In this document: positions 1-42,643 of the stretch, piece after piece
Numbering within the stretch: position 1 is the stretch's first letter
How the letters are laid out: each line of letters opens with the position of its first letter
Assembly (NCBI GenBank): GCA_012729095.1
Contig: JAAYDU010000039.1
Coordinates: 1 to 42,643 of the forward strand
Direction of reading: 5' to 3'
Source: Methanobacteriota archaeon
GTDB taxonomy: Archaea; Thermoplasmatota; Thermoplasmata; Methanomassiliicoccales; UBA472
DNA: 42,643 nucleotides
Notes under the pieces: generated by a model
Seen by the model: the letters and a program-made list of their open reading frames with translations, nothing else
What the model was told of the DNA's origin: nothing
Database searches by the model: none
Program-made: the position numbers and the translations under genes

Positions 1-146
1 GAACGTTCGGCTTGAGCTCCACCCTGTTCTCCCCCTTGAAACCTGAGAAAATATGCCAGGAAGGGGTGATAAAACCAGCAGATAGATCTAACCGGGTTTG
101 ATCGGGAAAAAAGGAAATGGGAAAGGGGTTTGAGCGCGAGAGCGGA
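1..146. other. Left-edge noncoding stretch
   Basis: No supportable gene was seen in either strand. Read on the minus strand, T-rich tracts near 107-116 lie just beyond the stop of the large surface-protein gene and could serve as an archaeal oligo-T terminator. A gene running off the left edge cannot be excluded. Confidence 0.4.
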
Positions 147-3100
147 TCACGGCTTGCGCTTCAGGAGCACCACTGCCGCCACGCCCACCACGGCTATGAT
201 GGCCACAACGGCGATGACGATCAGCAGCGTGTTGTCGCCGCTGCCATCATCCTCCGCCAACTCGGCGACAAGGGTCAGCTCGCCCAGCTCGTCCGACTCG
301 CCAGCTATGACGGAGACGGTGTCGGAATACATATCGTATCCTTCCTCGTCCACCGTCAGCACGTAACTGCCCGGCGCCATATCGTTCAGGACGAACCTTC
401 CCAGCTCGTTCGTCACTGCGCTGTGATCGCCGACGCGCACTGTGACATTGGCCAGAGGCTCGCCATCTTCGTCCACCAGCGTACCGGTCAGCGAACCGGT
501 TCCGGCGGCCGTGGTGAAGGTCCAGTTCATCTCCACGGCGTTGCCGGCTAGGTCCTTTCCGGATACGGTGACGAGATATTCCGTGGCGTGCTCCAAGGCC
601 GTGGGCGTGAACGTCAGCACGTTGCCTTCCCAAGCGACGTTCCCGGTGACGCCGTCCACGATCACGCTGACCGAGGTGGCGTTCATCCGCTCGGAGAACT
701 CGACGACGACAACGGAATCAAGTTCCAGGTCGTCCCCGGTCGGCGAGACCTCGGCCGTAGGCGCGGTGGTGTCAACGAAGAACGTCACGTTCCTTTCGGC
801 GACGTTCCCCGCCTGGTCATCTATTCTCACGAAGAGGGTGTGCTCTCCGTCACCGGTCACGGAGAATATCCATCCCTCGGCCGCCCCGATCTCCATCCAG
901 GCGTCGTCATCGACCCTGGCCCAGGTGTTGTTTAGGCCGGAACCGTTCACGTTGTCCGATGCGGTCCACATGGCGATGCCGACGGTGTAGTTCAGTAGGT
1001 CTCCCTCAGTCGGGAAGTCGATTTCAAGCGTCGGCGCGATGGTGTCAAGGACCACCTGGACCTCGACCGTAACCGAGTTGCCGGCAGAGTCGTTCACCGT
1101 CAGCGATATCACGTTGAGGCCTTCCGCCAGCCCGACGTGGTAAAGGAGCGAGGCCGAGGTCCTTCCGGACACCGAGTCGGTGAGGTCCACCTCGGTCACC
1201 ATCTCACCGTCCACGTGAACGTACAGCACGGCCGATGTCATTGGAACGGCGTCCGAAACGTCGGCGGTGACGGTCACGCTGTCATGATCGGTGTAGACGG
1301 TCGTATCCGGCGTGAGTTCCACGGAAGGCCCGGTGACGCTGACCGTGACCGAAACTGAGCTTGTATTGATGTTTCCGGCAACATCGGTGACGCGCACAGA
1401 GATCGTCCAAGCGCCATCGGTCAGCCCGTTCACGGTGGCGTTCTGTCCCGCGACCACGGACCAAGACGCGCCGTCATTGCTTATCTCCGTCTTCGAGATT
1501 CCGTTGGCGTCCGAGGCGGTCCATTTCACGAGCACGGAACCGGTGTTGTTGTAGGAGCCGCTCGCCGGGGAGGTTATCGTCAGGGCGGGCGCCGTGCCAT
1601 CGATGGTGAAGGTCACGGTATCGCTTCCCTCCCGCCCCGTCAGGTCTCTCACATGAACATGCACGGTGTGCGTCCCGTCGTCCAGGACGAAGGTGTGCTC
1701 GTTACCGTTGACCGTAGTCCAGTTAACGCCGTCCGTGCTGACCTCGGTCAGTTCAAGGCCGACGAGCTCATCGACCGTCCAAGTCACCCGGCCGCTGTTG
1801 TAATAGCCCCCCTCCGAAGGCGAGGTTATGGTGACCACCGGAGCGGTGGTGTCCACGGTGAACTGTATGGACGTTTCGTTCACATTCCCGGCCAGGTCCG
1901 CGGTCCTCATGTAGACGATGTGCAGGCCATCGGAAAGATCGGACAGGGTTATGTTGAATCCTATGTCGCCGTTCCAGGAACCAGCGTCCAGACGGTATTG
2001 GAGATGATCCAGGTCGGTCAACGCGTCATACGCCACGAAGTCCACCGACACATGGTTCACCCCAAAGAGGGCGCCATCATCCGGCGAGGTTATCTCAAGG
2101 TACGGCTTGGTCACATCGACCGTGAAGGACAAGGTCAGCTCGTCGGAGTTGCCCAGCGTATCAGTGGCATTGAGGGTGAAGGTGTGCCCCCCTTCCGCCA
2201 GATCGTACAACGTGACCGAACTTCCGGTGACGGCGATAGGGGCCGCCAGGTCCAGGGAATATTTTAAGGTGACCGGGTCGGGATCTATTACGTTCCATTC
2301 GACCATCACATCGTCCGAGTTCAGATAAGCCCCATCGTTCGGCGATTCGAATTCGATCGATGGTGCAGTGCTGTCCCTGATCACGGTCAGCACCCCCGTC
2401 GCTGTCTGCCCATGATCGTCCTCGAAGGTTATGGTGAAGTCGTTCCTTCCTTCATAGAGTTCCATATCCCATGTCGCCTCAAAATCGGTCTGACCGGCCA
2501 TGGTATCATTGGTCCATGAGGATCCAAATTGGTCGTTAACGGACTGTGCCACGGTCGCCTGGACCAACGGCCAGTATCCGAAGACTTCAACGCTCACTTC
2601 AAAGGACGAGGCGTTCGTGAGCACCGTGCTACCGTTCTCAGGTTCCATTTCCAACGAGGGCACGGTGCTGAATACCGTGATATTGTCGGCGTAGTTCCTC
2701 ATGTCGGTGGCGCTCATGTGCACATTGATACTGTTCTCCCCGCCCTTCAGCTCGATCTCGCAGCTCCACTCCAGTTCGGGAGTGCAGTTGAGGGGCTCCT
2801 CGGTGAAGTTGCCGTAACATATGAATGCATCGGCATCCCAGTGGTTGATAAGATGGCCATGCAGCACTATGCGGTCCTGGTCCACGGTGGTGCGGTCCGT
2901 GGCCGGGTCCGTTATCCATAACGGGCTTCTCAACGGAAGATGGTCCACGCTGGAACTGGTTCCGATGGTGCACGGGTCATCGAGGATGCCGTCATAGTCC
3001 GCGTCCGTGGAAGCGAAGTTAGACCAGTAGTTGCCGATCTCGGAGGAGTTCCAATAGTTCGTCGTGGCATCGGAGGATGGGCCGCATCCTATGATCGCAT

Positions 3101-4484
3101 TGCCGAATATCCAGTTGTAGCTCGTGGAGCCAGAACCAATTATTACCGCGCCATGAAAAGGGTCTCCATGGAAGGTGTTGAAGCTTATCTCGTTGTACAT
3201 CGAGGAGCCCGGTCCCATGTCACCATACATCAATATTATCGGATTTGTGAAATCTTTGAACAGGTTGTTCGTGATGACATTGTACGTGGCATTGCAGGTC
3301 CAGAAGAACACACCGGTCTCCCCTCCATAACAGGTGTTGTTGCGGATGATGTTGTGTTTGATCTCGCTGTCCGAGCTCCCGGTAAGATAGAATGGCCTGC
3401 CTACGTTAACTATGGTATTGTTCTCAAGGATGTTGTAAGCGTTCGAATAGCCAAGTTCGATCCCCAGGTTGAGCTGTCCCGTCAAGTAGTTGCCCGCTAT
3501 GCGGTTATGGTACGCATAGTTCAGACAGATCCCGTACCAGGCCCCCCCGCCCTCTATATGATTGTCTCGCAAGGTGCAATTGTCGGAGCTCGAAAGTTCC
3601 ACCCCATAGTAATGGCCACCAATAGCGGTGTTATTCTCGACCATTACGTTCGAAACCTCATTGAACAGGAAACACTCTTCCCCGTTGTCCAAGCAGGTAT
3701 TGTTCGCTGCACGGCAGTACGAGCTACCGGACCCGATACTAATGCCATATCTGTCGTTGCCGCTGCAGTTGTTGTTCTCCACCACAACGTTCGCGGACTG
3801 CGAGACGGTTATCCCATAAAAGGTCGCGTCGGTGACGCTGTTTCCCCTGATCGTCACATTATGACTGTGGGTCTGTGACGAGACCCCCGAGCTGACGGTC
3901 CAAGCGACATTGTTCTCGATCAGAACGTCATGGGACCCGGAATCGGAAGGGCCGAACATAGATCCTGTGGCTGCGATCCCATTCATCGTCAAGGAATACG
4001 CGGTGTTGTTCCTGACGGTCACGTTGTTGGAGCTGAGCATGTCTATGCCGGTAGGGCAGGAATGGACCGAACAATCCTCCACGGTGACATTGCTGGACAT
4101 GTACAGCATGATCGCGTTCCCGCGAACCAGTTCGTTCATGAATTCGCTCCCGCTGACAGCTCCGCTGATGTTGCATCCACTGATCACCAGATGGGCGGTC
4201 GTGTTGCCGATGAATATGCCTGAATAATGACCTGTGGCGTCGATGCGCAGGTCCTCTATCACGTATGGGTCCGAGACGCTGCCCGATCCCCTAGCGGCGT
4301 TGGCTGCCAGTTCCGCGTCGCTGTTGATGCGTATGACATCGCTGTCGACCAGCGCGCGATCGGGATCGCTTATGTCTGTTACGTTCCAGGAGGCGTCCCC
4401 GGAAACAAGCGCCGGCGCGGCGGCCACGGTCAAAAATAAAATAAATATCAATGATGCAAACATCAACTCGTATGTGCGGTCCAT
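147..4484 (-). CDS. Large cell-surface protein: beta-helix, Ig-like repeats, C-terminal anchor
   Basis: About 1,445 residues, predicted to be exported and membrane-anchored. An N-terminal hydrophobic segment (after MDRTYELM) acts as signal peptide. Residues about 60-520 are NosD-type right-handed beta-helix repeats, seen as recurrent N-N-T/I and G-I-x-L patterns (carbohydrate-binding or lyase-like fold). Next come six to seven Ig-like modules that start with PSITSP/TITSP and end with VTVFTID-like strands, then an SbsA-type Ig domain near SPTGDDLELDS, and a carboxypeptidase-regulatory-like domain (GTLVDEDGEPLANVTVRVG). The C-terminus is one transmembrane helix followed by KRKP. Many N-x-S/T sequons fit archaeal N-glycosylation. 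The frame stays open to 4571, but I chose the ATG at 4484 because the signal peptide follows directly and a G-rich stretch precedes it. The substrate is unknown; roles in adhesion or polysaccharide binding are inference. Confidence 0.9.
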   Translation of the reverse strand: MDRTYELMFASLIFILFLTVAAAPALVSGDASWNVTDISDPDRALVDSDVIRINSDAELAANAARGSGSVSDPYVIEDLRIDATGHYSGIFIGNTTAHLVISGCNISGAVSGSEFMNELVRGNAIMLYMSSNVTVEDCSVHSCPTGIDMLSSNNVTVRNNTAYSLTMNGIAATGSMFGPSDSGSHDVLIENNVAWTVSSGVSSQTHSHNVTIRGNSVTDATFYGITVSQSANVVVENNNCSGNDRYGISIGSGSSYCRAANNTCLDNGEECFLFNEVSNVMVENNTAIGGHYYGVELSSSDNCTLRDNHIEGGGAWYGICLNYAYHNRIAGNYLTGQLNLGIELGYSNAYNILENNTIVNVGRPFYLTGSSDSEIKHNIIRNNTCYGGETGVFFWTCNATYNVITNNLFKDFTNPIILMYGDMGPGSSMYNEISFNTFHGDPFHGAVIIGSGSTSYNWIFGNAIIGCGPSSDATTNYWNSSEIGNYWSNFASTDADYDGILDDPCTIGTSSSVDHLPLRSPLWITDPATDRTTVDQDRIVLHGHLINHWDADAFICYGNFTEEPLNCTPELEWSCEIELKGGENSINVHMSATDMRNYADNITVFSTVPSLEMEPENGSTVLTNASSFEVSVEVFGYWPLVQATVAQSVNDQFGSSWTNDTMAGQTDFEATWDMELYEGRNDFTITFEDDHGQTATGVLTVIRDSTAPSIEFESPNDGAYLNSDDVMVEWNVIDPDPVTLKYSLDLAAPIAVTGSSVTLYDLAEGGHTFTLNATDTLGNSDELTLSFTVDVTKPYLEITSPDDGALFGVNHVSVDFVAYDALTDLDHLQYRLDAGSWNGDIGFNITLSDLSDGLHIVYMRTADLAGNVNETSIQFTVDTTAPVVTITSPSEGGYYNSGRVTWTVDELVGLELTEVSTDGVNWTTVNGNEHTFVLDDGTHTVHVHVRDLTGREGSDTVTFTIDGTAPALTITSPASGSYNNTGSVLVKWTASDANGISKTEISNDGASWSVVAGQNATVNGLTDGAWTISVRVTDVAGNINTSSVSVTVSVTGPSVELTPDTTVYTDHDSVTVTADVSDAVPMTSAVLYVHVDGEMVTEVDLTDSVSGRTSASLLYHVGLAEGLNVISLTVNDSAGNSVTVEVQVVLDTIAPTLEIDFPTEGDLLNYTVGIAMWTASDNVNGSGLNNTWARVDDDAWMEIGAAEGWIFSVTGDGEHTLFVRIDDQAGNVAERNVTFFVDTTAPTAEVSPTGDDLELDSVVVVEFSERMNATSVSVIVDGVTGNVAWEGNVLTFTPTALEHATEYLVTVSGKDLAGNAVEMNWTFTTAAGTGSLTGTLVDEDGEPLANVTVRVGDHSAVTNELGRFVLNDMAPGSYVLTVDEEGYDMYSDTVSVIAGESDELGELTLVAELAEDDGSGDNTLLIVIAVVAIIAVVGVAAVVLLKRKP

Positions 4485-4837
4485 AAGAATTTTCCCCCCG
4501 ATTCCCCGTCGATGATGAATTACAGAATTTACGGGGGCATAATATTTTCCATCGTCTAATCTATTTATCATTTAATTAAATAAGTAATAATTTATAACAA
4601 TACAATATATTAAAAAAGAAGCCAGCTTGCACGATCTTTCCCTGCTCGCAAGCATCTCTTGTGACCGCGGGTGCGGTCGCGCCGATCGTTCGGAACATGG
4701 ACCGGTCTATCGGGACCAAGACAGCTTGACGAAAGGGATATCATCGCCCTTCATTTTAGGATCGAGCATCCCATGTAACGATAGGACCAATCATTATAAA
4801 ATTGCGATTCGTTACACTGGCAATAGGAGGATATCTC
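4485..4837. other. 353-bp intergenic region with divergent promoters and predicted stems
   Basis: An AT-rich block (about 4540-4620) holds TATA-like sequence readable in both directions, which suits the divergent surface-protein gene and rightward transcription. A GC-richer block follows (4621-4715) with three consecutive inverted repeats: 4625-4630/4648-4653, 4663-4668/4673-4678 and 4682-4686/4709-4713. A second TATA-like box at 4794-4801 sits the right distance from the zinc-ribbon gene. No ORF in it is convincing. Confidence 0.5.
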
Positions 4838-5470
4838 TTGAGATGTAACAATTGCGGAATGGACTACATTGCGGACGGCACTGCCAACTGTCCGAGGTGC
4901 AACGCTCCCCTGGGACAGTCGGGATACCAGCAACCACCTCAGCAGTACGATCAGCAGCCGCAGCAGTACCAGCAACCACCTCAGCAGTACGATCAGCAGT
5001 ACCAGCAGCCCCCGCAGCAGTATGGCGGGCAGCCCCAGGGCGCCTACTATCCTCCCCAGGGCGGGTACTATCAGCAACCTCCGGCTCCGCCCAAGAGGGT
5101 GCCCACGATAAAGCGCATCGACCTGACAGAGACCATTCTGCTCGTTTCCGGCATGTTCCTGTTCACGGGGGCCATGTGGAACTTCTCCGACCTGGCGGGA
5201 TGGGGTTTCTACGCGCCGTCTTTCATACTGGGGCTCCTCAGCCTGTTCGCGGGATTGATGGCCCTGGGCATGGTGCTCGTGCCCCAGCTGCTCAAGCAGC
5301 TGGAGGGCGAGATAATCGACATAGTGATGCTACTGTTCGCGGCGGTCCTGCTCCTTTGGGGCCTCGTGGTCATCTTCGCCTGGAACTACGGTGCGGGCGG
5401 GGAGTTCGTGTTCGTCGGCGGCTTCGGCATGCTGGTCGCCGGCCTGCTGCGCATGGGCATCCTGAAGTGA
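4838..5470 (+). CDS. Zinc-ribbon, Gln/Pro-rich, multi-pass membrane protein
   Basis: About 210 residues. The N-terminus is a zinc ribbon (C-x2-C at residues 3-6, then CPRC at about 20-23). Residues about 30-85 are a low-complexity PQQY/QQP segment encoded by a perfect 33-bp direct repeat (4925-4957 and 4967-4999, period 42). About four hydrophobic segments follow. I chose TTG at 4838: GGAGG at 4826-4830 lies 7 nt upstream, and the protein then begins with the first zinc ligand pair. An upstream ATG at 4802 would place that Shine-Dalgarno site inside the gene and add unsupported residues. A TATA-like box lies at 4794-4801. The family resembles other archaeal zinc-ribbon membrane proteins of unknown function; a second protein with zinc ribbon plus membrane helices is encoded at 35056-35868. 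Confidence 0.75.
   Translation: MRCNNCGMDYIADGTANCPRCNAPLGQSGYQQPPQQYDQQPQQYQQPPQQYDQQYQQPPQQYGGQPQGAYYPPQGGYYQQPPAPPKRVPTIKRIDLTETILLVSGMFLFTGAMWNFSDLAGWGFYAPSFILGLLSLFAGLMALGMVLVPQLLKQLEGEIIDIVMLLFAAVLLLWGLVVIFAWNYGAGGEFVFVGGFGMLVAGLLRMGILK
4925..4999 (+). repeat. 33-bp tandem repeat in the Gln/Pro-rich linker
   Basis: Two identical 33-bp copies (4925-4957 and 4967-4999, 42-bp period) encode the YQQPPQQYDQQ unit. This is the sort of in-frame repeat that expands or contracts by slippage. Confidence 0.8.
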
Positions 5471-5580
5471 GCTCGCAAACCCATTCTTTCAAACTTCTTT
5501 GACCTTATCTTTTTTATAGGATTGCAGTTACTGCCAGTGATTAAATATTGTGATATTCGTAACTTGGAACAGGAAAGCGG

Positions 5581-5790
5581 ATGGTCACATCATCTTTCGA
5601 GAGGCCGTTCGTCATCCGAGATGATAAAGCAGCCCAGGCTATGATCGTTGCCATGGAGAACCCGCAGGGACATTTGTATTCCGAGGGAACCGAATTTGAG
5701 GAAGCTTTGGAGAGGGGTAGGCTATTACTGGAAGAATTGCGATCCCATTGCGAGAAATCCTCAGAGCGATCGACGAAGGCTCGGCTCTAG
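5581..5790 (+). CDS. Putative antitoxin-like small protein (GNAT toxin partner)
   Basis: A 69-residue soluble protein with an FERPFVIRD motif at residues 6-14 and a charged C-terminal helix (EEALERGRLLLEEL). Short proteins with an F-E-x-x-F-V-h-x-D start are, to my knowledge, commonly encoded just upstream of GNAT-type acetyltransferases in bacteria and archaea and are regarded as antitoxin-like partners. That is family recollection, not a database result. A matching GNAT reading frame begins inside the 3' end of this gene (candidate TTG at 5748, an overlap of about 43 nt), which supports the pairing. The stop is TAG. No DNA-binding motif is obvious. Confidence 0.6.
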   Translation: MVTSSFERPFVIRDDKAAQAMIVAMENPQGHLYSEGTEFEEALERGRLLLEELRSHCEKSSERSTKARL

Positions 5791-6295
5791 ATCTATTGCA
5801 TACATTTCATTGCCACCGAAATCCAGATGTTGAGGATTTTTAAAAACCCTGTCGATACCGTTCGAAAAAAGTGCCAGGGGAAGAACTTACCTGTTAATCA
5901 AAAATGGCCAAGGTTGTGATTTTCCTATCGTTACTGGTTATTTTACCATCGCGATGCATATCATGGCCGTTTCATCAGATAAGATATCAAAGAACACGAT
6001 GCGTAGATTGGTGGGTATGTATTTCGACCCTAAATCCAAAGAGGTCCAGGTACCATGCTATCTCCTAGGTCAGCTCGGAAAGAATGATGAGGTGGCAGGA
6101 TCGCTTAGTGGGGACGAACTCATGCAAATCGCCATGCAGGCGATACAGGATTCCCACAGGGTAATAGGCGGGCGTTTCGTCAAGGTCGACTGTGCTGACC
6201 GTGAAGGTCTCTTAAGGTTCTACGGCTCGCACGGGTTCAGGGCAATACAACATCACCAGGCCGATGAAATGACCGAATTGGTTTGTTTCTTGTGA
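5748..6295 (+). CDS. GNAT acetyltransferase, toxin-like; interrupted by a -1 frameshift
   Basis: The intact downstream part (ATG at 5954 to 6295) holds the C-terminal half of a GNAT fold: YLLGQLGKND, then IGGRFVKVDC and FYGSHGF. Homology-like sequence continues upstream of that ATG in the same frame to 5840 (residues IPFEKSARGRTYLLI and VTGYFTIAM). It jumps there to the next frame, which reads back through FHCHRNPDVEDF to a candidate TTG at 5748. The junction is a T5A5 run (5837-5846). One extra T, or a -1 slip at GAT-TTT-TAA, would join the halves into about 180 residues, the normal size for these enzymes. Possibilities are a homopolymer sequencing error, a recent null mutation, or programmed frameshifting. 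If functional, the product would acetylate an unknown substrate in the cytoplasm. Confidence 0.65.
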
Positions 6296-6325
6296 GGGGC
6301 GCTCCCGGGGCATTGGGCTTTTAAA

Positions 6326-6385
6326 TCACCATCTTATGGTCTTTTCCTCTCCCTTACCGATGCTGATGATCTTGGCTGGAACCTT
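6326..6385 (-). pseudogene. Relic of a second purA 3' end
   Basis: These 20 codons including the stop read KVPAKIISIGKG..., matching the last 19 residues of PurA encoded at 6949-7008 at 15 of 19 positions and ending at the same codon. The nucleotide match is about 80% over roughly 53 bp. Homology stops abruptly upstream of the first Lys. The orientation is the same as purA, 623 bp downstream of its 3' end. This is a displaced gene end; no intact second purA is present. Confidence 0.75.
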
Positions 6386-6549
6386 CGTACATTTATTGAC
6401 AGAACTTGGGGGTCCCTCATCTATTTCTGGATCACTTGGTAACCACCGATAGTATGCAATGCTCGTTTATCATATGTGAACCTGAGGACACATAGACCTC
6501 ATCGTAAATGACTTGAGATGAGCGGACAATTCTATGGCGGGTGATTTCA

Positions 6550-6936
6550 TTGGACCCTGTGCGTTCGTTCGATCTGCCGGTCGATGATATGGCGAGGGCA
6601 ACCCGGTTCTATGGGAAGGTTTTCGGCTGGAGGGTGGGCGCCATCGAGGGCTCCGGAGGGGATTACCATCACGCTGTCACTAGCTAGGTTGACGAAAATG
6701 GCGTGCCTCTGTCCCGAGACTCCATCAATGGCGGTCTGTTCCGACGGGGAACGCACGGCATCGACCGTACCTTCCTGGAACTGGAGGTGAGCTCGATCGA
6801 CGATTCAATAAGCAAGGTCCTGGAGAACGGTGGCCGGATGGTCCAAGAGAAGCGGCCGCTGCAAGACTTTGCTTTCTTCGCGGTCGTCCAGGACACCGAA
6901 GGAAACTACCTAGGACCTATGGAGTATCGGAAATGA
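6550..6936 (+). pseudogene. VOC/glyoxalase-family protein with in-frame TAG
   Basis: From TTG at 6550, preceded by GGTGAT at 6540-6545, the frame reads a vicinal-oxygen-chelate domain: FDLPVDDMARATRFYGKVFGW, a strand-loop region, an in-frame TAG at 6685-6687, then VDENGVPLSRDS to LGPMEYRK. Length (128 codons) and content match a single-domain VOC protein apart from the TAG at codon 46. TAG is a normal stop for several neighbours, so a nonsense mutation is more likely than pyrrolysine. The 3' part could start at an ATG at 6703 or another internal codon but would lack the first beta-alpha-beta unit. The gene sits between the purA relic and purA, inside a 623-bp direct-repeat interval. Confidence 0.75.
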
Positions 6937-6948
6937 GGTTAGGAAATA

Positions 6949-8238
6949 TCAGCGCCGAATGGTCTCTTCCCTTCCCTTTCCGATGCTGATGATCCTGGCC
7001 GGCACCTTGGAGCGCTTCTCGATGTAGCTGATGTACTGGCGCATCTCCTTCGGCAGAGCGTCGTAACCTCCGCGTACGATCTCCGCGGTCTCCTCCGGCT
7101 TCCAACCGGACCAGCCGTCCAGCTCCTCGTAGACCGGCTTGGCCCGCTCCAGCATTTTAAAGTTACCGGGGAAGTGATGGACCTTCTTGCCGTCGATGTC
7201 GTACGCCACAGCCACCTTCACCGTCTTAAGGTCGTTCATGACGTCCAATTTCGTGACCGCGAACTGCGTCAGGCCGTTCAAACGGGCGGCGTGCTCGACG
7301 ACCAGAAGGTCAAGCCACCCACAGCGGCGCGGTCGACCGGTGGTGGTGCCGAACTCCCCGCCGACCTTCATCAGCCTCTCTCCGACGGCGTCGTTGAGCT
7401 CGGTGGGGAACGGCCCGGCGCCCACGCGGGTGGTGTACGCTTTCAGCACTCCCATGATCTCGTCCACCCGCTTGGGTCCGACGCCTGAACCGGTGCATAT
7501 CGCTCCCGCCACGCAATTGGAGGAGGTGACGAACGGATAGGTCCCGTGGTCGATGTCCAGCATCGTTCCCTGCGCCCCCTCGAACAGCACGTTCTTCCCT
7601 TCGTCCAGAGCGTCGTTGACCAGAACGGACGTGTCGGTTATGAATTTCTCGTACTTCCGGCCGTAGGCCAGAAGCTCCTTGAACAGTTCTTCCCTGTTCT
7701 GGGCCAGACGGACGCCCAGTATCTCCATGACCTTGAGCTTCATGGGCATGACCGTGTCCAGTCGTTCCTCTAAAAGTTCGGGGTCCAGCAGGTCGCCCAT
7801 GCGTATGCCGGAGCGAGCTATCTTGTCCGAATAGCACGGCCCTATGCCCTTGCCGGTGGTCCCCACGGTCTTGCTTCCCCGAAGCCTCTCCTCCGCACCG
7901 TCCAAAAGGCGGTGCCAGTTCAGGATGACATTGGCGCGGTCGGAGATGCGCAATCCCGCAACGGAACGTCCGCGGGCCTCCACCTCGCCTATCTCCCGGT
8001 CCAGGGATATGAGGTCCACGATGACCCCGTTCCCTATGACATTGGTCACTCCCTGCCTGACTATCCCAGAGGGCAGGATGTGCAGCGCGAACACCTCATC
8101 GCCCACCATGATCGTGTGGCCAGCGTTGGAACCGCCCTGGTAGCGCACGACCATGTCGGCCTGGCCAGCCTCGTAATCAGTGATCTTGCCCTTTCCCTCG
8201 TCCCCCCACTGGGCGCCAATGACCGCTATGCTCGGCAA
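6949..8238 (-). CDS. purA: Adenylosuccinate synthetase
   Basis: The 429-residue enzyme makes adenylosuccinate from IMP, aspartate and GTP, the first committed step to AMP. It opens with the family's GAQWGDEGKGKI P-loop (residues 8-19), followed by GGSNAGHT, TTGKGIGP, FEGAQGTMLDIDHGTYPFVTSS, and the C-terminal TTGRPRRCGWLD and VPARIISIGKG motifs. The length is full. It is monocistronic on the minus strand. The last 19 codons are duplicated at 6326-6385, downstream of its stop. Confidence 0.98.
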   Translation of the reverse strand: MPSIAVIGAQWGDEGKGKITDYEAGQADMVVRYQGGSNAGHTIMVGDEVFALHILPSGIVRQGVTNVIGNGVIVDLISLDREIGEVEARGRSVAGLRISDRANVILNWHRLLDGAEERLRGSKTVGTTGKGIGPCYSDKIARSGIRMGDLLDPELLEERLDTVMPMKLKVMEILGVRLAQNREELFKELLAYGRKYEKFITDTSVLVNDALDEGKNVLFEGAQGTMLDIDHGTYPFVTSSNCVAGAICTGSGVGPKRVDEIMGVLKAYTTRVGAGPFPTELNDAVGERLMKVGGEFGTTTGRPRRCGWLDLLVVEHAARLNGLTQFAVTKLDVMNDLKTVKVAVAYDIDGKKVHHFPGNFKMLERAKPVYEELDGWSGWKPEETAEIVRGGYDALPKEMRQYISYIEKRSKVPARIISIGKGREETIRR

Positions 8239-8416
8239 TCTCTCACCATACTGGCTAATTCGGCGCCATTAGATAAAGGCTTGTTTCACCCCTGTCGGCA
8301 GCCCTCACGGTAGCCTTCACCAGGACACAGGTACCAATAAATATGCTGGATGTACCTAATTTTCTACCGCAATATCGGAGCCGTGTGTAAAGGCGAGGTA
8401 AAAAGGGGAGGACAGT

Positions 8417-8830
8417 ATGCGCGAGGGGAAGGTCTGGTACACGCCGCAACAGAGGGAGGCCGACCTGGTCGGGATCATGATGTGGGTGGCCTGGTTCGTG
8501 ATATTGAACGGCGCGTCCTTGTTCATGTTCAACGACAAATGGACCAACCTCCTGGTGCTGTCCCCACTGTTCTACTGGGTGACCACAGGTCCCATGCTCG
8601 CCTTCGTGTTCCTAGGCAGGCGCGTCATGAAAAGCGACACGAGCGCGCGCCCCGGGTCCCCGAGCGACATGAGCAACTTCGCGACCTCCGTCATCTCGGT
8701 GTTGATATGGGGGTCGGTGCTGATCGCGTGGGACATATTCTTCGGGGTGGACCGGACCATCGGCGTGTGTCTCGGCTTGGCGTTCATCACGTTGCTGCTG
8801 ATGGCGACCAACCGCCGCTGGAACTTCTGA
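8417..8830 (+). CDS. Four-helix membrane protein of unknown function
   Basis: A 137-residue protein with a short charged N-terminus and about four transmembrane segments in two pairs (about residues 20-37, 46-66, 92-110 and 114-131). The link between pairs is polar (KSDTSARPGSPSDMSN). A good Shine-Dalgarno (GGGGAGG) precedes the ATG, and a TATA-like AATAAATA lies near 8335-8342. The stop lies one base from that of the convergent trm1 gene. No family recognised. Confidence 0.7.
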   Translation: MREGKVWYTPQQREADLVGIMMWVAWFVILNGASLFMFNDKWTNLLVLSPLFYWVTTGPMLAFVFLGRRVMKSDTSARPGSPSDMSNFATSVISVLIWGSVLIAWDIFFGVDRTIGVCLGLAFITLLLMATNRRWNF

Positions 8831-8831
8831 A

Positions 8832-9914
8832 TCAGCAAATGGACCGGAACGTTTCCAGCACTTCCTTCAGCGGCCGGTCCGTCCGGAAGCCAGTGGGCGA
8901 GAAGTTGGTGCGGGAGACCTTTCCGATGGAACCCATGGCCTCCAGCAGCTCGTCGCGTCCGGGCGGGGAGAGCTTTAGCATGGCGGCCAGCTCGTTCGTC
9001 TCGTAATAGAACGGAACGTCCAGCTCCTCCTTCCATATCTCGAAGTGCTGCCTCGCGCGTTCCTGGCATTCCAGCCCGTTCGGGACTGCAGCCTCTGATA
9101 TCGCCTCGTGGTCCATGAGCGGCCCGAGCCACATCGGCCCCATCTTCCCCTCGCCGACCTTCCTTTCGCCGGTGGCCTTGTCGTAGGACATCATCCCCAG
9201 CTGTTCCAGGGAAGCGTCCGCCCTCCCGGCGCCGTCCTTGACGTTCAGGAAAAGGCGGAAGTAGTGATCGGCGTAGTAGCACAGCAAAGGAGTGACGCCC
9301 TTGTCCTCCTGCGCGGCCATGCGGACCATCGTGCCGATCATGATGCGCAATCCGCTCTCGTGCAGGAACGGGTTCCTCTGACTGTTGGCCATGTACCGCC
9401 TTCGACACTTCCCGGGATGCGTTCCCGAAAGGGATGCCGTGTCCGTGGCCGTAACGGCCAGGACTCCCTTCCTGGACATGCCCTGCAGCGCCGACGGTAC
9501 GAAAGGTATCGGCGTTCCGAAGGGATCGATGTCGATGTAATCGAACTTCTCCTCGGCCAACAGACAGCGCAGGTCGGCGTTGCTGACCTCCGCGTTCCCC
9601 AGGGAGCCAAGTTCCACGTTCTTCCGGGCGTACTCGCAGGCCAGGGAGTCCTTGTCGTTGATGATGAAGCGATAGTTACCCGGGGCTTCGTGGCATATGC
9701 GTGCTCCACGGGCACCGGTGGCGGCCATGGCGTCCAGGCATTTCCTCGGGCGAACGACAGAATGGAACATCGCCACGGAAACATCGCGATTGAACGCCAT
9801 CTGGCGGTTGAAGAAGACCCTTCCCTCTATCTTGCCCGGTCCCCTCTCGGATATGATGCCGGGAACGAAGAGCTGTGTGCTCCCCTCTCTGATGATATTT
9901 CCGTCCAAGTTCAC
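8832..9914 (-). CDS. trm1: tRNA (guanine26-N2)-dimethyltransferase
   Basis: The 360-residue SAM-dependent enzyme dimethylates G26 of tRNA. Visible family features: an N-terminal EGSTQLFVP strand, a FNRQMAFNRDVS segment, the SAM-binding loop AATGARGARI, the acidic IDIDPFGTPIPF motif (catalytic D-P-F-G), and the ALTAT-type strand VTATDTASLSGTHP. The C-terminal domain is present. Its start overlaps the stop of the upstream THEP1-type NTPase gene by 4 bp (ATGA), implying translational coupling. Confidence 0.95.
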   Translation of the reverse strand: MNLDGNIIREGSTQLFVPGIISERGPGKIEGRVFFNRQMAFNRDVSVAMFHSVVRPRKCLDAMAATGARGARICHEAPGNYRFIINDKDSLACEYARKNVELGSLGNAEVSNADLRCLLAEEKFDYIDIDPFGTPIPFVPSALQGMSRKGVLAVTATDTASLSGTHPGKCRRRYMANSQRNPFLHESGLRIMIGTMVRMAAQEDKGVTPLLCYYADHYFRLFLNVKDGAGRADASLEQLGMMSYDKATGERKVGEGKMGPMWLGPLMDHEAISEAAVPNGLECQERARQHFEIWKEELDVPFYYETNELAAMLKLSPPGRDELLEAMGSIGKVSRTNFSPTGFRTDRPLKEVLETFRSIC

Positions 9915-10453
9915 AAAAGCTCGCCCTTCATCAGTTTCATGATCTTATAGGGCAAAAGGTTTCTGTTTATCGGCGTGACCTCCAAGATCCTGACGTCGTC
10001 GCGCCTTCTGATGTCCTGCAACAGGGGGTTGCGGGACTTCTTATGCAATGTGAGAAGCATCGGTTTTTCCGTCTTCAGGGCCTCCTTGACAGCGTCCCTG
10101 AACTTGTCGCTCTCCACCTCGATCTTGCCGACCTCGTCGATAACGATTATGTCAGCCTTCTCGCAGGCGTTAAGAAGCGCCTGGACCCCTATCGCCTGCA
10201 GTACGTCCAGGTCCACGCCCATCTTGCCCACCATGAACTTGCTGTGTATGTCGGTGGCCGCCAGCACCCCGCGTTCCTTGGTCATCCAGTCCATAACGTA
10301 CAGGCCATTGCGCTTCTTGTCGTCAAGTATCGGCTCGGTGATCATGCCACCGACGACATGTCCTTCCTCTTCGAGCATCTTGATGACGTGGATGAGCGTG
10401 TTGGTCTTGCCCGCGCTAGGAAGCCCTGTGATGCCGATCTTGATGTTGTTCAT
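9911..10453 (-). CDS. THEP1-type nucleoside-triphosphatase
   Basis: About 180 residues from the ATG at 10453, which places the beta-strand IKIGITG and Walker A GLPSAGKT directly at the N-terminus; the frame extends to 10537 but that part has no family-like sequence. Walker B is IIVIDEVGKIE, followed by a LLTLHKKSRNPLLQDI segment as in THEP1/YcaO-independent small NTPases. It hydrolyses NTPs in vitro in characterised relatives; the physiological target is unknown. Coupling to trm1 by a 4-bp overlap hints at an RNA-related role (inference). Confidence 0.85.
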   Translation of the reverse strand: MNNIKIGITGLPSAGKTNTLIHVIKMLEEEGHVVGGMITEPILDDKKRNGLYVMDWMTKERGVLAATDIHSKFMVGKMGVDLDVLQAIGVQALLNACEKADIIVIDEVGKIEVESDKFRDAVKEALKTEKPMLLTLHKKSRNPLLQDIRRRDDVRILEVTPINRNLLPYKIMKLMKGELL

Positions 10454-10595
10454 CCAATTCCCCGATGTCAGCGCATCGATTGGCCTCGATGCTTTGAAGG
10501 ACCTATATGGTAATCTAAGGTTAATATCCTTTCCCAAAGGACGTTATGCTGGGTTGCCATTGTGAACCGGATGAGAAAAATAATAATGATAGGAT

Positions 10596-10982
10596 TTATC
10601 GGCTATCTACCGACCTAACGTACATGAGGGGGTAGTGCAGGTCCTCCTTGAAATCCATGGCCGCCATCACTGTAGTTCTCCCGACCGCAATGGTAAGCTC
10701 GACATTGAGCAGATTGCCGGTCAGCGTCTGATAGTCGAACTCGTCCTTCTTCCGTCGCAACGCGTCCCTGGATATCCTGACCCTTACATCTTTGACGAAA
10801 GGCTGCACGCGGACGCCATCCTCTATGGCTTTCTCCAGGATCTCCACGTTGGCCGCGGCCACCGGTGTTCCCACGAACTGGTGGTATATCGTCCCCAGCT
10901 TGATCCCCGCCTCGAACACCGCCCTCTCCCTTTCGCTGCAGTTGAAATAATTGGCAGCGAGCTCCTCGCGCTTGCTCGTCAT
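10596..10982 (-). CDS. mptD: Dihydroneopterin aldolase, archaeal MptD family
   Basis: 128 residues, matching the archaeal MptD family in size and motifs: ERERAVFEAGIKLGTIYHQFVGTP near the N-terminus, NVEILEKAIE, and the C-terminal ELTIAVGRTTVMAAMDF. In methanogens MptD converts 7,8-dihydroneopterin to 6-hydroxymethyl-dihydropterin in the methanopterin/folate pathway. It is unrelated to bacterial FolB. The stop is TAA. No pterin neighbour lies nearby. Confidence 0.9.
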   Translation of the reverse strand: MTSKREELAANYFNCSERERAVFEAGIKLGTIYHQFVGTPVAAANVEILEKAIEDGVRVQPFVKDVRVRISRDALRRKKDEFDYQTLTGNLLNVELTIAVGRTTVMAAMDFKEDLHYPLMYVRSVDSR

Positions 10983-11101
10983 TTGATCCGTCTATGATAA
11001 GGGGCACATGATTATTTATCATGTCCTGGCCCGTGGGGCCTCAGCAGCAACTGCGAAAAGGATATAGGGCCAATGGCCGTTCGACCATCAGGGATCTGTG
11101 T

Positions 11102-11614
11102 ATGTTGGAGGGCGCAAGGGAAAGGCTGAGGATGGACAACGAGCCGAAGGAGAGCATCGATCCCCGCGCCCTCAAGGTTTGGATGATCGGAGGGGCTATC
11201 GGTTCCGCGGTGCTCCTGGGCATTGCCATCGGTCTCTACGCCTTTGTCACTGCGGTCTACGGCGCCCCGGCCTGGGTGGGGTGGGCGATCATCGCCCTCG
11301 CCCTCGCCTACGCTCCCTGGGGAATATTCCTCGGTCCCTGGCTCAGGATGCGTTTCTGGAGATACGAGGTGAGGGAGAACGAGATAGAGATACAGCACGG
11401 CATCTTCGTCATCAAGAGGCACCTGATACCCATGGTCCGCGTTCAGTACGTGGACACGGAACACGGGCCCCTGATGAGGTACTTCGGCCTTACCACGCTG
11501 TCCATATCCACGGCGGCCACCAGGTTCGCCGTTCCCGCCCTCCCGAAGCAGCGGGCCGGGGAGCTTCGCGGAGAGATCGCCACCCTGGCCCGGGTGAGTG
11601 AGGAAGATGTCTGA
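11102..11614 (+). CDS. Bacterial-PH-domain membrane protein (YdbS-like)
   Basis: About 170 residues: two transmembrane helices near residues 20-60 and a bPH2 (DUF304) domain with RYEVRENEIEIQHGIFVIKRHLIPMVRVQYVDTEHGPL. In Bacillus, YdbS and YdbT act as a pair. The start is uncertain between ATG 11102 (AGGG eight nt upstream, TATA-like box near 11060-11067) and ATG 11132; the far-upstream frame extension to 11021 looks noncoding. It overlaps the next gene by 8 bp, so the two are surely co-translated. Confidence 0.85.
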   Translation: MLEGARERLRMDNEPKESIDPRALKVWMIGGAIGSAVLLGIAIGLYAFVTAVYGAPAWVGWAIIALALAYAPWGIFLGPWLRMRFWRYEVRENEIEIQHGIFVIKRHLIPMVRVQYVDTEHGPLMRYFGLTTLSISTAATRFAVPALPKQRAGELRGEIATLARVSEEDV

Positions 11615-13034
11615 TTACCGGCGCCAGCATCCCCTGCTCATACTGCTGGACATCGGCCGGGGGCTCATATCCAATGTCAGCTTCGCTCTTATAATCGCCA
11701 TCTCCCTGCCCGATGACATCTTCGGCGGTTTCGTCGGAAATATGATCGTGGGCTTGCTGGCCATCTTCGGCCTCTCCGCTCTATACAATGTCTTCCGCTG
11801 GTACTTCTTCCTCTACCGGTACGAGGAGGGACTGGTCCACATACGCCAGGGCGTGCTGTACAAGAAGGAGCGGACCATAAAAAGGGAACGCGTCCAGTCG
11901 ATGAACACCAATGCTAACGTGATGCAGCAAGCGTTCGGATTGGTCACCCTGCAGATCAAGACCGCCGGCGTCAGTGTGGACGCCGAGGTGAACCTGCGCG
12001 CGGTCTCGAAGGGCGAAGCGGAGAGCATCAAGGAGCATCTCTACGCCAAGGGCGCCCGTTCAGCGACGGAGCCGGTGGAGGTCCCCAAATCCTCCCGCTT
12101 CCTGCAAGGTCAAGATGTCTGGTTGGCCGCGCTCACATCGGGAAGGTTCATGGTGCTGTTCTCCATCGTCGCGGTGATCTATTTCCAGGTGTTCGAGTAC
12201 ATCCCGCAGAGCTACCTGGACCAGGCGGTGGAGAGCCTTTCCACGATACCTCTTGTGGTCGGCATAGGCATGGCCGTGGGATTGTTCCTTGGCACCTGGG
12301 TGCTCTCCGCCATCGTCTTCGTCATCCAGTTCGCCAACTTTTCCCTGCGCCGCTTCGAGGACCGCCTGGAGATCAGCTGGGGCGTGCTGAAGAAGAACCA
12401 CGTCATCGTCAAGCTGCACCGGGTCCAGGCAGTGATGGTGCAGCAAGGCCCCCTGCGGCAACCTTTCGGCCTGTGCACCATGCTCGTGGAAGTGGCCGGT
12501 GGAGGGGCCAAGGAGCAGGAGAAGGTATCCCTGCTGCACCCCCTCATCCGCAGGAAGGACGTGGATGGGTTCCTGGAGGACATCCTTCCCGAGTACCGGC
12601 TGCCATCTTCATCGATCGCCCTTCCCAAGAGAGCGCTGCGCCGCTACCTGTTCCGGTCCACCGTGCCGGTCGTCGTGCTCGCGGGGGCCGTGATCATCGC
12701 CTTCCATCTGTTGGACCTTCCCTATTCCTGGTCGTCGTTGGCGCTCATTGTCCCGGCCGTGCTGCTCGGCATGTCCCGTTACCGGAACGGTTCCCTCTCC
12801 GTGGATGGGGAGCAGCTCTCGCTGCGCTTCAGGTACGTTAGCCTCATGCAGGTCCTGATCAAGCGCTCCCACGTTCAATCGCTCACGGTTCAGGCCAACC
12901 CGTTCCAGCGCGTGGGGCGGCTGCGTACCGTCCAGGCATCCTTCCTCTCCTCCCCGGCCGGAAAGAGCCATTCCTTAAAGGACCTGGACGCGTGCGATGC
13001 CCAGGCCGTTTGGGACTGGTACTCCCGGAACTAG
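11607..13034 (+). CDS. Triple bacterial-PH-domain membrane protein (YdbT-like)
   Basis: About 475 residues with repeated units of two transmembrane helices followed by a bPH2 domain. PH-type motifs recur at RYEEGLVHIRQGVLYKKERTI (about residue 70), RFEDRLEISWGVLKKNHVIV (about 250) and VDGEQLSLRFRYVSL (about 400). The ATG at 11607 lies inside the end of the YdbS-like gene behind GTGAGTGAGG. This YdbS-YdbT-like pair is best known from Gram-positive bacteria, where it is linked to resistance to some membrane-active compounds; its archaeal function is unknown. The stop is TAG. Confidence 0.88.
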   Translation: MSDYRRQHPLLILLDIGRGLISNVSFALIIAISLPDDIFGGFVGNMIVGLLAIFGLSALYNVFRWYFFLYRYEEGLVHIRQGVLYKKERTIKRERVQSMNTNANVMQQAFGLVTLQIKTAGVSVDAEVNLRAVSKGEAESIKEHLYAKGARSATEPVEVPKSSRFLQGQDVWLAALTSGRFMVLFSIVAVIYFQVFEYIPQSYLDQAVESLSTIPLVVGIGMAVGLFLGTWVLSAIVFVIQFANFSLRRFEDRLEISWGVLKKNHVIVKLHRVQAVMVQQGPLRQPFGLCTMLVEVAGGGAKEQEKVSLLHPLIRRKDVDGFLEDILPEYRLPSSSIALPKRALRRYLFRSTVPVVVLAGAVIIAFHLLDLPYSWSSLALIVPAVLLGMSRYRNGSLSVDGEQLSLRFRYVSLMQVLIKRSHVQSLTVQANPFQRVGRLRTVQASFLSSPAGKSHSLKDLDACDAQAVWDWYSRN

Positions 13035-13115
13035 CGCCGTTCCTAACCGCTCCTTCGCCAACGCACCAAAACCATTATCCGCTATGAGCTGCGAGGGATG
13101 CATCAGGTGATTATC

Positions 13116-13727
13116 ATGGAACAGACCAAGAGATACGAGCTGCCAAAGCTCGCCTACGGATACAAGGACCTTGCCCCCTTCCTCAGCGAGGAGCAGCTGA
13201 CCGTCCACCATACCAAGCACCACGCCGCCTACGTGAACGCGGCCAACGCCATACTGGACAGGATGGCCAGGGCCAGGGCGGAAAATGCGGACATCGATGC
13301 CAAGGGAACGCTGAAGGACCTGTCCTTCCAGATCGGGGGGCACTACCTGCACTCTGTGTACTGGGAGACCCTGTGCCCCGCGGGAAAGGGCGGAGAGCCT
13401 CAGGGAAAGCTGAAGGTCGAGCTTGAAAAGGAGTTCGGCTCGATCGAGCGCTTCAAGAGGGAGTTCAGCGCCGCCGCTGGCAGCGCCGAGGGTTCCGGAT
13501 GGGCCGTGCTCGTTTACTGCATGGCCTTGAAGAAGCCCATCATCATGCAGGTGGAGAAGCACAACGTGAACGTCATACCCGGCTTCCGTGTGCTCATGTC
13601 CCTGGACGTCTGGGAGCACGCGTATTACATCGACTACAAGAACCTGCGGCCGAAGTATATCGAGGCCTTCTGGAACCAGGTCGACTGGGCCGAGGTCGGG
13701 AAAAAGCTGGATGCCATGCTGAGGTGA
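13116..13727 (+). CDS. sod: Superoxide dismutase, Fe/Mn type
   Basis: About 203 residues. Metal-ligand regions are visible: HHTKHHAAYV near residue 31, GGHYLHSVYW near 80, and DVWEHAYYIDY near 170 (Asp and His ligands). The second-sphere position reads MQVEKHNVN, with His as in archaeal enzymes, so metal choice cannot be called from sequence. I chose the ATG at 13116 because GGTGAT (13107-13112) precedes it; an in-frame ATG at 13098 is upstream of that site. It stands alone and indicates at least transient oxygen exposure. Confidence 0.97.
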   Translation: MEQTKRYELPKLAYGYKDLAPFLSEEQLTVHHTKHHAAYVNAANAILDRMARARAENADIDAKGTLKDLSFQIGGHYLHSVYWETLCPAGKGGEPQGKLKVELEKEFGSIERFKREFSAAAGSAEGSGWAVLVYCMALKKPIIMQVEKHNVNVIPGFRVLMSLDVWEHAYYIDYKNLRPKYIEAFWNQVDWAEVGKKLDAMLR

Positions 13728-13822
13728 AACGCCAAAGGGCTGGGGACCCGGCCCGCCGCTTCTATCCATCTTTCCAGCTGGTCAAGTAAATATTTATACG
13801 GATTTCCTCATGGGTTGCCAAA

Positions 13823-14731
13823 ATGAACGCCGTGGAGCGTATCCAGGAGCTCAAGGCGAAGCGCAAGGCCATCATCCTGGCCCATAACTATCAGCCCCCT
13901 GAGGTGCAGGACATTGCCGACTATGTCGGAGACTCCCTGGGCCTTTCCCAGACCGCGGCCAGCACCGACGCCGAGGTCATCGTGTTCTGCGGTGTCGATT
14001 TCATGGCCGAGAGCGCCAAGATACTCTCCCCGGAAAAGAAGGTCATTCTCCCGGATTCGGATGCCATGTGTCCCATGTCGGCCATGTGCACCGACCTGGA
14101 GCTCGCTCCAGTGAAGGAGAGGTATCCCGAGGCGGCCATTGTCGCCTACGTCAACACATCCGCTGCCGTGAAAGCGCTAGCGGACGTGTGCTGCACCTCC
14201 GCAAACGCGGTGAGGGTGGTGGGAAAAGTATCCCAGGAACGCATAATATTCGTTCCCGACAAGAACCTGGGCGCCTACGTCCAGAGGTTCCACCCGGAAA
14301 AGGACATAATGCTATGGCCAGGGCACTGTCCCACCCATCACGACATATCCGTCCAAAACATAATGGACCTCAAGCGCCAGCATCCCCGGGCCAAGCTGAT
14401 GGTGCACCCGGAGTGCACACCTGAGGTCATCGACCTGGCCGACAACGTCTCCTCCACGGAGGGCATGATAGGGTATGCCAAGGCCAGCGAGGCCGAGGAG
14501 CTAATAGTGGGCACGGAGGTCGACATGACCCACCGACTGAGGAAGGAGGTCCCCGGCAAGACCTTCATACCGGTGCCCGGGGCCATATGCCCGAACATGA
14601 AGCGCACCACCCTGTCATCGCTGATCAAGGCACTGGAGGACCTTTCCCCCGAGATTCTGTTGCCTCCGGAGACCATAGAGGCGGCCCGGAAACCGCTGCA
14701 GAGAATGATGGAGATAGGCCGCGGGGACTGA
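13823..14731 (+). CDS. nadA: Quinolinate synthase
   Basis: The 302-residue [4Fe-4S] enzyme condenses iminoaspartate with dihydroxyacetone phosphate to quinolinate for NAD synthesis. The three conserved cluster cysteines are in DAMCPMSAMC (about residue 84-91), MVHPECTPE (about 195) and GAICPNMKRTT (about 255). The typical LAHNYQPPEVQDIADYVGDS opening is present. A TATA-like ATATTTATA precedes the gene near 13788-13797. nadB and nadC are not in the window. Confidence 0.97.
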   Translation: MNAVERIQELKAKRKAIILAHNYQPPEVQDIADYVGDSLGLSQTAASTDAEVIVFCGVDFMAESAKILSPEKKVILPDSDAMCPMSAMCTDLELAPVKERYPEAAIVAYVNTSAAVKALADVCCTSANAVRVVGKVSQERIIFVPDKNLGAYVQRFHPEKDIMLWPGHCPTHHDISVQNIMDLKRQHPRAKLMVHPECTPEVIDLADNVSSTEGMIGYAKASEAEELIVGTEVDMTHRLRKEVPGKTFIPVPGAICPNMKRTTLSSLIKALEDLSPEILLPPETIEAARKPLQRMMEIGRGD

Positions 14732-14764
14732 GGTTTTTTATTCCCTCAAACCCCTATCGATGCC

Positions 14765-15271
14765 ATGGCCGTGTCTCTCGTCCTGATGAGGGAGGACCAC
14801 CGCTCACGCCTGGTGCCCATGGTGACCGAGTTCTACAACATTCACCGCAGGATCACCGATTCCGAGAGGTACGTTCAGACGGATGAGATGTCCAGCAAGT
14901 GCCTGGACGATTGGCTGGCCGGGTCTAGGGAGATACACTGCATTTGCTGCGACGGGCACCTGGCCGGGTTCCTGGTCCTGCGCTACGGGGAGCAGAGGGT
15001 GGCCTGGCTGGAGGAGATGTACGTCGCCCCGGAGTTCCGGGGGCGGTCCACTGGGCGCAGCGCCCTGGAACTGGTAGACCGGATGATGGAGGGGAAGGGC
15101 ATACTGTCCATGTACGTCGACGTGATACCGCGGAACGATGGGGCCATTCGCCTGTACGTTTCGTCAGGGTTCGACCACCTGAACATGATACAGCTCAGGA
15201 AGAACTACGACCGCTCCCTGGACAAGGAAGAGGGGATAGAGGTGCTCGGCCACAGGCTGAAGAAGTTCTGA
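14765..15271 (+). CDS. GNAT-family N-acetyltransferase
   Basis: 168 residues. The acetyl-CoA loop region is WLEEMYVAPEFRGRSTGRSALELVDRM, with the second-half strand LSMYVDVIPRNDGAIRLYVSSGF. The substrate is not predictable. It sits 33 bp after nadA on the same strand and its stop is 6 bp from that of the convergent LysE-type gene. Confidence 0.88.
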   Translation: MAVSLVLMREDHRSRLVPMVTEFYNIHRRITDSERYVQTDEMSSKCLDDWLAGSREIHCICCDGHLAGFLVLRYGEQRVAWLEEMYVAPEFRGRSTGRSALELVDRMMEGKGILSMYVDVIPRNDGAIRLYVSSGFDHLNMIQLRKNYDRSLDKEEGIEVLGHRLKKF

Positions 15272-15277
15272 GGGCGA

Positions 15278-15898
15278 TCACAGCAGTGAACCCAGCCCGT
15301 CGTAGATGAAGAGGACGGCGAACACTATCATCAGCGCCCCGGAGCCGGCTATCACCCGCTGGTGCCAGGTGGTGCTCCACTTCCCCTTCGTACCGAATAT
15401 GGTCATGCCCACGAAGCCCTCCCACAGGAAGTCGCAGGTTATGTGCACCGCTACGAAGAAGGGCAGCATCCACCATCCGAACGTCACGGCCGTGGCGGTC
15501 AGCGCCGCTCCCACCGTGGCCCACCACAGAAGCCAGGCGGGATTGGCGGCGGTGGTCATCACGCCCGCCCAGAAAGGGTCCTTGTACTTGGTGGAACAGC
15601 TGGTCAGCACCTCCTTGCGGGTGCGGACGACGTCGTACCCCATGAACAGCAGTATGGCCCCTCCCAGAAGCCCTATGGCCCCCAGCACCATGTCGTTCTT
15701 CAGGAACACGCTGAGCCCCAGGAATATGGCGGCTATGGTGGGCACCTCCACCACGGCGTGCCCCAGCGCTATCTTCCAGCCCGACCAGCGGTCCTGGAAG
15801 CCGCAGGCTATGGTCACCACGAACACCGGGCCCGGCATGAGCACGCCGGAGAGGGAGATGACGGCCACGGAGCCTAGGAACAGCAGGGCGGAGTCCAA
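15278..15898 (-). CDS. LysE/RhtB-type amino-acid exporter
   Basis: 206 residues, six predicted transmembrane helices. The N-terminal SLSGVLMPGPVFVVTIACG segment is the LysE-superfamily signature, and a GxxxLxxMGYDVVRT region follows the third helix. The family exports amino acids or small amines by proton antiport; specificity is not predictable. The next minus-strand gene upstream ends 9 bp before its start, so the two form a likely operon. Confidence 0.87.
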   Translation of the reverse strand: MDSALLFLGSVAVISLSGVLMPGPVFVVTIACGFQDRWSGWKIALGHAVVEVPTIAAIFLGLSVFLKNDMVLGAIGLLGGAILLFMGYDVVRTRKEVLTSCSTKYKDPFWAGVMTTAANPAWLLWWATVGAALTATAVTFGWWMLPFFVAVHITCDFLWEGFVGMTIFGTKGKWSTTWHQRVIAGSGALMIVFAVLFIYDGLGSLL

Positions 15899-15907
15899 GC
15901 TATCGCC

Positions 15908-16543
15908 TCACTTGTACCAGGCGGTACTGATCGCGATGTAGTCATCAGGGGCCATGTCCCTCAGGGTGCCGCTCTCCACGTCTATGACGGAGACGCTGTG
16001 GATGCGGGAGTTCATTATCTCGTCCATGCTCACCGGGGGGCTCTTGTAGTACAGGTCGCAGTAGTGCTTCACCAACCAGGCCTCCTTGTCGTCCCTGTCC
16101 CGCGGGGGGCGGGTGAAGAAGGGCATCACCGGCATCACGTAGTGCGGCGGCGCGGCCAGGGAGAACTTGTGGCAGTGATTGCTGTACCTGGCGATCTTCG
16201 ACGCTATCCTGGCGCGTATGTAGTCCATGGGGTCCAGGGCGTGCGCCGGCGGCACATAGCCGGTCTCCACCTCCACGATCATTACCCCGTCCCCTTTCGT
16301 GGCGTACACGTCGCAGCTAAGCCCGGCGTCTATCATGTGCTCCAGGTTCACCTCGTATCCGTCCCGGACCAGGTACTTGGCGACTATCATCTCCAGCACG
16401 GAGTGGTTGATCTTAAGCAGGTTCTTCTCCTTCAGATCTAGCAATCGCTGTTCCAGCTTGCGCATCGATGCCTCGCAAGGAGGATCGCAGCCGGCGACCA
16501 GCTTGGCCATCAGCGATTCCAGGTCCTGGGAGAACTTGTCCAA
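15908..16543 (-). CDS. Conserved protein with PD-(D/E)xK-nuclease-like motif
   Basis: 211 residues. The centre has a D (SCDVYATKGDG) followed by IVEVETGYVPP, resembling the D...ExK/ExE core of restriction-endonuclease-like folds. An N-terminal helical region (KLEQRLLDLKEKNLLKINHSVLEMIVAKYL) precedes it. The C-terminus ends in DDYIAISTAWYK. I recognise no named family. A nuclease fold is inference from motif spacing only. It lies in line with the exporter downstream. Confidence 0.6.
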   Translation of the reverse strand: MDKFSQDLESLMAKLVAGCDPPCEASMRKLEQRLLDLKEKNLLKINHSVLEMIVAKYLVRDGYEVNLEHMIDAGLSCDVYATKGDGVMIVEVETGYVPPAHALDPMDYIRARIASKIARYSNHCHKFSLAAPPHYVMPVMPFFTRPPRDRDDKEAWLVKHYCDLYYKSPPVSMDEIMNSRIHSVSVIDVESGTLRDMAPDDYIAISTAWYK

Positions 16544-16579
16544 AAGGATGCCTCTGCTCCGTAAGAAACGACCTAATGT

Positions 16580-16819
16580 TTACTTTTTATGCTCCTTGCA
16601 CACCACCAGGGTCAGGGTGGAGCGAACGCCCTCGAGGTCCCGCATGGCGCATATGGCATCGCTCATCTCCATCTCGGACGGCGCCTGCACCTTGACAAGA
16701 ACGTCGTACACCCCGTACACCATGTAGCATTCCTTGACGGATGGCATCTGGCACAAGGTGTCCATCACCCTGCCCTCGGCCCCGATGTCTATGGTTATGG
16801 CCACGATGGCGCTGTTCAT
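16580..16819 (-). CDS. Stand-alone Lrp/AsnC ligand-binding (RAM) domain protein
   Basis: 79 residues forming a ferredoxin-like RAM domain without a helix-turn-helix: AIVAITIDIG, the VKECYMVYGVYDVLVKVQA core and the RSTLTLVVCKEHKK end. Stand-alone RAM proteins bind amino acids or partner Lrp-type regulators. The length and start are standard; the stop is TAA. Confidence 0.88.
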   Translation of the reverse strand: MNSAIVAITIDIGAEGRVMDTLCQMPSVKECYMVYGVYDVLVKVQAPSEMEMSDAICAMRDLEGVRSTLTLVVCKEHKK

Positions 16820-16895
16820 GATGATGCTATGGAACTAACAGAAAATGAAGGTTACCGCCGTCTTCCCAGGAACGCGCACGGCAGGTACATCGCGC

Positions 16896-17054
16896 TCACT
16901 CCTCCGCGGATGGAGAGAACACGTCGACGACGGTCCCGCTCTCGCAGGACACGCAGAAGCCGTATCCCTCGGAGGTTATCTCATGCGCCACGCGCAGGGA
17001 GTAAGGAACTCCCACATAGCTGTTCTTCGCCTCTTCCAAGGCCATTTGCTCCAT
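16896..17054 (-). CDS. Small 52-residue protein with C-x2-C pair
   Basis: A short ORF with a good Shine-Dalgarno (GGAGG at 17060-17064, 5 nt upstream of the ATG). It begins MEQMALEEAKNSYVGVPYSL, followed by a GFCVSC pair and a VVDVFSPSAEE end. The frame is full of codons typical of neighbouring genes. C-x2-C suggests metal or thiol chemistry, but only two cysteines are present, so any site would need a dimer or a partner. No family recognised. Confidence 0.6.
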   Translation of the reverse strand: MEQMALEEAKNSYVGVPYSLRVAHEITSEGYGFCVSCESGTVVDVFSPSAEE

Positions 17055-17301
17055 GTCATTCCTCCTTTTGGGGAATTATGATTATCACCGAACAGCTCAT
17101 AACCGTGTTGTTCAGGAATCTGCATGGTCCAAGGCCCCTTGTCCGATCCTAGACATATCACCGGAAGGCAAACGTTTAATTCATGTCAGAATGTAACCGC
17201 GAACGTCATTGGACCATTTACCGGATCGATGAAGAGAAGAGGGTCAGCTGATCTTCGCGGAGATGATGAACCCTATGAGTGCAGAGATCCCGGTCCAGGA
17301 C
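17055..17301. other. Intergenic region between the small Cys protein and the resolvase
   Basis: I see no convincing gene. A TATA-like stretch for the 52-residue gene is not clear. A short frame ending in FIISAKIS near 17249-17275 (minus strand) lacks any start codon. Confidence 0.35.
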
Positions 17302-17820
17302 TCAGTCCAGACGGCGCACCGATATGTGCAGCCCCGGGGGCTGGTCGCATTGCCCGTAGCACTTGCCCGCCGTTATGCGCACCACCTGTGAATCGTCAGG
17401 GATCAGTATGTTCGTTATGCCGTCCAAGGCCGCCCGCACCAGCTTGTCCAGGTCCGGCCGCTTGGTGTTGTGCTTCCTTCGCTTGGGGGCGCTCTTCGGT
17501 TTGGTGAAAACGAAATCCATGTACACCTCGTAGCCGACGCGGCGGTCCTCCGAGAAGTAGCTATGCGGACGAAGCTGATCGGCGTGCTGCGCCTCGGTGG
17601 CGATGCGATTCCTCCAGACCTCGGTGTTGGCGTTCGTGTGGGTGGTCACCACCCTGTCCAATTTCTTTATGTAGAACGCCTTGGTGCTTCCCTGAGGCAC
17701 GGGCTCGCCGGCCACGAAGAACTCGATCAGGTCGGGGTCGAACACCTCCTCGAAGGTCATGAATTCGATCGGCCCCGCCTCGTGCTCCTCAGCCTCAGCT
17801 CCATAGTCGTTCACGTGCAT
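17302..17820 (-). CDS. RusA-family Holliday junction resolvase
   Basis: About 172 residues. The RusA core is clear: FFVAGEPVPQGSTKAF, KRPDLDKLVRAALDGIT and IPDDSQVVRI, containing the expected catalytic aspartates (R-P-D-x-D and D-D-S-Q). RusA cleaves four-way junctions and is usually carried by phages. An acidic N-terminal extension of about 40 residues (DYGAEAEEHEAG) precedes the core. I chose the ATG at 17820 because a TATA-like AAATTATATTA near 17850 is about 30 bp away; an in-frame TTG at 17844 lies within that spacing. No other phage gene is nearby. Confidence 0.88.
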   Translation of the reverse strand: MHVNDYGAEAEEHEAGPIEFMTFEEVFDPDLIEFFVAGEPVPQGSTKAFYIKKLDRVVTTHTNANTEVWRNRIATEAQHADQLRPHSYFSEDRRVGYEVYMDFVFTKPKSAPKRRKHNTKRPDLDKLVRAALDGITNILIPDDSQVVRITAGKCYGQCDQPPGLHISVRRLD

Positions 17821-17882
17821 CCCAGGGTGTATATGAATACCCAAGGTAATATAATTTTACCTGCTGAACGCGAAATTCGCGC

Positions 17883-19187
17883 TCAGGGGACCAGCCGGTT
17901 GCGGTCCCTCGGGAACAATATGGTCTCCCTAACATTGCCGAGCCCGAGCATCTTCTGTACCAGGCGCTCCACGCCCAGTCCCCAGCCTCCGTGGGACGGC
18001 ATTCCGTAGGCGAAGGCGTTCAGGTAGAACTCGAACGACCCTGGATCCAGCCCTTTCCTCTCCATCCTCTGTACCAACCGGTCGTAGCGGTGCTCCCTCT
18101 GACCGCCGGAGGATATCTCCTGCCCCTTGTAGTCCAGGTCAAAGGAGAACGAGTAGGGCGTGCCGTCCTTCTCCATGATGTAGAACGGTTTTGCCTCCTC
18201 GGGATACTCGACTATCCAGTACATGTCATGGCCGTCCTGGGCCATGAGTTCCCCGAGCATCTTCTCGCCTTCCGTTCCCAGGTCCTCGCCCAGCTCGATA
18301 CTGTATCCCGCCCCCTGCACCATCTCCACGGCCTTCTCGTAGGATACCAGGGGGTACGGCGCCTTCGGAACGGAAATATCGCAGCCCAGGGCCTGCAGGG
18401 CCCAGCCGCCCCTCTCCTTGACCTCGGAGATCACGAACTGGGTGCAGCCCTCTATCATGGCCATCACGTCCGATTGAGAGTCTATATGGGCCATCTCTCC
18501 GTCGAAGGAGATGAACTCCGAGACGTGGCGAACGGTATCGGACGGTTCGGCGCGGAAGGCCGGACCTATCTCGAACACCCGGTCGAGGCCGGTGGACATC
18601 AGCATCTGCTTGTACAGCTGGGGGGACTGGGCCAGGTAGGCCTGCTTTCCAAAGTAGTCCACCTTGAACAGCGTGGAACCGCCCTCCGCGCCCGACGCCA
18701 CGAGCTTGGGCGTGAACACCTCCACGAATCCGTTGTCGGCCAGGTACTCGTCGATCAGCCGCATGGTCAGGGACTTTATCTCGAACACCGCCCGGACCTC
18801 GGGCTTACGCAGGTCCATGTAGCGGTTGTTGAACCGCGTCTCCATCTCCACGTCCACCTTGTCAACCACCCCCATCGGCAAGGGGGTCCGGGCGGCGCTG
18901 GTAACCGACACCGAACTGGGGATGATCTCGTATCCAGCCTTGACCTGGGCGCTCTGCCTCACCGTGCCGGTCACCCTTACCACGGACTCCCTGGAGAGAG
19001 ACGTTATGCTCTGCATGACCTCCGGGTCGATCTTCTTCTTGGGGGCGGTGACCTGCACCAGGCCGTACCTGTCGCGCAGTATGAGGAAGGATATCCCTCC
19101 AAGGTTTCGGACCTCCTGGGCCCAGCCCTCGACGGTTACCTCCTTGTCGTACTCGTTGGCGGTTATGGAACGTGAATCATGAAGCAT
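17883..19187 (-). CDS. aspS: Aspartyl-tRNA synthetase
   Basis: The 434-residue class II synthetase charges tRNA with aspartate. It has an N-terminal OB-fold (VTVEGWAQEVRNLGG...RDRYGLVQVT), then the catalytic core with motif 2 FRAEPSDTVRHVSEF and motif 3 GWGLGVERLVQKMLGLGNVRETILFPRD. Its length fits the archaeal/eukaryotic form without the bacterial insertion domain. GGAGATCC precedes the ATG. Whether it also forms Asp-tRNA-Asn cannot be told here. Confidence 0.98.
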   Translation of the reverse strand: MLHDSRSITANEYDKEVTVEGWAQEVRNLGGISFLILRDRYGLVQVTAPKKKIDPEVMQSITSLSRESVVRVTGTVRQSAQVKAGYEIIPSSVSVTSAARTPLPMGVVDKVDVEMETRFNNRYMDLRKPEVRAVFEIKSLTMRLIDEYLADNGFVEVFTPKLVASGAEGGSTLFKVDYFGKQAYLAQSPQLYKQMLMSTGLDRVFEIGPAFRAEPSDTVRHVSEFISFDGEMAHIDSQSDVMAMIEGCTQFVISEVKERGGWALQALGCDISVPKAPYPLVSYEKAVEMVQGAGYSIELGEDLGTEGEKMLGELMAQDGHDMYWIVEYPEEAKPFYIMEKDGTPYSFSFDLDYKGQEISSGGQREHRYDRLVQRMERKGLDPGSFEFYLNAFAYGMPSHGGWGLGVERLVQKMLGLGNVRETILFPRDRNRLVP

Positions 19188-19318
19188 GGGATCTCCCCGG
19201 TACTGAACGGCTCGGTATCACCGCTCCCCATTATTAGGATTTGCGGACGTGCCATCCATCGCGTTTATCGTCGCCTCAGGCGAAACCTTAATGCACGGTG
19301 GAGAAAGTTCGATATTAC

Positions 19319-19543
19319 ATGCCCGCTAAAGTGACCATAGACCAGAACGAGTGTACCGGTTGCGGAATATGCTACAACGACGAATGCCCGGACGTGTTCA
19401 TGGAGGGCGACGATGGCAACTCCAACGTCAAGACCATGTACCAGAAGGGTGACAAGTCGGTCGGGGAGGTACCGGACAACCTAGTAGGGTGCGCTAAGAA
19501 CGCCGAGGCCGCCTGTCCCGCCTCGGCGATCAAGGTGGAGTGA
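19319..19543 (+). CDS. Single-cluster [4Fe-4S] ferredoxin
   Basis: 74 residues. Cysteines lie in NECTGCGICYNDECPDVF (C-x2-C-x2-C, then C-P) and in AACPASAI, as expected for one [4Fe-4S] cluster, plus a further Cys at GCAKN. I chose the ATG at 19319 because MPAKVTIDQ is the usual start; 19298 adds only seven residues. An electron carrier of unknown partners. An oligo-T tract follows the stop. Confidence 0.92.
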   Translation: MPAKVTIDQNECTGCGICYNDECPDVFMEGDDGNSNVKTMYQKGDKSVGEVPDNLVGCAKNAEAACPASAIKVE

Positions 19544-19554
19544 TCCCTCCATCC

Positions 19555-19570
19555 CTTTCCTTTTTTCTTA
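19555..19570 (+). terminator. Oligo-T terminator after the ferredoxin gene
   Basis: A pyrimidine-rich run with six consecutive T at about 19561-19567 follows the ferredoxin stop by about 15 nt. This is typical of archaeal RNA polymerase termination. Confidence 0.55.
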
Positions 19571-19604
19571 AAAACGTCATTAGACGATAGCGATTCGTCA
19601 AACA

Positions 19605-19612
19605 TTATATAT
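19605..19612 (+). promoter_or_regulatory. TATA box for the FBP aldolase/phosphatase gene
   Basis: TTATATAT is 40 bp upstream of the ATG at 19652, within an A/T-rich stretch, giving a short leader of about 15 nt. Confidence 0.55.
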
Positions 19613-19651
19613 CCATGTGGTAATTCTCAGCACCCAAGGTATGGGATCATA

Positions 19652-20794
19652 ATGTCTCAGAAGGTTACTGTCTCAGTTATAAAGGCCGATGTAGGGTCGG
19701 TCGCAGGGCACTCCAAGCCCCACCCGAAGATGATGCGCAAGTGCGAAGAGGTGTTGACCGAGGGCGTCAAGTCCGATGTGATCAACGATTTTTACGTTAC
19801 CAGGGTCGGGGACGACATAAACCTGTTCATGACCCACTACAAGGGTGAGAACCACAAGGACGTGCACGCCCTAGCATGGACGGCCTTCCAGGGGGCCGCC
19901 AAGCTTGCCAAGGAGATGAAGATGTACGCCGCCGGACAGGACATACTGTCCGACGCGTTCAGCGGAAACATCCGCGGTATGGGCCCGGGAGCGGCCGAGG
20001 TGGAGTTCGTGGAGAGGGGCGCCGAGCCCATGATATTCTTCATGGCCGACAAGACCGAGCCTTCCGCCTATTCCATGCCCCTTTCCCGCATATTCATGGA
20101 CCCCTTCACCACCACTGGCTTGGTAATAGACCCGAGGGCGCACGAGGGATTCCGCTTCGAGATCGTGGACGTCATGGACTCCAAGAAGATCGTCATGTCC
20201 GCTCCCGAGGAGTCCTATGACATTTTGAGCCTGATAGGCGACACCAGCCGCTACGCCATCAAGCGCGTCATGAGCAAGGACAAGAACATCGGCACTGCCT
20301 GCGTCGTGAGCACGGAGAAGCTGAACATCTGCGCCGGGAAGTACGTCGGCAAGGACGACCCGGTGGCCGTCGTGCGCTGCCAGAGCGGCCTGCCCGCCGT
20401 GGGCGAGGTATTGCAGCCGTTCATGTTCCCGGCGCTGGTCGCCGGCTGGATGCGCGGTTCCCATTACGGGGCATTGTACCCGTGCACAGTGGACGATTCC
20501 GACCCTACCTACTTCGACGGCCCGCCGCGTATATGCGCTCTAGGCTTCCAGATCAGCAACGGCAAGCTGCAGGGCTGCGAGGACCCCGACGGCCCGCTGG
20601 GCAAGAAGGTCCCCGTGGACTACTTCTCCGGTAGCGTATGGGACGAGGCTCGGAGGAAGGCCGTCCGCGCCAGCATATACATGCGCCAGCACGGCCCGTT
20701 CATGCCCTCCATACTCGGACCGGAGGAGATGGAGTACACCACCCGTCCCGCCGTGCTCGCCAAGTTGAAGGACAGGATGGAGAAGATTGACTGA
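19652..20794 (+). CDS. fbp: Fructose-1,6-bisphosphate aldolase/phosphatase (archaeal type V)
   Basis: 380 residues, the usual size. In one bifunctional active site it condenses dihydroxyacetone phosphate with glyceraldehyde 3-phosphate to fructose 1,6-bisphosphate and removes the 1-phosphate, driving gluconeogenesis. Metal and substrate motifs: KADVGSVAGHSKPH (residues 11-24), DDINLFMTHY, GPGAAEVEF and DGPPRICALGFQ. It overlaps tpiA by 8 bp; the enzymes share triose phosphates. Confidence 0.98.
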   Translation: MSQKVTVSVIKADVGSVAGHSKPHPKMMRKCEEVLTEGVKSDVINDFYVTRVGDDINLFMTHYKGENHKDVHALAWTAFQGAAKLAKEMKMYAAGQDILSDAFSGNIRGMGPGAAEVEFVERGAEPMIFFMADKTEPSAYSMPLSRIFMDPFTTTGLVIDPRAHEGFRFEIVDVMDSKKIVMSAPEESYDILSLIGDTSRYAIKRVMSKDKNIGTACVVSTEKLNICAGKYVGKDDPVAVVRCQSGLPAVGEVLQPFMFPALVAGWMRGSHYGALYPCTVDDSDPTYFDGPPRICALGFQISNGKLQGCEDPDGPLGKKVPVDYFSGSVWDEARRKAVRASIYMRQHGPFMPSILGPEEMEYTTRPAVLAKLKDRMEKID

Positions 20795-21464
20795 GCTCAC
20801 GACGCCTATCATCATCGTGAACTTCAAGGTCTACTCCGAGGTGGAGGGACCGGGGGCAGTTCGACTGGCCAAGGAATGCGAGTCCGTTGCGCTCGAGAAA
20901 AAGGCCAACATCGCCGTCTGTCCCCCAATGGTCGAACTTTCCAGGGTGGCCTCCGAGGTCACCATCCCCGTTCTTTCCCAGCATGTCGACGACAGATCGC
21001 CCGGCTCCATCACCGGATACGTCTCACCGCAGAGCGTGAAGGCCGCGGGCGCCATGGGAACGCTGATCAACCACGCCGAGCACCGCATGCCCCCGCAGGA
21101 GATCGCCGCGGCGATAGAGGCATGCAGGAAGCTCGGACTGGTCAGTGTCGTCTGCACCGATACGGCGGAAACATCCGCGGCCATGGCCGTGTTCTCCCCG
21201 GACTTCATAGCGGTGGAGCCTCCAGAACTGATCGGCGGGGACATATCGGTCACCACGGCCGATCCCGCGATCGTGTCGCGCACCGTGGAGATGGTGAAGG
21301 CTGTCGATGCCCAGGTGAAAGTGCTCTGTGGGGCTGGCGTCAAGAACGGAAGGGACGTCAGGGCCGCATTGGACCTGGGCGCCTCCGGGGTCTTGCTGGC
21401 GTCCGGCGTGGTCAAGGCCAAGGACGTGAAGGCGGCCCTCTTGGACCTGGTCTCCGCGCTCTGA
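20787..21464 (+). CDS. tpiA: Triosephosphate isomerase, archaeal type
   Basis: 225 residues, the shorter archaeal form. Visible: NFKVYSEVEGPGA (N and K near the start), INHAEHRM with the catalytic His, AVEPPELIGG with the catalytic Glu, and CGAGVKNGRD and LASGVVKAKD phosphate-gripping loops. Translation starts at TTG 20787 inside the last codons of the preceding gene, behind GGATGGAGA. It interconverts dihydroxyacetone phosphate and glyceraldehyde 3-phosphate, which are the substrates of that gene product. Confidence 0.97.
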   Translation: MTELTTPIIIVNFKVYSEVEGPGAVRLAKECESVALEKKANIAVCPPMVELSRVASEVTIPVLSQHVDDRSPGSITGYVSPQSVKAAGAMGTLINHAEHRMPPQEIAAAIEACRKLGLVSVVCTDTAETSAAMAVFSPDFIAVEPPELIGGDISVTTADPAIVSRTVEMVKAVDAQVKVLCGAGVKNGRDVRAALDLGASGVLLASGVVKAKDVKAALLDLVSAL

Positions 21465-21514
21465 AGCCTGATTGCATAGATAGGCCATTTCCCCTTTTCC
21501 TTACATAGTGAAGC

Positions 21515-23461
21515 GTGCGCTCCCGCTCCGCTCTATTGATACTGCTTGCTCTGTTCCTCACGTTCTCGTCGTTCCCCATGGCCTCTTCCGCGCCAGGGGA
21601 GGAGATCGATATTACCATCTCCCGGGTCTGCGCGTCCTATCCCGGCGAGTTCGTGACCATCACCAATGAGGGTCCGACCGTGAACGTCAAGGGGTGGCGG
21701 CTCGGCGACGGGGAGGGAAGCGTGACCATCGGCTCGGATTCTTTCATACCTTCAGGTAAGAGCATTACCTGGGCGGCCCCCGGCTCCTGTTTCCGCGAAC
21801 TGTATCCCGACGAGCGATGCCTTCCGGACGGAGATGGCGACCTCGTCGCCAAAGGCAGCTTAAGGCTCGCCGATGCCGGGGACCAGGTGTTCCTGCACGA
21901 TGCCTTCGGGAACCTGCGGGATATGGTATGCTACGGCAACATAGAGGCGCAACCGCCCTGGGCAGGTCCGCCGGCAATGCTCAAGAAGGGAAGCGTTCTG
22001 AACAGGTGCGGCCCCGGGACCGGCCCCGGGTCCTGGGAGATGGGCGTTCCCGGCCTTTTCTCGATGAACACCCCGGCGTTCCCCGTCACGGCCAGGCCGA
22101 TAATCTATCCTGAGAACGCGCTGCCCGAGCTGGTCCGGGAGATCGACCGTTCGCGGAACGACATCCGGCTGGCAACCTACCTCATGGAGAACTGGACCCT
22201 CGCCCGGCATCTGGCCGGGGCCGCCGCTAGGGGAGTGAACGTGACGGTGATGCTGGAAGGACAACCGGTGGGCGGGGTTTCCGATAACGGGGCGGCTCTG
22301 GCCTATTACCTGCAGGACGCGGGCGTGAACGTCTGGACCATGCGTTCGAGCAGCTCGTTCAGGCGTTACGACTACCTTCACGCCAAGTACGCCGTTTTCG
22401 ATTCGGAGAGATTGTTCGTGGCCTCGGAGAACATGGCCGATTCCAGCTTCAACAGCAATCGCGGGTGGGCGGCCATCGTGAAAAGTCTTCCGCTCTCCGC
22501 ATCGGCCATGGAGGTTTTCGACAGGGACATGTGCGCGAAGGGGGTGGACGTCCACACGCTGGAAAGCAGCATCGCCAGGTCCGAGGGCGGTCCCGGAAGG
22601 CTGCTCGGGGTGCTGCCTCCAGAGCCCAGCTCCAGTTCGGCGTCGGCCTCCCTGTTCACCTCCCCGTATGGCATACAGGAATGCTTGACCAGCTTACTGT
22701 CATCGGCGCAGGAGCGCATACTTGTGGAGCAGATGCGCATAGACGAGGGCTGGCTCGAAAGCTCCCCGGTACTTTCCGCCCTGATCGAAGCCGCGGAAAG
22801 GGGGGTGAGCGTGCGCCTTCTTCTGGACTCCGGTCTGGGCACGGAGGACGGAAACCGGTTGGTGGCCGGGGCCTTGAACCAGAGGGCCATCGAGTACGAT
22901 CTGGACCTGGAATGCCGACTGACGGACGTCCGTTCCTCCTTCGGAAGGCTTCACAACAAGGGCCTGGTCGTCGACGACGCGGTGGTGGTAGGCAGCGCCA
23001 ACTGGGTGGACAACTCCATGCTCCACAACCGGGAAATGGCCCTGCTGCTACGGTCCGAGGGGATATGCGAGACCTACGTGCAATGGTTCATGGAGGATTG
23101 GAAAGGGGACGCCGTCCCTCCAACGATCGAACTTCCCTGGCACTACGCAGAGCTAGTGTACGGTGAACCGGTAATCCTGGACGCCACCGGCTGTAACGAC
23201 CTCTCGGGTGTGGCGAACATAACCTGGGACCTGGACGGGGACGGCCGCTTCGATCTGACGGGACCAGTGCACGCGGTGACCCTGCGCGAGGGGGAGCACA
23301 ACATCACCCTGAGGGTCGAGGACACGCTGGGCAACGCGGCCACGGACACCCTTACCGTTATGGTGGAAGGCGGGCCGGAAGGGGCGGTCCCTTGGCTGCT
23401 GTACGCGCCGCTGCCCTTGGTACTGTCCCTGCTGCTGCTGAGGCGAGGCAGAAGGCTTTAG
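21515..23461 (+). CDS. Secreted, membrane-anchored phospholipase D-like protein with lamin-tail domain
   Basis: About 648 residues from GTG. A signal peptide (SALLILLALFLTFSSF) is followed by a lamin-tail-like domain (residues about 25-130; ISRVCASYPGEFVTITNEGPTVNVKGWRLGD). Two PLD domains follow, with HKD motifs HAKYAVFD (His about residue 289) and HNKGLVVD (His about 480). A C-terminal PKD/Ig-like domain and a single transmembrane helix with an RRGRR tail end the protein. It is predicted to act outside the cell, cleaving phosphodiesters in lipids or nucleic acids (substrate unknown). The stop is TAG. Confidence 0.92.
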   Translation: MRSRSALLILLALFLTFSSFPMASSAPGEEIDITISRVCASYPGEFVTITNEGPTVNVKGWRLGDGEGSVTIGSDSFIPSGKSITWAAPGSCFRELYPDERCLPDGDGDLVAKGSLRLADAGDQVFLHDAFGNLRDMVCYGNIEAQPPWAGPPAMLKKGSVLNRCGPGTGPGSWEMGVPGLFSMNTPAFPVTARPIIYPENALPELVREIDRSRNDIRLATYLMENWTLARHLAGAAARGVNVTVMLEGQPVGGVSDNGAALAYYLQDAGVNVWTMRSSSSFRRYDYLHAKYAVFDSERLFVASENMADSSFNSNRGWAAIVKSLPLSASAMEVFDRDMCAKGVDVHTLESSIARSEGGPGRLLGVLPPEPSSSSASASLFTSPYGIQECLTSLLSSAQERILVEQMRIDEGWLESSPVLSALIEAAERGVSVRLLLDSGLGTEDGNRLVAGALNQRAIEYDLDLECRLTDVRSSFGRLHNKGLVVDDAVVVGSANWVDNSMLHNREMALLLRSEGICETYVQWFMEDWKGDAVPPTIELPWHYAELVYGEPVILDATGCNDLSGVANITWDLDGDGRFDLTGPVHAVTLREGEHNITLRVEDTLGNAATDTLTVMVEGGPEGAVPWLLYAPLPLVLSLLLLRRGRRL

Positions 23462-23485
23462 TTAGACGAGCGGTATTCGGCGCCG

Positions 23486-23920
23486 TTGCAGATACGTCAT
23501 TTCCAGAACCGGGACCTGGCCGACGTCTGGCAGGTAGCCATGGACTCGCTCCGCGAGCGATACGACCCCAGCCTCTTCGCGCAGCTGGTCCCCTACTGGC
23601 CGGAGGGCCTGCTGGTCATAGAGGACATGGGAAGGGTGGTGGCCTTCGTCTTCGGGGTGATGAGCGGTGTGAGCCAGGCCAGGGTCCTGATGCTGGCCGT
23701 GGACCGGCGCTACCGGGGGGCCGGGCTGGGAACGCTGCTCACACAGGAGTTCTTCCGGGAATGCGCCAAGAAGGGCATAAGCCAGGTGTCCCTGGAGGTG
23801 AGGGTCGGCAACATTGGTGCGCAGCGCTTCTACACCAGGCTCGGCTTCTTCATCGTGAGGCGCGTGTCAAGGTATTACTCCGACGGCGAGGACGGGGTGC
23901 TCCTGCTCAGATACCTCTAG
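23486..23920 (+). CDS. RimI-like GNAT N-acetyltransferase
   Basis: 144 residues from TTG at 23486. The acetyl-CoA motif is LAVDRRYRGAGLGTLL and the RimI-like second half is VSLEVRVGNIGAQRFYTRLGFFIV. This resembles the archaeal N-terminal acetyltransferase group, but the protein substrate cannot be assigned. Its TAG stop lies in a CTAG shared with the convergent AAA+ gene. Confidence 0.85.
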   Translation: MQIRHFQNRDLADVWQVAMDSLRERYDPSLFAQLVPYWPEGLLVIEDMGRVVAFVFGVMSGVSQARVLMLAVDRRYRGAGLGTLLTQEFFRECAKKGISQVSLEVRVGNIGAQRFYTRLGFFIVRRVSRYYSDGEDGVLLLRYL

Positions 23921-25428
23921 TGGAACATGGAATCCTTGGTCTCGTTCCAGAAGTAATAAGGGGATTTCTCCTTCTGCGCCGAGGATATGTCCGAACCCAA
24001 ACCCTTGGTGTACGAGCCGTAGCGGTCCTTTATCTGCTCCTCGGCGCTCTTGCTGCGCTCCACCGCCCTTGCGACGTGCGCCGCGTTTATTTGGTCGGCC
24101 CCGTTCACCGCGGCCAGATCCCCAGCGGCCCTGATCAGTCCCCCCAGTTCGCGGAGGCGAAGCGTCAGGGCGTTGTTGAAGCCGTCCACCTTTGAGGCCC
24201 TGGTCCGGGCCTCCTTGATTATCGCCTCTATGCCGGATGCGTCGGCGTGCGGTATGCGCCCGTCCGACACTATCTCCTGGGCTATGAACTGGACCAGCTT
24301 GTTCCGGTTATCGTCGGTGTCGGGCATGGCGGTGTTCACCAGGACCTCGTAACCGTTCCCGCAGATGCGGGAGCGAAGCGGGGACAGCACCTGCTCAAGG
24401 TCCTGTATGTTGCACGCACCAACGAAAATGAAGTTGCAGGGCACGTTGTCCACCTTCACACTGGCGCCGGCGCTCTGCGGGTTGCGTCCTGATATCGGGA
24501 AACGCCTTTCCTGCATGGCGGTCAATATGAACCTCTGCAGGTGGCCGAGATGCGGAAGCTCGTCCAGGAAGAGAACGCCCTCGTGCGCTTCGTGTATGGC
24601 CCCGGGCACCACTCTGTCGTAAGGCTGCGTGCCAAGCTGGGCATGCCCCCCGTAGGGGTCGTGCCTCACGTCCCCCAGCAGCTCTGTCTCTGACGAACCG
24701 GTGGCCAGCACGAACGGGTTGCGGTCCAGGCGCACGATGACCTTTCTGGGGGATTGTCGCTCCCAGTCCCGGCGCTTCTCCAGGGCGTCCTGGTCCAGTA
24801 GCCTGATCATCTCGCCGCATCTCTCGAACACCACCACCACCTCCTTGCCGAAGCGGGTGCGGGTTGTGGTCACGCGTTCCTTGCCGGCCGGGCCGGTCAG
24901 ACCGGCCACGTTCATCTGCTCGAAAAGACCGGACATGATGTCCCCGAAGGGATTGTTGGCCATGGCATCTGAACCCTTGCCCTTCTGGCACTTGGGACAG
25001 ACGCGCTCCTTTGGAGAGGAATAGGCGCCGCAGTTGCGGCAACGGTAGCCCAGGCGTTCCGCCACGTTGACAGGAGCGTTCTGGGGCTCGATGAGCTCGC
25101 CCTCGGCGAACTCCCGGGTCTTGGACTCGGAAAGGACCTCCCCCTCCTTCTTCACTTCCACCAGGGGCCTTTCCGGGTTCTCCGGGTTGTGCACCACCCG
25201 TATTTCCTGGGTGGGGCGGGAAAGGTGCAAGGCCAGGGCCTGCGCGATCATGGACTTGCCCGTTCCGGGCGGTCCGACCAGCAGCAGGTGCCGGCGTTGC
25301 TTGGCGGCTATGCGGGCCAAGGTCACTGCCTCCTCCTGACCGATCACCCGGAGCAGGGGATCGGAGGGTATCGGCACCTGGGCGGAGCTCTCGAAGCTAC
25401 ACCAGTCGACCTTGTCCGCGCCGCTCAT
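23917..25428 (-). CDS. LonB-like AAA+ ATPase with inserted zinc ribbon and no protease domain
   Basis: 503 residues. The N-terminus (FESSAQVPIPSDPLLRVIGQEEAV) and Walker A GPPGTGKS (about residue 56) resemble archaeal LonB; Walker B is GVLFLDELPHL. A zinc ribbon (CRNCGAYSSPKERVCPKC, about 131-148) replaces the LonB membrane insert. Sensor regions include FIFVGACNIQDLEQVLSPLRSR. The chain ends after the C-terminal helical lid (SAEEQIKDRYG) with no Ser/Lys peptidase domain, so it is not a protease by itself. It starts 2 nt after dnaG. Its stop is TAG. Confidence 0.88.
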   Translation of the reverse strand: MSGADKVDWCSFESSAQVPIPSDPLLRVIGQEEAVTLARIAAKQRRHLLLVGPPGTGKSMIAQALALHLSRPTQEIRVVHNPENPERPLVEVKKEGEVLSESKTREFAEGELIEPQNAPVNVAERLGYRCRNCGAYSSPKERVCPKCQKGKGSDAMANNPFGDIMSGLFEQMNVAGLTGPAGKERVTTTRTRFGKEVVVVFERCGEMIRLLDQDALEKRRDWERQSPRKVIVRLDRNPFVLATGSSETELLGDVRHDPYGGHAQLGTQPYDRVVPGAIHEAHEGVLFLDELPHLGHLQRFILTAMQERRFPISGRNPQSAGASVKVDNVPCNFIFVGACNIQDLEQVLSPLRSRICGNGYEVLVNTAMPDTDDNRNKLVQFIAQEIVSDGRIPHADASGIEAIIKEARTRASKVDGFNNALTLRLRELGGLIRAAGDLAAVNGADQINAAHVARAVERSKSAEEQIKDRYGSYTKGLGSDISSAQKEKSPYYFWNETKDSMFH

Positions 25429-25430
25429 GT

Positions 25431-26867
25431 TCAGTTCAGGTCGTCCTTGGACCAGACGTCGATGCCGGCCGGCTGCTTGGTTATGTTGCCCATCTTGGTG
25501 CCGACTATGGTACCGATGCTCAGGTCGGAGGCCAGGTCCAGTATCCTCTGGGTAATGATGCCGTCGAAGACGACAGCGGACACCGGGTCCTTCTCCTCCT
25601 TCAAGGTATTGACCAGCTCCTTCACGGCCACTTCCTTGACTATCCCGCCCACTGTATCGAGTATGCGGGCCTTGGAAGTGGAGGACATCTCGTTTATCAT
25701 GCCCTTGAACTTCTCCTGCGCTGCGGAGAGCTGCTTGCGGGAAACGGGCTTCCGTTCCTCGAGCTCCTTCTCCTCCTTGTCGCGGTCCGCCTTCTCGGCA
25801 CGGGGCTCCCTGTCCTGCCGCTCCTTTCGGGGCTCGCGCTCGCGGCGCTCCTGGCGGGGCTCCCTGTCCTGCCGCTCCTTTCGGGGCTCGCGCTCCTCTC
25901 GCTCAGGCTTGGGCGGCTCCTCCTTGTCGTCCTTGTCGCGGTCCGCCTTCTCGGCCTTCTCGAAGCGCTCCAGCTTCTCGACCTTGTTGGCGTTGGACTC
26001 GGGCCTCTTGTCCTTGCCGTTGCCCTCTCCGACATCCAGGTTGAACATCTCGATGAACTGGTCTCCCGGGATCTTGTTCCTCAGGCACTTCATGATCTGT
26101 TTCTGGGTCAGCTCCTCCACCTCGTGGGCGCGCGGCGCTCGGGCGACGAAGTCCACCTCGGCCACCTGGAACAGCTCGCGCAGTATCAGCTCCCCGCCCC
26201 TGTCGCCGTCGACGAAGGCGGTGATGACGCGCTCCTTGCTGAGGTCCATGATGGTCTTGGGAACATTGGTCCCCTCGACAGCTATCGCGTTCTTTATTCC
26301 GGACTTCAGAAGGTTCAGGACATCGGAGCGGCCCTCCACCACGATGATGGCGTCGGACTCGGCGACGTTCGGTCCCGCCGGAAGGCGGTCCTTGCCAAAG
26401 TAGGTTATCTCCTCCACCTGCACGGACTGGCGCACGCTCTCGGTGAGATCGATACCGGAGGTCTTGGACTGCTTTATGAGCTCGGTCAAAAGCTCCCTGG
26501 CCCTCTCGATGATCTTCTCGCGTTTGACGACGCGCACGTCCTCGATGGACTCGATGCCGATCTTGGCCTTGCACGGGCCCACCCTGTCGATGGTCTCCAG
26601 TGCCGAGGCCAATATAACGGTCTCCACTTGATCTAAGCTAGATGGTATCAGTATCTGTCCTTCGGACTTACCCTGACGGGAATGGACGTCGACCTCTATC
26701 CTTCCGATCCTGCCGCTCTTCTGCAGGTCCCTCAGGTCGAGCTCGTCGCCCAACAACCCCTCGGTCTGTCCGAAAATCGCACCCACCACATCCGGTTTCT
26801 CGACAATGCCGTCAGCGTTGAGCTTGGCCTTGACCAGATACTTGGTGGTGCTTGGGTCAATGTTCAT
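25431..26867 (-). CDS. dnaG: Archaeal DnaG primase-like protein
   Basis: 478 residues. The N-terminal archaeal DnaG region begins with KYLVKAKLNADGIVEKPDVVGAIFGQTEG. A Toprim domain follows with IIVVEGRSDVLNLL (catalytic Glu) and VITAFVDGDRGG. Residues about 285-375 are a Lys/Glu/Arg-rich, disordered repeat linker; the C-terminal domain follows. In archaea DnaG is known both as a primase and as an exosome component. AGAGGTGA precedes the ATG. The next gene starts 2 nt after its stop, implying one transcript. Confidence 0.96.
   Translation of the reverse strand: MNIDPSTTKYLVKAKLNADGIVEKPDVVGAIFGQTEGLLGDELDLRDLQKSGRIGRIEVDVHSRQGKSEGQILIPSSLDQVETVILASALETIDRVGPCKAKIGIESIEDVRVVKREKIIERARELLTELIKQSKTSGIDLTESVRQSVQVEEITYFGKDRLPAGPNVAESDAIIVVEGRSDVLNLLKSGIKNAIAVEGTNVPKTIMDLSKERVITAFVDGDRGGELILRELFQVAEVDFVARAPRAHEVEELTQKQIMKCLRNKIPGDQFIEMFNLDVGEGNGKDKRPESNANKVEKLERFEKAEKADRDKDDKEEPPKPEREEREPRKERQDREPRQERREREPRKERQDREPRAEKADRDKEEKELEERKPVSRKQLSAAQEKFKGMINEMSSTSKARILDTVGGIVKEVAVKELVNTLKEEKDPVSAVVFDGIITQRILDLASDLSIGTIVGTKMGNITKQPAGIDVWSKDDLN
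25775..25960 (-). repeat. In-frame repeats in the DnaG charged linker
   Basis: A perfect 40-bp direct repeat (25802-25841 and 25856-25895, 54-bp period) encodes an 18-residue REPRKERQD unit. It is flanked by near-identical copies of an EKADRDK-encoding stretch near 25775 and 25930. The copies are almost unmutated at DNA level, implying recent slippage. Confidence 0.85.
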
Positions 26868-27086
26868 GTTTTCACCTCTTTCAGGCTGGAAAATACGTTC
26901 GACTCCCGCATACCAAATGAGACTATGCCTTTCAGGACCATCGTTCGGCGGGTCCTGAAAAGGGTTTCCAATATCGGCCCGGCCGTAGCTAGCCAGGTAA
27001 GGATATGGTTATAGTGATCATGATATAGGAAAGCCCAGGGTCTTTTCCAGGCTCTGATTTTAACGAAACAAGAAATTTATCAGTCG
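26868..27086. other. Intergenic region upstream of dnaG
   Basis: No gene seen. It should carry the dnaG promoter and the end of the mscS-like gene. An A/T-rich stretch lies near 27056-27110. Confidence 0.35.
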
Positions 27087-28064
27087 TTAATAAACCTTTT
27101 CTTTATACATCATCCCACCGGAAACATCCGGGCGGGCGGGGGGATGAGGGAACCTGGTTATCTCCACAGTGGTCGAACCTACCCGCACACCCATCCTCTC
27201 CATCTCCTCCAGCACAAGGCGCGCGAGATGGCTGTTGGCCTTCCTCCTCTCCCTGACCAGGCATATGAATCGAACGTGCAGTTCAAGGTAGTTGCTGGTA
27301 AGGGCCAGAAAGACCCCCGGCCTAACCTCCTTGGAGGTCAGGTAGTACTTGCCCATCATCGAAGACAGCTCCTGGGTCGCCTTCTCCGTGACCTTCGCGG
27401 TCTCCTTCTCCACCAGAGAACCCACGGCCTCGGCCACCCCGCGCCAATCGCAGTCGTATGGCACCGGGACCACCAGCTCGTCCCACAGGAAACTGTTGTC
27501 CCTGGTGTAGTTGTAGACGTTGCTGGAAAGTAGGTATCCGTTGGGCACCATCACCAGTCTCCCGGTGGCCTGGTCCCCGTCCACCCATTCCCTCAGCTCC
27601 AGCAGCACGGTGTACATGATGTTGATGTCGATGACATCCCCCACCACTTCCCTGATCTTGATCCGGTCTCCCACTCTGAAGGGGGACTGCACGTACACGA
27701 TAAGGCCGCCGGCCATGTTGCGGAACATGTCCTGGAGGGCAATGGCCAATCCCGCGGCGAGCAGCCCGTAGGAGACCACCAGGGCCTGGGGGTCTGTAAC
27801 CCATATGGAGACCATGACGGCCAGGGACGTTGCTACGTTCAGTATGGAGAATATCTTTCGGAGCTGGTACTTGGTCTTGGGGTCGGCGATTCTAGGGGAG
27901 AACAGGAACGGAAGGACCACCGAGAACACGAGATAGATGACCACCAGCAAGGCCAAGGTGAGGGCTCCACGGTAGAGGTAATCCTGCTCGTAGATGCGGT
28001 CTACCAGCCACAGGACCCCCGCCCCCAGGGACAGCAGCGCAAGGTTCACCGCTTGCTTCCACAC
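27087..28064 (-). CDS. MscS-family mechanosensitive channel
   Basis: 325 residues from GTG at 28064. Four to five transmembrane helices precede the MscS core: GLLAAGLAIALQDMFRNMAGGLIVYVQSPFRVGDRI and then the beta-domain VGDVIDINIMYTVLLEL. The channel gates on membrane tension to release solutes in osmotic downshock. A TATA-like box at about 28088-28097 lies about 25-30 bp from the start codon, so the transcript may be leaderless. Confidence 0.93.
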   Translation of the reverse strand: MWKQAVNLALLSLGAGVLWLVDRIYEQDYLYRGALTLALLVVIYLVFSVVLPFLFSPRIADPKTKYQLRKIFSILNVATSLAVMVSIWVTDPQALVVSYGLLAAGLAIALQDMFRNMAGGLIVYVQSPFRVGDRIKIREVVGDVIDINIMYTVLLELREWVDGDQATGRLVMVPNGYLLSSNVYNYTRDNSFLWDELVVPVPYDCDWRGVAEAVGSLVEKETAKVTEKATQELSSMMGKYYLTSKEVRPGVFLALTSNYLELHVRFICLVRERRKANSHLARLVLEEMERMGVRVGSTTVEITRFPHPPARPDVSGGMMYKEKVY

Positions 28065-28103
28065 GGTACCCTACACAGACCTAGGCAAATATATATGCGA
28101 TAG

Positions 28104-28316
28104 TCAGCCGCCGGAGGCCACTTTGATCACTCTGAGATGGTCCCCTCCCTTAAGGGGCTGGTCCAGGGGGACCGGGGTCTTGCCGCTGACCACGATGTGC
28201 GCGTCGATGTAGAGGCCAAGCGAGTCGAGCAGCCCCTCGACAGTACTGCCCTCTGGAAGGCGAAGCGACTTGGACTGCCTGTCCACCTCCACGGAGATCT
28301 CTATCTCGCTCATCAT
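28104..28316 (-). CDS. Ubiquitin-like sulfur-carrier protein (MoaD/ThiS family)
   Basis: 70 residues with the beta-grasp pattern and a C-terminal VASGG ending; the Gly-Gly is the site that is adenylated and thiocarboxylated in MoaD, ThiS and archaeal SAMPs. Likely a sulfur donor for cofactor or tRNA thiolation, or a protein modifier. No E1-like (MoeB/UbaA) gene lies in the window. It sits between the mscS-like gene and tRNA-Ser. Confidence 0.85.
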   Translation of the reverse strand: MMSEIEISVEVDRQSKSLRLPEGSTVEGLLDSLGLYIDAHIVVSGKTPVPLDQPLKGGDHLRVIKVASGG

Positions 28317-28375
28317 CGACCGGGAAGCGCTCCCTGAAAATAACCTTTTGCCGACTCAGGCCGGGGCAATCGTCA

Positions 28376-28390
28376 AGTTTGAAATACAAG
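28376..28390 (+). promoter_or_regulatory. BoxA-like promoter of tRNA-Ser
   Basis: The A/T-rich stretch around GAAATACAAG is about 25-30 bp upstream of the mature tRNA 5' end. Confidence 0.4.
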
Positions 28391-28409
28391 CAGGGAAATG
28401 CCCAAGCGG

Positions 28410-28516
28410 GCCAAGGTAGCCTAGTCCGGAAAGGCGGTAGCCTCGAATCGGCCATGTGCCGAAGGGACAGCTACTGACTTCACGTCTCGGGAGTTCAAAT
28501 CTCCTCCTTGGCGCCA
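28410..28516 (+). tRNA. tRNA-Ser(CGA) with 21-nt intron
   Basis: The acceptor stem GCCAAGG (28410-28416) pairs with CCTTGGC (28506-28512), followed by G73 and an encoded CCA. The D-stem is GCCT/AGGC; the anticodon stem GTAGC (28437-28441) pairs with GCTAC (28470-28474). The loop gives anticodon CGA (28444-28446). A long variable arm (GAC/GTC) and a T-arm with loop TTCAAAT fit class II serine tRNA. The intron lies between positions 37 and 38, 28448-28468, and folds into a small hairpin. Confidence 0.9.
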
Positions 28517-28524
28517 TTTTCCTT

Positions 28525-29079
28525 TCATACTATGCCCTTGAAGAAACCGGGTCCCAGGAGGCGGTCCTGGATCTCATTGGCGAAGGCCTCCGACGCCTGG
28601 TAGTAGTCCTTTCCGAACTCCCTCTCCGTGAACCTCTCGTACTGGGCGTGGACCTCGGCGTCCGTCTCCGGCTGCAGCGAGTTCTCGATGACCGGGAACA
28701 CCATGTTCTCCTCCTCGCTGATGTGAACGGTCATGAGGTCCACGAGCCTCCTGGTCTCCCTCTCCGCGTCGGGCAGCTTTCCTTCATCCAGTGCTCTCAG
28801 GACGTTGCCCATTATCTCTCGGGCCAGGGCATGCTCCTTCTCCAGTTTGACAAGGGATTCGGACACCTTGGGGCATTCGACCGCCGCGGCCTTGAAAAGG
28901 AAGCGCTCCTCCTTTTCATGATGGAAGCGGTCCAGGAACCTTTCCAGGAAGACCATGGCCTCCTTGAACTCCCCCACGTGCCTCTCGGTCCTGTTGGACC
29001 GGAACAGCTCGCTGATGACGTCCATCACCTGGCGTATGATACCATGGTCGTATTGGAGGAGGGTCACCGAGATCCGCAT
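28525..29079 (-). CDS. Hemerythrin-like (HHE domain) protein
   Basis: 184 residues. The HHE-type ligands are visible as QYDHGIIR (about residue 9-13), DRFHHEKEERFLF (about 50-58), KEHALAREI (about 83) and VHISEEENMVFPVIE (about 118-126), consistent with a four-helix di-iron bundle. Likely oxygen, NO or iron handling. It is divergent from the tRNA and convergent with nothing; larE lies 26 bp upstream on the same strand. Confidence 0.88.
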   Translation of the reverse strand: MRISVTLLQYDHGIIRQVMDVISELFRSNRTERHVGEFKEAMVFLERFLDRFHHEKEERFLFKAAAVECPKVSESLVKLEKEHALAREIMGNVLRALDEGKLPDAERETRRLVDLMTVHISEEENMVFPVIENSLQPETDAEVHAQYERFTEREFGKDYYQASEAFANEIQDRLLGPGFFKGIV

Positions 29080-29105
29080 GTTATGAACTAGGAACGCACA
29101 CCTTA

Positions 29106-29906
29106 TTATTGATTTGGCCTTCGGAGCCCGCCGTACCCCTCAAGGTCCATGGCCACCCTCCGGTATCCCAGTCCCTTCAGCGCCTTGATCACGCTCTCCC
29201 TCTCTTGGAACAGCCTCGGAACGTCCTCGGGGGCCACCTCCACACGGGCCCAGTGCTCATGGTCCCGCACCCTGAGGTTCTTGAATCCGTACGGTGCCAG
29301 GGCGGCCTCGGCCCTGGCCACCCTCTTCAGTATCTGGGAGGTGATGCGGACATCGTAGGGCACCCTGGTGGCGAGGCAGGTGTTGCTCGGCAGGTCCCAG
29401 TTGGGAAGCCCCATGTCCTTCAGCAGCGCCCGGACCTCGGCCTTGGTGAGCCGGGCGTCCACAAGGGGGGACCTTATGCCCAGGTCCACCAGCGCGGCGC
29501 GGCCGGGCCTTATCTCCTTGAGGTCGTCAATATGGCTTCCTTCCAGGACGTTCGATATATCCAGATCCCTGGCCATGCCCTTGATCTCGGCGAACATTAC
29601 GCTCTTGCACACGTGGCAGCGGTCCTCCCAGTTCCGGGCGAACTGCGCGTCGTTGACCAGGTCGAGCTTCAGGGTCACGATATCCACGCCCATGCTCTCC
29701 GCCAGGTCGAGCGCCAAGGTCTGCTCATCATGGAAGAACATCTCTCCCGTGGCCATGAAGGCGGTGACCTCTGCGCTGGAGTCCAGGGCGGCCTTCAGCA
29801 GGAGGGTGCTGTCGGCACCGCCCGAGTACGCCACGGCGACCCTCTCCATCTCACCTATCGAACCTACCAGCTCCTGGTACTTCCGCTTGGCCTCTTCCAT
29901 CTCCAT
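29106..29906 (-). CDS. larE: ATP-dependent sulfur transferase LarE, [4Fe-4S]-type
   Basis: 266 residues. The PP-loop motif SGGADST is at residues 28-34. Cysteines C97 and C100 (CHVCK) and C177 (CLATR) correspond to the three-cysteine pattern of cluster-binding LarE; C177 matches the sacrificial Cys of Lactobacillus LarE. LarE thiolates the pyridinium-dicarboxylate intermediate in nickel-pincer cofactor synthesis. larB is at 33397; larC and larA are not in the window. The start could also be the Met at residue 3. Confidence 0.93.
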   Translation of the reverse strand: MEMEEAKRKYQELVGSIGEMERVAVAYSGGADSTLLLKAALDSSAEVTAFMATGEMFFHDEQTLALDLAESMGVDIVTLKLDLVNDAQFARNWEDRCHVCKSVMFAEIKGMARDLDISNVLEGSHIDDLKEIRPGRAALVDLGIRSPLVDARLTKAEVRALLKDMGLPNWDLPSNTCLATRVPYDVRITSQILKRVARAEAALAPYGFKNLRVRDHEHWARVEVAPEDVPRLFQERESVIKALKGLGYRRVAMDLEGYGGLRRPNQ

Positions 29907-29961
29907 CGTAGTGGGAATGGTGAAGGCGATATTTATTATGGGTCCGGTCTATTATGTTCAT

Positions 29962-30291
29962 ATGCTCAGAAATCAGCGCTGCCGCGGCCGGGGAGGTCCG
30001 GGCAGGCCTGTCAAGCCCCGTATCCTGCGAGGCCATGCGGAGTACGGCAACTTCCATCCTTCCCTGGAGGAGGGAGGTGAGCCGGTAATCATCGAGATGG
30101 ACGAGGTTGAAGCCCTGAGGCTGGTGGACTATCTCGGTCTCAACCAGGAGGAGGCCGCCAACAGCATGGGGGTTTCCAGGGGAACGGTGTGGAGGTGCGT
30201 GGATAGCGGGCGTCGGAAGCTGATCACCATGGTCATGGAGAACCGTTCCCTTCTGGTGGGAGGCGAGGACCCATCGGGGGAAATCGATTAG
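29962..30291 (+). CDS. DUF134/UPF0251 helix-turn-helix regulator
   Basis: About 109 residues. The family opening GRGGPGRPVKPRIL is followed by the sigma70-type region 4 helix-turn-helix (EVEALRLVDYLGLNQEEAANSMGVSRGTVWR). Start ATG at 29962; an upstream extension in frame is the antisense of larE. It lies directly upstream of the DUF5320/NifX-like genes and is the obvious candidate to bind the palindrome at 30316-30329. The stop is TAG. Confidence 0.88.
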   Translation: MLRNQRCRGRGGPGRPVKPRILRGHAEYGNFHPSLEEGGEPVIIEMDEVEALRLVDYLGLNQEEAANSMGVSRGTVWRCVDSGRRKLITMVMENRSLLVGGEDPSGEID

Positions 30292-30305
30292 GTAACCCTA
30301 AATTA

Positions 30306-30329
30306 CTTATAATATTGTGCTTATGCACA
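30306..30329 (+). promoter_or_regulatory. TATA box and overlapping palindromic operator
   Basis: The TATA-like TTATAATATT (30307-30316) runs into an inverted repeat, TGTGC (30316-30320), spacer TTAT, GCACA (30325-30329), with imperfect flanking arms. A repressor bound here would block TBP/TFB or the polymerase at the DUF5320 promoter. Confidence 0.6.
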
Positions 30330-30368
30330 TTATAGGCGCTGAAGGTATCAGCGTCAGGAGATTCAGAT

Positions 30369-30629
30369 ATGCCATACAACGATGGAACCGGACCTATGGG
30401 CAGCGGGCCCAACGGCCGGGGATTGGGTCCCTGCGGAGGGGGCAGGAGGTTCGGTGCCGGATACAGGATGGGAGGCGGTAGGAGAATGGCCCCTGCCCAG
30501 CCATATTATTACGCCGAGCCTACCGAGGTAGAGGTCAAAAGGTCCCTGGAGATGGAGGTCGAGGCCCTGGAGGCCCGGTTGAAGTATCTCAAGGACCAGT
30601 TGAAGGGCAATGGGAGCGATGTCCAATGA
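30369..30629 (+). CDS. DUF5320-family small protein
   Basis: 86 residues. The N-terminus has the family's MPYNDGTGPMGSGPNGRG pattern and Gly/Arg-rich stretch; the C-terminus is a coiled coil (EVEVKRSLEMEVEALEARLKYLKDQL). An AGGAG site precedes the ATG. Homologues usually travel with NifX-like and MinD-like ATPase genes in anaerobes, as here. It overlaps the next gene by 4 bp (ATGA). Confidence 0.9.
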   Translation: MPYNDGTGPMGSGPNGRGLGPCGGGRRFGAGYRMGGGRRMAPAQPYYYAEPTEVEVKRSLEMEVEALEARLKYLKDQLKGNGSDVQ

Positions 30630-30949
30630 AGATCGCAGTATCTTCCAGCGGGTCGGATCCCGATTCCGAGATGGACGAGCGCCTGGGCCGGTGCCCATAC
30701 TTCATGATATTGGACACCTCCACTGGCAAGATGGAGGCCATCGTGAACACTGCCGCCGAGTCGTCCAGCGGGGCCGGGACCAGGGCCATGCAGCTTCTCG
30801 TCGACAGGGGTGTCGAGGTCATCATAAGCGGCCGCATAGGGCCTCATGCCTCGGCCATGCTCGGCGATTCCGGCATGGAGTCCGTGACCGGCAGGTCCGG
30901 AAAGGTCGGAAAGGTGCTGGAGGACTTCCGGCGCGAAAGGGGTCTGTGA
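30626..30949 (+). CDS. NifX/NafY-like protein (MTH1175 family)
   Basis: 107 residues: dinitrogenase iron-molybdenum cofactor-binding fold, with IAVSSSG, ERLGRCPYFMILDT and the GAGTRAMQLLVDRGVEVIISG core. The family binds or carries iron-sulfur or metalloclusters; no nif structural gene lies nearby, so a nitrogenase role is not implied. It is co-translated with the DUF5320 gene. Confidence 0.9.
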   Translation: MKIAVSSSGSDPDSEMDERLGRCPYFMILDTSTGKMEAIVNTAAESSSGAGTRAMQLLVDRGVEVIISGRIGPHASAMLGDSGMESVTGRSGKVGKVLEDFRRERGL

Positions 30950-31011
30950 CCCCCTCTTAAATCCCTTTTTTTATCCTTATCCCGTGAGCACGGGTACCTT
31001 TTCGCAAAAAA

Positions 31012-31043
31012 ATGTAAGCGGGAGGGGTCTTGCACCCCTCCGC
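31012..31043 (-). terminator. Hairpin and oligo-T terminator between convergent operons
   Basis: A GC-rich inverted repeat (about 31018-31043, ten or so pairs with one bulge) is followed on the minus strand by seven T. It terminates the MinD-like gene. A poly-T at about 30967-30973 serves the facing NifX-like gene. Confidence 0.7.
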
Positions 31044-31051
31044 GTTATAGC

Positions 31052-31948
31052 TCAGTCCATCTGCATTATCACGCCGCTGCCCTTGCGCGCGATGGCCCTG
31101 GAGCTGACCTCCTTCCATATGCGGTGGAACTCCAGAGCGGCCGGGGACTGGGGGAACATGGAGGGAAGGGGCCGCATTGCCTTAATGGCCTCGTTCACGT
31201 TCGCATCGTAAGGCACGCGTCCAACGACGATAACGCCCTGCTTACGGCAGCTCTCCTCGATCTCCCTGGTCATGCCCTGATGCAGGTCCCACTTGTTCAC
31301 CGCCACGCATATGGGGATGGAGAAATGCTGCGCGAGTTCCACCAGGCGAAGCAGGTCGTGCTCGCCGGAACGGCTGGGCTCGGTTATTGCCAGTATCAGA
31401 TCCACCCCGGTTATGCTGGCTATTGCCGGGCACCCGGTGCCTGGGGGTCCATCTATCAGCACCACGTCAAGACCGTCCGATTCGGCCAGGTCATCGGCGA
31501 GGTTGCGCACTATGGTCACCAGCTTGCCGCTGTTGGATTCCCCAGGCTGCAGCTCGGCATAGGCCATGGGTCCCCGGTCCGTGTCCAGCACGAATATCTC
31601 TCCCGACTTGCTCAGGCCCATGGTGACGGCTCCCACCGGGCAAACTATCTTGCAGGCCCCGCAGCCCTCGCAATGGATCGCGCTGACCTTGAAGTCTGAG
31701 ATGGCATCGAATATGCAGGCATCCTCGCACTTGCCGCACTCCACGCACAGCTTCGGGTCTATGGTCGCCCTCAACGCTCCGTTGTAATCGTTCTTGGTGC
31801 GTACCTGGCCGTTCATCGTGAGCGCCAGGTTCGCCGCGTCCACATCGCAGTCCGCCAGCACCATTCCCTGGGAGTACCAGGCCATGGAGGCCACCGCTGT
31901 GGTCTTTCCCGTTCCTCCCTTCCCGCTCATCACGGCTATCCTGGTCAT
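31052..31948 (-). CDS. MinD/Mrp-like P-loop ATPase with ferredoxin insert (1)
   Basis: 298 residues. The deviant Walker A GKGGTGKTT is at residues 9-17. A two-cluster ferredoxin insert lies about residues 68-110 (CVECGKCEDAC and CEGCGACKIVC). The switch motif is LIDGPPGTGCPA. It probably carries or transfers Fe-S clusters in an ATP-dependent manner, like ApbC/Mrp. Its start overlaps the stop of its paralogue by 4 bp. Confidence 0.9.
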   Translation of the reverse strand: MTRIAVMSGKGGTGKTTAVASMAWYSQGMVLADCDVDAANLALTMNGQVRTKNDYNGALRATIDPKLCVECGKCEDACIFDAISDFKVSAIHCEGCGACKIVCPVGAVTMGLSKSGEIFVLDTDRGPMAYAELQPGESNSGKLVTIVRNLADDLAESDGLDVVLIDGPPGTGCPAIASITGVDLILAITEPSRSGEHDLLRLVELAQHFSIPICVAVNKWDLHQGMTREIEESCRKQGVIVVGRVPYDANVNEAIKAMRPLPSMFPQSPAALEFHRIWKEVSSRAIARKGSGVIMQMD

Positions 31949-32775
31949 CGTCGCATCCCCCTTATCTCGGTGAACATGTCCTTAAGCTCTTCTTTGATGC
32001 CCGGCATGGCCTCCAGGAGGGAACCTCCCTTGGCGTACGTCTCGGCCACCTTCCTGTCGAACGGAATGCGCATCAGCACCGGAACGTCCTCGGCCTTGCA
32101 CAGTCTTTCGATTATGCCATCGTCCTCCGAGGAGCGGTTGATGACCACTCCGCAGGGGATCTCCAGGCGGCGGCACACCGTTATCATGCCCCTCAGGTCA
32201 TGCTCCCCGAATGGAGTGGGCTCCGTCACCAGCAAGGCGAAGTCCGCGCCGTCCACCGATTCGACCGCAGGGCAACTGGTGCCCGGGGGACAATCGATTA
32301 TGACGAGGTCGTCCTGCTGCTCCTTGATCTTCTTGATTATCGGCACTGAAAGGGCCTCTCCAGTTCTCAGCTCGCCGGAGAAGAAGCGCATGACCCCGGC
32401 GGTACCGGAGAACATCATACCGACCGGCCTTCCGGCCATGGTAATGGCGTCCCTCGGGCATACCAGGCGGCACACGCCGCATCCGTGGCAGAGGTTCGCC
32501 ATCAGCCTCACCTTCTTGCCCAGTCTGATCATTGCCCCGAACTGGCACTCCTCCACGCATCTGCCGCAGGCGTCGCACAGCTTCGGGTCTATCACCGGGT
32601 AAGGGACCATAACTTCCTGGTGCGAGGTGATCTCGGGTCTCAGGAACAGGTGGGCGTTGGAACCCTCCACGTCACAGTCCAGGAACGTCAGCGGACGGTC
32701 CAATGCCAGCGCCAGGGCGCAGGCAACCGATGTCTTTCCAGTGCCTCCCTTCCCACTTGCTATCGCTAGGATCAT
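31945..32775 (-). CDS. MinD/Mrp-like P-loop ATPase with ferredoxin insert (2)
   Basis: 276 residues, a paralogue of the downstream gene. Walker A is GKGGTGKTS; ferredoxin insert cysteines are CDACGRCVEEC and CHGCGVCRLVC; switch II is IIDCPPGTSCPA. The pair probably works as a heterodimer in cluster or metal-cofactor handling with the NifX-like protein. Confidence 0.9.
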   Translation of the reverse strand: MILAIASGKGGTGKTSVACALALALDRPLTFLDCDVEGSNAHLFLRPEITSHQEVMVPYPVIDPKLCDACGRCVEECQFGAMIRLGKKVRLMANLCHGCGVCRLVCPRDAITMAGRPVGMMFSGTAGVMRFFSGELRTGEALSVPIIKKIKEQQDDLVIIDCPPGTSCPAVESVDGADFALLVTEPTPFGEHDLRGMITVCRRLEIPCGVVINRSSEDDGIIERLCKAEDVPVLMRIPFDRKVAETYAKGGSLLEAMPGIKEELKDMFTEIRGMRR

Positions 32776-32784
32776 TTTATTTCC

Positions 32785-33144
32785 TCAGTGTCCATGCTCT
32801 TGGCACGCGTTCTGATGGTCTGCCCTGGTCAGCTTGCCTGCGTTAAAGGCGTCGAGGGTGTCCTTAACAGTCCCTTCGGCCCCCACGTACACCTGGATTC
32901 CCAAATTTGCAAACATGTCCACTGCCTTTGCTCCCAGCCCAGCGCAGAGCATGACGTTGACGCCCGCCTTGGCCATCAGCTCCGGGGGAAGGCCTATCCC
33001 TCCCCGGTGCTCGCTGGTGTTCTCCAGGAAGCTCAGCTCTCCGCTGTCGGTGTCCATGACGGCGTAGGCAGGTACCCTGCCAAAGTGCTGCCCCACGGCC
33101 GACGACAATCCTGAGGTCTCCATAACCGGTATAGATATCTTCAT
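32785..33144 (-). CDS. NifX/NafY-like protein (MTH1175 family), second copy
   Basis: About 119 residues from the ATG at 33144 (GTGATC upstream); an in-frame extension to 33189 starts less plausibly. It has the SSAVGQHFGRVPAYAVMDTD and CAGLGAKAVDMFANLGIQVYVG core and a His-containing C-terminus (NACQEHGH) that could bind metal. First gene of the minus-strand NifX-MinD-MinD operon. Confidence 0.9.
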   Translation of the reverse strand: MKISIPVMETSGLSSAVGQHFGRVPAYAVMDTDSGELSFLENTSEHRGGIGLPPELMAKAGVNVMLCAGLGAKAVDMFANLGIQVYVGAEGTVKDTLDAFNAGKLTRADHQNACQEHGH

Positions 33145-33189
33145 ATGGCGATCACACTCTTTAACGCCGTTCAATTGCTGCATGGTCAT

Positions 33190-33396
33190 AAAGATAACGC
33201 CTTAAAAGTTCCGATTCAGCGAAAGGATTGATGATGGCTCAGGGAAAAATACTGACCGGCGGCATCGCGTTCTCATCTCCTGTGAGCTGGTCCCTGCCCC
33301 GCTCCTTCCGGTCGTTTGCTCGGTGACGCGTTCGAAGGTTCGCACGATGATGCCAATCGATAATGATAAAATAGGCAACAGCCCCTCCCAGGGAAC
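33190..33396. other. Divergent promoter region between NifX-like and larB
   Basis: No gene seen. TATA-like tracts read both ways, CTTAAAAG near 33201 for the minus-strand operon and ATAATGATAAAATAG near 33360-33374 for larB. Confidence 0.4.
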
Positions 33397-34164
33397 ATGA
33401 ACGTGCGTGATGTCTTGGAAGCCTACCGGCAGGGCAGTATGGACCTGCGGAGGGCCGAGCAATTGCTCCGTATGGACTTCCTTGAAAGGGTCGGAGAGCA
33501 TACCCTTTTCGATCACGCCCGTGAGGCGCGAAGGGGCATTCCCGAGGTCGTGTGGGGAGAGAACAAGTCCCCGGCCACGGTGGCCGAGATCGTTTCTACG
33601 GTGCTAAAGGACCGCGATGCCGTTCTGGTGTCCAGGGCGTCGCCAGAGCACGCGGAGGCCTTGAGGTCCGTGGTGGACGGACACGACCTAAGGTACATCG
33701 AGCGTTCCAAGCTCGTGGTTGTGGACCGCCGCAACGATCGCCCCAAGGTGGGAAGGATAGGCATAATGACTGCCGGGTCCTCCGACATAGCGGTTGCGGA
33801 GGAGGCCAAGGCCATGGCCGAGGTGATGGGTTGCGAGGTTATGACGGAGTACGACGTGGGCGTGGCGGCCCTGCACCGCTTCCTCGATCCGCTGGCCAAG
33901 ATGCTCGACGAGGGCGTGGACGCCCTGGTCGTGGTGGCCGGCATGGAAGGGGCCCTGCCAACGGTAGTCTCCGGCCTGGCCGACGTTCCGATCATCGGCG
34001 TGCCCACATCGGTCGGTTACGGTTACGGGGGGAGGGGGGAGGCGGCGCTCATGGGCATGCTGCAGACCTGCTCTCCCGGGCTGGTCGTGGTCAACATAGA
34101 CAACGGCATAGCAGCCGGGGCCACCGCCGCGTTGATAAGCCTGCGCTGCCGGCGGAAGGGGTGA
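33397..34164 (+). CDS. larB: Nickel-pincer cofactor biosynthesis protein LarB
   Basis: 255 residues. The N-terminal helical domain is followed by an AIR-carboxylase-like (PurE-type) domain: GIMTAGSSDIAVAEEAK, VVVAGMEGALPTVVSGL, GVPTSVGYGYGGRGEAAL and NIDNGIAAG. LarB carboxylates and hydrolyses nicotinic acid adenine dinucleotide at the first step. LarE is encoded 3.5 kb upstream. The following GNAT gene begins within 5 bp of its stop. Confidence 0.94.
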   Translation: MNVRDVLEAYRQGSMDLRRAEQLLRMDFLERVGEHTLFDHAREARRGIPEVVWGENKSPATVAEIVSTVLKDRDAVLVSRASPEHAEALRSVVDGHDLRYIERSKLVVVDRRNDRPKVGRIGIMTAGSSDIAVAEEAKAMAEVMGCEVMTEYDVGVAALHRFLDPLAKMLDEGVDALVVVAGMEGALPTVVSGLADVPIIGVPTSVGYGYGGRGEAALMGMLQTCSPGLVVVNIDNGIAAGATAALISLRCRRKG

Positions 34165-34168
34165 TCCA

Positions 34169-35059
34169 CTGCCCGTCATCCGTCAGCTGAGAACGGAGGA
34201 CGTGCCGAACGCCCAGGCCTTGATGGCCGACACCTGGTCCAACCTTCTCAAGAGGCAGACCGGCCTGGACCTCGCCTATCCGGTGCGGAACGCCTCCTGG
34301 TACTTCACAAGGATGAGGCATGAGCCCCTGGGCTGCATCTGCATGGAGGAGGATGGAAGGATGATCGCCACCGGGTTCGCGCTCAGCTGCGGGAACGTGG
34401 GCTGGATAGGGCCGATGGAGGTCAGCCCCAAGCATCAGGGAAGGGGGTGCGGCACAAAGCTGCTGATATCCTTGGAGACCTACCTGGCCAGCCGGGGCTG
34501 CGAGGCGGTCGGGCTGGAGACGATGAAGGACATCGTGCGCAACATGGACTTCTACTCCCATGCCGGGTATCAGGAGGAGCAGGACATGCTCTTCCTGGAG
34601 AAGGACTGGCTGGAGGGTCATGACGCCGGGCGTCCCGAAGCGAGAAAGGCCGACCTGAAGGAGATAAGGAGGCTCGCCTCCACTATCAATCCCGGTTACG
34701 ATCCTTCATCGGAGTTCCTCATGTACGAGGAGATGGGCACCGGGAGGACGCTGATGGGCGAAGGCGCCGCCGCTCTTCTCATCACCGACCCCATACCCGG
34801 TTCCGGCAAGGCGTACATAAGGACCGTCCTGACCGAAGGTTACCCTCGTCTCAACGAGGCCATATCGCTGGTGCAGAGGGCGGAACGGGAGGCCCTGTGG
34901 TCGGGGGCGAGGTCCATATTCACCATCGTTCCCCTGCAGAGCGACCTTCTGAACCATCTGATCCGGGGCGGCTACAAGCCGAAAGGCGCGGACGTGCGGA
35001 TGATGAAGGGCAAGTTCAACCGCAGCCACGAATGCTCGGTCATCTCCTGGTCCGGCTAG
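34169..35059 (+). CDS. GNAT-family protein with likely CTG start
   Basis: About 296 residues. The first annotatable ATG/GTG/TTG is GTG 34202, but the frame upstream reads (L)PVIRQLRTEDV, a classic GNAT first strand and helix. CTG at 34169 follows GGGGTGATCC (34158-34167) at ideal spacing, and no ATG, GTG or TTG exists between the in-frame stop at 34136 and 34202. The acetyl-CoA motif is MEVSPKHQGRGCGTKLL. A second, degenerate GNAT-like half occupies the C-terminus. Stop TAG, shared in a CTAG with the facing gene. Confidence 0.8.
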   Translation: MPVIRQLRTEDVPNAQALMADTWSNLLKRQTGLDLAYPVRNASWYFTRMRHEPLGCICMEEDGRMIATGFALSCGNVGWIGPMEVSPKHQGRGCGTKLLISLETYLASRGCEAVGLETMKDIVRNMDFYSHAGYQEEQDMLFLEKDWLEGHDAGRPEARKADLKEIRRLASTINPGYDPSSEFLMYEEMGTGRTLMGEGAAALLITDPIPGSGKAYIRTVLTEGYPRLNEAISLVQRAEREALWSGARSIFTIVPLQSDLLNHLIRGGYKPKGADVRMMKGKFNRSHECSVISWSG

Positions 35060-35868
35060 AGGCACTTGGGCATTATGATGGCCAGTATAAGGTAGGCCAG
35101 TATCAGCACCCCGGAGGTCAGTATCACGCCCACCACCCACAGCACTCTCACCAGGAAGGGGTCAGTATCCAGGTACTCGGCCATGCCACCGCAAACCCCC
35201 ATCAGTATCCTGTCCCGGTTGGACCGGCACATTCGCTTGTGAGGGACGCTCGCATTGGCGGGCGCCATAGGTGGCGGCGGGACCGGCCCCTGCTGCACAG
35301 GGGGCACGAACCTGCCCGCCTTCATTATCACCCCGATGTATCCCAGCAAGATGATCAGCAGGAATATTATGTAGAGCACGGAGTACACCATCTCCCCCAT
35401 GGCCGAAAGGAAGCTGTCCGATCGGGCCTCTCCGAGCAGATCGAACGTCCTCGACACCAGCCAGAGCACGAAGGTGGCGATGACGGCCGTCACCAGCGGC
35501 GATACGATGGCCGTTTCCTTGGGGTATTTCCTGGAGTAGTAACCGAAATAGAAGGCCAGCAGGAAGACCAGGAAGAACAGGATAAGGGTGTCCCCCAATA
35601 GCTTGGAGAAGCCGTCGGCGAACACGGACTCGCTGGACAGGGCCTCGAATATCTCCATGACCAGAAGCACGAAGATAATGCCCAGGAACGATTTCAGCAA
35701 CGGACCCCCGACCTTGAAGGTCCGATCGAATGGCGTCTGGTTCCACACGGCCGGCGCTCTCTTGACCGGTTCCACAGGCTCGGGAGGCGAGTTCAGAGGT
35801 CCTCCGCATCTCTGGCAGAAAACCGACCCTCCATCGTTCAAGGCTCCGCATTTGGGACAGTACACCAT
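35056..35868 (-). CDS. Zinc-ribbon/PspC-domain membrane protein
   Basis: 270 residues. An N-terminal zinc ribbon (CPKCG...FCQRCGG, residues 4-22), four central transmembrane helices, a Pro-rich linker (QQGPVPPPPMAP) and a C-terminal PspC domain (RDRILMGVCGGMAEYLDTDPFLVRVLWVV). PspC domains respond to envelope stress in bacteria; here the role is unknown. Confidence 0.85.
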   Translation of the reverse strand: MVYCPKCGALNDGGSVFCQRCGGPLNSPPEPVEPVKRAPAVWNQTPFDRTFKVGGPLLKSFLGIIFVLLVMEIFEALSSESVFADGFSKLLGDTLILFFLVFLLAFYFGYYSRKYPKETAIVSPLVTAVIATFVLWLVSRTFDLLGEARSDSFLSAMGEMVYSVLYIIFLLIILLGYIGVIMKAGRFVPPVQQGPVPPPPMAPANASVPHKRMCRSNRDRILMGVCGGMAEYLDTDPFLVRVLWVVGVILTSGVLILAYLILAIIMPKCL

Positions 35869-36104
35869 GTTATCGACCTAACGAACGTTATCCACCCTCT
35901 TTGTTATTTCACTTTGCCAAGTGCGGCCTATCATCACGCCCCTTTCTACCTCGCTCGTCGCTTGCGTCCCTCCGCCTCCTCCGTGCAAGGCGTTCATCAT
36001 TGAACGCCCGAAGGTCAGGCCGACGGGTCCTGGGTGGCTATTCGCTGGTCCCTAGCGTTCGAACGGAAAAACTGAACTATCGCCAACGTCCTTTACGAGG
36101 ACCG
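35869..36104. other. Intergenic region with an 8-bp perfect hairpin
   Basis: No gene supported. A perfect inverted repeat lies at 35989-35996/36001-36008 with a TCAT loop, and a 10-bp palindrome CGTTCGAACG near 36057-36066 is 40 bp before the next gene. Confidence 0.45.
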
Positions 36105-36482
36105 ATGGATGAGAAGGAGCAGGAGGAAAGGGTGCGCAAGGTATTGGACAAGGTCCAAAAGGAGTACGGGTTCATACCCCTGGTATCGGAGATCATGTCC
36201 AAGCGGCCGGACCTGTATCTGCCATACTCAGAACTCTCCTCAATCCTTTTCTTCAAGCCAAAGCACATGGACCAGAGGACCACCGAACTCGCGGCCATCG
36301 CCGCCAGCGCGGCCCTGGGAAGCGACCATTGCCTCAACGTGCACATCCCCCAGGCAATGAAGGTCGGGGTAACGGAAGAGGAGGTCCTGGAGGCCATGCT
36401 CGTCGGCGCTATGATGGGTTTCAACCGCAGCAACTCAATTTCCCTGCGCTGCTTCAAGGCGGCCACGGAGGCCAAGGAATGA
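36105..36482 (+). CDS. AhpD/carboxymuconolactone decarboxylase-like protein
   Basis: 125 residues. The CMD helical core is DQRTTELAAIAASAALGSDHCLNVHI. The redox C-x2-C of AhpD reads S-x2-C here, so peroxidase-type disulfide exchange by the usual pair is unlikely. The ATG at 36105 follows GAGG. The next gene begins 8 bp after its stop. Confidence 0.85.
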   Translation: MDEKEQEERVRKVLDKVQKEYGFIPLVSEIMSKRPDLYLPYSELSSILFFKPKHMDQRTTELAAIAASAALGSDHCLNVHIPQAMKVGVTEEEVLEAMLVGAMMGFNRSNSISLRCFKAATEAKE

Positions 36483-36490
36483 GGTGCGCG

Positions 36491-36922
36491 ATGGGAAGCA
36501 TGGGCAGGGTGCTGGTGGTGCGCCTGGAAACCGGCGACGTGCTTCACGAGTGCGTCGAGCGGGCGGCCAAGGAGAACGGCATTTCCCGGGCGGCGGTGCT
36601 CGCCCTGGGGGGAGCGGACAGGGGAAGCAGGATGGTGGTGGGTCCCAAGGACGGCCGCTCGGAGGATATCGAGCCCATGCTGACCGAGCTTGCAGGCGAA
36701 TCAGAGATGGCCGCCGTCGGGACGCTGTTCCCTGACGAGAGCGGGGCGCCGTCACTGCACATGCACGCCTCCGCTGGCAGGGGAGGCGGCAGCGTCACCG
36801 GCTGCGTGCGCGCCGGAGTCAGGACCTGGTTGATCCAGGAGGTGATCGTCATCGAGATATCTGGCGTGATGTCTAGGAGGGTAAAGGACCCCCGCACCGG
36901 CTTCGACCTGTTGGAGCCCTGA
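36491..36922 (+). CDS. PCC/DUF296-domain protein
   Basis: About 143 residues. The PCC fold features LVVRLETGDVLHE, SRAAVLALGGADRG, HMHASAGRGGGSVTGC with clustered His, and an IVIEISGV end. In bacteria and archaea it is a trimer with a possible metal site. ATG 36491 lies behind GAGGTG; ATG 36479, overlapping the upstream stop, is the alternative. Confidence 0.85.
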   Translation: MGSMGRVLVVRLETGDVLHECVERAAKENGISRAAVLALGGADRGSRMVVGPKDGRSEDIEPMLTELAGESEMAAVGTLFPDESGAPSLHMHASAGRGGGSVTGCVRAGVRTWLIQEVIVIEISGVMSRRVKDPRTGFDLLEP

Positions 36923-37759
36923 TCAGAAGGCGTCAACGCAGCGCATTCCCCTCTCCTGGAACTTGCGGCGCAAGAGCATCTCCAGTCCGCGGTAGTCCTC
37001 GGTCCGGTGAGCCTTCTCCAGGCGCTGGGCGATCTCCCTGCCCCCGTCGCGAGAGGCCATGTCCTCGAACATGCCCGGCCGGGAGCGGAACCTGTCGAGC
37101 ATAGCCCAGGTTATGCCGGTAAGGCTCAGCGCCTCCACGAGCTCGTCGATGTCCCTTTCCGTCAGCAGGGGCAGCAGAGGGCCGATGAGCGCGTAGGCGT
37201 TCAACCCTTCATCGGCCAACTTTCGCAGCGCTTCCAAGCGCCTTCCGGGAAGGGGCGCGCCGGGCTCCAACGAGCGGCTCAGATCGTCGCTTACAGAGGT
37301 GACCGTTATTCCCACCTCGCCCTTCAGCTCCCTGTAGAGGTCAATGTCCCTCAGTATCAGGTCCGATTTTGTCAGGGCGCTCACAGCCAGTCCATGCGGG
37401 ATTATCTCCATGAGACAGCGCCTGGTTATCAGAAGGTGCCTTTCAGCCTCCTGATAGGGGTCGGTGACCGTGCCCAGTCCGATGGTGCCCTTCTTCCCCC
37501 TTATCTGCTTCGCCAATACCTGCGGCAGGTCCGTTCTCGCCAGTACCGTCGTCCATTCTGACCTGGGCTTCCTGGTGACGTAGGGGGCGTAGCAGTACAG
37601 GCAGTCGTGATGGCATCCCACGTAAGGGTTCAGAGCGTAATCGAGGCCGGGGAGGCGCGATGCTGGCAGCGCCACCTTGGTATGTACCTCGCCGATGCGC
37701 GGCGCCTTCGGCGGGGGACCCCCTTCCTCCAGCATCATGAACAGGTCAAGGTTAGACAT
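36923..37759 (-). CDS. Radical SAM protein, SPL (spore photoproduct lyase)-like
   Basis: 278 residues. The radical-SAM cluster motif is C49-x3-C53-x2-C56 (GCHHDCLYCYAPYV). The rest matches the SplB-like group (VTDPYQEAERHLLITRRCLM, AVSALTKSDLILRDIDLY, ITVTSVSDDLSRSLEPGAP). Spore photoproduct lyase repairs a thymine photoproduct; in archaea this group's substrate is unproven. It overlaps nreA by 8 bp. Confidence 0.9.
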   Translation of the reverse strand: MSNLDLFMMLEEGGPPPKAPRIGEVHTKVALPASRLPGLDYALNPYVGCHHDCLYCYAPYVTRKPRSEWTTVLARTDLPQVLAKQIRGKKGTIGLGTVTDPYQEAERHLLITRRCLMEIIPHGLAVSALTKSDLILRDIDLYRELKGEVGITVTSVSDDLSRSLEPGAPLPGRRLEALRKLADEGLNAYALIGPLLPLLTERDIDELVEALSLTGITWAMLDRFRSRPGMFEDMASRDGGREIAQRLEKAHRTEDYRGLEMLLRRKFQERGMRCVDAF

Positions 37760-39032
37760 AGTCGTCGATCCTCCTCTGATGCTTCAGGTCCTTCAGGACC
37801 TCGCTGTGATAGGTCCAGGTACTTATGGGAATGTCCATCCTGGTCTGCACGTACGCCATGGCCTGGTCCAGGGTGTTGAACTTGCGCGGTCTCTGCGTCA
37901 GCGCCATCCTGACGTTCTCCCTCACGTTCCACACCCCGACCGGAAGCAGGTACCCGGGATGCGCCTCGCGGAATATGACGGCGCCGGACTGCCGGCGCTC
38001 CCTCTGAAGCAGCTCGTTCACTGCCAGCCTGGCAGCGTAATAGCATCCGCCTATCTCCGCGTAGTCCTTGCGCCCGTCAAAGAACTCGTGCGATGAGATG
38101 ATCTCCACCTGCCGCCCGGCCGGGTTCCACACGGTGTTCGGGTACCAGGCCTCTATCAGCTCGTACCTCCAGGAGGTGGGGGTCAACATAACGCTCCAGC
38201 GATTGTCCAGCTGGTCCCAGTCGTACACCCGGAACTCGTTGATCAATGGAAAGGTCTTGGTGCTCCGTAGCAGGTCCTTCCCCAAAAGGTCGTCCACGGC
38301 GGTGATGCTCCAGCGGGTGGGCACCAGCCGGCGGTTCTGCTCTATCCCGAAAGCCCCGACGCTGAACGCCTTCTGTATGCGGGATATAAGCACTTCGTTC
38401 TTGTAAAGCCCCTTCACCGCCTCGGCGGCCTTGAGGTCCGTATCGTAGTACGCCTTCTCCACCTTGTGATCGTACTTGGGGTTGGTTATGCTCAGCTTCT
38501 CGAGCTTGGCCGACGGTCCGAAGGGCTGTATGTTATCGTCAAGCACGATGCGCCCTGAAGGTTTCTTGGAGAACCTTGCCTCTACGTCCACCGAGTTCAC
38601 CGAGAGCGCCAGTTCCCTGGTGAAGTCCACTATGCGGCCGCCGTTCTGGAAGTCCTTGACGTCGACCAGATGCTTGCCCCTTACCAGGCGGAAGCGGAAG
38701 TCCACTATCTCGTCCATGGACTTGCCCATCCATTGCTCCGGGGTGTCCATGATGAGGGTGTCCCCAAGGTCAGGGGGTACCAACGGGCCGATGTCCACCT
38801 TCGGGTAACCATAACGCCCGACGAACACTCCGGGGGGCGAGCTTCCGTGCAGGTCCTGCGTGTCTATGAGCCTTTTCGTCTTCGTGTACGAATAGAACTT
38901 GACCATGAGTGGACAGCGGTCCTTTCCGCACAGGTTCTTGGACCCCTTGCAGATATGGCAAAGGCTTGACCTGCCCTTGTTCGAGGTAGTGAACGTCTGG
39001 GGGTCCAACGGCAACGGTGCGAAACCCTGCAT
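37752..39032 (-). CDS. nreA: DNA repair protein NreA
   Basis: About 426 residues from the ATG at 39032, where the family's N-terminus begins; a longer frame to 39206 has no family-like sequence. A zinc-binding motif lies at C25, C28, C35 and C40 (CHICKGSKNLCGKDRC). The C-terminus QRRIDDYV fits a PIP box (Q-x2-I-x2-Y-V) for binding PCNA, as in characterised archaeal NreA. Known archaeal mutants are DNA-damage sensitive. It is translationally coupled to the SPL-like gene. Confidence 0.93.
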   Translation of the reverse strand: MQGFAPLPLDPQTFTTSNKGRSSLCHICKGSKNLCGKDRCPLMVKFYSYTKTKRLIDTQDLHGSSPPGVFVGRYGYPKVDIGPLVPPDLGDTLIMDTPEQWMGKSMDEIVDFRFRLVRGKHLVDVKDFQNGGRIVDFTRELALSVNSVDVEARFSKKPSGRIVLDDNIQPFGPSAKLEKLSITNPKYDHKVEKAYYDTDLKAAEAVKGLYKNEVLISRIQKAFSVGAFGIEQNRRLVPTRWSITAVDDLLGKDLLRSTKTFPLINEFRVYDWDQLDNRWSVMLTPTSWRYELIEAWYPNTVWNPAGRQVEIISSHEFFDGRKDYAEIGGCYYAARLAVNELLQRERRQSGAVIFREAHPGYLLPVGVWNVRENVRMALTQRPRKFNTLDQAMAYVQTRMDIPISTWTYHSEVLKDLKHQRRIDDYV

Positions 39033-39328
39033 CAACGCCCTTTCAACCCTACTCGGCCTATTTGACCGTTTTCCAGGGACACCTGAAAGTGAGCGTCCGA
39101 GCTCTCGACCGGCTCGTATGACCTTGTACCGGGGAGGAACTGTGAGCGCGCCATCGCCCGCGGAACGAGGAAGGGATGTCCGGCAAGGAAGTCCATCGGC
39201 CGGCAAAAAGGGCTAATATTTTATACGGTGTCGGCATTCCCCGTAGTGTCAGCATACTGTTTTAGAAAAAGCTGAACGCGATATCTTTATATAGAAGCGA
39301 TAAAATACCGACCGTAAGGAGGCTCATT
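39033..39328. other. Thermosome upstream region
   Basis: No gene supported. Two TATA-like elements are present, 39213-39226 and the better placed TTTATATA at 39286-39293. A 24-codon frame near 39142 has a Shine-Dalgarno but no conservation argument. Confidence 0.4.
39286..39293 (+). promoter_or_regulatory. TATA box of the thermosome gene
   Basis: TTTATATA preceded by a purine-rich GCGATATC stretch, 36 bp before the ATG at 39329. The mRNA leader would carry AAGGAGG just before the start. Confidence 0.65.
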
Positions 39329-41011
39329 ATGGCTTACGGAATGGGACAAGGTAATCAGCCTATCATAGTTCTTCGTGAAGGTACTGAGAGATCTAAGAAC
39401 AAGGAAGCGCAATTCAACAACATCGCCGCCGCCCGTGCGGTCGCGGACTCTGTCCGGTCGACCCTGGGGCCGAAGGGAATGGACAAGATGCTTGTCGATT
39501 CTATGGGCGATGTCGTCATAACCAACGATGGTGTGACCATATTGAAGGAGATCGACGTCCAGCACCCGGCTGCCAAGATGGTCGTGGAAATAGCCAAGAC
39601 CCAGGACACCGAGTGTGGGGATGGCACCACCTCCTCCGTCATCGTGGCCGGCGAGCTGCTGAAGAAGGCCGAGGCATTGGTCGAGCAGAACATCCACCCG
39701 ACCATCATTGCCAACGGCTACAAGATGGCAGCTGCCGAGGCGATCAAGATACTGGACACCATCGCTGTATCCGTCACCCCTGACGACACAGAGATGCTGA
39801 AGCAGGTGGCCATGACCGCCATGACCGGAAAGAGCGTCGGAGGACAGGGCGAGTTCCTGGCCGAGATCGCCGTAAAGGCGATCAAGTCCGTCGCTGAGAA
39901 GGCCAAGAGCGGCTACAGCGTCGATGTGGGCAACATTAAGATCGAGAAGAGGACCGGCGGCTCCATCGCCGAGACCGAGATCATCGAAGGCGTGGTCATA
40001 GACAAGGAGCGCGTGCACTCCCGCATGGCAACCCAGGTCAAGAAGGCCAAGATCGCCCTGCTGAGCGTGCCCATGGAGGTCAAGAAGACCGAGGTCGACG
40101 CCAAGATACAGATACGCGACCCCTCTCAGATGCAGATGTTCCTCGACGAGGAAGAGGCCGTACTGAAGAAGATGGTCGAACAGGTTGCCGCCACCGGCGC
40201 CAACGTGGTGTTCTGCCAGAAGGGCATAGACGACTTGGTGCAGCACTTCCTAGCCAAGGCAGGCATATTCGCCGCCCGGAGGCTCAAGGAGTCCGACATA
40301 GAGAAGATCGCCAAGGCCACCGGCGGAACCGTCGTAGGCAAGATCGACAACATCTCCAAGGATGACCTGGGCGTCGCTAGTGTCGTCGAGCAGAGGAAGG
40401 TCGGCGATAACGACATGATATTCATCACCGGCTGCAAGAACCCCAAGGCCATCAGCGTCATCGTGCGCGGCGGTACCGAGCACGTTGTCGACGAGGTCGA
40501 GAGGTCGCTGCACGACGCTCTGCGCGTGGTCGGGGTCGCCCTGGAGGACGGCAAGATCGTGCCTGGCGCTGGAGCTCCCGAGATCGAACTGTCCCTGAGA
40601 CTGGCCAACTTCGCGTCCACCGTTGGAGGCCGCGAGCAGCTGGCCATCGAGGCGTTCGCCTCCGCCATGGAGGTCATCCCCTGGGCCCTGGCAGAGAACG
40701 CCGGCCTGGACGCCATCGACATGGTCATACAGCTGAAGTCCGCTCACGAGAAGAAGGGCGCCGCGGCCAAGAACATGGGTATTGACCTGGAGGCTGGAAA
40801 GCCGGTGGACATGTTGAAGGCCAACATCATCGAGCCCCTCCGCGTGAAGACCCAGGCCGTGAAGTCCGCCGCCGAGGTGGCGAACATGATCCTGAGGATC
40901 GACGATGTCATCGCCTCCAAGAAGGCCCCTCCGGCACCCCCGGGAGGAATGGACGGCATGGGTGGCATGGGCGGAATGGGTGGAATGGGCGGCATGCCCG
41001 GCATGATGTAA
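39329..41011 (+). CDS. thsA: Thermosome subunit (group II chaperonin)
   Basis: 560 residues, full length. ATP-site motifs: [32 protein letters not shown] and [15 protein letters not shown]; later [12 protein letters not shown] and [22 protein letters not shown]. The C-terminus is a GGM-repeat tail ([10 protein letters not shown]). It forms a double-ring complex that folds proteins. AAGGAGG precedes the ATG. Subunit type alpha or beta is not decidable. Confidence 0.98.
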
Positions 41012-41049
41012 GTGTGCCCACCCAGTTCAAAACTCTTTCAAAACCCATT

Positions 41050-41057
41050 CTTTTTTA
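41050..41057 (+). terminator. Oligo-T terminator of the thermosome gene
   Basis: A TTCTTTTTTA run about 40 nt after the stop, typical of archaeal termination. Confidence 0.55.
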
Positions 41058-41132
41058 CAATTTTGATAATCTAGCGCACAATAATATTTAATAAAGGGCC
41101 GATTAATTAGTAGTCAAACCGATTTGGGAGGG

Positions 41133-42488
41133 ATGAACATTAAGAGATCGTTTGGAACATTGTTATGTGCATTGACCTTCCTGGCGCTGATGGCGTCGCT
41201 TGCAGTTCCCGCCCTGGCAACACCTGCCGAGGCACCGGAATGGAACGAGGGTGACAAGTGGGCGTACGGGATGGAAGCTGACGCTGGAGAGGACCTCCAG
41301 ACAGAGATAAACAACCTCACCAACCAGATAGATGAGGCATTGAACGACAACGGGGTCGTTGAGGCTGACCTTAACGACCTGAGCCTTGATGCAGGCTCGT
41401 CCATCTGGATACTGTTCGAGATAACCGAAGCCAGTGACGAGGAGTACGTCCTGAGCATGGACATGGCCGCGATGCTTACCATCGATGCGTCGATATCCAT
41501 AACCGCAGAGCTGCCTGCCGAGGGAACCTACGAACCCGCCGAGCTCATGAGCGCTGACAGGGAGGAGATCACCGTGTCCGCGAACCTGGGATTTGAGCTG
41601 GCCATCACAGCGAACGCTGATGTCACATTCGACAGGGACACTATGGCCGTGAAGTCCGTGGAGACCGGCTTCAAGCTCACCGGTGCCCTGGACATGTCCG
41701 CGGAGAACCTGCCGATATGGCTCATCGAAATGATGGAAACGACGGACGATGACGATTTCAACATCTCCGAGATGTTCGAGGAAATAGAGGTCGAGTATAC
41801 GGACTACGATGTAAGCGCCGAGCTGAATATCGACATGGCGATGGAAATCGAGTTCGTTCCCGCCCTGAACCTGTGGGACTTCCCTCTAGACCAGGGAGAT
41901 GAATGGAACGTCAGCTCCGAGGCCACGCTGAGCGGGACCCTGACCGGTTACCTGGACGTGACCGGCCTGCCGGAAGAGCTGGAGGACGCCCTTTTCGAGG
42001 AGATATCCGACGAGACCGGCATCGACAGCTTCCCGATATACATCGAGGACCTGGACATCGATGATGGTCCGTTCGATGACGGCGTGCTGGAGGAGACCAC
42101 CGAGGACATAGAGCTCACCCTTCAGTGCAGCTCCGTGTTCATGGTCAACGATCCTTACTGGGATGACATAACCGTCTACGAGATACGGGTGAAGGACACT
42201 CCGCTGAAGTTCTTCTACTCCCCTGATGTCGGGTTCATGTCCTACTTCTCGATGAACATGAACGATGTCGACGACGATATGCCTAACGAGGAGGTTAGGA
42301 TGGAGGCGATGGACCCCGCGGATGTCGAGGACAACATCGGGGAGATCAACGACTTCCAGGGAGAGATCGGAGCAGAGGAGAACGGCATGCTCGGCTTCTT
42401 CACCGACGCGCCCTATCTGGGTGCGATACTGCTGGCCGTGATAGCAATAGTGATCGTTGCCGCTGTGTTCCTCATCCGGAAGAAGTGA
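41133..42488 (+). CDS. Acidic exported protein with C-terminal membrane anchor
   Basis: About 451 residues. A signal peptide (TLLCALTFLALMASLAVPALA) precedes a strongly Asp/Glu-rich, beta-strand-like ectodomain. The C-terminus is one transmembrane helix (YLGAILLAVIAIVIVAAVFLIRKK). No catalytic motif recognised. ATG 41133 is preceded by GGGAGG with almost no spacing; TTG 41124 is an alternative start. TATA-like AATATTTAATAAA lies near 41081-41096. Architecture resembles the anchor end of the surface protein at 147-4484. Confidence 0.8.
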   Translation: MNIKRSFGTLLCALTFLALMASLAVPALATPAEAPEWNEGDKWAYGMEADAGEDLQTEINNLTNQIDEALNDNGVVEADLNDLSLDAGSSIWILFEITEASDEEYVLSMDMAAMLTIDASISITAELPAEGTYEPAELMSADREEITVSANLGFELAITANADVTFDRDTMAVKSVETGFKLTGALDMSAENLPIWLIEMMETTDDDDFNISEMFEEIEVEYTDYDVSAELNIDMAMEIEFVPALNLWDFPLDQGDEWNVSSEATLSGTLTGYLDVTGLPEELEDALFEEISDETGIDSFPIYIEDLDIDDGPFDDGVLEETTEDIELTLQCSSVFMVNDPYWDDITVYEIRVKDTPLKFFYSPDVGFMSYFSMNMNDVDDDMPNEEVRMEAMDPADVEDNIGEINDFQGEIGAEENGMLGFFTDAPYLGAILLAVIAIVIVAAVFLIRKK

Positions 42489-42537
42489 TCCAGAACACCT
42501 TTGGAAACCCTTTACCTTTCACCTTTGTTAAAAGGTT

Positions 42538-42562
42538 CCCCGCGCTGTCGGGGATATTTTCT
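42538..42562 (+). terminator. Hairpin plus T-rich terminator
   Basis: A CCCCG/CGGGG stem (42538-42542/42549-42553) with six-base loop is followed by a T-rich stretch, after the stop at 42488. Confidence 0.6.
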
Positions 42563-42643
42563 TTCTTCCTACATCTTCATTTCTGCCTCCGTCCGACCCG
42601 CTTTTCCCCGGCACCCTTCGATCGCGACGATCTGACATTCACC

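Follow-up and report, generated by a model that had tools for sequence, protein, structure and literature searches.

What do an Nre-family protein and a radical SAM enzyme do together when their genes overlap on the same strand? The question is raised by a locus of a Methanomassiliicoccales archaeon (lineage UBA472, assembly GCA_012729095.1), located in contig JAAYDU010000039.1. The whole stretch of 42,643 nucleotides that was analyzed is referred to below as the window. Nre proteins are known only from archaea, and the pairing of an Nre gene, that of NreB, with an SplB-like gene was already published in 2016 (PMC4929162). Since then, what archaeal SplB-like enzymes act on and what Nre does biochemically have figured in the literature as questions to be answered, and our data narrow both. 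What is new in this study is the restriction of the pairing to one Nre clade, its spread over phyla, the lack of the Cys141 of spore photoproduct lyase (SPL), the absence of UvrB and the overlap of a PIP-like motif with a Shine-Dalgarno-like site and a start codon. The link thus belongs to one clade of Nre, the cysteine mechanism known from SPL is unavailable to the enzyme and, in the window's order, the pair must work without UvrABC. The features discussed are as follows.

36923-37759, minus strand: radical SAM gene of the COG1533 group (the partner), 278 amino acid residues, SPL-like but not an SPL (Pfam Radical_SAM, hhalign, AF2)
37469-37471, minus strand: Thr97, which aligns with the hydrogen-donor Cys141 of SPL (hhalign register)
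37592-37615, minus strand: radical SAM cluster motif C49-x3-C53-x2-C56, with Y55 and Y57 (conservation)
37752-37759, minus strand: 8-bp overlap ATGTCTAA, with the partner start codon and the Nre stop codon (sequence)
37752-39032, minus strand: Nre-family gene, NreB-type, 426 amino acid residues (Pfam Nre_N/Nre_C, two trees, single Nre of the genome)
37755-37778, minus strand: PIP-like C-terminal tail QRRIDDYV (matches Q-x-x-h-x-x-aromatic; Val at position 8)
37770-37777, minus strand: AGAGGAGG, Shine-Dalgarno-like site for the partner, inside the PIP codons (sequence)
38913-38960, minus strand: Cys4 motif C25-x2-C28-x6-C35-x4-C40, for zinc or Fe-S (conservation)

Layout and distribution of the gene pair

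Both open reading frames and their 8-bp overlap were found as a first-pass annotation had described them. The Nre gene ends with ...GAC TAT GTC TAA, inside which lies the partner ATG, so that the Nre stop codon (37752-37754) and the partner start codon (37759-37757) both fall within ATGTCTAA. The partner was immediately downstream of Nre at 116 distinct Nre loci, and at 105 of them its start codon was no more than 20 nt away from the Nre stop codon, which is beyond chance. Together with the overlap, this bears out the suggested translational coupling. On its other side, the radical SAM gene is convergent with a gene for a PCC-domain (PF03479) protein (36329-36922, plus strand), with zero gap between the stop codons. 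Elsewhere in the window, at 31052-32775 on the minus strand, are two adjoining, overlapping genes for MinD/Mrp-type P-loop ATPases, both of which carry 4Fe-4S ferredoxin motifs as insertions.

The survey of neighborhoods that had been suggested showed, contrary to the lack of conservation that would have counted against the repair idea, a pair conserved across several archaeal phyla, as it recurred in Thermoplasmatota, Halobacteriota, Thermoproteota, Hadarchaeota and Asgard archaea. In most lineages of Thermoplasmatota, the partner was directly downstream of Nre, and the pair was kept across the window's order. A partner match was found in 161 of the 207 Thermoplasmatota genomes with Nre vs. 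8 of the 86 without it (counted by hand; Fisher p = 6e-29, which is only indicative, as the test values for pairing overstate independence because the rows are related). The eight exceptions comprised five weak paralogs, two matches at contig ends and one genuine partner. Among 13 drawn genomes of Halobacteriota with a strong partner match (E ≤ 1e-70), the partner adjoined Nre in eight; the pairs of this phylum included those of Methanoperedens-named genomes. M. acetivorans was also shown to carry an Nre. In 43 drawn genomes of Thermoproteota (partner E ≤ 1e-80), the partner was directly downstream of Nre in 16, divergent from it in two and within about 1 kb in two. The coordinates were compared by hand for both phyla. 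Head-to-head pairs were found at loci L128/L129, L154, L242 and L380. The link was also lost in many NreB-type lineages, such as Bathyarchaeia. A third conserved neighbor was sought and none was found, the next-best cluster being present in 9 of 49 loci, and no locus contained an Nre-SPL gene fusion. Four apparent exceptions to the pairing (L006, L008, L011 and L023) resulted from an over-strict motif and disappeared with an HMM.

Several individual loci deviated in other ways. In G058 (L381), a single-contig genome of the window's order, Nre was lost and the radical SAM partner was kept. At L082 (G236), tandem duplicate Nre genes were followed by the partner. The divergent pairs of L128 and L129 came from MAGs named Micrarchaeota, whose Nre proteins were 57-58% identical to that of the window, possibly as a result of misbinning or transfer.

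The Nre protein and the UvrABC background

The window's Nre matched Pfam Nre_N (E = 1e-100) and Nre_C (E = 2.5e-41), and the closest named relatives were Methanomassiliicoccaceae. The gene had been labeled nreA, which our results do not sustain. In two maximum-likelihood trees (158 and 105 rows, tail columns excluded), all SPL-paired Nre proteins, 50 and 36 rows respectively, were together to one side of a branch supported by an SH-aLRT of 99, and the other side contained no paired Nre in either tree. The window's Nre, which lies beside an SplB-like gene, was inside the paired clade in both trees. Two candidate outliers were the paired Nre proteins of G362 and G372, which fell inside the NreB clade on the tree. 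Moreover, in the two-copy genomes examined that had a pair, the paired copy was always the one that scored as NreB-type. Against the haloarchaeal NreA model NF041387, the window's Nre scored 248.9 bits vs. a cut-off of 700. On these sequence grounds, the window's Nre is assigned to the NreB type by tree and neighbor, a placement rather than a name because the trees came from quick searches, were unrooted and left out the named A. fulgidus NreA/NreB references. The label is NreB-type instead of NreB because the genome has only one Nre, whereas an NreB would be a second Nre accompanying an NreA.

Similar to the published archaeal NreB-SplB-like pair (Giroux and MacNeill, 2016; MacNeill, 2016, PMC4929162), the window's pair is adjacent, with an overlap that also occurs in some of the published cases. 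The published NreB has a less clear PIP and a Cys4 motif (PMC4929162), as does the window's Nre. Different from the published pair, the window's Nre is the sole Nre of a genome in which UvrB and UvrA were not found. The text on the published pair that was searched (PMC4929162) mentions neither a change at Cys141 nor the PIP/Shine-Dalgarno/start overlap. NreA of Haloferax volcanii belongs to the same Pfam family and also has a PIP-type tail. However, it is without the Cys4 motif (PMC4929162) that the window's Nre possesses, and the latter is far below the haloarchaeal NreA model score and groups with the paired Nre proteins in the tree.

Of 62 diverse Nre proteins, at least 90% had Cys at each position of the Cys4 motif (C25, C28, C35 and C40). 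The motif that had been described as a zinc motif is therefore present and conserved, and its metal may be zinc or belong to an Fe-S cluster. The PIP-like C-terminus that had also been noted was confirmed, as QRRIDDYV matches Q-x-x-h-x-x-aromatic, though with Val at position 8. A tail of the form Q-x-x-[ILM]-x-x-[YF] was present in 30 of 30 distinct loci listed from the window's order, and judged by its sequence, binding of the QRRIDDYV tail to PCNA is plausible. The PIP was absent from 14 of 120 paired Nre proteins, so PCNA docking would be dispensable for pairing. A group of NreB-type Nre proteins of Thermoproteota has lost the PIP tail (L249, L250, L258, L263, L334, L336, L343 and L345), and the second Nre copies fetched from these genomes were without the Gln. 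The predicted fold of Nre had zero matches in the PDB at E ≤ 0.001, and single-sequence PDB searches returned nothing useful. The GyrB and MutL ATPases, which were the top names of the PDB fold search, were discarded as fold relatives at a TM score of about 0.15.

In Haloferax, the Nre family is tied genetically to repair and PCNA: NreA works together with UvrABC in countering damage by mitomycin C, and deletion of nreA leads to sensitivity to mitomycin C and not to UV or MMS (PMC4929162). Thus, a test of UV or alkyl lesions, for which the first-pass annotation had proposed the pair, is unlikely to be the most telling. UvrB was absent from all 31 genomes searched (that of the window and 30 relatives of its order), in searches whose positive controls, including Haloferax, matched. 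For UvrA, the window's genome gave only ABC-ATPase cross-matches far below the cut-off. The window's genome thus cannot use the route by which NreA of Haloferax works through UvrABC.

The radical SAM partner compared with spore photoproduct lyase

The partner matched Pfam Radical_SAM (E = 8e-15). Its three cluster Cys residues and Y55 were invariant in 77 partner sequences, and Y57 was Tyr in 73 and Phe in four. A profile of the 77 partners aligned with three SPL-family proteins in hhalign (probability 97%, E = 4e-11). In this register, the partner keeps Y97, Y99, D144 and K175 of SPL as its Y55, Y57, D100 and K131, and the C-terminal third of SPL was unaligned. The AF2 model of the partner had a pLDDT of 94, and its six best fold matches were SPL structures (TM scores 0.69/0.58, 17% identity). 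SPL (TIGR04070; PDB 4fhc-4fhg), the nearest solved fold, thus shares the CX3CX2C, YCY, TD and TK motifs with the partner, which however is shorter (278 vs. 342 residues) and has Thr or Ser in place of Cys141.

Cys141 is the proposed hydrogen donor of SPL (PMC9850924). Among the 77 partner homologs, this position was Thr in 67, Ser in 10 and Cys in none. With no Cys at this position, the enzyme must complete the return of hydrogen by a step other than that of SPL. The partner also had no match to the SPL equivalog TIGR04070 at E ≤ 0.1, a model that one alphaproteobacterial and one cyanobacterial SPL-family protein, serving as positive controls, matched with 250-517 bits. By sequence, the partner is homologous to SPL but is not an SPL, and it would carry out SPL-related chemistry at most. 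Its earlier placement in an SPL-like group holds as distant homology and shared fold and does not extend to SPL itself; the thymine-lesion chemistry attached to that placement is contradicted by the Thr or Ser in 77 of 77 homologs and by the TIGR04070 result.

The best HMM matches of the partner were PA0069 (NF033668, 128 bits), Rv2578c (NF038135, 112 bits) and rSAM mobile pair B (TIGR04470, 97 bits), all far below the respective cut-offs of 360, 430 and 410. Similar to the partner, three of the four bacterial relatives checked have the TDPY motif with T or N in place of the Cys. PA0069, Rv2578c and rSAM mobile pair B are bacterial families, whereas Nre is known from archaea only (PMC4929162). 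In bacteria, COG1533/SplB proteins are SOS-regulated (PMC8565304). In a Haladaptatus plasmid (L391, 1648-5388), two radical SAM genes come after that of the three-Cys-motif partner TcmP, and the one nearer to it is distantly related to the window's enzyme.

The putative overlapping code and the proposed working of the pair

The window's PIP codons, CAG AGG AGG ATC GAC GAC TAT GTC, contain both AGAGGAGG and the partner ATG. The ATG follows GGAGG by ten bases, a spacing longer than usual; at the neighboring thermosome gene, GGAGG is 6-7 nt ahead of ATG. By itself, GGAGG-N10-ATG is no rarity in the window, with 5 occurrences vs. 2.5 expected. Among loci with the tail motif, a Shine-Dalgarno-like core was present in the motif of 53 of 101 paired vs. 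10 of 144 unpaired Nre genes, and after thinning in 13 of 32 vs. 6 of 86 (p = 4e-5). The TAT-G start overlap, counted in the same way, was found in 29 of 101 paired vs. 3 of 144 unpaired genes, and after thinning in 10 of 32 vs. 3 of 86 (p = 1e-4). The difference in AGA/AGG Arg-codon bias between paired and unpaired loci lost its significance after thinning (p = 0.12). These correlations point to a dual code for PIP, Shine-Dalgarno site and start, from which initiation is predicted.

Pairing, coupling, clade restriction and residue changes are established from sequence, and they lead us to propose a two-subunit unit for repair of DNA lesions, in which Nre serves as an adaptor to DNA and PCNA and catalysis falls to the radical enzyme, a model to which we give a probability of about 0.5. 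Ribosomes finishing the Nre frame would restart at the ATG within its last codons, and the Shine-Dalgarno site, being the PIP coding sequence, would aid this restart, which would couple the synthesis of both proteins. For the NreB-type Nre, binding to DNA and attachment to PCNA via its tail are most likely. With a [4Fe-4S] cluster and SAM, the partner would generate a 5'-deoxyadenosyl radical in a pocket like that of SPL, and its target would be a damaged base, which may be crosslinked, with a final hydrogen step unlike that of SPL; Nre would place it on lesions at the clamp. The 5'-deoxyadenosyl radical chemistry and the PCNA-linked repair by Nre are transferred by analogy from known families, and complex formation, PCNA binding, DNA as the substrate and the type of lesion are inferred. 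Three findings weigh against the repair unit: the predicted Nre fold has no PDB relative at E ≤ 0.001, which leaves DNA binding by Nre as a prediction, the link is lost in many NreB-type lineages, and some paired Nre proteins are without a PIP. A fuller version, in which the unit reverses lesions (crosslinks) by a UvrABC-independent, PCNA-tethered radical reaction with an SPL-like fold and another final hydrogen donor, and in which the overlapping PIP/Shine-Dalgarno/start code sets the stoichiometry, is tentative and rather unlikely to hold as a whole.

The main rival is that the radical SAM enzyme acts on a target other than damaged DNA, such as RNA or Nre itself (e.g., through a radical-installed modification), and that the pairing reflects maturation. 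Radical SAM neighbors often mature the protein encoded alongside, and the missing SPL hydrogen-donor Cys also favors this reading, as does the fact that the nearest NCBIfam models, PA0069 and Rv2578c, name no established substrate. However, the best fold matches were SPL structures and the partner has most of the SPL pocket residues, COG1533 proteins occur in bacterial SOS regulons, and the Nre proteins outside the paired clade, as well as many inside it, have no partner alongside. Such a target is considered unlikely. The opposite reading, a genuine SPL that repairs spore photoproduct, has homology and fold in its favor, yet it is highly improbable given Cys141, TIGR04070, the unaligned C-terminal part of SPL and a lesion for which no archaeal occurrence is known (PMC4929162).

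A further rival is that the PIP-like tail of the window's Nre is a by-product of the encoded Shine-Dalgarno site and start codon instead of a PCNA site. AGGAGG and tATGtc do lie within the tail codons, and Val or Ala at position 8 is explained by the TAT-G overlap, which forces a G-initial codon; where ATG overlaps, the residue there is V, A, E or G, in keeping with this requirement. Nevertheless, the Shine-Dalgarno site falls in two filler Arg codons, outside the PIP-defining Q, I and Y, and Q-x-x-[ILM]-x-x-[YF] persists at loci without the ATG overlap, which makes a by-product improbable. Finally, the two proteins might serve one cellular response without ever touching, with the overlap only synchronizing their expression. 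Overlapping genes are common in compact genomes, and the lack of any Nre-SPL fusion would also agree with this. Separate action is quite improbable, however, as the pair is kept while all other neighbors change, tandem and divergent layouts both occur, and Nre and the partner tend toward joint absence.
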